Of a DNA stretch of 64,000 nt, positions 1 to 64,000 are shown piece after piece. How positions within the stretch are numbered: position 1 is the stretch's first letter; the number at the start of each line of letters is the position of its first letter. Both the position numbers and the translations under genes were made by a program. The DNA comes from Diphasiastrum complanatum (taxonomy: Eukaryota > Streptophyta > Lycopodiopsida > Lycopodiales > Lycopodiaceae): assembly GCA_029204225.1 (NCBI GenBank), contig CM055109.1, forward strand, positions 29,074,361-29,138,360, in the 5' to 3' direction. Under the pieces are notes generated by a model. That model saw nothing but the letters and a program-made list of their open reading frames with translations, had not been told where the DNA came from and searched no databases.

Positions 1-391
1 GATCAAACCTGGATCTAGCCCCCAAGCCATGCCATGTGAAGCAAGAGGAGAAGAGAGAAACTGGTAACCTAAACTCAATATGTTGACAGGAGAATCCCCA
101 CCTCATTATATAGAGAGTAGAGTCCTGTGCATGAAACCATGCAACCCCCATGCAGGTCAACTATAAATAGATCACATCTCTTTATGCAATCCTCCTGCCT
201 ATATCCCTCACACAAACATGCAATACTCCATATGTCTCAATTAGAGTGTCTGGGTCCTCTCGAGGTTATTAGTCACAAACTGGCCTTGACATGGAATTAA
301 ATCACGGCGTGACCAATAAATCTTGAGTACTGGAGGGCCGGTCTACCATATTAGGACTATTCCAGGTCCTTAACCGAATATGGCCGTAACA
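1..391 (-). repeat. 3' LTR of the non-autonomous element, truncated
   Basis: It matches 2659-3049 without indels. About 88 bp of the LTR lie before the window. The minus strand carries a TATA-like stretch (ctatataatg) near 112-121, also present in the other LTR. Confidence 0.8.
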
Positions 392-2570
392 TTCTTCCCT
401 CCTTAATTTGCTTCTATCCTTAGAAGCTCCGCAAGACAAGAAAGAATAATAGGAACAGTTCCTTTAACTTTCAATATTAACCTAGGAAACCACTATCCTT
501 AGTGTGACTTTCATATCAAACAAGTACTCAGAGATAATCAATTTTCCAATTGTTAGTCTCTGTTTTGGAATACAACTCAAGTCTGAAAAAATATACTAAG
601 CGATAAATTTACGCTCAACACAAGTTAGTAACATCACCTTCATGTATAACACTTACATGAACCAACTGAGTGAAATATTACCTAACTCAGGAGACTAAAG
701 TTAAAGAAATAATATAATAATTATAATGACAGTCTGAAATTATTGGCAAATAATTCATAAGCTTCCAAGTACAACTATCCTTAGAATTCAATTCTAAGAT
801 ATGATAATTCATTCAACTAGAATCTCTAGGAGAATCATTAAGATATAGAATGATTAAAACTCAACTCTGAGTATCCCAGATACTCTTTTGAGTTAAATGC
901 TCCTGTTTCTAGCACCAAATGCAAGAAAATAGCATTCATTCATCTTAATAGACTTGTCTATCTCCTATGATAACTGGAGATGAAGAACTGTACTCAAGCA
1001 TCTGCAGACCATAAACTGTAGCAGAACAAAATCCACTAGATAAATAATATCTGTGAGATCCATAGGTTCTCGATTAAAATACTGGAGCAAAGAGATTTAA
1101 AACACTGATTTGAATTCTTACTCAATCAATAGATCAAGAATTAACCATCACACTTTGTCTAAAATTCTCTCCAAGCCTTGATCCACTGGTATGTAACCAC
1201 ACTGATGCAAATAGTCAGCCAATTCCTCCAAATTGCCAACCATTCATCACACGCATGAAACTAGCTCAAGACACTTTGCACAAGCGTGCTAGAAGCCCAA
1301 ACCAAAAGGTTTTAAAACATAAAAGGCCATAGGTCCTCACAAAAACACAAACCCTATCTTCTTCAAAGTAAAGAAGTCTTAGGGCCGGCTTCCTTTCAAC
1401 AACATCCGAGAGGGAGAGAGAGCTTCAACCAGAGATTCAAACCAGCCGCAACTTTTTCTGGAGAGAAGGCTTCTCAGCCGCAGGCCTCAAGGATGAGAGA
1501 AGCATGATAGGAGGCTGAATTGCACTTCCACCATCGCGTCAGGGAGAAAGAGAGGAAACAGGATCAGTTTCGTCCTTTCCCACAGCAAGGTATTTGGCTT
1601 TATGGCCAATATTCATCATCCTCTGCTGTCCACGTTCACAGCCTGTCTCAAGGTCGTTCAAATGTCTCTTACTGCTCTTACTCCAGGCGCTTCCCTCCAT
1701 CAGGAATGTCCTCACGTTCTTATGGCATATAGCTAAAAGATACATGATTATTCATTAAGGATAATCCTGCAGATGCATCTTTAAGAATTCAACAGACGAT
1801 TATGGAGCAGACCTGACTTACTGGGAAGGCCGAGTAGCAGTTTAAGACACATTCATCAACCCTGTTCTCAGAAATCAAAGATCAGCCACAGCTCTTTCGA
1901 TTCTAAGCAGGCAGAAACCAGCTGTCTCATGACTTCCAACAGCTTTCAGGGTTTCAAACCTCAAAACCGAGTCTGAAAGGAGACCAACGAGCATTTTATG
2001 ACAGAGTTACACATCAAGCTTCAACCTCTGATTTACCAGCTTAACATAGCTTCCATTCTGCTAAATTTTAACATAATTGCTCATCCACCTATATTTCCAT
2101 CATGCATGTTCTTAGGAGAGTTATGATTGTAAAATAATAAGTCTTAATCCTCAACATGCAATCAGTAGAATCATGTCACAAATTGCCAACAGTCCCCACA
2201 AACTGGATAGATCGATGTAGTATCAATCTATCTATGAAAACTAGAATATTATGGTCCAGCATGTTGTTAATATTTAACCAAACAGAAAACCAGCTATTGA
2301 GCAGATCATTCACACCTTTGAAAGTTTCCTCGACTAGAACAGAGAATTAAGAATGAATTCACACTAATTCTTAGCATCTATTACCAGAACTGACCATGTA
2401 GAAGAGCATTCTACCCTCATATTGGCCAAGCATGCTCTCAACCGGAATTTGTGAATTCAACTCCATAATTTCTTTGAGAAAATAGCACTTCAACTGGGAT
2501 GTAAAGCCAAGTGCTCCCAACTTCCAAACCGATGTAGAGCTTGCCTCCATCCTATCCAAGACCATACCAA

Positions 2571-3049
2571 TGTAAAGACCCTAAAGGATTGCCTCTAAAA
2601 CGAGGATAGGAGAACACAATAGGAGAGACTATGGAGCCAAACCGCCCAACCAATCCTAGATCAAACCTGGATCTAGCCCCCAAGCCATGCCATGTGAAGC
2701 AAGAGGAGAAGAGAGAAACTGGTGACCTAAACTCAATATGTCGACGGGAGAATCCCCACCTCATTATATAGCGAGTAGAGCCTTCTGCATGAAACCATGC
2801 AACCCCCATGCAGGTCAACTATAAATAAATCACATCTCTTCATGCAGTCCTCCTGCCTATATCCGTCACACAGACATGCAATACTCCGTATGTCTCAATT
2901 AGAGTGTCTGGGTCCTCTCAAGGTTCTTAGTCACAAACTGGCCTTGACATGGAATTAAATCACGGCGTGACCAATAAATCTCGAGTACCGGAGGGCCGGT
3001 CTACCATATTAGGACTATTCTAGGTCCTCAACCGAATATGGCCATAACA
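2571..3049 (-). repeat. 5' LTR of the non-autonomous element, 479 bp
   Basis: On the plus strand the LTR begins tgtaaagacc and ends ggccataaca, giving the TG...CA ends expected of an LTR. The right flank (ttgat) would be one side of a 5-bp target duplication in the interrupted Copia integrase. Confidence 0.8.
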
Positions 3050-3420
3050 TTGATCCTTGCAAAACACTTGAAATTCCGGAGAAAGATACTCTCCCCCTTT
3101 GTCCAAGCGAAGTATCTTAATTTGTCTATCTGTTTCTTTCTCCACCTGTATCTTAAACCATGTGAAATACTTGAAAGCTTCACCCTTATTCTTCAGAAGA
3201 TAGATCCATGTCTTCCTAGAATAGTCATCCACAAACACCATAAAGTAACTTGCTCCCCCATAAGGTTGAGTCCTCATAGGACCACACAAATATGTATGAA
3301 CAAGTTCTAGAACATTTTTCGCCCTGAATGTACTAGGCAAAAATTTCTTCATACCATCATCTGCCTTATCTTAGAAGGTTCTTTGTTTGCCTCTGATGCT
3401 TAAGATGTTGAGTCTAGTTT
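3050..3420 (-). pseudogene. Ty1/Copia integrase fragment
   Basis: The minus strand encodes the start of a Copia integrase core. It includes LVHTYLCGPMRTQPYGGASY, where the catalytic Asp of the usual HTDLCGP is Tyr, then FMVFVDDYSRKTWIYLLKNK and a segment ending LDKGGEYLSPEFQVFCKD. A weak GKQRTF motif upstream fits the pre-integrase region. The frame stops at 3049, where the LTR element has inserted. The missing first catalytic Asp and the absence of the rest of the polyprotein mark a dead fragment. It lies in an intron of PDS5, antisense. Confidence 0.85.
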
Positions 3421-3623
3421 TTCTGGTCACCATTTCTTTTTTCTCTAGTAAATTTTCTTGAATCATGACGTTATAAGCCACTGTTTTACTGCACTTGTTT
3501 GGGAGGATGACGTGATGGTTGTGTCCAGGTTGAGAACTTCTTCCATTTCCATGCTAATAGTTGCTATTAGATTGGACGTTATTCTCTCTCAAGGTAATCT
3601 TGTGCTCGATACTGTGATTGCAG

Positions 3624-6360
3624 TTCATTAGATTTGACACTTGAGAACTTGTGCTTGGAGGGGAGCCGCAAGCAAGCGAAGTATGCTGTTTCTGCGATTG
3701 CAGCAACTACATCAGACTCCGGTTTGAAGGCTCTTTCTGTATTATATGGCGTAAGCGTTGGCTACTTTTACCTGTCAATCACTGCTAGAATGTCATTATG
3801 ATATTTCTGAGGTGTTGCCAGTTATTTTAGCCTACGTCTTATTACAATTTGTTGTTTCCAGAGGCTTGTGGATTCATTAGAGGACAATAACCATCTTGCA
3901 ACAAAGTTACAATCTCTGAGTTGCATTGCTCAAAATGCAATGCCAGTTTTTGAAACCCGTGAAGATGAAATCATCCGCTTCGTCGTTCGCAATCTTCTTC
4001 GGCGAAATTCTGTAAGTGCTGCTTAGACTTATTTGGTTGTCTCATCAAAAGAGGCATGACTTTGTTGCAATCGATCATTCTTCACAATTTTTGTCATCCT
4101 GCTGCGTTGCTGGTGTGGTTCAGGTTAATTTGGAGGAGAAAAAGTCAAATTGGGAGAGCAAAAGCAAGGAAACACTTTTAAAGGTGGGTTTGCCATGTGA
4201 ACCATTCGTAAGTTCCATTCCGGTGTGTATGATTGATGGAAAAATTTAACACAATGTTATGCTATCGCCTAGTGGGCGATTGCTTAATAGTGCTGCTTAC
4301 CTCATAGGATGGTGTCAATCAAAGCATCATTGTGAAGGCTACTTAAATTTTATAGTCTAGCTTATGCTTATAATTGGTACTTGCTTTCAAGCTGCAATCA
4401 TTAAAATTGGAGGTGGAGAAAATGCAAATTATTGTGAAGTATTTTTCGTTCTTCATGTTTCAATTGCTAATAGTAGTCTAAAAAGGATTCTATTTCTGTT
4501 TTGCAGTTTTTCTTTCTGATTTAGATTTTTTCTGTTATGCAGATCTATGGTATCAAGACTTTGGTTAAAAGTTTTCTTCCAAACAAGGATGCACACTTAA
4601 GGCAGAGGCTGAAGGGTTTGTGTGGTGTTTTGCTGAAACTTCTGCAATCTGGTGAAATACATGAAGATGTTCAATCGAGGTGAATGCTTCTTCCTTTGCC
4701 CACAATGGTGTAAAAGCACAAATTTTGTTTGTTTCTGTTTTTGGAATGTTGAGGAGACATGAGTTTCATGGTCACAAATTAAAGTGAATCGTGCTTGTGC
4801 AGTGAAATCGATAAAGCACATTTGCGCCTTGCTGCTGCGAAAGGTGTTTTAAGGCTTTCACGAAAATGGGACCTGCAGATCCCCGCACAACTTTTTCATT
4901 TGACAGTATTGACTGCACAGGTGAGGATCTTGTTCACAGACAATGCTTTAAGAAATAAAAATTCCAGATCTACAATTTGTGCTATTTTGTGCTATTTTTT
5001 TTTGGTTTTGTTTTGTTTAAAGTGGATAGAAGTAGTTTGTTGGGATCCAGTTTCATTTCTTAGATCCCCAGGAACTCTTCCAACTTAGGAGTTCTATGTC
5101 ATTCTGTGTTATTATCATGGTGTTTAGTTAATCAGAGCCAATTCTTTTGAAATTTGTTTGTAGAGCACCTCATTCACCTTGGGAGTAGATTTTCAATGCC
5201 CAATATACCACAGTAAACATTTTGAATCAATTTTCTTGTGACTGCATTGGGGTATGCTCACTTTTGATGTCTGAAAGTGTTATGCTTCAATCTAGTTTCT
5301 TGTATATTAAATCCGCTGCCTAGATTCAAACAGCGAAGTGGACAAGTCAGTGTCTTTGACCATCTGATCCTGTGTGTTCTCGTTTTCATTAGAAAGAGGA
5401 AATTTTTGTTGATAGCTGGAGATACTAGTTTTCTAAATTTTATTGAAAACTTTGATAACCTTGATTGTAGGTGGTTTAGATTTCCAGAAGAGAAATTTCT
5501 GTGTGTTGGTGGGAAAATCAATTTTCTATTTGAAGGCTTACTTATAAACTCTATTATAAATGAAAAGTTCTTAATTTAAGAAAAATTGCCATTGAACACA
5601 AGATCTGTTTCTTGTTATTGAGAGGAGATTAAAATATCCATTTTGTTAACATCTCCCTACATTCATTACTAGCTTTACATTCACTTTCCTCCAAAATCTG
5701 GACCTATTTTTATTGGAGTGATTGATGTTCTTCTGCTTTAATATGTAACTTTTCGAATACAGATTTGATTTAGTCTAGTTTGAAAAACCATTCTCAAAGT
5801 TATGGTTGATTATTATGGAAACTTTTGTAATCTCCTTGTGCTATGTGTTGTTGATATGTACGGGCTATATTGTCGTATTAACTGTTATATCTGTTTCTTC
5901 AGGATCCTTCTGTTCAAGTGCGCCGACAGTTTCTCTTGAAAGCTAATCAGTATTTAAGAGAGCATGCCCTTTCTAACAAATATGCTAGCACCTTTGCATT
6001 AAGTGCTGCGGATTCTGCCAAGGATGTTCTGACACATGTGAGAAGCTTTTTGTTTATATTATTCTTTGTATGATGCTTGGCTTCTAAGTAAACTTGCTTC
6101 ATTTTTCAATGTGGTGAGTCCATTTGAATCAGCTTTCATTGTGTGCAGTCCAAGCGTTGCCTGGCAGAGTTTGTTGAGACTTCTCGCCGTGAAGCACGCT
6201 TACGGCAAGTTTCAGCTTCTGTACAAGTGGAAGGATACCTCTTGCCATACCATCCTGAATATGTTCTAGTATATCTTCTCCATGTTCTTGCTCATCATCC
6301 TTCGTTTCCTGCATCCGATGAACCACCGGAGGATGCAAGTGTCTTTGAGCCTTTCTATCG
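3624..6360 (+). CDS. PDS5: PDS5 exons 1-7 of those visible: HEAT-repeat region
   Basis: These seven exons (visible residues about 1-313) encode helical HEAT-type sequence. Recognisable family blocks are LEGSRKQAKYAVSAIAAT, RLVDSLEDNNHLATKLQSL, AMPVFETREDEIIRFV, IYGIKTLVKSFLPNKDAH, DPSVQVRRQFLLKANQYL and LPYHPEYVLVYLLHVLAHHP. Six introns are short (about 110-360 bp) apart from 4921-5902, which is about 1 kb and holds nothing I recognise. Exon 1 starts with a split codon, so its 5' neighbour lies before 3624, probably before the window. The last exon ends in phase 2 (CG), completed by the T at 16319. Confidence 0.93.
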
Positions 6361-9300
6361 GTAAGATGGAATTTGGATCTGCATAAGTGTAGGCATTGTT
6401 TGATGCATTTTGTTCTTTTTCTTTCAATATACAGGTTAAGAGATTGTGAAGGTTTTCTCAGGCTTGGTCTACTCACATTATGCTTGATATGTAATTTGGG
6501 CTGCATCATTGCATCTGGGGTCAAAGTGGCAAGAGAAGACTATAAAGTCTTGCTTTTGGAAAGTTATCCTCTTTAGGTTCAGTCTTTTTTTCATTAAGTA
6601 TAAATACCATATGTAAATGTTTGAAGGTTTGGATGAGCAAGGTTGGACTTCATTCGATTGAGTTTGCTCTTTCAAGCCATTTTTATGTGCATTTTATCAA
6701 CTACACTACAACAAAGTTGATTACAGTAGCTAAAATACAAAAATACAAAACACTCAAGAGATAAGGGAATTCGTATAAGAGATATCAATCACGTTTAAAG
6801 ACTATCAATCTTGGCACCCAATAATTGGTGTGTTTGTGAAGGCCTCCCCTCCAGCCTCCCTTTGAGTTCGATTGAAGTCCGCCCATGATATGGATGCTTG
6901 AGAGACTGGGGCAAAAATTGTGATACACTCCTCACTGGGCGGGTGCTTAGTGTTGAGGAAAATGGCACCAATCAGACTTCATGCTTCAACTTCAGACCAT
7001 CAGACTTCAATGTTTACAATTTGTGTTCAACGTTGAAGATGTTTCGTTTTCAGATCTCTTGGCCTTGCAGCCCATTCTTCAACATCAAACTTTGTGGCCC
7101 CTTCAACCCGTCTTCATATCATGAACTTCTGGCCTTTCAGAAGATTAAAATTTGGCCTTACGGCATGCTGCAGCTTTTTGGAATTTTGTGGGGCAAATCA
7201 TGATTCTTTGGGTTTCGGGAATCACAAATCTGCGAATTACGATTGGTTGCAGTGAATCACAGAAAAAATAAAAACAGAAAGAAGACAAAAAGGGTGTGAA
7301 GACATGTAGGTCTGGAATGGAAGATGATGATAAACTCCTGAGAGAATTAGAAAGGAGAGATAAAATGGGCATGAAAGATCAAAAAATTAGGTCCATTCAT
7401 GGATCTTGGTGTAAGAGTCAGGCATATGTTCCTGAATGTCCACCAGGAAAAGAGCTCCTTAAGCACTCAAGTGTACAAGATTTGAACTTGAGCAGACTGG
7501 GGATGAAAATTGCAGGTACCACAACCACCGACCAAGAACAGGTGAGCTCTTTTGCTTGATCAATGATACTCATGAGGGAAGTTGGTTTGTCATCTAGCGC
7601 CTTAAGTTCTCCGAGCCTTGCACCATCACAGAAATTAGACAAGTTGGAGGTTCTTCCAAACAGGACAGCAATTTTGCTGCTAATAAATGAGCTCTTGCAT
7701 CCAATTTGCTTTTGGCCTCTGGATCCAGAGAAATGCATTAGATAACAATTCTAATGAACAAACAGTTGTTGAAGGATTGGAGATAACAAAACTTCTTAAT
7801 GGGAACTAGGTATCTAGCATGCCTCAAGGAAATGAGGCCCATACATGGAGTTGTCAAGATGATTGCTTTGCTGGAAACAGGTTAGTCCCTGCACGTGGGG
7901 AAAGGCAAGATGAAGACATCTGTAGGTTGGAAGGAAGTGGGGCAAGAAAGGAGTAGCCCATGAATAGGGATGTAAATAGAGAGATTTATCACCCATGTAT
8001 TCAGCTTGAGGAAAGAGGAAAGCGCATAATGCAGAGTGAGGCATGGAGAGAAACTTGGAGAGAAAGAAAGAAAGAAAGATTTTATTAATGTCTTTTGCAT
8101 GCCTTGTAGGAAATAGAAGCCTAAGAATCCAGAATCTTAACTATTCAATCACACAAAGCATTCTCAAAAGAAAGAGAGAGATGGCTAGAAACCCTCTTGT
8201 AGAAACTCGTGGACAGCCAAGGAGAATGGTTAGTATTGCTTACAAAAGTGTTTCATACAAATGGGATGCACACATATATGTAGTCCAAGATGACTATCTA
8301 ACTTCATGACTATTGGCTAGCCAACTACTTGACTATTGGCTATCCAACTTTCTATAAGTTACATAGAAAGAATAAGGTACCTCCAATATGTCAAGTTGGG
8401 GTACTTAATGTCACAATTAGGCCTAGTGGACCCATGAGTCCCTACCAAGTTAATTTCATACTAACTTAGCTAACATTAAGTTTAGTAGGCCTAATATAAT
8501 ATGACGATGGTTACACAACTCTCAACCTTTTGGGTCAAAGTAACCTATGGTAATGTAAGCAATTCCATTTACATTCTAACACCCTCCTTAAATGGAAATG
8601 CATAACATAACATGAAGTAACTTTTCAAAAGAGAAAAATGTAACTTGCTGTCCGAACTTCATGTCGCCAAATAAACTTCGCACCGAAGTAGTCGAAATCT
8701 CATCCCCAATCATGTCCAACATATAAAAGGAAAAGAATGCGTAATAATGAAGCATCAAGTCAAAGGGTGAGGATTTGCATGCTCCATCCGAAGTAGGAAA
8801 CCAACATAAACTCGGCAATAATTCGAAACATGGAATTGTAATCCATCATAGGCTCCCACATCATTCGAAAAAACTTTTCACCATAAGGACAATAAAAAAG
8901 TGAACCAAACTCTTTTGGCATCAGATCCTCCCAAACCTTACCGTCAATGACTTGCTCACATAGAATAGGCAATGTACCAACATCATGATGAAGAGTAAGT
9001 GTAGAACCAAAAAAATCAGCAAGAGGTACTGATTTTAAAGAGGCGTGTGCCTTTCCTTCGTAGTAAGACATTTCTTTGTTGTCCTGCAAAGTCTCCAATA
9101 GTCGACAAGGAACTGTTATGGGCTGTTCAACACTTTGCTGCCCAAAGTGTTCCCAACATGTTCATAATCTTCCGCAGGCTGTTCCTGAAGCATAATGGAC
9201 TGCTCATGATGTAAAATGTGTTGTAAATGACCAAAAGAAGATGACTGAACCTGTTGTCCAACGTCTTCATCATAAAAATTTGGCAAACTATCAAGAGATG

Positions 9301-12300
9301 CATCAACGATGGTGTCATCAAAGCTGTCCCTCGAAGAGGCATGGGATGACATAGAAGATTCTTCAAGTAATGAATAATTCTCTCCAAACGAATGCTCGCT
9401 CTTAACACTTTGAACAAAAGTACTAATTGACACATGTTGACTCCCTTCTCGATTAGTACAAAACGGTTCCAAAGAGTGCTTGAATTTTTTAGCCTTTGCT
9501 AAAACATTTAATTGAAAAGGTTTCGCATGAAACTTTTCACTAAGGCATCCATCATATGCATCAACTTGCGGTGATTTTAAAAAAGAAGATTGCTTCAACA
9601 TCTGCTCAATGTATCGTTGTTGAGAGATGAAGATTCCAACCCCATGTGGAACATCAACAAGAACCCAAGTGTGGTTCTTCATGAGTTACACTCTTCTTGC
9701 ATCACATCCTCCTAACATTTTACTCCTTTGGCCTGCTCATAAAAAACAGGTTCTACTGCACCATCCTCAATAGAAATAAGGGCAAAATCAGAAAAATCAG
9801 CAAATTCTATTGATTTAGTAGAGGCACTAGTCTTCCCTTCATAGAAATGATCCACTTTGTTGTCCTGCAAAGTCTGCAACAACCATTTAGGGACTGGTTT
9901 GGGCTGTCCAACAACCTTACCTTTGTCAACACTTTGCTGTCCAAAGTGTTCCAAATCCAAAGTGTTCCAAACTTGGACCTTGCTGTCCAAAGTGTTCCGA
10001 ACTTGGACCTTGCTGTCCAATGTTTTCCGAACTTGGACCTTGCTGTCCAATGTCTTCAACAGGCTGCTCTTCACCATAAATAGGTTCTTCTTGATGAACT
10101 ATGGGCTGCAAAATTGAAGAAGTAGTGGGCTGTCCATTAGAAGTTGACCCTTATTTTCATGATTAGATGGCAAAACCAAATCTGGAAATATTTCAAGATA
10201 TGCATCATGGGGGAGGTCCCCTTTCATGACATGAGTGGGCGCAACATCATAGAAGGCATATTCCCCTCCTCGAAAAACTTCAGATTTTGCCTTCATAGGA
10301 TAAATCCATGTAAATCTTGAAAGGTCATCAATAAAAGTAACAAAGAAGGCTTCTCTTTCCACTTGCCTTTGCCTTTGCCTTTTGCAAAGAAAGCTTGATC
10401 TTGTTGGTACAACGGGAGCGTATGAAATGTCTCCATAACAGAACAGAAAAGCATATGTACTACAACTGCAATGATAGAGTACATCTAATGTAAAGAGTCA
10501 GGTTGCCAATATGATAATGGTATATCTCGCTGTCCTCAAATATTGCTGCTGTCAAAGAAAGATGTAATGGGGATAACGTTTGGAGGTGGTCTTGATAAGT
10601 GCTGCTGACGTTGCCAAGGAGGTCGTCTCTGAATAGTGGCTCTGCAGATAACATGAGTATGTGTAGTACGTCGTCTCTGGTCTATATGTCGGGAAAAGTC
10701 ACTGTCATTGCCACTGTCATCCGAGCTAAGGTCCATTCGCGATCTCTTGCGGAGCAGAACGATGTGATTTGGAGCTGTATGTCAGGATGAGTTGGTGACT
10801 GGCATAGGTCCTGTCGTAGTAAAAACATCTCTCTGACCATAAGTGCAACGCATCGTGGATCATCATATCATATATGCTATAAGGGACTGCAATGTGACTG
10901 AAGCATCTCAAAGAAGGCAATTGTATCTCCCTATGATCTCATAGTAGACTGGACATCTGAATAAAAAGTGCTCGTCGGACTCCACCTCAGACAGTGAACA
11001 TATCTGGCAGATCCGCTCCTCTCGTGGGGGGGGGCGGGGGGGTGTACCATGGAAACGTCCAACCTCAATTTCAAGCTAATGTGATGAGACTCATAACTGA
11101 CCCACTATAATCCAGAGTCTAAATAGCGTGGTAGAACTGGTGTCCCCACAGCACGGTGACAACATCCATCTCCAAGAAATGAGTCCTGTAATAGTTGGTT
11201 TTGACCCCCAACTGGCCCTACCATGTACGGTGAAGATATGCTCTATAGAGAAAACACCTGATATAGTCGGGGGTGCCCGATGGGAGGTTCGTGATAGAGA
11301 TGTCGAGGGTATCAAGTAGACGTGATGCCCGTGAGAACCATGACAAGCGATATTCCAGACTATGAAGGTGCCGAAATGATGTGAGTGCCGCCTGTGAGTA
11401 TCTTTGTGCATCCATGGGAAGCAACTTGAGGTGCTGTATATATGTGATGAGATGAAAGATGGCATCAAGTTGTATAGGTGGAACTGCAAACTTTGCTAGG
11501 ATAATCTGGTTTGGGATGGAGGGCTTAGCCGATATCATCCGTGATAGCATAAGGACCTGTAGTTGTGAGATACTGGCCCAGTCAACTGAGGTGACCCTGG
11601 ACACCATGCCTCTACAACGTACAATGTTGTGGGGGAGACAAAAGTGTCAAACAACCAACACGTACTCAGGGCGTCCCGAATAAATCTCTGGGAGCAAAAT
11701 TGCTCAAGCTGGACCAAGGAGGCATGTCCCTTCCCAAGTCTAGCTGTAGCTGCATGTCTCATACCAAATATACGACCAGTGAAAAGAACCCCAAGATAAG
11801 TGTAGGATGACACAATCCCCAGTGGCTATCCGTCAAGAATAAGCTCTTGTCGCTGCATGAAGGCCCTAGATGTGTTGAAGACCATAACTTTGGTCTTTTC
11901 AATGTTAACCTTGAGGCCCCATCTGGTGCAAAAATCATGGAGAGTATCCAGCTGCCTCTGTAAACCCTCTCTAGTCGAGGACACTAAAGCTACATCATCT
12001 ACAAATAGGAGAATGGCAATCGGAATATTCCCAAGCCTCCAGCATGTACCACCGCTTTGCTCAATGACTCTCTCAAGCTCATCAATATATAGTCCAAATA
12101 GTGTAGGTGAGAGGGAACAACCCGGCTTCACCCCAATGGTGCTCCATATATGCTCTGAGATGCCACTGTCACTCCGAAAACATCCAAGAACTCGCTCATA
12201 AAGTGCCATCACCCAACAAAGCAAGAGTAAACCCTCTGTCTCCTATGTTTGGCTTCCTCAATGATAGCTCGGAGAGTGAAGACATGATCTATGGTAGAAT

Positions 12301-15300
12301 GGTGAGCACGAAAACTAGCCTGGCCCAATGCGTGTAGTCTCTTGGTCTCAGCCTCAGAACTGATCGCTGACTGAAGGATAATGCCATAAAGTGTCACGAT
12401 GACATGTCCAATCATGATAGTACGTAAGTTACCAGGATTTATGGGGTCACCATTTTTTTGGATGGGATGGATGATATTAGTACACCAGGATTGAGGGAAA
12501 CGAGGACGACAACACAATTAAGCAAGGTGGCTAGGATAGGCGAAAGTATATCTGCACCATGGATCAGCAGTTCTGACTCAAGGTCTTCTATGTCTCTAGT
12601 ACGGTGAGTCTTCATTCTCTTAATGGCCTCTATGACCAAGAAGGTGAATTCACGTGGACGGGGGGAAGATGGAAGTGGGCGAGTCAGTGGGGGATAAATG
12701 CACGCCAAAAGGTGCTTGTAGAGGAACTAAATAGGGAATCGAGTCTCGACAAGGCTTTTCCCTTTTTGTTCTTCATAGGTGCGCTTTTTACGGCAGTGTG
12801 TACGATGGAGAGATCAACGAACAATAGGTAGAATAAGTGGTTCATGTATGCATGTGTGTGTGTAACATGTACATGTACGGAATGACACTCCTCATCAAAC
12901 CACGAAGGCTGAGCAGGATGAGTTGGTGTGAATGTTCGTTGGTGGGGCATGGATGGAAAGGATACTGAAGCATTAGTGTGAAGTGAGGTGGCAAGGAAAT
13001 GGGCCTGTGACTCCAATGAGCTATCATGCAGGAAGTGATGGAGTAGAGAAAGAAGGGCTTCCTGTTAAGTCGCAATGTAGAGGTGAGCGAACGTAGATCT
13101 GGGAGCACGGTCAATGAAGAGACGATGTGGAGATCATGAAGTTGGGATAATGCCCAGGTGGAAGGATAAAAAAGAGTGATTAGAGAGAGTAGTGGGAATG
13201 ACCTTGAAGGGTGATATCAATGGAATGAAGGATGGTGACCCCATGAGATAAGTCAACTACACTGTGCCCACCACTATAAGGGTGGCATGTGTATCTGCTC
13301 GAATTAGGCCAACAGGCTAGGCTATTTTAAATGGCTAGCTCGTGAGCTTCTCCTAGCTACAACAAATACTCACCGTAACTAGAGATAGTTCCCAGTGCGT
13401 CGGCTGAGGTCCTAGTAATTTCCATATCATCACAATCAATGATTCCCATTACAATTCCAAACCCCAATACGCAGATAGTGTGGATGGGGCCCTGGGATGC
13501 TCCCATACCCAGGGGCCCCAACTCCCTATTGGCGGGAGCTAGTAGGTACACTATCAATGTGTAATGAACCTAGCCATCTCAATAAATCACACATCGGCCA
13601 GACGCCTTGCCTTCCTGGAAGGCTTGGTGCCTTTCTTCCACTTGGATATATGTGACGTCGTCGTCTATGAAAATTCGTGTATCTTTCAGCTTAGCCCTCT
13701 TCCGTAAGACATCTTTACGAGTAATGGACGAGGTGAAACGAATAATCAAAGTGGTATTATCTCGTTTTGTCCGCCACTTTTGCCTCCAACCTTTATGATC
13801 TTCGTCGTTCGCGCAGATCAGTTACATTCTTATGAATATCTCAACAACCATCATGAAAAACTTTCCTCTCTTGAAGCTATGATCTATGTTGTGCAATCGC
13901 ATCTTCAAAAACTTGATTCGTCTATCGATGATCTCAAGCAAGAAGTTGCAGCTATCAAAATCGAAGCTTCTTCTCATTCGACTACTTCAACTAAGATCCA
14001 ACAACTTGAAAGTCAAGTGGAACAGCATCATACTGCTGTCCAATCTTGGGCAGATGTGTCACTATGGTGGTCTAAAGTGGTTTTAAGAAAACGTTTTGCT
14101 TTTTTAATGGCATTCCATAGTGCCACGTACCCAAATATTGAGAGCTTTGCTATTCCGAAATCTCTCCTCCGAAAGAGTAGCTGAGATAACCGAGGAGATA
14201 GGTGCAGTAGGCTTACTACCTTTCTTGAGCACGGCTGCCCAAGACATGGTTTCTTCCTTTTGCTGCTCAATTTTAGCTTGTTGCGGTTTGAGGATTGTGG
14301 TGTGTAGCAAGAATAGGTGGGGTTCTGAGCTCTTGCTTCAATGCGTTTTCAGTTTGTCATTCGCCTCTATGAGCTGAGACATTTCGGTTTTGACCAGGTG
14401 CAGCTCCGTCTTCAATCTTTGGAAATCTTGCAATTCATCTTGCAATTCCGCTGTTCCTTAGAGCGGGTCCTGTTTTCCTTTATCCTCCTCCAGCTGCCTC
14501 TTAAGTTGCAAATTTCGGCTTGCAGGTCCCCCATTTTCGCTTTGATCTTGCCGTTTTCTGTTTCCAAAGAGCTTATCTGTTGCTGAAGCTCTCGCAATTC
14601 CTATTTTAGCCAGCTTAGTTCATAGACAAAGAATCCCTTCATAGCTTTGGAAGGAGTGTAATCATGAGACACATGAGCAGAAACAGCTGCCGAAAAAGGT
14701 GTGGAACTGCCGTGTGCTGTCTGCTGTCCTGAAGCACCGGTCTGCGCCCTGTTGTCTTGGTGCGATGGCAGCTGAGGATCTGCACTGGATATGGAGCTGA
14801 TGACCTGCTGAGGAACTGGAGGTGTCCAGGTCAGCAGGGCAGGGTGGAGAGCGCGGGGAGATACTTTCCGCATGCTTACGTGGAGCCATAGGCGCTAGCA
14901 GGCCGCGGATCAGGGTGCTTGTATGCTGAAAAATCTTTGAAATGAATGTTGCAAGGGCTTCTAGAATCAGCGCTGGAGCTGTGGGGAAAAGCTTGATTTA
15001 TTTTTTTGTAAAAATTGGTTGCAAATAGTGCGCTGGAGACTTGTCTTCTGAGCGCTGGATCTGTGTAGGTTCAATGCTACAAGGGCTTCTGAAATAAGCG
15101 TTGGAGCTGTGGGGAAAAGCTTGATTTTTTCTTGAAAAGTTGGTTGCAAATGGTGCGCTGTAGACCTCCCTTCTGAGCGTTGGATCTGTGTAGGTTCAAG
15201 CTGGCAAGAAAAGAGTTAGAGATCACCAAAGGGAGGTTGCAACGTCAATCAGAGCTGGAAAGGGAATCAGAGGCTCACAGAGGAGAAAGGGCACAAGTGA

Positions 15301-18300
15301 GAAAAAGGCAGTTGGACATTGAATAGGAGTCAAGATCACTTTTTGGAGAGTGGAACAAGTTTCTGCATACAATTATTGTCTCAGTGATGTGTCCATGTGC
15401 ATTCCTACAACTGCTGCCGAACCTTTACTGTTGAAAGACTTGGACTTGCTATCCCTTCTTCTTCTTCTTCCCCAAACATGCACATAAAAAGATCATAGGC
15501 TATATACAAACTAAATTGGAGTTTCCATCAGGTGTATAGAATGTTGATCCCAGTTGGGTCATAATTTTGGCAGTAAAAGAAAACGCCATCCCATTGGCAT
15601 CTCACCAAACTGCCTGGAATTGGACCTGAAACTACTGGAATCGTAATTCTTTTCTCTATCTAATGATACCCATATTGCATATATTTTTTGCCAAAAAACA
15701 ATGAATTGGACTTCCCCACTGCTCGGAATTTGACCCTAAACTATAAATCCTAACTGCCCCAAGCCCTAGACCCGAAACTAGTGGAATCATAATCGTCTTT
15801 TCTTTTTTTCTTTCTAATGATAACCATATGCATGTATTTTTGAATAATAAAAAAAAAACGTTGTGCTGGAAAACCACCGGATCGCTGGTTTTTGGGGCCA
15901 GCGAATCGTGAATCATGATTCGGACCGCGATCTGATTCTCAATTTGCAAATCACCAGTGCAACTATGATTCACATATTAGATTATATGTGCAAGTTCTCT
16001 ATCCATTTGTGCCATCTTTTCCGATTTATTTTCCTGGTTTTGCACAAGCGAACATTAGACTTTGCTACCAATCTATTATTTCAGTTTTGTTGAGTTTATT
16101 TTGTCCTTTTATGGAAGAATATTGTGGAAGCGTTGCCTGCGATACTAAATGTTGGTGTACTTGATCTAACTTTTCTATGGGTGTTCTCTATCTTGACGCG
16201 TTATCTTTGTGCTGTGCTGGATTAAATCTTGAAACAGCTCATTGATTGTGTTGGCAAAAATATTCTTGCATTCTATACAGGCTATCATTGTATTAATATC
16301 TTGATATGAATTTTACAGTCAGCTTTCATTTTTCCTTCGAGCATTGCTTCAGCAAGAAACGGATGGGCGAGGAGAAGTGGGGAAAAAAGATGAAGTTGAC
16401 AACTTACCTGCAATACTGGAAATATTTCGTACAATCAAGAGAACCGAAGATGCGACAGAGACTCCTAGAACAAATGTACGGAGATCTTTTATCTTGAAAA
16501 TGTTATTTTCCTCAAATGGGGCATTCACTTGACTTCAACGGTCTCTTTTTTCATGCACTTCGGTTTCTGTACACAAAAGGATGAATGTAGTCAAATCTCT
16601 GTATATGTGACATTTTTTTACCCGAGTTGTTGAATACTTAAAACTTGCAGAATATCCACCTCCTGTGTGATATTGGTCTTGTTCTTGCCAAAGATTTGGG
16701 TCGTAAAAAGTCTTACTCAGGAGCTTATCCTGGAGAAGTGCCTCTACCTAGCATGTTTTACAAAGCTCCTGACTTGGCCGATGTCTCACCTAAGGTGGCA
16801 GTGCTCTAACTCCTGGATTGCATGCCCTGGAAAGTTTTTTCTATTGTGTACCATTCTCTACGTCTTCCCTGATTGTACAACTTTGATGTGAAGGTTTTTC
16901 TTTTCCTCCCTTGCGTGACAACTGAGCTACTGTTTTTAACTTTAAGCAGATTGATGGAAGTCATTTACCAGCCTGCTTGACTGAAGATGTATTTGTGCAT
17001 TTCCATGCAGCAATAACAACTCGACTTCCGCAGGTATGAACTTCTCTACGATCTTTGCCTTTAGGATATTATATAGTATTATGATTGGGTGCCAACAGCT
17101 CTCATATGTAGAGGTGGTGAGTACAAAAGCATGACTGACAATCACAGAAACTTGTGTTTTGTTTTTGCCAAAAGTTAAAGAAACTTGGCTGTCTTCTTTT
17201 TATGCAAAAATTGAAAGTTTTTTGAGCAGAGAACGTTTGCTTGATTGTATTTTGAAAAAACTTCATTGTTTGATTGTTGTAGCAGTACCTGCATGTATTG
17301 CCATTGTGAAGCTATTTATGAAGGTCTTACAGGTTCTATAAATCCTTTGTGTCAGGCATTAATCTTGATATATTGGCGGGTTGAAACCCTTGACAAAATT
17401 CTGAAACAAACAAATGCTGTTAGAAAGAACCATGTTTCTTCGATTTTTCTGACGTTTTTCATCATGCTAGAATTCTGTGTGTGCTTGATGACAGCCTTCC
17501 AGTCCTCGTGGTCAGAAACGAGCGAAAAGAAATATTGACGAAAGTTCATCAGATGAGGTTGCGGAGGACTGTCAGAGAAATAAAGCAGATGGCACGGAAG
17601 AAGCTGTTGCTCAGAGTAGGGAGATCGAGAATTTGGGGGTATCTTCTAAGCTTGCTTATGGCAAGAAAAAAACCCAACAACAGAAGCTGACCCTTGAGGA
17701 TAATGAAATTGCTAAGACGCTCGATGATGATTCACAGGAAGTCACATCCAAGAGTGATGAATTTGCTAAGGCACATGATGATGAAGCTGACAATCTGCAG
17801 GAAGCCACATCTAAGAGTGTTATGAATGAAAAGTTGGCTACAAAGCGGAAGCGAGGCCGTCCTACTAAAGAATCTCGAGAAAATCAGGCCTCAGATAGAA
17901 AAAGAGCTTTGAAAGATAAAGGGACTGGCGCCCCGGTTAGGAAACAAGGCCGTTCGAAGAAAAATTCAAAGATTGGGATCCAAGAGGGTGAAACCCTTGT
18001 ACATTCACCTCGTTCTTCTGAGCAGAAGGAACATACTGTGGCTGAAGTACCTGTACAGACCTCAAGATCATTGTCCAGAAAACGTGGCAGTTCTGGAAGT
18101 GTGGGTGGCCAGAGAACACTACTGGATATATTCCAGAGTGACAATAATCACACATCTATAAGTAGGGACTCTGTTGAACAGACAAGACCTGAAGAAACAG
18201 TTAGTGGTCGCAAAAAGGAAGTAAGCATTTTTTGGTTTTTTGTTTTTGGGATTATTTTTTTATTGTAATGTGAGATGGGAAAGTATAGTAGTTAGAAGTT

Positions 18301-20038
18301 CAGATTGATTTTTATAGTTAAAATCTTTTTCTGTTGTCTTTGAACGTTTTGAGTGCTATCTTATTTGAATGAGGTGTGTAGTTTCAAATATGATTTGCTT
18401 AACTACCTATCATCAACATAACAAGAACCTTGCTCCTGACATCATTGTTACTGTATAGAAGACTATGGGAAGATTCCTTGATGAGATATCTTTCTTGTAA
18501 TTCTTGCTGACAAGAGAGCTTCTCTAGCATCACTGTTACATAGGTATATGGCATAGAACCAGAACATTCAACATCCTGATCTTCAGGTTCAAAAATGTTA
18601 TTGAAAATTGGTACTGTGGAAAGAGAGGGAATTGTGATTATATTTTGATAAGGACTTTGACTGCTAGTTTGAGCTTGACACGCTGTGTACCTGCCCTGCA
18701 TATGTATCATTATTTTTTTCACAAAAAGTTGAAATCTAGAGCTGTGGGAAGCAGCTGGGTGATTACAATTTGAATGTGTCCACATCTCGATTGAAATGCA
18801 AAGCAAAAAATGCAAATGTAGGTTGATCACACTCCAGTCTGGGAGTTCCTGAGAAATGTAATCCAATTACTGACTTGTTACTTGGAAACTCCTATGCCAA
18901 TTTATTATAAGTTATATTTGTCAAGATCATGTTGGAACAATGTTTTTTCAAATTGCAATTCGATCAAAGAATCCCCTATTCGAAAAGGTCCGATTTGAAC
19001 AAACCGCTTGAATTGAGTTTTGTCCTTTCCTTTTTGTAACAGTTAGTATAAAAAAAACGTTATGGTAACCAATCCCAAACGGGAAGGTTGTTTACCCGTT
19101 TTGTGCAGACAGAGAGAGGAAGTAAGAAAGAAAGAAAGAAAGCTTTATTGATGTCTTTTCCATGCCAAAGGCATATAACATGAATAGGTACATATCAAAA
19201 GTGTGGAGCAAGTAGGAGCGTATGAAAACGTCTCCGAGACTTTAAAAGAAAAGTGTCTCTAATATAAATCTAAGTACAAATACTACCAAATAAAGAAACA
19301 ATATATTTATGAAACATGAAAAAGCTATGCATGTAAAGCCTCAGATTATGTCTTAGAAATGGTGGTGATGTTGCTACTGATGCTACTGCTACTGAAGAAG
19401 GATGTAATACAAGCTGCAATAAGAGAGGTGGAGCTCAATACAGGAGTGGCAGCAGAAGCTGGTTGCTGTTCCTTGTGGCGAGAGTGGCACCCACCTGGGG
19501 AGTCCCAGGCGTGGCAGTCAGTAGTGATAGTTGAGGAGATGAAACAGATGCAGTATTGTGAAGGGGGGGGGGTAGGCTGTTATTATCAAGATCAGGTAGG
19601 CTGTTGTAGCAATGGTGGGAGGGGGAGCTCTTCCCCCCTCTCTTTCTGGGCTCCATATAAAGCTGGGCGGAGATGGAGCTTAGGACACCATCGTTGAGAG
19701 AGAGAGAGAAAGAAAGAAAGATTTTATTAATGTCTTTTCCATGCCAAAAGCCATATAAGATGAAAAAGTACATATCAAGTGTGTGGTACAACAGGAGCGT
19801 ATGAAATGTCTCCATAACAGTAAAGAAAAGCATATGTGCCACAATTGCAATGATAAAGTACATCTAATGTACGAGGGTCAGGCTGCCAATATAGGCTAGT
19901 GATAATGGTACATCTCTTTGTCCTTAAATACCGTTGCTACTAAAGAAAGATGCAATGGGGATCACGCTTGGAGTTGGTCTCGATAAGTGTTGCTGACGTT
20001 GCCAAGGAGGTCGTCTCTGAGTAGTGGCTTTGTGGACA

Positions 20039-20101
<63 letters not shown>

Positions 20102-21763
20102 GCAAGGATTTTCAAATCACGATTGGACATAATCTCGTCCTCTTATTGAACATGGAAAATAGGTACAAGAGGTGTCTTTTTATTCTTGGGGAAGGGCCCT
20201 GCCCCTGATCTCTTATTGGTTACTTAAAATGGCAAGGATTCTAATCCAAGCCATTTAATTTAACACAAACTAAATCTAATGGTGCTAAGAATGCACGGGG
20301 GAACTCACATGTTTCATGTGAGTTCTAATTTGGGCCCTTTTGGCTTTATTTACGTCTTTTCCATGCCAAAAGGCATATAAGACAAATAAGTACATATCAA
20401 GTGTGTGGACCACATGGGAGCGTATGAAAAACATCTTCGAGACTGAAAGAAAAGCATATAAAATAGATCTAAATACAATTACCAATGTTAACTAAATCTA
20501 AAAGGTATAAAGCGAGAAGTAGCTATGTATAATGGGAGCAAGCCGCAGATCATGTCCTGGAGGTGATGATACGGCAGCTACTACTGAAGAAGGATGTAAT
20601 ACAAGCTGCAGTGGGGAGTGAAACTGAGATCTGCTGTTGTTGTCGAGTGTAGGAAGGACGTGTCCTCGTAGTAGGACGAATAGGTCTGGCTATAGCGTAA
20701 TGCTAGGAGGTGCACTGCCTCTGGTCTCTGTGGGAAGTCATGTCCTCATCATTTGCATCATCGTCTGAGTCTGGGATTGGTCGTGAGCGTCGTTTGGAGA
20801 AAAAGGAGGTAATCTGAAGCTGTGTGTTTGGAGTAGTCTGACGCAGAGTTTGGAGATCTCGTCGTAATAGAAGCATCTCTCGGATCATAAGGGCAACACA
20901 GCATGGATCCTCATAGGTAAGAAGTGAGCGCAAAGTAAGTGGTGTATCCCTGAACAAGCAATAGTATCTCCTGCGAATCTCATAATAAGTTGGGCAAATG
21001 AAGATAAAATGCTCCTCAGTCTCCACCGCACCCAGGGAACATAGCTGGGAGATCCTATCCTCTTGTGGGGTACCCTGAAACCGACCAATCTCAATCTCAA
21101 GCTGGTATGAAGAGACACGGAGCTGACCCAGTATGAATCTGAGACCATGTAATAGCCCAGAGCGTAGGTAGAGTGGTAGAAGTGGGGACCCTGATACATC
21201 AGTCTCCAAAAAATGAAGCCGATAAAATTCGGGTTTGACACCCAACTGACCATGCCAGGCTCGATCAAGGTAAGCTCTATAGATGAATCGTCGGATGTAG
21301 TCATGGGTATTAAAGGGAAGTGCAGTGATAGAGATACCGAGTGTGCCAACAAGTCTAGAGGCCTGAGAGAACCAAGCTAAATGGTAGCCCTGACTGTGAA
21401 GGCTCTGAGATGAAATGAGAGCAGCTTGAGTATATCTCTGCTCAGAAGACGGGAATGCACTGACTCGCTATATATATGTGATGACTTGGTGTAGGGCATC
21501 AAGGTACATAGGCGGGACCGCAAACTCAGCAAGGATGATCTAGTGTGGAACTGAAAGCTTAGCCCGAATCATGCATGAAAGCATAGTGATCTGTAATCGC
21601 GAGATACTGGCCCAGTCAGATGAGGTAAAACCAGTGCTCCATACAGCTGATGGATATAGGGCTGTAGGAGAAACAATGGTGTCAAAAAGCCGACACTTAC
21701 TCATGGCATCTCGAATAGGCTTACGGAATTAAAATCTCTCCATATGGGCAAGGGAAGCATGGC

Positions 21764-21798
<35 letters not shown>

Positions 21799-24700
21799 TA
21801 TTAATGTCTTTTCCATGCCAAAGGGCATATAAGACTAGTAAATGTACATGTCAAGTATGTGGGAACAATGGGAGCGTACCATGGAACCTCCCAGTCTCAA
21901 TAGCTAACTGATGTGATGATACGCGGAGCTATGCCAATGTAAATATGAGGCTGTGTAATAATCTCAAGTTCAAATAGTGTGGCAAAACTGGGAACTTTGC
22001 TATGTCTAGCTCAATGAAACAAGTTCGGTAATAGTTGGGCTTAACCCCAAGTTGTCGCCCCCCAAGTACGATCGAGATATGCCCGATATAGGAAGCGTCT
22101 GATATACTGATGACTACTTGAGGGGAGCTCTATAATGGAGACACCAAATGACTCAAGGAGGAAGTGGGATGCCTGGGAGAACCATGACATCCTGTATCCC
22201 TTATCATGAAGGTAATGTGAGGAAGCAAGAATCTAAATACCAAAAAAGCACTTGTTTTTTTGGCCATAATAGAAGGCAAGAAATAAAATACACCCCCCGC
22301 CCCTCCCCTTCTTTATATTAAAACAAACAAAACCCTGATGAAGAAAATTTTAGCAAATTAAGAAGGTTTTGAAACATTCTAACTTCTAACAAGGACGGAT
22401 GTTTCTTGAGTTCAAGAATACATTGGAACCCCTTCCTAACGCGTTTGGTTGCTACTATGGCTGGAATAAGTAATCTGCAATGAAGGATTTATATGGAAAT
22501 CTCTGAATCTCCTGGGGTACAATGCATAGCCTAAAATAGTGCCAAAGGAAGAGTCATTGGAAACGTGAAACTTAAAAGCCATACTAAATGATTCAATGGA
22601 ATGCAAGCGTGGTTAAATCAAGTTTTGTAGTAAGGTTTTTTCCTGCAGTATCAAGTTTGCAGCTGTTTCTGGACTAGATCATGTTATTAACTTGATTTCT
22701 CCATTTTGACTGGGGTAGTTTTGGATAAAATATTCTCGTTGATCTGTGCCTGTGTGGAATATATGGTCATGTGTTTTCAGTTTTATATGTGCAATATTGG
22801 ATTTTTGTACTACTTTGTGCATTTTTAGCTAATGGGGACTTTGTAACAAAAAAATGCATTGGAATTTTGTACTATGATCACCTAATTGGCCCATTTCAGA
22901 ATTATAGAGTTCTATGCAAATCTCTGTCTTGCTTGATTGAGTTGGTTCGTCTAGCGGGTTTTATCTCATTGCTAAATGTATTCTTACGGTACTTTGTGCA
23001 TTTCGGATAGTAGGGACTTCGTATTGAAAAAATGCATTTGAATCTTGTACTATGATCACTTAATTGGCCCGTTTGTGAATCCTAAAGTTCTATGCAAATC
23101 TGTCTTATTCCTGAGTCCGTTCATCTAGCGGGTTTGATCTCATTTTGAAGTATCAGTTTGCTGAGTTTGTGGTCTTCTCTATCTGTGTTCAGCTGTTGCA
23201 AGCTCGTCGAGCAGCTGAACCAGTGTCGAGCCCTGGAGGAACTCCAAGGAGATCTGCTAAGAAATTGAGTGTGAAAGATGTGGATAAGGTATTTGTTTAG
23301 TCAGTTGTGGTTTTTAGCATGCTCAATGTGAACTGGTTAACAACGTTGAAGCTAGTGAAGCACATTATTGTTTCTTATGATCATTCGCTTGCAAATATAA
23401 TTGCTTGTAGAGTCCTTCTTGGAAGAATGAAGAAGACAGAGAAGCAAGTGAAAAGCTGGTGGGGTGTAGAATCAGAGTCTGGTGGCCTCTTGATAAACGG
23501 TAAGTTGATGGTTTCAAATTAGGTGCTCTACAGTGGTGTTTTTCTGCACCAGCCTTTATACCGTGTTTAGTTTCAGTGGTCTTTTTGGGTTTAGTATGCA
23601 AAAGGTCTCTGCTATAATCCAAGATGGCTGTTTGGAATCTCAGGTTTTATGAAGGAAAAGTCACTTCATATGACCCTACTAAGCAGAAACATAAGGCAAG
23701 GGTTCTCATTTCTATGGTCATCTTTTTCAAACTTGGGATTTGCAATAAAAAATATCAATTGTATTGGTGAAAATGCATTTCTATTTAAACAGGTAGTATT
23801 TTGATGAATATGTTGCGTCTGGTGGTCAGTTTTTTGATTTTCTGAATGTTGGTTCTCCTTAGGTACTTTATGATGATGGGGATGAAGAGACATTGCGGTT
23901 AGTAAAGGAGAGATGGGAGCTTGTTGTTGAAATCTCACCTGCAAAGAAGGTATGGACTTGTGCTTCCAGCCTTCAAATTTCTTAGTGTAGGCATCTTTTT
24001 GCATAAATAATTCTTCTCGCTCCAGTACGATAAATGGCAAGTGACCCATGTTCTAATCTGGATTAAATTTACAGGATTTGGTGGCCGTAGCCCCATCTTT
24101 GTTGACATCTTCATCCAACCAGTAAGTCCAAGCAACATGCACATAATGTGTGTTAGTCTGATATTATTTTCTTTTCTGACCTGGTCTCCACCTTGCATTA
24201 GGATATTGAGAGAAAATTAAATCTGTGTTGCTATTGGTCATCTCATTTGGTCAACTTACAGATTAACTCAGTCATAATTGTCAATGTTTTTTATATTAAA
24301 AAACTGTGCCTTTCTTTTCCCTTTTTGGTACAATGTTTTGTAATCCTTGAAGTGTTTGTTGATCACCATATTTTGTTGCCCTTCCTATCTTAACATGTGA
24401 GGATGATGTCCTTGGCCAATATTTTGCTTACCCAGTGTATTCAGGCAACTACTTATGCTTATAGTTGGCCATGTTATTTGCAGGGAAGGTTGTAATAAGT
24501 CTGCAGCTTTTTGGAACAGTACTAGATTGAATGTGAATTTCAAAGAAACCCCTCCCATTCCATATGGTGCAAGGGCAATGCCTATTTTGTCCTTAATGCT
24601 GCATAATCTATTGTCATAATTATGCAATGTTATAATCAAATAGAAACCTCGTAAGCTTGTTGTGACGACACGATATTTGATTGGAGGTGAATCTGCATTA

Positions 24701-27700
24701 TGCTAGTTAATTCTCAGTAGTTTTATCAAAAGCTGAGGTGTGACTCATCTACAGTTTTGTAGCTTTTTGAGATGCCAGATGTTATCAATCGTCACGCAGC
24801 CTGGCCATTCACATGATTTAAGTTTCATACCTGCAAGTTGAAGGTTGAGTTCCACCCTCTAGCAACATGGTTACATTCACATTGTCATACTGTATTGGAG
24901 GTTCAAACCACGTCCTGGATGTTTCACATCCTTGCAACTATTTGGACCCTTAAGACATGATATGCCAAAAGCCTATCTAGGTAACACTGATTGGTAGCTG
25001 ACAGGACTGTTTCAATATTCATAGCCGATTATAGATTCCGACATCTGTGCATTGCGTAAATGTGGACAACAAACAAGTCAAGGATCACATGTGCTGTTTG
25101 GTTTGTTACAGTTAGCTTAAATGTTTCAAGTTGTGGCAAAATTGAGACTCTACGGGATCCATACTCCGGTTAGTCAGGTACATATATCCACGGAACGGAA
25201 CAAAACCATTCCTAGGAACGGTTCCGGTTGCCAGTCTTCAGATGCGAATGCCAGATTTCAGATGCCAATGCAACGATTTCAGATCAACGGGTTGTTAGGT
25301 CAATGGGATCAATGAATTTCAGATGCCAATGAATGATTTCAGATCAGCAGGTTGACAATGAACGATTTCAGATCAGCAAGTTGCCAGATGTTTGGGTTGC
25401 TAGATGCGATCAAATACAGCTGTTCATATGAATCGTTCAAATACAGCTGTTCATACGAATGGCAGTTTTGATACGTATCTGAACAGGTTGCTAGATGCAA
25501 TGATTCATCTGTCTCATATGTTGTTGCATACAAATAGAGACCACGTCAGCTTAGGAAAGATAGAGCAAGCGCACAGGAAGAGAGATTTCTAAGAGAGAAA
25601 TCTTAGGAACGGTCTCTTAGAGATCAATACCGTTCCTAAGGAATGGTACCGTACTCGTTCTGAAGGAATATCCTTAAGAACCGGTAGCAATGCTCAGGTA
25701 CTAGGACATCAGCTGGTCATTCTTATTATTAGCTATGATTTGGCAAAACACGTTATGAGTGATCTTAGTGTGAATTATGCCCCACAAGGAAATATTGAAC
25801 AATTTCCAATTTTCAATCAAGCATACCCCCCTGTAGCCAATCACTGCTCATGTATCATTTAATAGTGCGGCAGATCAGTTGGTTCTTTCTCGTACACGAC
25901 TTAATCATTAATGAGTGGCCACTTTGTCTCTCAAGTTGGCACCATGTGGTTAGTTGAGACCTTGTAGCAGGTCATTGCTTTGAAGGAATTGGTGTTGGGC
26001 TAGTAATGTATTTACATGTTGCACAAGGTTTGGGGTTTAGGGTTTAAGTACTATTTCTTTCGAATACTTATTCTCACATGAGAAAGAGTTGTTATTGCTT
26101 GCTAAAAGACTTCAGACATCCGTTATTGTGTTAAAAAAGATTATTATGTCAATATTCGGTGATTTTTATATCCCATCATAGAATATCTAGTGGTGTTCTT
26201 TATCACCGACATCGTTTTGGTAGACATTTAGGACTACTCAGAAAGTACTAAAGTGTGTGTTGGATCAATTTTAGTTGGTAGATTGTATCCGTAAAAGCTC
26301 TTTTTTTAAAAGTTAATGAGAACTTGCTATAGGAAAAATGAAGATAATTGCTATAGGAAAAATGAACTTATCTTCATTTTTGTGAGGATGGTCATGATGT
26401 AAATTGATGGAATTGGATGTACTTTTGTTGTTTGTGCACAACTTTTGTCATTAGCTATGTGGTCAGGCCAATTTACACCAGTTATCCTAGATGGTTTTGA
26501 ACCTTGAAGGATTGTCAATATAGGCAAGTTTCATTGCAGATCTAGAGTAGTTGCATTAAACTTCATCAGTAAATTATCAACATAGAACTTTTGTTTCGTA
26601 TGTTGGATGGTACAGACATGGAAAGCAGAAAAAGAAAACAAGCATCAATGCTTTAGTAAGAGAAAGTGATGTGTCAGGCCCTCCAACACAGTCAGTGTGA
26701 GAATAAATTTTGTGTGTTTACACCATTTTTGAAAACAGTTTTTCCAAATAGATATATATTTTGTTGCTACAAAGCATCTCTGTCACAGGACACCTTATCA
26801 TTCTCTTTTTATCAGTATCCATATTTTTATTTATTTAATGTCTCTAAAGAGTCTAATGTCACGCATGATTGAAAAGTTTTTTCTCATGTAAATGATAGTA
26901 GTAAGATGGCATTTTCATACGTTGGTGTGAATAGTTGTTGATGATGGCCATTATTCTTCCAGGGATGCCAATCAGGATGAGCATTTAAAAGAGTTGGAGG
27001 CTGATGAAGATAACACTTCTCAAATTCCTCCCAAGGGTAAAAACATTCCATCAGCTGGAGAAGCATGTCACAGATTTCTAACTCAACCTGTATCAGTATT
27101 AAGTTTAGTGAATATAGTGACATGATTATTCAGAGTATTCTGCTTTTCAGTACATCCATTTCTCATTACTTGATTTTTTGCCTAGCAATAGTTTGGTGAA
27201 GGCTGGCACTATGAAAGAGAAGGTTCAACACTGTGAAACAGTGGTGTATTGAGTACAGAAGGTTCTTTTATTCATGTATGTGTTTTGGGTTTAAATTTCT
27301 TGAAGCTGAATGTAGACCTCCTGACGAGCCTAATTCATGGCATAAGTCATCAGATGTATTTTCTTTTAGTTGGATTTTCCAAGTTCAAAAGCTTACAGAA
27401 AGTTCATGCATGTTGAAGATCATGAATTTGTTGAATTTCATGTTCCCTAGATAAACTAGAAATTATAGTAGCAGGTACTTATGTTTGGGAGACTTATAGG
27501 TGCTGGTGGGTTTCGGTGTACTTTTACACCACTTCTTTCAGGTCATATTTGTACAGTCAATTTTGTCCAAAACTCTGCATGATAGACTGTTATCAGACAA
27601 TAGATTTTGATTCCTCCAATAGTGGAAAACGAGCACACAAACTATTAAACTATTTCTTTAGAACATTTTTTACACTTCTGTTGTAGAAAAAATGCCATGC

Positions 27701-28744
27701 CTTCAGCTAGGGGCTGCAATAAACAGACTCCTTTATAGGAAGAAAAGAATATCATGGATGTATTAAATCTATCCTGGAACCCTTGTCAAGACATCTCTTG
27801 AAACAGTTAAAGCTGAAGGCATAAGAATATCTGAGAGGGTGTAGAGTGCTGTTGGGCTCCACATTATTTTTCTGTTTCTCTGACAAAGCTAGGAACATGT
27901 GTTTCGAATGGGCCATTAAATTTATTTTTTTGTGTAGAATTCAACAAAATTCCTTAAACCCCACTAGAGCATGGCTGCTAAGTGAGTGATACAAAAGGGT
28001 AATATCTTTTCAGAAAATAGCACCGGGTATTCCCTATACAAAAGAACAGCTCCTGGCTGCATGTTGATTTTGGGAGAAATGTTATACATGCAAATGGTCT
28101 TGTAAAGTTTTTGTGTCAGATAATTTTCCTCTGGAAGTACTGATTGGTTTCATAAGGAAAACATTTGCATTTAGAAAAGGTTTGATAGGACATTTCGAAG
28201 TATTTTTCCTGGTAAAGTCAAAATGTTTGGGAAGAGTTTTTAATGTTTGCAATAAAGGACTTATTTGTAGACCATGGAATGGAGTGAACATAGACACGCT
28301 AGTCATTTAGTTAAATATTGCATTTTAGCTCCATAGATCTCTCTTGCTTTGGTTTTTTGCATCCCGTTTCTAGCATAGTCAACTGATCAAATATACTTAT
28401 CCTGTACGACCTGTGGATCTTCAGTAGCTTCAAATGGGTCAACTGAGGATTTTCAAAGTCAAGCGGTACCTGGAGAAGCAACTGGTGCGGACAATGTCAA
28501 TAAACTTGGAGATGTGAAAGGTGTTTCCACTGCAGAAGGGACTTCAAATACACAAGCCAATGTAAATGCCACATCAACCTTGGATGACAAAGAGTCAGAT
28601 GATGAACCTCTGGTACGCTAGTTATAAAAAGTCAGTGGTCTAGGTTTTAGGGTGATGTTCTTTGTTAATTAAACAGGGTGGAAATAACCCTTAAAATTTT
28701 TCTTGCAGAATACGTGGAGAAGTCGCAGGCGTAAGGTTCACTGA
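3624..28744 (+). CDS. PDS5: Sister chromatid cohesion protein PDS5 (3' part, 19 exons)
   Basis: PDS5 binds the cohesin ring through HEAT repeats and controls its loading, acetylation and release in the nucleus, so it acts in chromatid cohesion and DNA repair. Exons: 3624-3750, 3862-4011, 4124-4183, 4543-4679, 4803-4920, 5903-6037, 6149-6360, 16319-16475, 16651-16794, 16950-17033, 17495-18220, 23193-23288, 23411-23499, 23644-23695, 23863-23949, 24075-24121, 26963-27036, 28425-28612, 28709-28744. All junctions are GT-AG except one GC donor at 23696, and codon phase is kept through every join, giving 905 residues and a TGA. Landmarks are GSRKQAKYAVSAIAATT and AMPVFETREDEI (HEAT region), a charged exon with an RGRP AT-hook, a Tudor-like segment, and an acidic tail SDDEPLNTW ending in basic SRRRKVH. 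Full plant PDS5A/B proteins are about 1,400-1,600 aa, so the N-terminal half is upstream. No in-frame stop was found. Confidence 0.95.
4921..5902 (+). other. PDS5 intron, no recognised content
   Basis: AT-rich GT-AG intron. Overlapping frames on both strands (5258-5579) have no recognisable motif and look like chance. Confidence 0.7.
8059..8113 (-). mobile_element. Ultra-short LINE 3' tail insertion
   Basis: The plus strand reads gagaaagaaagaaagaaag followed by attttattaatgtctttt and catgcc. This equals the terminal ~40 bp shared by the LINE copies at 19126, 19697 and 21767, with one mismatch. On the minus strand it is the 3' end of the LINE, GGCATG...AATAAAATC, followed by a CTTT tail. Everything upstream is absent, so it is a severely 5'-truncated copy. 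Confidence 0.6.
8114..8581 (-). repeat. Probable 3' LTR of the adjacent Copia element; left limit uncertain
   Basis: At 8572-8596 the minus strand reads a polypurine tract (aaggaggg) then tgttagaatg, the usual PPT-TG boundary of a Copia 3' LTR. The left edge of the LTR was not identified, and I did not find a second copy. Confidence 0.5.
8582..10390 (-). pseudogene. Rearranged Ty1/Copia polyprotein remnant
   Basis: Read on minus from right to left. First comes an integrase core piece (FVTFIDDLSRFTWIYPMK, ~10270-10345). Next is a linker with three repeats of GQQGPSSEHF (9926-10111), then the pre-RT linker (PKWLLQTLQDN...FYEGKTSAST, ~9790-9890), then NHTWVLVDVPHG, the start of Copia RT, at ~9640-9680. 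That motif runs straight into VGIFISQQRYIEQMLKQSS, which normally lies far downstream near the end of RT, so the catalytic core (about 200 residues, including YVDD) is deleted. A second, diverged copy of the linker follows at 8760-9480 (ETLQDNKEMSYYEGKAHASL), which shows a duplication or recombination between two copies. Several frameshifts are present. It cannot encode an active enzyme. Confidence 0.8.
9950..10056. repeat. ~30-bp tandem repeat, about three copies
   Basis: The unit gaacttggaccttgctgtcc recurs with small changes near 9980, 10011 and 10041. On the minus strand, in the Copia frame, it encodes repeated GQQGPSSEHF in the linker between integrase and RT. Confidence 0.8.
10760..13560 (-). 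pseudogene. LINE ORF2 remnant: endonuclease C-terminus and reverse transcriptase
   Basis: The protein would nick DNA and copy LINE RNA at the target. An endonuclease end is seen at ~13200-13420 (SSYGEYLL, then SPFKVIPTTLSNH where the usual SDH reads SNH). PSWFDEECHSV lies at ~12870-12910. RT blocks follow: GDPINPGNLRTIMI and GQASFRAHHSTIDHVF in 12209-12517, then IGVKPGCSLSPTLFGLYID and the catalytic LLFVDDVALVSS (about 11985-12009) in 11826-12224. The C-terminal region continues through YTYLGVLFTGRIFGMRHAAT (11535-11813) and degenerate sequence to ~10760. The frame changes at least five times and the N-terminal half of the endonuclease is not recognisable. Confidence 0.82.
13570..14889 (-). 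pseudogene. LINE ORF1 remnant: coiled coil plus RRM-like domain, interrupted
   Basis: ORF1 proteins bind LINE RNA. From 14889/14873 the minus strand encodes a Pro/Ser/Gln-rich head. After one in-frame TAG comes a coiled coil, ELRELQQQISSLETENGKIK (about 14530-14592), then a Gln/Lys-rich stretch leading to ETMSWAAVLKKGSKP and RFRNSKALNIWVRG (~14130-14250), which resembles the first strand of an RRM. The RRM end reappears at 13590-13790 as TTLIIRFTSSITRKDVLRKR and DTRIFIDDDVTYIQVEER, stopping at a TGA near 13575. Between these halves, 13795-14035 has no minus-strand frame and is treated as an insertion. Confidence 0.65.
13795..14035 (+). other. Plus-strand coiled-coil frame inserted in LINE ORF1
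   Basis: The plus frame runs from 13780 to 14184, but the coherent part is about 80 residues with heptad-like spacing, e.g. HEKLSSLEAMIYVVQSHLQK, SSIDDLKQEVAAIK and IQQLESQVEQHHTAV. The minus strand here is full of stops while both flanks are LINE ORF1 in minus. It looks like a fragment of another element's gag or ORF1 that was inserted or inverted. No target duplication is evident. I do not recognise the family. Confidence 0.4.
14950..15205 (-). repeat. Two ~128-bp tandem units upstream of LINE ORF1
   Basis: The blocks beginning caagggcttct at 14952 and 15080 align over their whole length. Shared strings are ggagctgtggggaaaagctt, ggttgcaaat, gcgctg and tggatctgtgtaggttcaa. They lie immediately 5' of ORF1 on the minus strand, where the LINE 5' UTR/promoter should be. 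Confidence 0.75.
15301..16318 (+). other. Intron sequence with no recognised feature
   Basis: AT-rich. No motif-bearing frame or repeat stands out before the acceptor at 16318. Confidence 0.6.
16319..18220 (+). CDS. PDS5: PDS5 exons 8-11 of those visible: end of HEAT array and charged region
   Basis: Exon 8 begins with the T that completes Arg across the giant intron and encodes QLSFFLRALLQQETDG. Exons 9 and 10 give NIHLLCDIGLVLAKDLGR and the segment up to TTRLPQ. Exon 11 (17495-18220) encodes 242 residues of hydrophilic K/E/S/D-rich sequence. It has an AT-hook core KRKRGRPTKES near 17847-17880, a second basic patch (RKQGRSKKN), and several acidic-serine clusters such as DESSSDEVAED. Such regions in plant PDS5 proteins are disordered and separate the HEAT array from the Tudor domain. 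The exon ends at an AAG-GAA/gtaagc donor before a 5 kb intron. Confidence 0.93.
18399..18866 (-). other. 155-codon antisense ORF of unknown meaning
   Basis: An uninterrupted minus frame in the AT-rich PDS5 intron. The predicted sequence starts MDYISQELPDWSVINLHLH and has no domain that I recognise. Its length is somewhat unusual for this composition, but there is no coding-type support beyond that. It may be an eroded transposon piece or chance. Confidence 0.2.
19126..19696 (-). mobile_element. 5'-truncated LINE fragment 1 of the intron array
   Basis: On plus it opens with gaaagaaagaaag then ctttattgatgtcttttcca, followed by the shared 3' UTR (ggagcgtatgaaa). On minus it is a LINE 3' end whose tail is CTTT repeats. 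The inner part (19435-19690) is more GC-rich. It ends where the tail of the next copy starts. Confidence 0.7.
19697..20042 (-). mobile_element. 5'-truncated LINE fragment 2 of the intron array
   Basis: It begins on plus with gagagagagaaagaaagaaag and attttattaatgtcttttcc. It then matches 10400-10640 (cgtatgaaatgtctccataaca, and the later block gctgacgttgccaaggaggtc), so it is the same family as the large LINE. It ends at the (GA)27 tract. Confidence 0.75.
20043..20096. repeat. (GA)27 microsatellite
   Basis: Perfect dinucleotide tract of 54 bp at the inner edge of LINE fragment 2. It may be the expanded tail of another LINE insertion. Confidence 0.95.
20097..20339 (+). other. Non-LINE spacer in the array
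   Basis: No recognised content. A short palindrome, acatgtttcatgtgag, is present near 20309. Confidence 0.5.
20340..21766 (-). mobile_element. 5'-truncated LINE fragment 3, with ORF2 C-terminus
   Basis: It starts on plus with ggctttatttacgtcttttc and the shared 3' UTR. It then carries about 1 kb of ORF2 C-terminal coding sequence on minus, in two frames. The SSR tail is lost at this copy. Confidence 0.78.
20703..21245 (-). pseudogene. LINE ORF2 C-terminal domain, 180 intact codons
   Basis: The frame encodes SYQLEIEIGRFQGTPQEDRI, then SLGAVETEEHFIFICPTYYE with a Cys/His arrangement like the zinc-binding end of many LINE ORF2 proteins. It continues through an Arg/Leu-rich helix to an acidic tail (PDSDDDANDED). 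The adjoining frame 20885-21352 carries the overlapping shadow. Upstream RT is missing, so it is a 5'-truncated copy, but this stretch has no stop and is the best-preserved C-terminus of the family in the window. Confidence 0.65.
21767..22235 (-). mobile_element. 5'-truncated LINE fragment 4 with (GA)14 tail
   Basis: On plus: (GA)14 at 21767-21794, gctttattaatgtcttttcc, about 60 bp of 3' UTR, then ORF2 C-terminal sequence resembling 11040-11380 (e.g. tagttgggcttaaccccaag). Most of the 3' UTR between 21890 and the coding part is deleted. Confidence 0.72.
22811..23150 (+). repeat. Tandem duplication, period about 179 bp, next to a PDS5 exon
   Basis: Two adjacent diverged copies share tactttgtgcattt, cttgtactatgatcac, aattggccc, agttctatgcaaatct and catctagcgggtttgatctc-like strings. 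The second copy ends about 40 bp before the acceptor at 23192. Confidence 0.8.
23193..28744 (+). CDS. PDS5: PDS5 exons 12-19 of those visible: Tudor-like domain and C-terminal tail
   Basis: Exon 12 is basic (TPRRSAKKLSVKDVDK). Exons 13-15 form a Tudor-like domain: LVGCRIRVWWPLDKRFYEGK, then SYDPTKQKHK and VLYDDGDEETLRLVKERW (visible residues ~731-787). Its aromatic and acidic residues are where methyl-lysine binding occurs; Tudor domains of plant PDS5-type proteins are reported to read histone H3K4 methylation. Exons 16-18 are acidic and Ser/Thr-rich. Exon 19 adds NTWRSRRRKVH and the TGA at 28742-28744. Exon 14 is followed by a GC donor. Introns of 2.8 kb (24122-26962) and 1.4 kb (27037-28424) break the tail; the first contains a TIR element. 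Confidence 0.93.
23696..23862 (+). other. GC-AG intron inside the Tudor-domain coding region
   Basis: The codons for KHK end in ataag and are followed by gcaagg, not gt. The acceptor is ctccttag before gtactttatgatgatgg (VLYDDG). The reading frame and protein are continuous only if this GC donor is used. The exon-intron match AAG/GCAAG is the usual strong context for such donors. Confidence 0.85.
24122..26962 (+). other. PDS5 intron of 2.8 kb
   Basis: Holds the inverted-repeat element at 25193-25660. The rest is AT-rich without a recognised gene. A short telomere-like run ggtttggggtttagggttta lies at ~26027-26046. Confidence 0.7.
25193..25660. mobile_element. Small inverted-repeat (MITE-like) element
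   Basis: The left end gaacggaacaaaaccattcc, then taggaacggt, pairs with the right end accgttcctaaggaatggt, then accgtactcgttc, as ~33-bp imperfect terminal inverted repeats. Inside are short direct repeats (gatttcagatcagcagg-type, several copies at 25250-25380). Near the right end is a perfect 12-bp hairpin, cttaggaacggt...accgttcctaag (25602-25640). There is no coding capacity. A target duplication was not convincing. Confidence 0.5.
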
Positions 28745-30596
28745 GATTATGGTGTAAACAGTTCAGATTTGATCTACAAGGGTTGAGGAAGTAAATATGC
28801 CCATTTACGACATGATCACATGTATCAATAGAGTATCAGTATATCTTTTTGTGCACTTGCATGGATGAAGCTGGCACTATAGTTCATACTTGCTTATGGT
28901 AGTGTTAAATTACGCCATTAGATGTAGCACCAAATTGTTGATGTAAATCAAATGGGACTGTGAATACCTGCCACTTGGCATTGTCATTAGGAAAAGGTGT
29001 AGCATGTTGTTTCAGAAAAGAAATTGTGGGCTCGATCCCCCACTTTACAAAGTAGTTGACATGTTCAACCACTTTATTGAAGCCTGCCAACAGCTTACAT
29101 GCAGACCATGTAAATTATTATGTTGTTCCATATAGTCCTCTCCTGTTTGGAGTGCCTTGGGATCAAATCCTTTGCTTATTAATTTGCTACCTTGTGACAT
29201 AGTTGCTACATTCCAATCCATCCTCACTGAGCCACACACTTTTCACAATTTCCAACTAGCATGCAATTTTTGTACGTTTGATAGGACAAGGAGTTATTTT
29301 AGGGTTTAGAGCTCAACGTGATTGAAATTGTTTGCATGTACGTCTTATGATTAGATTGAGAAATAATTGATTGCATTATTTTGAGGATCATATATGCTTT
29401 AGAAATGCAGCAATGTTTTGATTCACAAAGTGTTGCTGTTGAGATATTAGCATTGTTTGACTCTTGCCTAATACATATGAGTAAGGATTTGGTATCATGC
29501 GACAACTTAGAGCCACTGCAATGGTTGATGTCTCGAACGAAAAACTTGCAAATCCATTTATGGAAACCCTAACGATATTGCTATCAAAATTAAAATGCTT
29601 TTGAGATTTTTTCATGTACATTGGGAAGGTCAATGCCCACAAAATTGTTGCAAGTATTTGGCTGGCTTAAACTCTTGATAACTGATTTTATAAAGTCACG
29701 TGTAGGTATTGGTTTTTTTACTCGTGCAGCCATGAGGTTTTTGAAGAATGTAACATAACTGACATGGAAATTATTTTCCTACTCGATATCTATGGTAAGA
29801 AATTGTATCTATTATAAGTGTTCAAACATGTCTGTGTACACAATCATGACAAAAGAATGTGGAATTTTTTGCTTGGTGTTTGGTCTTGGTTATAAGTGCC
29901 CTCAAGGTAAAGGTAATTTGTTTTTCTTTCTCGTGTGATCACCTATTGAGAGGGATTTCCATGGAATACATCTTAAAAATTTAGTAATCTCAATTATTTT
30001 CAACTAGCAATGCTTGTCCAAAATGTCCAAAAAATTCTTCATGCTAGTGCATGTGCAACAATTATGCACCATTTTTATGTAGGACCTCATGTGATAGTGC
30101 CTTAGTATATGTATATGGAATCCTAGTATATGATTTTCTTTGAACATTTTCATTTATAGTGAGTACATTGGGCTAAAAAGGTCTTACAATTCAAAAACAT
30201 TATAAAACAAATCACTCTTTTAAGTTACTTTTAGCATACATAGTCCAATTTTCTCAATCCTTACAACAATTAGTTTCTACTGGTGGGCTTAGTCATGACG
30301 AAGTCACAAGACATATGTAGAATTGATCATTTTTAGGGCATGGATCCATATTTTTATCACTTAAAACTAACAAAGCCTCAAAATTATTAATTAATATCAA
30401 GCATTATCATGTAAGCATTAGGCATGGTATAAGATATGATCATGTATTAGGGCAAATCCATGATATGATGACCCTTTGAACCTTTGTGTTAATTGGACTA
30501 GTCTTGCACTTCTGCCATAATATTTGATCATATCCATGCTTTTATAATCCGTCATAATTTAACTTATACTTGTTTATGTTGTATTATTGATGTATT
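28745..30596 (+). other. PDS5 3' flank and intergenic DNA
   Basis: The first few hundred bases will include the PDS5 3' UTR; I could not pick the poly(A) site with confidence. The remainder is AT-rich. Short minus frames at 28905-29239 have no recognised motif. Confidence 0.5.
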
Positions 30597-30732
30597 ATGG
30601 AAAGAGTCGGGCAAAAGCCATTTTTCCCGGTAAGAGTTTTCAAAAAACTTGGGACAAGGCTCGGAGGGGCCGAGCCTAAAGCTTTTTGGAAAGTCGAACC
30701 GAGCAGAATGGCGTTTGCCCGGCTCCTTCCAT
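30597..30732. repeat. 136-bp fold-back (long near-perfect hairpin)
   Basis: The left arm 30597-30664 (atggaaagagtcgggcaaaa...) pairs along its length with the reverse complement of the right arm 30670-30732. Loop is about 5 nt; the innermost 8 bp (aggctcgg/ccgagcct) are perfect. The outer 27 bp differ at about 3 positions; mismatches and small indels lie mid-arm. It is GC-richer than its surroundings. It could be a tiny MITE or a small-RNA precursor. No frame of note. Confidence 0.75.
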
Positions 30733-30935
30733 TGCGTAATGGATACTTGAAATTTTTTCACAAGCACATTACGAAACATAATAGGTAGGTTTGACTTTGA
30801 TTGACCAACACAAGCGTGCCACATGGCAGCTGTATGGAATCTGTACGGACAGGCACAAATAGGCAGAAAAAAAAGAAGCAGCAAAATCTGCCTTTGAAAA
30901 AAATGCATGCATTTTTTTGCTTTTTAGTCAACATT

Positions 30936-31498
30936 GATCCATATGGTCAAGGTATGTCCGATTAAGCATTTATGAAGGAAATTGAGTAGTGTATGCATTA
31001 TGAGTGATTGAACACAAGTTCCTATATCCATTGTACTATAAAATTAGAATTATGTTATTTAAAATATGTAGAGTATGTTAATTTTGAGATGTTCTAACAG
31101 TTCTTTATGTATGTGTGTCCTATGTCATAATGGCAAAATTTTAGGCTTTCTTCCCATTGACTAGTAATGTGGCAGCAGGATAATTTAGTGAATATTGCTA
31201 CATATAATTATCCAACGATGTTGGCTCAATTCACCAGCTTGGCATCCGAGTTTCTTTGGTCCCAAGTTCAAGCCCCCTTGAAAACCAAGATGCATATAGT
31301 CAAGGTATGTCTGATTGAGTAATCAAGAATCAATTTGAGTAATGTACCCATTATGAGTGATCAAATGCAAGCTCTTGTATCTACCATTCCCTCTTTATGT
31401 CGTTTGAGTTATGTAGGTTATGCTAACTTCACGTTGTTGAAATGTTTTTTGTTTATGCATGTCGTATTTAACAATGCTCAAGTTCTAGGCCTTTTTTC
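30936..31498. repeat. Diverged direct duplication, ~210-bp copies 353 bp apart
   Basis: Copies 30936-31150 and 31288-31498 share atggtcaaggtatgtc-type openings, gagtaatgta/gagtagtgta plus cattatgagtgatc, and an end reading ctaggcctt/ttaggctttc. The interval (about 31200-31287) contains ggctcaattcaccagc and caagttcaagccccc, resembling the A and B boxes of a tRNA-derived SINE. Confidence 0.5.
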
Positions 31499-34825
<3,327 letters not shown>

Positions 34826-35291
34826 TGATCCTCTTGAGCACGATCTCCTAGCTCTTGCTAGCATTGAACAAGTGGCTAGTTGGCTCCAACTTGTTGAGCC
34901 TCTGCTCAAGGCAATGAGCATTGAAGCCATGTTTTTTAGCAACAAAAAAAATTTACATTTCATACTTAGTGCCTTTGGTACTTGGAACGAGCCAAAAGCC
35001 AAGTTTTATGTTAAGTACCAAGGCATAGCACACAAGGTGCAGGTCTCTAAAGCCACCCTTGCAGCCCTAGGAGTAGTCTCGAGGACCCGCTCAAACCCCT
35101 CCCACAAGGTTGCTCATGAGATTTTCGTGCCTTTCCTAGACACTCGTGTGGCCCAACTCCAAACCAATGATAATTATTCAATCAATGTCATCCAAGATCC
35201 AGTAGTCCAAGCTGTCACGCATCTCATAAACCAATTTGTGGCGGTTGGCAATGTTAGCGGATCGCTTCCTACCTATAGTTGTGCCATATGA
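34826..35291 (+). other. Hypothetical 155-codon frame, possibly a retroelement fragment
   Basis: From 34826 a frame without stops runs to a TGA at 35291. It encodes DPLEHDLLALASIEQVASWL, helical Leu-rich sequence, ILSAFGTWNEPKAKFYVKY and VQAVTHLINQFVAVG. An internal Met (34872) could start it, but the open frame extends upstream of it. The composition is less AT-rich than its surroundings and looks protein-like. I do not recognise a family. It lies ~640 bp upstream of a Copia 5' LTR and could belong to an older element. Confidence 0.3.
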
Positions 35292-35934
35292 GTGACATCA
35301 TACCATATTGAAAAAACTTAAAAAGGCCATTAAACTAAACACCAAACATACGTTTGCAGCTGGCCCACTATTGTCTTCACGCTTTGCTTCATTACTGGAG
35401 AGTAAAGTACAAGATTTTAGAGCCACATAAGCACTTGTCACATATGCACCAGCGGAAGGCTCCCAATAGGGGAGTACCTCACAGAGTAGATGACAAATTC
35501 AAAAGGATATTGTTTCACCCCTCTCACCTCCCACATACGTCATCGAACTCGAGAACCACCTCCAACAGCTGTTTCAACTCATGTTGCAGTCCACACTAAA
35601 CCCTCTCATTCCTCAGCCTCTACAACTGCCCTAGCCTTTGATTCCTCCCTACGACCTTCTGTCACCATTTATTTGATACCGAATCCTATTTTAAGTATGT
35701 CAGGCACCTTACACATTTTCGTGATGCCCCTTTTACAGATGACTGTTAAGGAATTGGGAAGACCAAACACAACTTGCCTCTTTGCCATCACCTCCAATGA
35801 CTTGTAGTTGATGCGGGGCGCAACACACCCATCGGGAATGCTTCTACGTGTTTCCAAAATATTGCATTATCACATACCGCCCTTTCCTCTGAGCTTTTCA
35901 TGCTAAGGGGCATCGTCGTATGCTCGACTTAGTT

Positions 35935-36485
35935 TGTTCGGTAATTGTCAACTAGTTTTATAGGTTTCTAGTTAGTTTGGCAATTTGGGCCTATATGAGG
36001 CCAAATTCGTAAATAAACTTCACATGCTTTTCTCACACGTGTGAAGGTAGGATACATGAACAATCTTTAAGTTGGGTCCCAAATTCACTTAGTCATTTAG
36101 TCTTGCAAAAGTTCATCTTTAGCTTGGCAATTCTGGCCATTATGACTAGTTTAGGGCAAGTTTTGGATAAGCCCGGGCAGACCGTTCTAGAGAGGAGAGA
36201 GGGTCATCACTCTCAACTATAAATAGTAACGTAGAACCTAAGTGGCATCCCACTTTTGGAAGGTTTGGAGGAATACTATCTCATCATATTTGGTTCTCTT
36301 CTAGTTATGAGTAGAATACTTGATGTATGCTTGCTCTATCTTTATTGGAGATTATGGTTGCTATTGTACAACTTGTTTACATAAATTATATGTAGAATTG
36401 TCTACAAATTTGACATTTGTTTTTGTGCATCTTCTATTGTACCTAGATCTGTATTTAGGATCATATTGGATCTTAAATTTTCACA
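35935..36485 (+). repeat. Copia 5' LTR (left edge approximate)
   Basis: The right end is clear: ttcaca followed directly by a primer-binding site. A TATA box (ctataaatag) lies at 36217-36226, about 270 bp before the end. The left edge tgttcggtaattgtc at ~35935 is my best TG start but is not confirmed by a second LTR. Confidence 0.6.
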
Positions 36486-36504
36486 TGGTAATAGAGCAGT
36501 TTGG
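36486..36504 (+). other. Retrotransposon primer-binding site
   Basis: tggtaatagagcagtttgg differs from the canonical Copia initiator-Met primer site (tggtatcagagc) at two positions and directly abuts the LTR. Confidence 0.75.
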
Positions 36505-37182
36505 TGGCCAAAAATACTAAGTTTTCCAAAATTAATAGTATTGCTGGTTTTCCATCAATCTACCATGATTTTTTGCATTTGTCTACATTTGTTTTCATCA
36601 AATCTCTTCTAAGTTTGTGTTGTGGTTGGATCTATGTGATCTTGAGCCATTTACAAATTATTTGTTTATACTCTAGGGATGAGATTTATGTTTTTTTGAT
36701 GTGATTCATTAAAACAAGCTTTTTATTTGTTGAAAAGTTTGTCTACATTCAAGCTACATTTTTTGTTCTAGTTTCTAAATTAACAGTCTCCACTAGTGAG
36801 TGAGCTATGTTTTCCATGGACTCTCCCTAGTGAGTGAGATATGCTCCTCGTGTGGATAAATTAATCTCCTTCATTGGATGATAAATTTCATTTGTGGATG
36901 TCATTGAGCTTTGCTCCCCTTTGGAAGAAAAAATATCCCTATATGGATGAGCACTAAGATTGTCAATTATTTTGCATATATTTTTTTGTTGATTCAATAG
37001 GGTTGAATGTAATAAGCTCTCCAAATTATGTGTATGTCATCAATTTTCAGATCTTAGGTTCAATCTATATTGTTTGATCATTTGTTGATCAAGATTCATC
37101 AAATTCTATATGTAACTTGACTAGTTTAGAAAGAGAGAGTATGTGAGTGGTAGAACAGGTTCAAAGAGGAGTAATCATTTAT
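36505..37182 (+). other. Copia leader region
   Basis: Non-coding stretch between primer site and gag. It contains a repeated ctagtgagtgag motif at ~36792 and ~36826. Confidence 0.5.
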
Positions 37183-37725
37183 ATGATGGCTACTAGTAGT
37201 GGAATCATGTTGGAAAGTAATAATAGGCTCAACTCCTCAACTTGGAAAGTGAGGATGAAATCCTTAGTTGAATGAGCTAATGGACATTGTTGAGGTGTGG
37301 AAGAGAGACTTTTGGTGCTTCTAGACCAAGTGAGGTATGATAAAAGGGCCAAGATGGCACTCAATATCATCAAAATGAATGTCACTAAAGAACTTCGTAA
37401 GGAAGTTGTTAAATGCACTTCTTCAAGTAAAGCATGGAATTCATTAAAGAAGGTGTATAAAAGTAAGTCCACATCTAGGGTTCTAACCCTAGGAAGGAAA
37501 ATCTTCCAAAGTAGCCAAAATGAAGTAGAAGGTGCTCACACCTTTATGTTAAGAGTCAAAGTTTTGAATGATGATCTTGCATGCATTGATGATAACATTA
37601 AGGATGTAGAGCTTGTTCAAGTAATGCTCAATGGTTTGCTAGATGATAATGTTGATTTTGTACAAAGTTGTCATTCAAAAGACATTGCCAAGTGTGAAGG
37701 ACTTGCAAGAAGTCTTAGTGGCTGA
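37183..37725 (+). pseudogene. Copia gag (UBN2-type) fragment
   Basis: The frame begins MATSSGIMLESNNRLNSSTW and has two stops (near 37276 and 37291), then runs from MEERLLVLLDQVRYDKRAKM through KAWNSLKKVYKSKSTSRVL, LRVKVLNDDLACIDDNIKD and ends after KDIAKCEGLARSLSG. These are the usual helices of a Copia gag: W near the start, A(W)xxL in the middle, then the D-rich loop. No zinc knuckle, protease, integrase or RT follows, so the element is cut off shortly after this point. Confidence 0.75.
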
Positions 37726-39583
37726 AGAACATAGGTTACAAGAAAAGCTTAGATTAATATTTAATTTGATTCATAAATTTGTCAAAAGTTCCAACATACT
37801 ATGGTCACTATCATACCATGTTTAGGTGAGTCTATCTCAATAATGACTTGTGATCAATTTATTTTTAGATTGTCAATCAGTAATAAAATATCAGAGTGGC
37901 ATATGCATTGTATTTTTCAGCAACGACCCTCTCATTATAATAATCTTTTAATTTATATGTTCCAACATAATTGAAAAAAAATATTCAGCTTGTATATTCC
38001 AACGATTTGAAATAATATAGTAAAGACTTATTATCATTGACTTTTAGATTGATTTTGTGTTATGGGATTCATGCTTTAATAACTTCCATATAGCTGCTCA
38101 GATTACTTCAAGATACCGTAGATGGATTAAGAATGAAATTTCTAGCAATTTGCTTTTTAAATAAGGTAAATTTAAATTATTATAAGAAAGCTATGAGCAT
38201 TTTAAGTTTTATGTCATTTCTCTTGTATAAGGTGTACATAAGAAATATTCTATAGAATAGTAGAATCTGGACAATTAGAATTTTGATTCTATTTATTATT
38301 TTTGTAATTCTAAACTTACTTATGCTTTGATTCACCTTTTTCTATCAAAACCCCTTTGTATTACTATTTTCTTAAAAGCAATCTTAAACAAAATGTTAAC
38401 CACCCTCTTAGTCATTTCCATTTATACCATTTATAAAGGAATATACTCAAAACTTTTAGAATTTGGGTTTTCTCTTATCATTCTTTATGACTGTTATTTT
38501 TCAAAGACTGTAAAATGGGATTTTACAGATTTCTGTGTATGAAGTTTCCTTTTTAATGTTAGAAGATATATAAGACATCCTTTAAAATTTAGGGTTATTC
38601 TTGAAAACCATTCAAATTAAAGTTTAGGAATCAATAAAAAGATTAGTGTGGGTTCTTTAAACTTCAACCAAAGGCTAAATATGGTCTCTGAGTATATTCT
38701 CAAGTAAAACCTTAGATTCTACCTTATAGTTCAAAAGTTTGTCCCATAGGTCAAGGTCATAGCTTTTGCTTTAGGTTTGGTCTCAGCCTCTGAAAAGTGT
38801 TTTTTTCCAAACTGTTGGTGGCTCATGCACTTTTACTCAAACATACATACACTTGAATTTTTGAAAACTTTAGGGTTGTGTCTCTCACCTTTGCACACAC
38901 TTTGCACATGCTAGTTTTGGTAGTTGTTTTCTTCCTCTTAGTTCTCTCGTGCAAAATCACTAGGGGATTCTCTCACGAAAGAGGAATGGATGTAGATTAG
39001 AAATCGGATTAGAACGAGGGATGGATGTGGATTAAAAATCGGATTAGAGAGATAAGGAACGATTACAAATCGGATCAGCACGATAAGGAACTAGAACAAT
39101 AATCCATAATCGGATCTCAGAAAAGCAAATTCTAGACCTAATTTGTGATTGCAAAAAAATGATACACTTTTGACTCCCTCATGACCAACAGCAGAACAAG
39201 AAAGATAAAACCTCACAAATAAACACTACCTCTGTCTGAACCTCTGAATGGCTGACGGAAGAATGTTCTGATAGCCACCTATCTTTCTCTTGAAATCCGT
39301 GGCTTCGAGTTTGATCCACAGGGTTTACACAAACGACTGTCACGTTCATAGCTTCACGCTGAATCAGAGTCAGAGATCTTCATGGCTGGATTCTTCACCT
39401 TCAATTGTGCTAATCTTCATACATTTGAGATGTCACAAGTTCCTGAATTGACCGCTAGGAAGGATGAGCGGCGTTCTATCTCCAAGTAGCAGAACATTGC
39501 CTACTGACAGATTTGGACTGACAGCCATCTCTTCATTACACTGCTTAATTTCGTTCACGCAAGCAGCTTCTCACGATTGTCTA
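37726..39583. other. AT-rich intergenic DNA with minor repeats
   Basis: No gene recognised. Near 38985-39115 a motif aaatcggattag / gataaggaac recurs four times. Confidence 0.5.
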
Positions 39584-39705
39584 CTGCTGCATCTTATAAG
39601 AGATATTGAGACAACTCGTAAACCTGCTACATCTTACAAAAGATATTGAGACAACTAGTAAACCTGCTGCATCTACAAAAGATATTGAGACAACTAGTAA
39701 ACCTT
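39584..39705. repeat. Three tandem ~40-bp units
   Basis: The string agatattgagacaacta/cgtaaacct occurs at ~39600, 39641 and 39679, spaced 41 and 38 bp. The short frames across it are a by-product. Confidence 0.85.
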
Positions 39706-39839
39706 TGGCAGAATTTTGCCTTCACACGGACCAAAATATGGCTAAATTTTTGTTCATGGCTTGCAGGTTCAACATTTCAATAGCACATTTCCAATTACGT
39801 TCAGAGTGAAATCTAGTATCACAAGAATGACAAAAGAGC

Positions 39840-40015
39840 AACCAGAATGAGAATTCTAGATGTCAATAACATAGAAAATGTATCTTTACATCAAAATGAT
39901 CAATGCAAACTGAGTAACACCAAGAATGATAAAATATCAATCAGAACTTCTCGAAAACATGAGAAATCTAGGTGTCAATAACATAGAAAATGTATCTTTT
40001 CATCAAAATGATTCA
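39840..40015. repeat. Two ~113-bp tandem units
   Basis: tgtcaataacatagaaaatg plus tatctttwcatcaaaatga occurs at ~39858 and ~39971, with weaker similarity between. Nothing else is recognised up to 40417. Confidence 0.75.
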
Positions 40016-40417
40016 GACTGAAACATCATTAATGGAATCAAATGCTTGAAAACACAGTACCGCAACTCTCCCATGATCTACACTCTCTGTCTCTCTGCTG
40101 CAAACCTCTTATGGATAGAGAACCACTCACTCTCTCCTCGTTTTCCTCCTTTCCTTCCTTATTCTGTCCAAGAAGACGAGAATGATAAGTTTTCTTCATA
40201 ACCACCCTTTAACTTTCATTGAAAGGAGATATATGCAAGAAAATTGCAACTTTTGTCAAAATGAAAAAGGGGCCTTTTTTTTTCCATTTTGTAATTTTTT
40301 TAAACATGGAGAGTTTGAATGTGTTGAACTCCACAATTGAGCTCCAAATCAAACATTGTCATAGTGTGTCATGAATCTATAAGTGGACGCAACAGTTAAA
40401 ACTGGTGCATTCTTATA

Positions 40418-41053
40418 ATGTTCTTAGTAATAGACAATTGTGTTCTTGGTCACCCTGTTGATCCTATTGGCACTCATCTCATGCGTTGCCCTTCTGGCGG
40501 AGAGCGCACTGCGACTCATGATTCCATTCGTGACGTATTGGCCTCTATTGCACATGAGTGCGGCTTTCATGTTGTCCGGGAGCAGACCCACATCTTGCTT
40601 GTGTCTGATTCACAGTCACCTCGACGTCGAGTTGATCTTGTTCTGTCGCGCGAGGGGATCCGCACGCTTGGGGATGTTGTTGTTGCTGATCCTTCGCGGC
40701 CTGACCTCCTTCGTCATGCTGCAACTACTCAGGGTGCCGCTGCTTCTCATGCAGCTCTAGATAAAGAGCGAGATTATTCACATCGCACTGGAGAAGACTT
40801 TATTCCTTTTGATTTGGAAACATATGGGTGCCTGCATAAGAAATTCGATGATTTTCTATCATCTTGTGCAGGTTTTGCAGCGAAACTCCAAGGACCTGGT
40901 GCCTCACCTTTTTCTATCATTACGGCTTATTATCGTCAACGAGTTTCTATGACTTTACAACGCACTCAGGCTCTTGCAATACTTCGACGTGCCATAGTTG
41001 CAGAACGGCTGCTTCACAGCTTCCTGCACTACCTAAACTTCCAACTGTCTTAA
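40418..41053 (+). pseudogene. C-terminal part of a retroelement ORF (Cys/His motif plus putative nuclease-like domain)
   Basis: The frame encodes 211 residues without a stop. It opens with a Cys/His array typical of the end of certain reverse-transcriptase ORFs: C at residue 8, GTHLMRCPSGGERTATHD at ~18-35. A conserved core follows: REQTHILLV, RRRVDLVLSREG, LGDVVVADPSRPDLL, then EDFIPFDLETYGCLHKKFDD and SIITAYYRQRVSMTLQRTQA. I recall this combination at the C-terminus of retroelement-like proteins of plants and green algae. The spaced Asp/Glu residues suggest a PD-(D/E)xK-like fold, but that is inference. Upstream RT is absent, so it is a 5'-truncated insertion. It is GC-richer than its AT-rich flanks and unbroken, which suggests recent arrival. 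The start codon is only the first Met of the open frame. Confidence 0.6.
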
Positions 41054-41289
41054 CTAGCGACTTACACCAAGCAGTAGGCTTTATGTAGATACTCTGTGAG
41101 ATGGTTGCTTTGTTATAGTTGTACAGTATCTCAATTCACCTTATGGCTTTTACGCTTTCAACATGCATTCCTTTATTGCTCTACATTAGGAATTTGCAAC
41201 TTCTTTAGATCATGTCTTCAAACCCTTGACCTTAGAACATGTACCTGAAGGTCACACTTGATCTTGGTCTAGTCTATTCAAGACAATTT

Positions 41290-41440
41290 GATTTACCGAA
41301 GCTGAAAGGTTTTGTGGACGCTGACTGGGGTGGTAGCATAGATGATAGAAGATCAACTACTGGTCATGCTTTTGATATTGGCAATGGATGTTTCTCCTAG
41401 TCGAGTAAAAAGCAAGACACTATTTCACTTTTCTTTGTCC
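41290..41440 (+). pseudogene. Copia RNase H fragment
   Basis: KGFVDADWGGSIDDRRSTTG, then SSKKQDTIS after one in-frame stop (TAG replacing Trp in the usual SWSSKKQ). This is the start of Copia RNase H with its catalytic DADW Asp. No other part of the element is adjacent. Confidence 0.8.
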
Positions 41441-41676
41441 AATTTTACATTCATGGCAACCTTTGGATAAACTACAAGCGACAAGCTTGCCACATGTCCA
41501 ACACCTAAGTGGACAAGCTACCAAAAATTGTAGCCCTAGTCCTTAAGACCCAAGCTAGATCTTGGGCTAGTGTTTTTTAGTTCCTCCCACATGCTATGGT
41601 TGGGCGCTGCATAGCCATTCGGATCTTGCCACAAGTCCTAGGACAGTCATTCGATAGGTGACAAGTGGTAGTTTAA

Positions 41677-41682
41677 CACGTG
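41677..41682. promoter_or_regulatory. G-box/ABRE-like site in repeat copy 1
   Basis: CACGTG within aacacgtgtcacg, which also contains ACGTGTC. Plant bZIP and bHLH factors bind this core; function here is inferred. Confidence 0.4.
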
Positions 41683-41917
41683 TCACGGGGGAGCTTAAAC
41701 ATTTAGGCGTGTCAGGAAGATCTGTAGCAAAATGTAACTGTGACTCCCACCTACCACCCAAGGTAGGCCAAATGAGTTGGAGTAGTTGAGGAGCCGATAT
41801 GTCCGACAAGTAGATACGTGGGTTGAGTCGACAAGTCGAAGAGCTGCCCATAGCCGTTCAGATCTTGCCACATGTCTTAGAGTAGTCATTCGATAGGTGA
41901 CAAGTGGCAGTTTACCA

Positions 41918-41923
41918 CGTGGC
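41918..41923. promoter_or_regulatory. G-box in repeat copy 2
   Basis: CCACGTGG, the stronger G-box form, about 140 bp upstream of the ATG at 42061 and at the same place in the repeat as the site at 41677. Confidence 0.45.
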
Positions 41924-42060
41924 AAGCATCCAACAGGGGAGCTTAAATATCGAGTCGTGTCAGGAAGATCCGTAGCAAAATGTGAAGCGAGGTCTGTGTT
42001 GGTGGTGGATCGAAAGGCTTGGGCTCCCACCTACCACCGGGGGTAGTTGGGCTGCACGTG

Positions 42061-45000
42061 ATGGCGCTGTCCATGGACGTCGATTCATTGGGAGCTCGAT
42101 TGATGCACGCCATTACCATCACGATCGCCTCGCCATCATCATCCAGCAGATCCGATCAGCCTCCATTGCAGGCGCTTGCAGATCTGGTGAAAGAAAGAGG
42201 GTCGCAGAGCGCCTTTTCTTGCTCAAGATGCAAAGCGCGGTTGATCCGAGGAGTTGAAACAAGTGTCTGCATTGCCTGCGGCGCCCTGCAGCCTCTGGCG
42301 ATCGGAAAATCGTCTCAATTTTCGTATAAGCAGTCTCACGCCTTTCAGAGCTTCTTGCAATCTCTCGCGCCCAAGGATGTGGTAAAGGTCTTGCCTATGT
42401 AATTTTCATGCTTCAATGTTGTCTTTCGGATCTATTTTCTGTTCACACAGGCGCGTTCCTTTGTCGAAAATTTGTCTGTATCAATTCAGCAAACTAGCAA
42501 CTAGGACATTGAGTATTTTAAGCATATCTATGCAATGATATTTCATCCTTTGAATATAAAAGTTTCAGCAACAAATTATCACGTATGATGAAGCAAAAGA
42601 ACGCAAAATGCCGGGGTTCTTTGACGCAAACACGTTAGCAAATGGTGACTAAAAGTTTTCAGCAAGCAAATCAATACCAATCGTCAAGAGGATAGGATCT
42701 CTCTGTCTGGTTGATATGTGATTTTTAGTTTGCGGACGATTCAAAACAATCAACTGCCAAAACCTTAGGTTCTAGACACTTGTCAATTGACAACCTGTAA
42801 ATTCTATCAGGAATGCTGGCACTACGACAGTGATATAAAGATTATAAAACTACACCAAAATTGCAAAAAAAGTGACAAGTTTGAATGTGGATGTTCATTG
42901 CCCTAATTATTGAAGGTAGATCTACTTGAAGTTTGGAATTTCCCTGAGCTATTTGATGAGTGCAAGTGAATGAAGTTGTCAAATTTAATATTGACCAGCA
43001 TAGAGAAACTTGGAGCCCAAAAAATGAAAATTAGGGTTTTCTTGATAAGCTCCCCATTCATTGGACAATATATTGATGATCGTATAACAAACTCCAACTA
43101 CAATTACAATCTAGTAAACAATCAGCTAAGCTATATTGAATTTAGGCCCTCTTCTTAGAGCAATTGCTTATGAGTCAAGGAACCACACATTTTAAGTCCA
43201 ATGACGAGATTATCTTGTTTATAGTTTTTTGGAGACACTTAGGATTTGTGTTGTTATGAACCCAGTCATTGACTTGACATCACTTAAGAATAATAGTGCG
43301 TAAAAGATGAGTCAAATAACAATTTCCAACTAAGAATACTTAGAGAGCATCGAAAATTGTCAACAATTGATGTTCACCGGGAAGAAGAACGAGTGTTTCA
43401 CAAAGAACTTATGATTAAAAAATATAAGCTATGGAGTGAATGTTTTTGGTCCTACTTATACTGTATTAAAATTAGGGCTAAAACTCTAGCCTCAAGTGCT
43501 CGAGCTTGGTCTAGAAGCAAGGGTGTATGAGCAAATACATCAATAGGCGGCTCGCAAGTAGCTTCTTTTAAATGGCATGTTGTCCTATTACATCAAATGT
43601 TGGATGTGTTGACATTCGCTGACTATAGTGGACTTGCACTTGAAGGGTACTAGCTGGCGACAAAAGGCATCACTTGGTATTAGCAAGTGAATTAATATCA
43701 TGTGGCTTATCATCTTTAATAGCAACAAGCTCACATGAGATATATTGCGAGTCTCATTTGTAGTAAGTTACAACTAATGTCTACCATGACTAGGTTTTTG
43801 TAGTATGCGAAGAGGACCATACTAGTATGGAGCCAGTTTCATTGTCTGAGACACCTTGAATGAAAAAAAGTAATGAAGTGCAAACTATAAGCCCAAAAAA
43901 GCAGTTTAGCCCTCAAGGATCTTCACGTACTCTACTTATTAGTAGCAGTCTTTTTATTGTTGTTGTGTACTCTGTAAGTGGCCCCCAACTAGTGAGTAAG
44001 CCATAGTTACTAGTAGGGAACGCGGGAATGTCATTCCTAGCAAAATAGGAAATGGGGAATAAGGGGAACACCGGGCATCGTTCTCAAAGCAATGGGAACA
44101 TGTTCCCATTGTGTTTCCAAGCATAAAAAAAAAATCAATTTTTTTTTTGCTTAAATTTTGGCAAATTGTTTGTTGCATTGAACATTTGGCTAATACTTTT
44201 AACAAATTACATATGCTAAATTGCTAATAGCTATAAATTTCAAGTTTCTATTTGTTCTAAAAAAATTTAAATTGTTGTAGTGTTTTCGAATTTTTTTCAG
44301 ACTACCCACGTTCCCAAGTTCTTGAAAATGTTCCCGTTCCCAGGGTTCACGTTCCTATTTCATTCCCGTTCCCTGGTAACTATGGAGTAAGCTCTCTACC
44401 ATCAAGAAGGAATGAAGCCAAATGTTATATTCCCAAGAGTTAAGAGAATATTTGGTGGTGCTGGTGCATCAATAGAAAAGGTGACATGCCTATTTTCTTA
44501 TCACAAAGGTATTATATTTATGGTTGGTTAAGCTAAGATGTTTATCCCATCCTTGTTGTGTAGGAGAAACAAACTGGGGCAAATTTCCACAAGTTTGCAA
44601 ATCTTTGATCGACCGATAGTAAAATTGATATGTTGATGGGGTAAGAAAGTCCTTGTAGACAAAATGTCTTCGATTGGAATAAGCAGGCTTATTGCTTTGT
44701 TGTAATGGTGTTGTGAATGGGAATGAAGTTTTGAAAATTAATCATAAACTATATATTAATAGGAGGATAATGTGTTTGTAGCATAGATTGCTATAAGAGA
44801 TCTTAAGGTTGCCTATCACACATTCCCTAGCTTTTAAAAGTTATACATTACATGCTATCTTCCGAACTATATTTAGACAAATTTTCAATTATGGCCAGAA
44901 ATAAAATAAACATTTGAATTTGGCATTGATTGCAGAAGGTTTACAAGGGTTTCAAAATATTTGGGTTGAGATTCATTGTAACTATGATCTGGGTGGAATC

Positions 45001-48000
45001 TGGATGCCAGTTTGGTAGTAGCCTGAAAACATGAGGCTCCGGGCTGGACACAGACTTTTCGCGTCCGGCGGACCTGGACTCGTTCGACCCCTGGACCCGG
45101 GGTCGGACGCGTCCTTTTTTTTCTTTTTGCTATTTTATTTATTTATTTAAATATGTATATAACATATCTAAGGAAGCGGATGGCGGACGCGGACGCGCCA
45201 AGGGTGCGTCTACGTCCGGACACGTCCGATTTTTTGCAAAAAACAAAAATACAGGCACCTGCCTACACTGTCCCCATCCTAGAAGCAAAATAAAAGCAAT
45301 TTATGGCCCCTGTTTTTCCCCCGGAATTAATTATCAGAGGGTGTCTGGCACCCACCTGCCCCCTCCTGTTAAAAAATAGGAAAACAGTACCAAAAAAATT
45401 TGCAACAGACCTAACCACTGGGCCATGCCTCTCATAACTGAGATAGTACTAAACAACCATGGCTAATGAGCAGTTCATAAATTATAACGAACCTTCATTG
45501 GGAACTAAGCTCCCAAAAAGCGGCAAAGAAAGATCTGAGAGTGGTTTCGAGTGAAGATGATGGTTTGTATGGCAAACATATTACTGGTTTAGGGTTTAGG
45601 GTGCATCAATGACTGTCTCAAAGAAGTGAATGCTCACTAGAGGATTGGGGAGAGGTGAACGCTCACCAGAAGAGTGACAAGCTCTCAGGAGCAGAAGTCT
45701 TTGGGGGAAATTAGGGCTCACCAGAAGAGTGACAAGCTCTCAAGACAGGAAACCACAAGACTGACACACTACTATGTCTAAGACTTATGATGAGATCGGT
45801 TCCCCCCCGGATGAACTTCAACAACTTACTAACTACTTATGCAAAATTGTGTCATTCACTACAGAAAACCAGAAGACCTATACACTACTGTCACTCGGTT
45901 GATGAGAACCATTTCTGACTAACCATTCAAATTTCACAGAGCTAACCATTTGTAAGCAACCACGATAAATTAGCCATGACACAAATATACTGTAAAAAAA
46001 TATATACATCTCATCTGATGCCACTGTACATGATGCTAAAGTGTGTACTAGTATCTACAAGTCTGTGATAAAAAAATCATCCCTCTGCGTGCCAGATGCA
46101 TCTGCAGGGGTGTCAAATACAAAGTCTGGCTGGGAGTCTGGAGGCATCTGGGACTCCTCTGGGCCAACGCCTGCCAAGAGACAACTAGAAAAATCATCAG
46201 TGTGTCCCCTCTTGGCTGGCCTGCCTCTGGGTCTGCCAGAAGGAATTCTCTGTGGTACACTCCTGCCTGGGGGTCTCCCTCTGCCACGGGGGGGGTCTCT
46301 GGGAAGAACTGCCTGCCTGTGATGCTCTGAGTCATCTCTATTGCGGCATGCACACATCTAAGAGCTGAAAACATATAAGAGCTGCACAATAGGCCTTTGT
46401 CAGGCTCGTAGCAAGTCGCTTACCAGGGATGAGTCGGTGATCCTGCTAAGAATCAACACCGTGGAATGTATAGGGGAACATGACTATTGATAAAACAGTG
46501 TGTATTGCATGTATCTACCAATGCTATAAGCTCTTTATGAAAAACATGTACCCTCTTTTGCTATGCATCCATGTCCAAGGTTAACAATCCAAGTAGTGTG
46601 TGCTAGTCAGTGTGCATGGCCCTCTGTTGTGTGTGTAGGAAAATCCTCTGCAGCATTCTTTATTATGTCATATAAAGTTGTGTGCACCATCAGCCTCATG
46701 CAATGCATGGCAATAGTTGCACTGGGCAGTCATTGCCAATCACTGGCGCGATGGTCTGGGCTTGCTGGTTGATGTTTAATGTTGCAACAATGTTGGCCTT
46801 CCCACTTCTTGGTGTACTGACATCATCCACCTGATCCGTAAGTCTGGTGACACATGCAATGAAACAACTATCACATCATCATTCATATTTATGGGAATAC
46901 TTTCTGGAAGACTTTTAGCAGAGAATCAAAGGCACAACAATTTCATGTCATCATCCATTCACCAAGAGCATTCACTCTAATAAAAGTCTTGTTTTTTCTC
47001 TGAGGACCATCATTGACACATGTGGGAGGATATATTGTTAAATTGTGGATTTCTGTTTCACTTTTGACTTAAGTTCCATGTCACATGCTTACCTAGCGAT
47101 TGCAGAATGGACAACTTCTGCTAGACATGATTCTCACAGTCATTTCATTATATAAGAGTGGTAGTTTGTTCTGAGAAGCTATACGAGGGCCTATCACTAG
47201 CACAATCCAGAGGAATTAGTGTTGCTCTCTCATGTTCTCTAGAGATGCAAGCAACATTTTGGGAGACCTTTTGATTACCATATTCCTACACATAAACGGT
47301 GTGGCTCTGATTTCTTCATCTAGAGAGGGGCTGCAGTGACCCATTAAAGATGTGAAATTTAGTGTGAAAAAAATTGAATCAACAATCTCTAACACGTGTA
47401 CAATCTCTTACACTAGTTGATGCCATTGGAGGCAATTTCCTCGCACGCATACCTAGCTATGGTCTTCACGGGATCAATCTTTGCTAGGACGTGTGCAAGG
47501 ATTAGTTGGTTAGAAAATGGACAAGCTCCTTAGCATGGTGTGGAATAAACAAGGAGGTAGAATTAAAATTGATGTTGGCTTGTTGTATTCATAATTTCCG
47601 TAAAGATGTGGTCAGTCTGTGAAAAAGGACGTGATGAATGCATAAATTTGGCTGAAATCATATTGAAGGAATATCTACATATTATGAGGTCATGTACTTG
47701 GATAATGAAGGTCTTTCTAGAGAAATTAGCGTTAACATGGATACTACAATTAGTGTTTTTCTGTGTACAAATCTGCTATGAGCAGCGAATAGAGGTTAGC
47801 ATGTGCTGGACATGGATTCAAATAGGCCTGATTTGACAACTCTGGCAGGAAAATGATCTCGCAAAGACCACCAATAAAGATCGAGGCGCAGGCAGGGACA
47901 AAGCAGTTAAATTTGTTATTTCTGAATCTCCTTCAGTGCAGGCAAGCTGGGACTTCATGCATCAAAGATCCAAGAATCAAACACGTAGCGTCGCAACTGG

Positions 48001-49478
48001 GGGAAATGGGGACAATTTACAAGCATCAATCAATGTGGACAGGTTTCCTTTGGAACACTCAAGCTCATTTGGCGATTTTGAGAAGGCTGGTGCATCGGAT
48101 GAGTCACCAATGGCCAAATCAAAGGGCTTGAAAGGACCCGAGAAATCTTTTCCTGAGGACAACTTGCTTTCTTCATTGACACAGAAATATAATTCAAATA
48201 TGGTCAAAGATGTTCAGAGCACACCAAATTTTAAAAATCTGGACGATCTGTTTCTGAATGTCAAAGAAGTTAAATCTGATGCAGCTCCTAAGCCTTTGAT
48301 GTTGAGGGAAGAAAACTGGAAGCAGCCAAGTCTGAAACATGATTTGGACCTCCTTTTTCAGGCAAGCAACTCTGGTACAGGTCACTCATCATCAGCTGCA
48401 TCAAGCAAGAAGGAAATGTGGAATGAAACAAACATTGATTCATTTGAAAGCTTTTTTCCCTTAGGGAAAGTTGAGCAAGAAAGGAATGTTCAACAAGGTA
48501 GTGATCTGATTGACATTACACCTCTTGAATCAGAAATAGAAGCTATGCCTTTCGTGGACAACTTTTCTGACCTTGAATCATGGGCAAGAAAATCTTCAAG
48601 CACCATTCCGTCTTCTGCAAACTCTTTCTTGATCGAGGAGTTAGAAAAAGGTTCTTCCTTGTTTACAGGTCAGCACGAAGTGGATTCTAAAACCTTTGAT
48701 GCCATGGCAGCTTTGGGACAAACAAACACAGGGGAGAGCTCCGGAGCAATGGAAGAAGCCTGGGATGAAGATGATGTTCAATGGACCTCTGCAACAACTT
48801 CAACTGAGCTGGCATTTACAACTTCAAACAGTTCGATTAATAATCAGGTAGTTGCTTCTGATGATTTTCTCACATTCCAGCCAAGTTCACAGTACAGTGA
48901 ACACGAGAACAGACACACAGAAGTATGTGGGGGTACGGTGAAGGATATGTTCCAGCCAACAAGCGATGAAAGTAGGTCTTCGTTTTTGGAAACAAATGCA
49001 AACCTAGGAGGCCTGCAAAAGACAATTCTTGAAGCAAATTCCACAGCCTCATTTGCCAATGGCAATCATGGTGCCTGGGAACCATCAGTGAAGCTTCAAG
49101 ATTTACCAGAGGTTGCACCGAAACGGCCAACGCTTGATGGAGAGAGGTGTGTAAGATTGATAAATGCTTTTCTCTGATATGTTAAATATTGTGAATCAAT
49201 CCTAATGTTGACAAATTATTCAGCTAAATCAGCTCCATTTAGCGTCTGACCCTGTATTAACAGATGTCTAAACATCAAGATAAGCAGAGTTGTTATCATG
49301 TACAAATGATTGTGTTACTAAATATCTAATTTTCTTGTTATTTTGCAGCAATGGCCTCAACCCGAAGGTTGATGGAAGTCAGCAATATCCAGATATTCAC
49401 ACGCTTTTGTCAGAAATTCATGATCTGTCATTTATGCTGAAGGATCACCTTGTTATTCCTGAAGACAACAAATCTTGA
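42061..49478 (+). CDS. Plant-specific protein of the DUF7815 / 'dentin sialophosphoprotein-like' type, 3 exons
   Basis: Exons 42061-42381, 47849-49146 and 49349-49478 join in phase, with GT-AG junctions, to give 582 residues and a TGA. Residues 1-107 contain a short helix (LQALADLVKERG) and a finger C54-x2-C57...C70-x2-C73 with RGVETSVCIACG, followed by HAFQSFLQSLAP. This order (helix, Cys finger, aromatic-FLQSL) is what I know from this plant family. Exon 2 is long, hydrophilic and Ser/Asp/Asn-rich, with short aromatic-acidic motifs: SPSVQASWDFM, FGDFEK, NIDSFESFFPLG, DNFSDLESW and EEAWDEDDVQW. The extreme C-terminus LLSEIHDLSFMLKDHLVIP matches the family's signature ending. The biochemical role is unknown. 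ATG 42061 is chosen because the family N-terminus begins just after it; an upstream in-frame ATG at 42019 gives a GC-rich leader inside the repeat. A small exon could be missed in the 5.5 kb intron. Confidence 0.82.
44001..44385. mobile_element. Non-autonomous TIR DNA element (MITE, hAT-like)
   Basis: The left end ccatagttactagtagggaa, then cgcgggaatg, pairs with the right end cattcccgttccctggtaac, then tatgg (one 4-5 bp indel). The element is flanked on both sides by agtaag, a likely target duplication. Inner sequence is AT-rich with repeated gttcccattcc-type subterminal motifs. No transposase. The TIR and short duplication fit hAT-type elements, although 6 bp is less than the usual 8. Confidence 0.75.
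45040..45240. repeat. GC-rich block with CGGACGC subterminal repeats around an AT core
   Basis: Two GC-rich arms (about 45045-45115 and 45175-45230) repeat cgtccgg, ggacgcg and their complements, including palindromes ggacgcgtcc and gacccggggtc. They flank an AT-rich centre (tatttatttatttaaatatg). The layout suggests a small DNA transposon end or MITE; no clean outer TIR was found. Confidence 0.4.
46055..46357 (-). other. Antisense frame rich in AT-hook-like GRP motifs
   Basis: A 100-codon minus frame without stops encodes PRDPPRGRGRPPGRSVPQR, then GRPRGRPAKRGHTDDFSS, then an acidic Pro/Ser tail. RGRPPGR and RGRPAKRG are AT-hook cores. Such tails occur in MULE/FAR1-like proteins and in DNA-binding proteins, so it may be a transposase C-terminal fragment. 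No adjoining transposase domain was seen. Other-frame ORFs at 46041-46322 and 46048-46389 are shadows of the same GC-rich patch. Confidence 0.3.
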
Positions 49479-50509
49479 ACCACTAGCTGTAACCACTAAA
49501 AATGTGGAGTTCTCTTTTATGTTTCAAGGGAAAGTTTACGCCCCTAATTGGCTAACTCTTGCTTGCAAAATTTGTTATGCAGCATGAAGGAGCTTGCTGA
49601 CATACCTCCCAGATTAGATGCACCTTGTTTCTCTATTATTTTCATTTGAAAGATGGTATGCTTCAATAAGTGCTGTTGCATCTTACTACTTAAGCCTATG
49701 AAATGGCTGGAGAATAGGACCAGCCTTCATAAGAGACTGCTTCATATAGCGGTTACAATTTGACATGCCTTATAACAAGATTTCCTTGGCTCCACACTTT
49801 TTGCTTCTTTTTGACCAGTTAATGTTATGGTTGATTTCTTTGAAAACTGACATGGCAGTTGACATGAAACAATATGCTGGCAAATTGCAGTGGAATAATT
49901 GCCAGGATGATCTGGAATTGCAGCCTCATCCATCACCATGGGTTTGGATTTGGGCAACAACAAGAAAACTTTCCTTGATTTTTGGAAATGAATGTATGAG
50001 ACTTGGATGTGCCGAACAGATATTGAGTTGGTATAAGATAGTTAGAATTAAAGTTATCAGCCTATTCGACCTTTTCGAAAAACTCAAATTTTCAGAGAAG
50101 CCAAAAACATAGTTGCATAATGCATTGATCATAATAGTCTATAGATATCATGATTGAAGTATAGGCATTAAAGATTCCAAATTCTATATTTTTATGATTA
50201 GCCATTTAAAGCTTACCTGATACGTGTTTAATGCTATTTGACACCTATGACCTGTATTAAGTATACTTTTAGGGTTTGAACTTTAAAATAGTAAACTTGC
50301 AAGTGATGTCAAATCGTGGATGAATCATGAAACAAATACTAATGAAATTATAAAGGTATGAACTCAAAACATTCAAATTCCAACATTCAACAATCTAGAT
50401 TCCAATTTGAACTTTACATAATTCATAAAAGTGTAGTAACTCATAAAAAGTCATTTAAGAGTAAATTTCAAAAGCTCAAACTTCAATGTTCTTAGTAGCT
50501 ACACTATCT
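49479..50509 (+). other. 3' flank of the DUF7815-type gene
   Basis: Probably includes the 3' UTR (to about 49700). The plus frame at 49765-50112 has no recognised motif. No other feature seen. Confidence 0.5.
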
Positions 50510-52660
50510 ACTATCTAATCTCTATAATTTATCGCCGCCTCCTAATCCTACTCCGACATTGTAACTCAAGGCTAGGTGCTCTTCTTCTTTCGCTGCTTCT
50601 TCCTCTTCCTCACTGCTCTCGTCACTTGATGAAGCTAGATGCTCTTTCCCTTCTCTCATCCCAACTCTTGGATGTCGAGAAGTTGCACTTCTCCTAGTAA
50701 CAAGTCTTGCATTGCAATGTCTGTTGCGCATCGACATCAGGATAGACCCTTTGAATGTGGTCATACCAACCGCCCTCCAGTTCAACATCTGATTGCCACT
50801 CCATCCTCCCCCAGAGGGGATGCAAGATGTGGACAATAACATGTAATGGCTTGTGGAACCACTGCCATCTGGTTTGCCACATTTCTTTTATCTCTTCAAG
50901 CTTGTGTGAGTCAAAACGTAAAGTTTTAGAACAATTATCAATAGACTTGTGAATCTTGATTGTATCAAAAACTAGAGTTTGTAAAATTCAATCTTCAATT
51001 AGAGCCTAGAACTAGAAACATGAACTCATAGAGAAGGCCCAAAGTGGATCCTTCTTTGTCTATGAGGCGCAAGATGGTGTGTAGCACATGTAGCCTGATA
51101 ACAATGGACTCTGCCTCCTCCCAAAAGTGACTAGAGAGTATGATCCTCTCAAACCTCTTGGACTTGGCCTTTGTGGACCCGCTCCACTCTACCCAATGGT
51201 TGGAAACAACCATTTGCCCAAGTGTATTTTGCACCTTCAGCAGCCGCTCCAAGACAATGAAAATATATGCAAGAATATTTCATAGGTTTAGACAACTTAT
51301 AATTCAAAGTTAAAATCTCATTAATGATTAAAATTAGGCAACTTGATTTTTGAATCACGATTTACAAAGAATGAAAATGAATACAAATTGCAATTTGCAA
51401 ACCTGTTATTTGGTGGGGGTGGCAGGCTGGAGGATCTTTGGGGCTTTGAATTCCCTATAGATGGAGAGGACCTTCGGTCGCTTGGTGACAAAGCTCACCA
51501 AGAATCGAGCGATGTCCACTACCTCCTTGACCCATGGCAATTTTTCAATCTCCAATCAAGAGGTCCAAACAATGAGTGGTGATCACCTTCATAGTCCAAG
51601 AAGGTACAAAACGTTTAATTAAAACTTCAAACTTGAACCAAACACAAAGTTGAAAACACTAGTTTAAATTTCAAACATTTACCTACACAACTTTTTCTGG
51701 CCCCACTTCCTCAATGGCCTTCTTGATTTCATCAAAAATATACTCATCTGTCACAATAGTTCCTGGCGCAAAGAACCGATGGATCTCAAAATATGGTGCC
51801 TTTGCAAGAAGACACCAATATGTTGACGAGCTGACTGCTCTTGATATCATTCCATCCATCTAAAAGAGTGTTGCATCCATACCTAGCCCATGAATCTCGA
51901 ATGGGAGCTGCAACTTTCTCTAGACGCTCTCCACCTTTGAGGTCAAGTGCTTGGTCCTGAGCATCTCCATGATAGGTCCTTGCCACAACACACCAATACA
52001 AGAAATAGCCCGAATCATATCCCTCTAAGCTGGGGTCTTGGCCAAATGGAAGGGAAGATCACACAAGTAGATATACCGCCTAGTAGCAATGGTTGCATTC
52101 TTCTCGTGTGATTGCTGCCATGATTGGGTAAAGACTTATCTACCACCTCTCTGTGTGGCACTATGACCTCGAGAAGGGCCTGACCTCTCGCAACATATGA
52201 ACATGAAGTGCTAGGTATATCCTCTTCAAAATCAGCACCTTCACTACCGATAGCAAATAAAGATGCTAATGCCATGTGAAACTGGACGAGGGGGACAAGA
52301 TATGGATGGCCATGCAATTTATGTTCGCATTTCAACCACCAATGTTGATGTTGACATGAGTCATGACTTAGAAGTTACAACTTACGTGAATAGTAAACTT
52401 CAAAGTTTGAAAAAAACATTTTTGGATATTGAAAAATGAAATTGCCTCCTCTTGAAGCATTCGACCCCTCACCTCTCTAGGTAATATTGATTCCAAGTTC
52501 TCAGGTGCATTTGGGCATGCTCTGATATCATATACCCTTACCCGAAACCAGTGTGCTCTAATGTGGAGGGGTGTATATGTCTACGTCTACCACCACATGA
52601 TCCCACTCAGGATCCCACATCCTAACCCTTGATCCCCCTCAAATTCCCAAACTTTGAATC
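50510..52660 (-). pseudogene. hAT-family transposase, degenerate (BED finger, DUF659, C-terminal hAT region)
   Basis: On minus, from right to left: DPEWDHV and IRACPNAPENLESILP at ~52475-52615 resemble the BED-finger segment. A spacer follows. PIRDSWARYGCNTLLDGWND, then LVNILVSSCKGTIF (51786-51930), is the DUF659 block with its catalytic-region Asp in LLDGW. FERIILSSHFWEEAESIVIR, then HTILRLIDKEGSTLGLLYEF (51000-51160), is the mid-catalytic domain. WFHKPLHVIVHILHPLW and ELEGGWYDHIQRVYPDV (50740-50870) lead into an acidic tail (SSDESSEEEEEAAKEEE) ending near 50522. Frames shift several times. hAT transposases cut and paste DNA elements; this one is dead. Its TIRs were not identified. Confidence 0.78.
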
Positions 52661-52709
52661 TTGAATAAGCCAAAATTCAAAGCTTAAACCTTGGGAAATT
52701 ATAATCTAC

Positions 52710-52863
<154 letters not shown>

Positions 52864-53103
52864 GGGCTCTATTATGTAGTTACTACGTTTTTTTCTACCT
52901 TTCAAAGCTTCATGGAAGGAATTTGCCTTTGTGGTACGAAACCTATTTAATTGCCTTACCTTGCTAAAACTTAGAAAAATGACCCCAAAAGAAAAAGAAA
53001 CTAAAAAAAAAAATTAAATTATGTCCTCGGGAGGGAAACCTTGGTTTCTTGAATGGCTATGATCTGTGCACATTAGGGTGATACGATCTAACAGTGTGCA
53101 ACA

Positions 53104-55107
53104 ATGAGCACCCAGTGCATTAAGATGTATTGGATTGTCTATATAAGGAAAGATCACACAACCCTAAGATTTACTCTTCCTGCTCTCTCCTTTTCTCGTT
53201 CTCTCTCGTATTTGCTTCTCCATTGCGACTGCTTCTGCCTTGCCTTTATGTACATCAGACAACATATGATTGAAGCTGCCATTGAACTTTCTGTTAACCC
53301 TACTGCCAAGCTTCTTGCACACCTTGGCGGAGCCAAAAATATATGTGAAATAGAACGCCTTCTTAAAAAACCCAACTTCTCTACCTTACAGGATAAATAC
53401 TTCCAAAATACAAGCGGAAAAACAGGGTCCTTCAATTTGAATAATCCAAGTTCAGTCATTTCAGGCAATGGAAACAAGAAGAGGAAATACTTTCCTAACA
53501 AAGGCAATGAGGGGCAAAGCGGTGTTGGGAAAGGCGATCTTCCTATCAGAAAGCCGAACTTCTACCGTGATTGATCCATGTGCAGGAAGATATTGAAAAT
53601 TTTAGAGTATTGGAGGTCAGTACAGTTGGTAGGCAAAGACTTATCGTTAGAAGAGATGAAGGAAAGATGTTTTTACATTTACATTATTACAAGAGGTGCT
53701 TTGAGAGTATAAACATTAAGAAACTTTATTATGAAACTTAACTCCATGTTTTTGGTTACATTGATGAGATCTTTGAGCATATTCTATTTGGCTGGACCTT
53801 TTTTCCACATTTGAAGCGTGAATGGTATAAGCCTTTTCAAGTTTTTTGCGAGTTTGACATTGATAACTTTCCACCTTGTACTTGCTTGAATTATATACGT
53901 TTTAGAGAGTTTATTGATGAAAATTTTTAGCATGTTACCTCTATGAACACTAGAATTGTAGACAGTAAGATTTTAAGAAACGACTTGAATAAAGGGCTTA
54001 TTCATATTCCTATACGCCAATCCAATATTAATGAGGTCGCTTTGGAACTGTACCATGGTTGGTTTAAATTGGCTGATTTTTTACCCTGTTATCAAAATAT
54101 GGATCATGATAGTATTGTGAAACATGCCCTTATTTGTAAGGTTGTCGTTTTGAACTTTCTAAAGAAAAATAGATGGCTTCATGGTAAAAGCACCACTAGA
54201 AAAGATTTAAAAAATGCTAGTGATGAACGTGACTGGATCACTACCTATCTGTATGTGAATGTCGTAGACAAGGCCCAACATAATCCTTGATTCATGTCCA
54301 TAAATTTTGTTAGAAATTTGGCGCTACAAAGATTATCTAGTCCGAATTTTGCTCCTTTTCCAGAAAATGGCATCAATGACATTGATAATGCTATTGTGAG
54401 TACTAAGCATAAGTTTTCTAGTATATTGCCAGAATACCTTTTAGGAAAAGACGAATTACCTTATCTACTTTGTACCTTTAAAGCACATAAGAATACCTTC
54501 AGATGGATTACAAATGCACATGACTGTTACTTTTCAAAGGTGGCCACATTTCATTCTAGGGCTCTTGGTATTCTATCTCCGCTCCTTATGGAGGGGGGCA
54601 GGCCTTAAGGCAAATTCATACCAGAGTTACCTAAATGTGGATACCAACCTATTTTAGCAGTGCAACTCATCCACTGAATTCTATCTTAACGTGCCAAGTA
54701 AAATTACTACTATGTGGTCTACCGACATCTTTAAATGTTATGAAAACATCCCTCTTAGTGGCCCTGATGGACTTAAGACTATTATATGGAAATTAATATT
54801 GTATGCTTTCAAATTTAGCAAGAACAAATTTCTTGTCTATAAATGAAAACCTGGACATGAGGAATGTAAATGGAGCATATGGACAAACTACTACTTTGCC
54901 AATGGAATGATTTATTGACTGACCATTGCATTGTAAGACTTGGAAACAAAGCTTGGAGACAAGTTTGTGGTATACCTATGGGCTTTGCCTATTCCCCTAC
55001 TTGGTGTAACTGGTATCTATCATTTTATGAATTGCTTTTTATGAAAAGACTTGCCATACTTGGAGAGTACTTACGGGCATTCAAAAATACTTTTCGTTAT
55101 ATAGATG
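53104..55107 (+). pseudogene. Divergent reverse transcriptase (Penelope/telomerase-like pattern), broken
   Basis: A basic N-terminal frame (53104-53574) is followed by ~190 codons with two stops containing REWYKPFQVFCEFDIDNFPP. Then IVDSKILRNDLNKGLIHIP (53943-54290) and the linked frame 54294-54608 carry PYLLCTFKAHKNTFRWITNA, an RT finger/primer-grip-like block. From ~54712 STDIFKCYENIPLSGPDGL is RT motif A. After a frameshift, LGNKAWRQVCGIPMGFAYSP is motif B, with TWCNWYLSFYELLFMKRLAI after it. NTFRYID at ~55094 is the start of motif C; the second Asp is lost at the junction with Copia sequence (YIDA). This order and GIPMG...RYID resemble Penelope-like or telomerase-type RTs. I recall a similar unclassified RT family in algae and seed-free plants. 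No GIY-YIG domain is visible. Several frameshifts and the lost Asp make it inactive. Confidence 0.65.
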
Positions 55108-57032
55108 CCAGGAAGCATAGGCAAAGAACATCAAGAATGGAAAGAGAAGAACGACAAAGCAGTAGTTGTCATCTCCTCTTCCATCGAAGACAACATTACC
55201 CTTGACCTCACATCAATCTCTAATGCTAGAGAGATGTGGAATACACTCATCAGCAAAGTTCAAACTAAGTCACGAAATCAGATAATGATCTAGAGGATCA
55301 ACTTACCTATCTGAGATGGGATGGCAAAGACCTTACAAGCTTCATCAGGAAGATGAAGGACCCATTCCTATCGCTACACAACACTGGAGCAGAACACGCA
55401 GTCTCACAAGAGAAACAACTCAGTTACCTGCTACGCTTCTTACCACGATCGTTCCAGACAACCCGGACATTGTTGGCTAAAGATCCTGCTATGACCTTCG
55501 AGATAGCAGTCATCGACATCAAGGAGGAAGTTGAAGCCAGAGAGCACTATGACGACAAGAACAAGTCTGATCAAGCTCTCTATGGCAATAGAGACCAGTC
55601 GAAGAAGAAACCTTATCCTAAGAGAGAGTCGACAAGCAAACCAGATCAGAACCAGCAGAAGCAGGGAACTCAAGAAGGCAGATCGAAAGGGAAGAACAGG
55701 CAACAAGAAGACATGCGACAGATGCAAATATGACGGCCACGCAGTGGATAAATGTTGGCTGAACCCAAAGATTGAGTGCATACATTGTCAACCGTGGATT
55801 GCTATGACAATCCAAGAAACAAGAAGACACAAAGCAGGAAGGAAAGCACAAACAACACATTGTACATGGAGGAGCTCGAGTCCTCAAAGATGGCTGAAGA
55901 CTGAGCTAGCAGAAGTCCTATTGCTTATGTGCTACATCAACAACCGATGTTCAAGACATAGTTCTTGATTCAAGAGCCACGTCGCACTTTGTGAGACAAG
56001 GCAAATGATCGTCAACTTTTGACAAATTGATTCCTCCAGATACATCGTTCTAGGAGATGGATCGTGACATGACGTGAGTGGCAGTGGAGTACTTTGGCTC
56101 AGCACCAATGGGAGAGACAAAAGACTAAACAACGTCCTATATGTGCCGACACTTCAGAAAGATCTGCTATCAGTTGCGAGAATAGCAAATGCAGGCATGC
56201 GTGTGACATTCATAGATCAGACATGCAATGTGATTGATGTCAGCTCCAGTTCACTCATCACGCAAGGTAGACGAAGAGAAAACTTGTATCACCTAAAGAT
56301 ATGCCTACCGACAGAGCAGGCTCATCAAGTCCGTGAGTGTATGGATGTTCTGTGGCACAGGAGACTATACCACATGAACCCTCTTGTACAAAGCAAGCCA
56401 GAATAATGCATTCGCAAGAGTAAACATCAGAGATGCAAACCTAACGTCCTGTGATACATGCAACAAAGGGAAGATGTCACGTACACCTTTCATGAAGGAT
56501 TCCTTCATAGCGACGAAACTTCTGGAGCTAATACACTCAGACATCTGTGGACCCTTTGATGCACTCTTTGTAGGAGGATCAAGATACTATATTACTTTTA
56601 TTGATGATTACAATAAGTTCGTTGTTGTGTACTTCATCCATAACAAATCTGAAGCTCTTGATAAGTTTACAGAATATGTGAACTAGGCTGAGAAGTGGAC
56701 GGAGAAGAAAGTCAAGCAAATAAGAATGGAGGAGAATATATCTCCAACCGATTTATCGACTTTTGTAAAAGTTGAGGCATCCTTCACAGGAAGACAACAG
56801 CCTATACACCACAACATAATGGTGTAGTTGAGAGGAAAAATAGAACTCTCATGGAAGCTGCAAGATCCATGATGGCCTACTCCAAGGCATCAAGATCTCT
56901 ATGGGCTGAGGTAGTAGCTATAGTGGCCTACCTGCAGAACAGGATAGGCAAGTCGAGCATTGCTCACACTACCCCACATGAGGTATGGTGGAGAAGCAAG
57001 CTAAATCTGGCTCATGTTCGAATCTTTGGATG

Positions 57033-57262
57033 TGTAGCATATGCACACATACCAAATAAGAAGAGAAAAAAACTGGACGAAAAGGTGGAGCAAGGATTCT
57101 TGGTTGGCTATGATTTTGATATACATTCTACATATGCATATGCACACATACTAGATATGTAGCATATGCACACATACCAAATAAGAAGAGGAAAAGCTGG
57201 ACGAAAAGGTGGAGCAAGGATTCTTGGTTGGCTATGATATACATTCTACATATTACAGAGTA
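57033..57262 (+). repeat. 125-bp tandem duplication within the Copia element
   Basis: The block from tgtagcatatgcacacatac to catatgcatatgcacacata is repeated at 57158, including the string gaaaaggtggagcaaggatt. It duplicates the post-integrase segment EQGFLVGYD and breaks the frame. Confidence 0.9.
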
Positions 57263-57829
57263 TACATGCCTCAAACCAATGAAGTGAAGACTGTTAGAGA
57301 CGTCAAATTCGACAAGACAAGAATAATGGCTGAGGAAGATCCGATCAGCTACGAAGCTCTCAACAGGCAATACTATGACCTACCCACATCGACAAAGGGT
57401 GCAGACCCTGAGAATCTAGATGAAGATGTTCAAATTCCAGACGAACTGAATGATAGTCTGGATGACGAGCAGACTGATATATCGGAAGTGCCCAGAATAC
57501 CTATGACACACCAAAGTTCTGTTGTCAGCAGATAGGTCAAAAACAAGGCAATTGTTGAGTCTGTATTATCTCCAAGGAGAGCACTAGTCAGATATATACC
57601 TGACAGCTCATCTTCTGCTCAAGAAGAATTTTGTGGATTCAGTGGTGAACCAAAAACTTATGAAGAAGCCATCAACAGTCCAGACAAGGACAAATGGATC
57701 AAGGCCATGGAAGACGAGATGCGCTCCATGAAGCAAAACGAAGTGTGGGCTCTCGAGCCACTACTAGCTAACCGAAAGACTGTCAAGTGTAAGTGGGTCT
57801 ACAAGCATAAGTATGGACCAAGTGCTTCG

Positions 57830-58320
57830 AAATATCTGCCTTCACCTGTGCAATTAGCTTGTCTCTTCGTGACAGAATCAGCGTGTCATCTACATAGACA
57901 CCGATTATGATGATCTCTCCGTTTATGACTTTCACATAAACGTTGTAGTCAGCCATTAAAGGCTGGAAGCCTAAGGATCTTAGTGTGTGATCCTTCTTCT
58001 TGTATCACTGGCTAGCGGACTGTTTCAATCCATAGATGCTTCTGTGCATTTTGCAGGCATAGTCAACAAGTGACTTGCAGGTAAAACCTGGTGGTTGGGC
58101 TCCATGTAGACCTCTTCTTTCAGCTCCCCATGCAGGAATGTTGTCTTTTCGTCTACAATGTGGATCTTCATATCATAGGCAACTGCATATGCAAACAATA
58201 TGCATAGAAATGTGTGCTTCACAACAGGAGAAAAGGTCTCTGTATAGTCAATGTCATACCTCTGTGAGAAGTGTTTTGCAACTAGCCTGGCCTTGTATCT
58301 TATCACTAGTCAAGATACAT
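57830..58320 (-). other. Inverted reverse-transcriptase segment within the Copia element
   Basis: The minus strand of this ~490-bp block encodes, in order, IRYKARLVAKHFSQRYDIDY, TETFSPVV, KTTFLHGELKEEVYMEPN, MHRSIYGLKQSASQ and IGVYVDDTLILSRRDKL. This is the RT core including the catalytic YVDD (~57884-57895). The plus strand on either side encodes what normally precedes it (CKWVYKHKYG) and follows it (GVNTPM). It is therefore an in-place inversion. Confidence 0.88.
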
Positions 58321-59115
58321 TCAGAAGATCATTGATAATTGCAACATGATAGATTGCAAGGGAGTAAATACTCCAATGGTCCATGGCACAGTGCTGACAA
58401 GTAAAGACTGTCCCAGAGATGAAGCAACACGACAAGCAATGGAGCATAAGCCTTACAGAAGGCTTATCGGTTCTTTGACGTACTTGGCAGACAATACGCG
58501 GCCAGACATTGCCTATGCAGTGTTCAGATTGAGCCAATTCAACATAAATCCAGGTCTAACACATTGGAAAATTGCCAAGAGGATTCTGCAATACCTGAAA
58601 AACACAAAGGACTATGGCCTATGCTATTGTCGAGATGCAGAAATCAAGATTGAATTCTACAGTGATGCAAGTTGGGTGTCCCTGAAAGATGATAGTAAAA
58701 ATGTCTCAGGATGATGCACCATAACAACCGATGCAGCTGTTATATGGATCAACAGAAAGCAGACAATAACTACCCAATCATCATGTGAGCTAGAATATGT
58801 TGTTGCAGCCAAAATGGCTAATGAGCTGACATGGCTCAGACAGTTCCTAGGGGGACTAGGATAGAGCACCGATAAACCGTTGATCCTGCACATGGACAAC
58901 ACATTAGCTATTCATCTGACTAAAGACCCAGTGTTTCAGTCTAGAATGAAACGCATGGCCATTAAGTATCACTTGATTAGGGATCCGGTTGAAAAGGACG
59001 ATGCCTTCATATCGACAAAGCAGATGGTAGCTGATATCTTTACGAAGCATCTAGACAAGGCATTGTTTGAAAGACAAAGGTCAAGCTTGGGAATCAGCAA
59101 AATATCGCTTTGAGA

Positions 59116-59829
59116 GGGAGCTGAAAAAACCTTATGTTCTACATTTTTCAAAGCTTTAGTATTTTTTCTTACAGTTCTCTCTATCGGGCTATGTCGACTA
59201 ATCGGGCATCCACAAGCTAAGTCCAAGATGACATATCGGGCATGGATGAACTATCAGACCTCAGCCACTTGGGCATGAAGTTTTTAAACTATCTCGATCC
59301 ATCGCTTAATGACTGTTTAACTAAACTTTTAGCTAATCAAATCTTGTAATCTAATCCAGTATGATATATGTACTGGATAGACATGCATAACATTATATAC
59401 AAAGACATAGTTCTAAATGTAGCACTCACTGAGGCGCGTATCAAGGAAGAGAGATAGTTTTAGCAGTAGCTAGTTCCATTCGTGAGAAGAGAACACCTCT
59501 CTCATGCCGATGTGCTGATCTGGAAAACAGACAACGCTCAAAAGAAATTTTTGATGTATACTCGATTTTGATAATACAGACGAGTTACAATTTTTTTGCT
59601 CAATGTGCCATATTTGAACCTTGTGATGCTTGTTCAATTTTATCAGTAGATATATTTTCGCTGTCATTAGACATCATATGTTGTTCATAAATTCATTGAT
59701 AGATTAGGCTCTCTGTTGTTAGAAGGATGGCTGATCGTGGTTTGAGGCAGTAGCCTTGTCCGACAGATTATCTCCAACTGAGCTCTAACTGGAAATGTCG
59801 CCTGACCCGAAATACTCGGATTTCAATAG
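59116..59829 (+). other. Probable Copia 3' LTR region and flank
   Basis: A purine-rich tract (gagagggagctgaaaaaa) directly follows the RNase H stop, with tgttctac at 59133 as the likely LTR start. The right edge is not defined and no partner LTR exists in the window. Repeated atcgggcat strings lie at 59182-59240. Confidence 0.4.
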
Positions 59830-60330
59830 TTCCTATAGTGCGACCTGATTGCTCGGTTTTTCGGTTTCCAAATTCCAGCAGCATTTGATTGTCTCATTGA
59901 CAAAGTAAGTTCCTCTATCACTCACGATCTCCACAAGACATCCAAATCGACAATGATGTTCTCATACAAAAACTTTGTTGTTGATTTGCATCAACAACTC
60001 GCACAACTCTTGCTTCAACCCATTTGGTCATATAATCTGTTGCCACAATAATGTATCGTGCTTGAGTACCACGTGCCGCTGGATGTATAGGACCAACATA
60101 GTCAAGTCTCCACCTCTCAAATGTAATAGTATATAGTGTTGTTTAGTCGGTTGACGAGCATGTTGGCAAACATCACAGGATTGAATAAACTTTCCAGTAT
60201 CCTTATGAATAGAAGGCCACCAGCAACCTGATTGCAAAATATTGCGAACTTTAATGTCAGTTGCAAAATGACCTTCTCCCATTCCATCATGTGATAACAT
60301 AGCTAAATATGGGACTTCATGTGGCAAAAT
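59830..60330 (-). pseudogene. Ty3/Gypsy integrase fragment
   Basis: On minus, an HHCC zinc finger is clear: SHDGMGEGHFATDIKVRN, GCWWPSIHKDTGKFIQSC and DVCQHARQPTKQ (about 60130-60300). Degenerate integrase core follows toward the left (CLVEIVSDRGTYFVNETIK at ~59880-59940). Stops and frameshifts separate the two. Neither RT nor LTRs of this element are present. Confidence 0.82.
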
Positions 60331-60439
60331 ACATCTTCAAAGCATATCATCAAATTCTCTCCTATACAACTGTCTTACGATCAATTGATAAGGTTGTGCC
60401 TTCATTAATCTTCGTTGATGAACTTTTGTCAATGACTTG

Positions 60440-61538
60440 TGAGGTTGACCATGCATCAATACTCTGTAACATTCATAAAGCTCTTTATGAGCTCAAACAA
60501 ACACACTAGGCTTGGTTCCAATGAATCAATGATTACCTTTTATAGCTCAACTTTTATTCAAATGTTGCTAACTTGAATGTCTACATTGAATATGATGGTA
60601 CAATTACATAATCATTGCTCTTTATGTTGAGATAGTATGCTTTCAAGCAATTGTATCTCACTATTCGGAGATACCAAGCTGAACCTCTCTACAAAATTAT
60701 ATATGATAGATCTCGGACCAATTCATTATTTGTTTGGCATTCAAATCCTGCAAGATGAAGTCAAAAAGGCAATTTTTTCAAGCCAACAAAGATATTTGCA
60801 TACATTATGGAGGCTGATTGATTCACCAATGGATCCAAGACCTAAGCTTAGCAAATATATGTGTCCTTCAACATCTGCTAAAGTTTCAAACATAAAAAAC
60901 CATCCATATCACTCACTTATTGGCTCATTGATGTATGCAATGGTGTGCACTAGTGGATCTGACACATACATTAAATACACTATCACAATTCATGTCGAAT
61001 TTTGGACCTCAACATTGGAAAGCACTCAAACGAATGATGACATACATTCAATCAGCAAAGAACCAGGTCCTTTGCTATTATGATAATGTTGCCACTCCAC
61101 TATGTTTATTTGACTATTCTAATTTAGATTGGAATGAGACTTAGATACTATAAATTATACTTATGGTTATTGCTTGCACTAGTTTCTTGGAACAACAAGA
61201 AGTAGAGGTCGATTGAATTGTCCCCAACTAGAGCTGAATACGTAGCAGCAACACAAGCAACCAAAGAAGCCATCTTGCTAAGACTTCTTCTACAGGATCT
61301 GAACTCTAAACAAAATTATCCAACTATCATCTATTGTGATAACATTATATGTGTTCAACTTGCTCTTAATCCTAGATCTCATTCCAGGACTAAACACACT
61401 AAAATTCAATTTTACATTGTTTGAGAAAAAGTAAATGCTAAACATGTTCTATGGTTGCCAAAGGACAAACATCTTTTGTTTAAGAAGATGTTAAATTTGA
61501 AGATTATATAAAGTGATTGAAGTCAAACTAAGGAGGAC
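60440..61538 (+). pseudogene. Copia reverse transcriptase-RNase H remnant
   Basis: Plus-strand pieces in shifting frames: HKALYELKQT (~60475-60505, Copia YGLKQ block), then MIDLGPIHYLFGIQILQDEV and SSQQRYLHTLW (60700-60810), YHSLIGSLMYAM (~60910) and RNase H SPTRAEYVAATQATKEAILL plus IIYCDNIICVQLALNP and HSRTKHTKIQFY (61218-61424). It ends with a purine tract (aaggaggac) just before an LTR-like TG at 61539. The YVDD region is not recognisable. Confidence 0.8.
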
Positions 61539-62640
61539 TGTTGGAATTTAATTCCACTTCAAACCCCAATTGATCTGATTGTCTGTAGAAATAAAAGAAA
61601 GTTCACATAGTTCTTCAACCTCAAAGTTCAAATCAAATTTGCTCAACATATTATCAATTACCTAAGTTAAATATGTTTGAGGGATTGTCAACCCATTGTC
61701 GAAATCTCAATTGATACCCTTGACTCAAATACATCCAAAGGATTGTCGACTCTTGAGCTTAAGGATTGTACTTTACCATTACATAATGTCATTATCTTAT
61801 CTACATATTTGAATGGTTTCGCATGACATGCATGGGCGATGATGTAATTCTATAGTTGGACTAATCCTTTAGATAGGTTGGGCAAGTGTGAGTCTGAGAT
61901 TCTGTAAGTCGCATGTAGTGATGGCCGCAGTTCCATCTACATGTATGATGGCTGCCTTTCCACCCAATTCTTATGCATAGTAAGCAAACTTATGGTCTGC
62001 TATGTCTCCTCTTCAAAGAGGCAGATGGCCGTCAACAATACTCTTGTCTTGCATTATGGTAAGGGTCATTTGTGTAAGAAGATGGGCGCATTGCCTAATT
62101 GATAGTTGAAACACTCCTTACATGTTGTTTTCGTAGTAAGGATTGGTAATGGCATAAGAATTTTGACACATTGTTTCCAATCAATGCTTGAAGCATATGG
62201 CATATGGTGAATGTAATGGCTTAACAAGAGAACACGTTCTAGGGTTTGCTAAATTGAGATGTAGAAGAAAGCATATGTGAATGTACCAATATTATGTAAA
62301 TTAAGACAAAGATAGGACTTACGATAGTGTGCTTTTGCAATACTAAGATAGAACCAACTAAACTATGTTTCTTAAATCGAAGTTTTTCCAATAAAGATAT
62401 AGTTCCAATGTTAACCTATCATTGTCTTATTGTAATTATTAGTATATAAGGAAGGTGTGTCGCATACCTATTGGAGGATGGGTAGTTCTCAAGAGATCTC
62501 TTCGCCATGGATTCAAGTATAAGGCAATGCGTAACTTCTTTATAAAACACCATTTTTTTTGTATAGGTAAACCTAATATTAGGGTTTATGCAATTAGATA
62601 TGTCAGGTACATAAAGATTTGAGGTATGAATGCCCGTAAA
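61539..62640 (+). repeat. Probable 3' LTR of the Copia remnant (right edge uncertain)
   Basis: It starts tgttggaatttaattccac directly after the polypurine tract. A TATA-like tatataagg lies at ~62442. No second LTR is in the window, so the extent is a guess. No gene frames of note. Confidence 0.45.
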
Positions 62641-63539
62641 ATGCTAAGAAGATGCATTAGGATTGATATTACTTGATTATGGAGTTCAGAATGTGATGAA
62701 GATTGATTCGCTTGATGACTTGAGTTGTTTGTAAACAAGGAATGATAGTGTCATAGGATACATGAATGTTGGATAAACTAAAATTGGTTGTTGTATGTAA
62801 GCTAGAGCTTTGTCTAGGTTTGGCTCTTGTAGGCTTGAATGGCATGGATTTGCACAAGCCCTATGGTGTTTAGACTTCAAATGATCTTTCTAGAGTTGAA
62901 GGGGCTAGTATGGCACAAATATGCCATGGTACCCAATGCCTATGCTTGAGCTATAACTCCTTGTCTTCTATGGAATATGTTATGGTTTCTTATGTATGTG
63001 GAATGCTAATATGAACTTCATAAGCTCATTATGCCCTTATACTGATCAGTATGGCATCTTCCCTGATACAGCTATGTTTTTAGGGCCAAACATATTGCTA
63101 GGAATGTAAGTCATGGATGGGAAGATTGGACATATGTTATGTAATTGCAGTTGAGTTGATAAAGTAATTGAATCTTGATTCAGACATGGATAACAAGTAA
63201 TGCTCGGCTATGACACATGTCTTTCCCGTTGTAATAACTTGTGCGGTTTTGTGTTGTGGGATGGTAGCAAGTAACAGCTGAGTATCGTAAAACTTGCTTC
63301 GCTTTATGGTACCTGGTACTGTAAGACTTTATACAACTTTGCTTTTACCTGTTATGCTATAAAATGAAAGGGTTCAAAGGGTTTGGTCTTGACTTGCCAA
63401 GAGGGACTATGTGAAATCTTCTTACTCTCTCTCTTCCTTCACACTAAAATTCTCCCTTCAACAAACTACCTCTCCATCTCTTCACAGAGCTACTGCCCAG
63501 AACCATAGATCTCTCTCTCAGCTCTTTGCTTGTGCTAAA
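62641..63539. other. AT-rich DNA, nothing recognised
   Basis: Short frames only. The pyrimidine-rich stretch at 63415-63530 precedes a gag fragment and may be part of its LTR or leader. Confidence 0.4.
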
Positions 63540-64000
63540 TGACAACCAACTCCTTCATGTTAGCAAGGCTAATAGTGCAACAGAATCATGGAAGGGGATG
63601 CAAGCAATGTATTAAGAGAAGACAAAGGTAATCTAGCTCCAATCACATATGAAGCCAATGTTGCTAAAATAATAGAAGGAGAATCTCTGGCTAATTATTT
63701 CTTCAACCTTTAAGCAATCATTCATCAAATGGTACAATAGCGATAAGGGTGAAGTCCTAGTCACCTTGCTTCATAGTCTACTAGACTTATATGCTCAGTT
63801 TGCCTCTACCTTTGGGAGTGTTGCCCATACTCATGACCTTGCAGGCATCAAGGCAACCCTCCTCCAATAATAATCAAGGCACAAAAATCTATTCTCCAAA
63901 GGCCACTACAATGGAGATGAAACTGATTTTTATATAACAAGCAAAAGGAATCTATTCAAGAACAAGGAGGATAGAGCCAAGTGTAATTACTACAAGAAGG
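63540..64000 (+). pseudogene. Copia gag fragment running off the window
   Basis: Degenerate plus-strand gag: HVSKANSATESWKGMQ, a helix pair EGESLANYFFNL, HSLLDLYAQFASTFG-like text in another frame, and the start of a zinc knuckle AKCNYYKK at the very end (second Cys replaced by Tyr). At least three frame changes. Protease and integrase would lie beyond 64000. Confidence 0.6.

Follow-up and report, generated by a model that had tools for sequence, protein, structure and literature searches.

The reading that we favour for the reverse transcriptase (RT) remnant at 53238-55107 is that of a dead copy of an abundant, endonuclease-less retroelement of the Penelope/telomerase type, whose RT was primed at (CT)n microsatellites. 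A probability of roughly 0.64 is assigned to it. The window, that is, the whole stretch of 64,000 nucleotides that was analysed (contig C18, 29.07-29.14 Mb), was compared with other copies in the same genome, and these supplied the full structure of the element, its ends, and element-free versions of two of its insertion sites.

The reverse transcriptase remnant in the window

All parts of the window copy lie on the + strand. The direct repeat (pseudo-LTR) opens with a (CT)n tract of 150 bp (52712-52861) and continues with the start segment of the repeat, R, in the form of the subfamily to which the window copy belongs (52862-53207; blastn to L028, L029, L035, L036 and L039); comparison between loci placed the start of R at 52806-52878. 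Its duplicate aside, other copies share approximately 74-88% DNA identity with the internal region that holds the RT gene remnant (53238-55107). This region corresponds to positions 1149 to 3058 of the internal region, I, of a full copy, with the start of I and everything after RT box C missing. The first-pass annotation had drawn the element from 53104 to 55107; its end was confirmed at approximately 55107, at the junction with a Copia gag fragment, whereas homology starts at 53238.

An upstream coding piece in frame 0 (53238-53571, ..KLLAHLGGAKNICEIERLLKKPNF..) matched the natural ORF of L026 by tblastn (E 1e-55). The pre-RT region and fingers are read in frame 2 (53580-54605), with three in-frame stops (53739, 53928 and 54288), the HIP block at approximately 54000 and FKAHKNTFRWITNA at 54477-54518. 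The piece with RT motif A (WSTDIFKCYENIPLSGPDG) is in frame 0 (54601-54846) and has one in-frame stop (54655), motif A itself beginning at 54724, within TDIFKCYENIPLSGPDG. Motif B and the first half of motif C are again in frame 2 (54870-55106), with GIPMGFAYSPTWCN at 54969-55010 and FRYID at 55092-55106. Four in-frame stops interrupt the RT from 53580 to 55106, and its reading switches between the two frames twice, once close to 54605 and once between 54846 and 54870; the earlier description of a broken copy was correct.

At motif C the remnant is joined to a Copia-type gag-pol fragment that is foreign to the element (55105-59113, +). The gag part matched Retrotran_gag_2 (E 4.6e-5, below the cut-off of that profile), and the pol part was named from reading of its frames; two pol pieces had no Pfam match at E 0.01, and no LTR pair was found for the fragment. 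Further downstream lies a 3' end of R, ending ..GAAATCTTCTTACTCTCTCTC (63002-63434, +; 80% identity to positions 1902-2332 of the L031 R, E 1.6e-101), which is either part of the window copy, split by later insertions, or a separate fragment. The block 50000-59083 is duplicated on contig C9 at 98-99%, and a stretch of 487 bp within it is inverted there. The window also holds an unrelated CT tract of 314 bp at 33255-33568. That the DNA comes from a plant, as had been supposed, was supported by the Copia proteins (by reading) and by the one telomerase gene found.

Four blocks in RT order (FKAHKNTFRWITNA, TDIFKCYENIPLSGPDG, GIPMGFAYSPTWCN and FRYID, + strand) had been reported from the letters of the window, and they were recovered in that order. 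A generic A-B-C pattern for RTs, composed after the blocks had been seen, had one ordered occurrence in the 64 kb, both strands considered, and none in 600 first-order Markov shuffles, which rules out a chance reading of the blocks. The window remnant matched nothing in Pfam, NCBIfam or PHROGs, even when read through with X at the breaks, and no RT in PDB. A methyltransferase matched by the window protein in PDB (E 1) and an uncharacterised PDB protein matched by profile A1 (E 0.05) were discarded, and PDB searches with L026 alone and with profile A2 gave no match. Because a LINE fragment of the window, equally long and used as a control, gave only a weak match to Pfam RVT_1 (E 0.013), the silence of the profiles on the 79-aa window fragment is no strong evidence.

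Relatives of the window copy were more informative. RVT_1 was matched by L107 from the same genome (E 1.6e-7; 31.7 bits, above the cut-off of 29.6), by L106 (E 4.8e-6), by a piece of L031 (E 3.4e-5) and by L026 (E 7.4e-4), and was unmatched in L027, L028, L039 and the L042 piece with boxes B and C. L107 also matched a solved RT, 8bgj, at E 0.037. L106 and L107, which have approximately 54% identity to L026 in the RT, carry the same RT blocks, and in all three the catalytic D..DD is present, as FRY[IV]DD, after which come I[CS]FINN and a conserved stretch. The family belongs to the reverse transcriptase superfamily.

Coding constraint was assessed from differences between copies. L026 and L029 differ at codon positions 1/2/3 in 65/55/159 places, and the protein was therefore under selection during the spread of the family; an excess at third positions was also present between the window pieces and more distant copies. 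The window piece 54291-54605 differs from its close relative L042 in 8/6/10 places, which is near neutral.

Searches outside this genome gave no eukaryotic relative, either in viral contigs or in prokaryote contigs. Two viral scans returned 7 and 9 pattern matches, none upheld by tblastn, and three were empty; the matches rejected were a single one in a stop-riddled frame, eight short frames (26-51 aa, six of them identical) and four unrelated frames (three identical). Among prokaryote contigs there were four matches, two of them real bacterial RTs (L010 and L012) and two due to chance. The family aligned to these bacterial RTs in hhalign with a probability of 85% (best of 20 column-shuffled controls, 2.4%), a match that is partly circular because those RTs were found by the motif; the probability for the window's LINE RT fragment was 0.05%. 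Plasmids and phages gave weak chance matches only (E 6-9).

Abundance and anatomy of the family

With a 105-aa piece as query against the 1.745-Gb genome, all 150 scored places matched (150/150, E < 1e-36; 2417 first-look candidates). A natural ORF of 571 aa, used in the same way, matched 88 times in 76 scored places (7210 first-look candidates). These candidate totals, and that of 1928 given below for the R ends, are first-look counts and unverified. The family is abundant, and its places are spread throughout the large contigs.

The anatomy of a full copy was determined from 20 loci of approximately 9.7 kb, mostly picked for long ORFs. The internal region I (3.6 kb) consists of a long upstream coding part without a known domain, the RT, two stem-loops and a CT tract. 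The region with HIP and FKAHK blocks ahead of the RT recurs across copies, as the first-pass annotation had anticipated in describing a long conserved N-terminal part.

Beside I stands the direct repeat R, approximately 2-2.4 kb when long. With CT tracts masked and a minimum of 100 bp, R was found upstream of I in 18/20 loci, downstream in 13/20 and on both sides in 12/20, the flanking direct repeats of these 12 being whole or partial. The two copies of R are 92.6-94.9% identical in L027, L030, L031 and L032, and 93.7% identical in L044. In L029, L037 and L044 the upstream repeat extends back into the end of I, and the R repeats are therefore taken to derive from a partial upstream tandem unit.

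Sixteen R/I junctions were recognised by pattern, and in 15 of them the CT run is of a single length (13 identical, 2 with one G); in the remaining one it is longer. Of two junctions beyond the pattern, that of L045 differs by one base and that of L039 by the sequence after the run. Such constancy indicates that the junction was inherited with the element. An origin of the R-I-R order by nested self-insertion is unlikely, as the junction run is constant and the terminal tracts are variable. In several other copies the order at the junction is stem-loops, (CT)n and ATGGGCTC. The end of I (stem-loops and CT) and the end of R both adjoin CT, and either may be the true 3' end of the RNA; in L043, other sequence follows directly after the end of I.

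The stem-loops were far more stable than shuffled sequences in L031 and L106 (z of approximately -5), and less markedly so in L042 (z of -1.9). Over 17 copies the stem-loops are mostly conserved in sequence, with 1 of 30 pairs changed on both sides, a weak covariation signal; they may be a recognition site for the RT on the RNA. The distant relative L106 retains both stem-loops and, after them, the CT tract and an ATGG start of R. In L107, neither a CT tract nor stem-loops were found downstream of the RT within the fetched piece.

The arrangement R-I-R resembles LTR-internal-LTR, and the element could be regarded as an LTR or DIRS-type retrotransposon with long terminal repeats of 2.3 kb and a merely divergent RT. 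This is very unlikely. Gag, integrase, protease, RNase H and tyrosine recombinase had no Pfam match in the tested pieces; the R ends in five loci are CT tracts and not TG..CA; and the entry of the upstream repeat into the end of I is that of partial tandems. Box B of the family, GIPMG..SP..CN, is also presumably not of the LTR form, which counts against the same reading. No LTR or LINE hallmark was seen, in agreement with the original statement that the blocks are not of LINE, Copia or Gypsy type.

Endonuclease domains were searched for in the same way. GIY-YIG was not found by Pfam in the N-terminal, RT or C-terminal pieces, and a GIY-YIG pattern in nine loci had its sole match outside the element. 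APE and restriction-like endonucleases had no Pfam match in the tested pieces. The N-terminal region could hold a divergent endonuclease beyond the reach of Pfam. A hammerhead ribozyme was not found by Rfam in the window, L031 or L042, and a CTGATG near the start of I, considered as part of one, was rejected on that result.

The relation to telomerase, proposed from the start together with that to Penelope, needs a distinction. The pseudo-LTR-type repeats and the lack of a detectable endonuclease agree with a Penelope/telomerase-like element, and this is most likely the type of the RT. A telomerase gene in the strict sense was not supported: the telomerase RNA-binding domain PF12009 had no match in the element and one match elsewhere in the genome (among 18 scored candidates), and the host has a telomerase gene of its own (L094/L095), whose boxes are GIPQGSILSPLMC and RMIDDSLLIS. 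Two or more telomere-type units were present in 0 of 58 loci, flanks included.

CT tracts at element ends and at element-free sites

The ends of R were surveyed with the last 138 bp of R as query, which gave 40 scored places from 1928 candidates. Thirty-eight were examined with 400 bp of downstream sequence, and two were omitted as they lie inside loci already included. Eleven are internal R/I junctions (L051 and L076, with a G in the CT run, were classed as internal by reading) and 27 are terminal, counted irrespective of whether they belong to a whole R-I-R copy. A tract of 10-73 CT units follows 16 of the 27 terminal ends; at four there are 4-8 units and at seven none. Some R ends are duplicates (L053/L075, L054/L056 and L078/L081, with L070-L073 in one cluster), and independent counts are therefore approximately 14, 4 and 3. 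As background, 474 of 128,000 window positions (0.37%) precede such a tract.

All 16 long terminal tracts read CT on the coding strand of the element. GA tracts of at least 8 units were present, among the 20 longer loci, only in L033 and L042, away from the mapped ends. The sequence beyond the terminal CT is mostly unlike that of other loci; in L054, L056 and L065 a common repeat follows, and in L063 the CT leads into the start of another R. At the upstream side, L027, L030, L031, L032, L034 and L045 end at the CT tract that begins R, and L026/L043, L033, L040 and L044 have truncated 5' ends away from CT. The CT-microsatellite target is the most unusual feature of the family, and was absent from the first-pass annotation.

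The link with microsatellites might be incidental, in a CT-rich genome where recombination between tracts moves pieces about. The unrelated CT tract elsewhere in the window and the R end of L063, joined via CT to an R start, are what such a process would leave. We consider it quite improbable: 16 of 27 ends, all on the coding strand, against 0.37% of window positions speak against it, and at the L032 and L034 sites described below a whole R-I-R stands where sister repeats have a CT or pyrimidine stretch.

Element-free sites were obtained from loci whose flanks are themselves repeated. The flanks of L032 are a dispersed genomic repeat, sister copies of which were found with the flanks joined. 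Eighteen sisters that stood high on the list were taken, of which 17 contain the right flank. Of these 17 element-free sisters, 16 have 11-122 CT units at the insertion point (3 of the 16 matched on both flanks) and one has 4. The eighteenth, L126, was found via the left flank, which continues into CA-rich sequence without CT; its right flank was not found. The CT tract preceded the element at the L032 site.

The flanks of L034 are another repeat, judged by translation to be a LINE. Here 7/22 sisters have at least 11 CT units, and 15/22 are pyrimidine-rich with 2-7 CT units. All six fetched sisters with approximately 80% or more on both flanks carry long CT, and 15 of 16 more distant sisters have short CT runs only. 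The first ten sisters were picked partly for extra length and all ten have CT runs, so that this early sample favoured long tracts; enlargement of the samples (12 more sisters for L034, 8 more for L032) weakened the L034 case and upheld that of L032. The L034 tract may have grown within a subgroup, as some of the close sisters with long tracts are local duplicates. At this site, a CT or at least a pyrimidine-rich stretch preceded the element, less firmly than at L032. L030 yielded no empty site: on its left side lies an abundant repeat, the end of which is 10 bp short of the tract.

These sites bear on the alternative that the CT is a tail, added by the RT to the end of the cDNA at any location, either in the manner of telomerase or by slippage. 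Terminal tracts that range from 0 to 73 units, an element whose own 3' end is CTCTCTC, and the 15 of 22 L034 sisters with only 2-7 CT units would be expected from tailing, and Penelope-type RTs are related to telomerase (PMC12632851). On the other hand, 16 of 17 element-free L032 sisters already hold at least 11 CT units at the exact point, and so, with less weight, do 7 of 22 L034 sisters, among them the six closest of those fetched; the sequence to the left of L045, moreover, is another repeat with a CT-rich tail of its own. Tailing is on balance unlikely, and insertion at tracts already present is preferred.

Comparison with known elements and a possible priming mechanism

Canonical Penelope-like elements (Penelope/Poseidon, Neptune, Naiad/Chlamys and Dryad) likewise have direct pseudo-LTRs derived from a partial upstream unit, and truncated 5' ends. 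We take the RT motifs of the present family to be of the same general kind as theirs. They differ in carrying a GIY-YIG endonuclease, which was not found here. We understand the pseudo-LTRs of Penelope-like elements as partial upstream tandem units (PMC3846280 and PMC11167929). PMC11167929 also describes initiation of reverse transcription inside the RNA for one canonical element, which has a hammerhead ribozyme that the window, L031 and L042 lack by Rfam; the pLTRs of an Adineta element are 218 bp (PMC3846280), compared with approximately 2-2.4 kb in the present family.

Closer still are the endonuclease-deficient Penelope-like elements (Athena and Coprina, and those of Selaginella, pine and spruce), in which the RT is likewise the sole recognisable enzyme, with no GIY-YIG. 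PMC9033089 lists them for Selaginella, pine and spruce; according to PMC3846280 they apparently start reverse transcription at double-strand breaks or exposed chromosome termini, and are largely limited to chromosome ends. By its repeats and the lack of a detectable endonuclease, the present family appears to work like one of these elements, and would probably belong to the Penelope clade.

It might then be an ordinary, known element of the telomere-linked Selaginella/conifer kind, with nothing new in its targeting. In keeping with this, PMC9033089 lists such elements from a lycophyte and conifers, and known ones do without an endonuclease (PMC3846280). Set against it are the dispersal of the present copies throughout large contigs, where the known elements are largely at chromosome ends, the lack of two or more telomere-type units in any of 58 loci, and the many ends that adjoin (CT)n. 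We regard it as unlikely, and retain the reading of an element primed at CT microsatellites. The CT-microsatellite target is a new feature; the RT-based kind of element is itself already known. Among the open-licence literature matches listed, none described a Penelope-like element that lies in CT microsatellites, and the designation of the remnant as the strongest under-described candidate in the window was upheld.

Insertion into microsatellites has a parallel in certain non-LTR retrotransposons (PMC4640811), which bring a restriction-like endonuclease and have another type of RT; no such endonuclease was found in the present family.

A different parallel is offered by telomerase, which primes at a chromosomal 3' end through pairing of a repeat-like RNA template. 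Its RT is related to those of Penelope elements (PMC12632851), and its RNA-binding domain was not found in the present element.

An RT without a nuclease of its own needs a ready 3' end. CT simple repeats are known for unusual DNA structure, and CT microsatellites may open as triplex (H-DNA) or break, exposing (GA)n 3' ends. In the mechanism that we propose, the element RNA would pair with the chromosomal (GA)n strand through its CU tracts, either those that adjoin the stem-loops or those at the CUCUCUCUC end of R, and the RT would then extend a 3' end that a break or the unwinding of a (GA/CT)n tract had exposed. Such pairing of CU with (GA)n would determine the site of insertion as well as the orientation observed at the terminal tracts. 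At its upstream end the element would either be truncated or be joined to the far side of the target at a CT tract of the cDNA; upstream starts at the CT tract of R would fit a joining by repeat-to-repeat annealing. Whether a Penelope/telomerase-type lineage has in this way replaced its endonuclease by microsatellite-primed reverse transcription, amplifying at internal chromosomal sites rather than at telomeres, is in our estimate an evenly balanced question.

If this is true, a lineage that uses a dinucleotide microsatellite shows how an endonuclease-less RT can spread through a genome, and the family would provide a very large set of insertions from which the priming rule could be read directly. 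It would also bear on the possible evolution of telomerase-like priming, and would tie a simple repeat to the growth of a retroelement in a plant genome.

Surroundings of the RT remnant in the window

The broken copy of the element was abutted by a Copia-type gag-pol fragment (window 55105-59113) that lacks a 5' LTR, and the junction of this fragment with the RT remnant fell within RT box C. No LTR pair was detected. Window positions 50000-59083 have a segmental duplicate on contig C9 of the same assembly (locus L041, 98-99% identity), in which the Copia fragment is present together with the remnant of the RT; 57820-58306 was inverted in one relative to the other.

Features within the element

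When L030 was compared with L031 at L030 positions 2543-2600, a stretch close to the start of the internal region, I, was absent from L030. In other copies this stretch starts near GT and ends near AG (boundaries approximate); it is possibly an intron. Inside the direct repeat, R, an antisense open frame of 129-132 aa was kept in both R copies of L031 and of L030; a Pfam search of the L031 frame gave no match. Bacterial RTs from Anaerolineales genomes (L010 and L012) carry the box GVPMGAVLSPLWCN, which is close to the element's own GIPMGFAYSPTWCN.

CT-rich tracts and repeat ends

A 314-bp CT microsatellite was present at window 33255-33568, and the sequence adjoining it had no element match. 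At L042, a 134-bp GA tract (6709-6842), the reverse of the usual CT orientation, was located within the downstream repeat region of the element copy.

A short dispersed repeat whose end resembles ..GGCATGGAAAAGACATTAATAAAG was observed in the window, the left flank of L045 and L059. The window has five copies on its minus strand, which end at about 21782, 20343, 19707, 19128 and 8064; a tail rich in TTTC or CT comes after four of them. The L045 element copy is located in a tail of that kind, behind a ..GGCATGGAAAAGACATTAATAAAG repeat.

In L070-L073, L044 and L062, similar sequence that is not CT (..TTCATGCTTATAC..) comes after the repeat end. The L070-L073 ends, four in number, were clustered at 66.68-66.90 Mb of contig C6, and the ..TTCATGCTTATAC.. 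ends look like one insertion multiplied locally.
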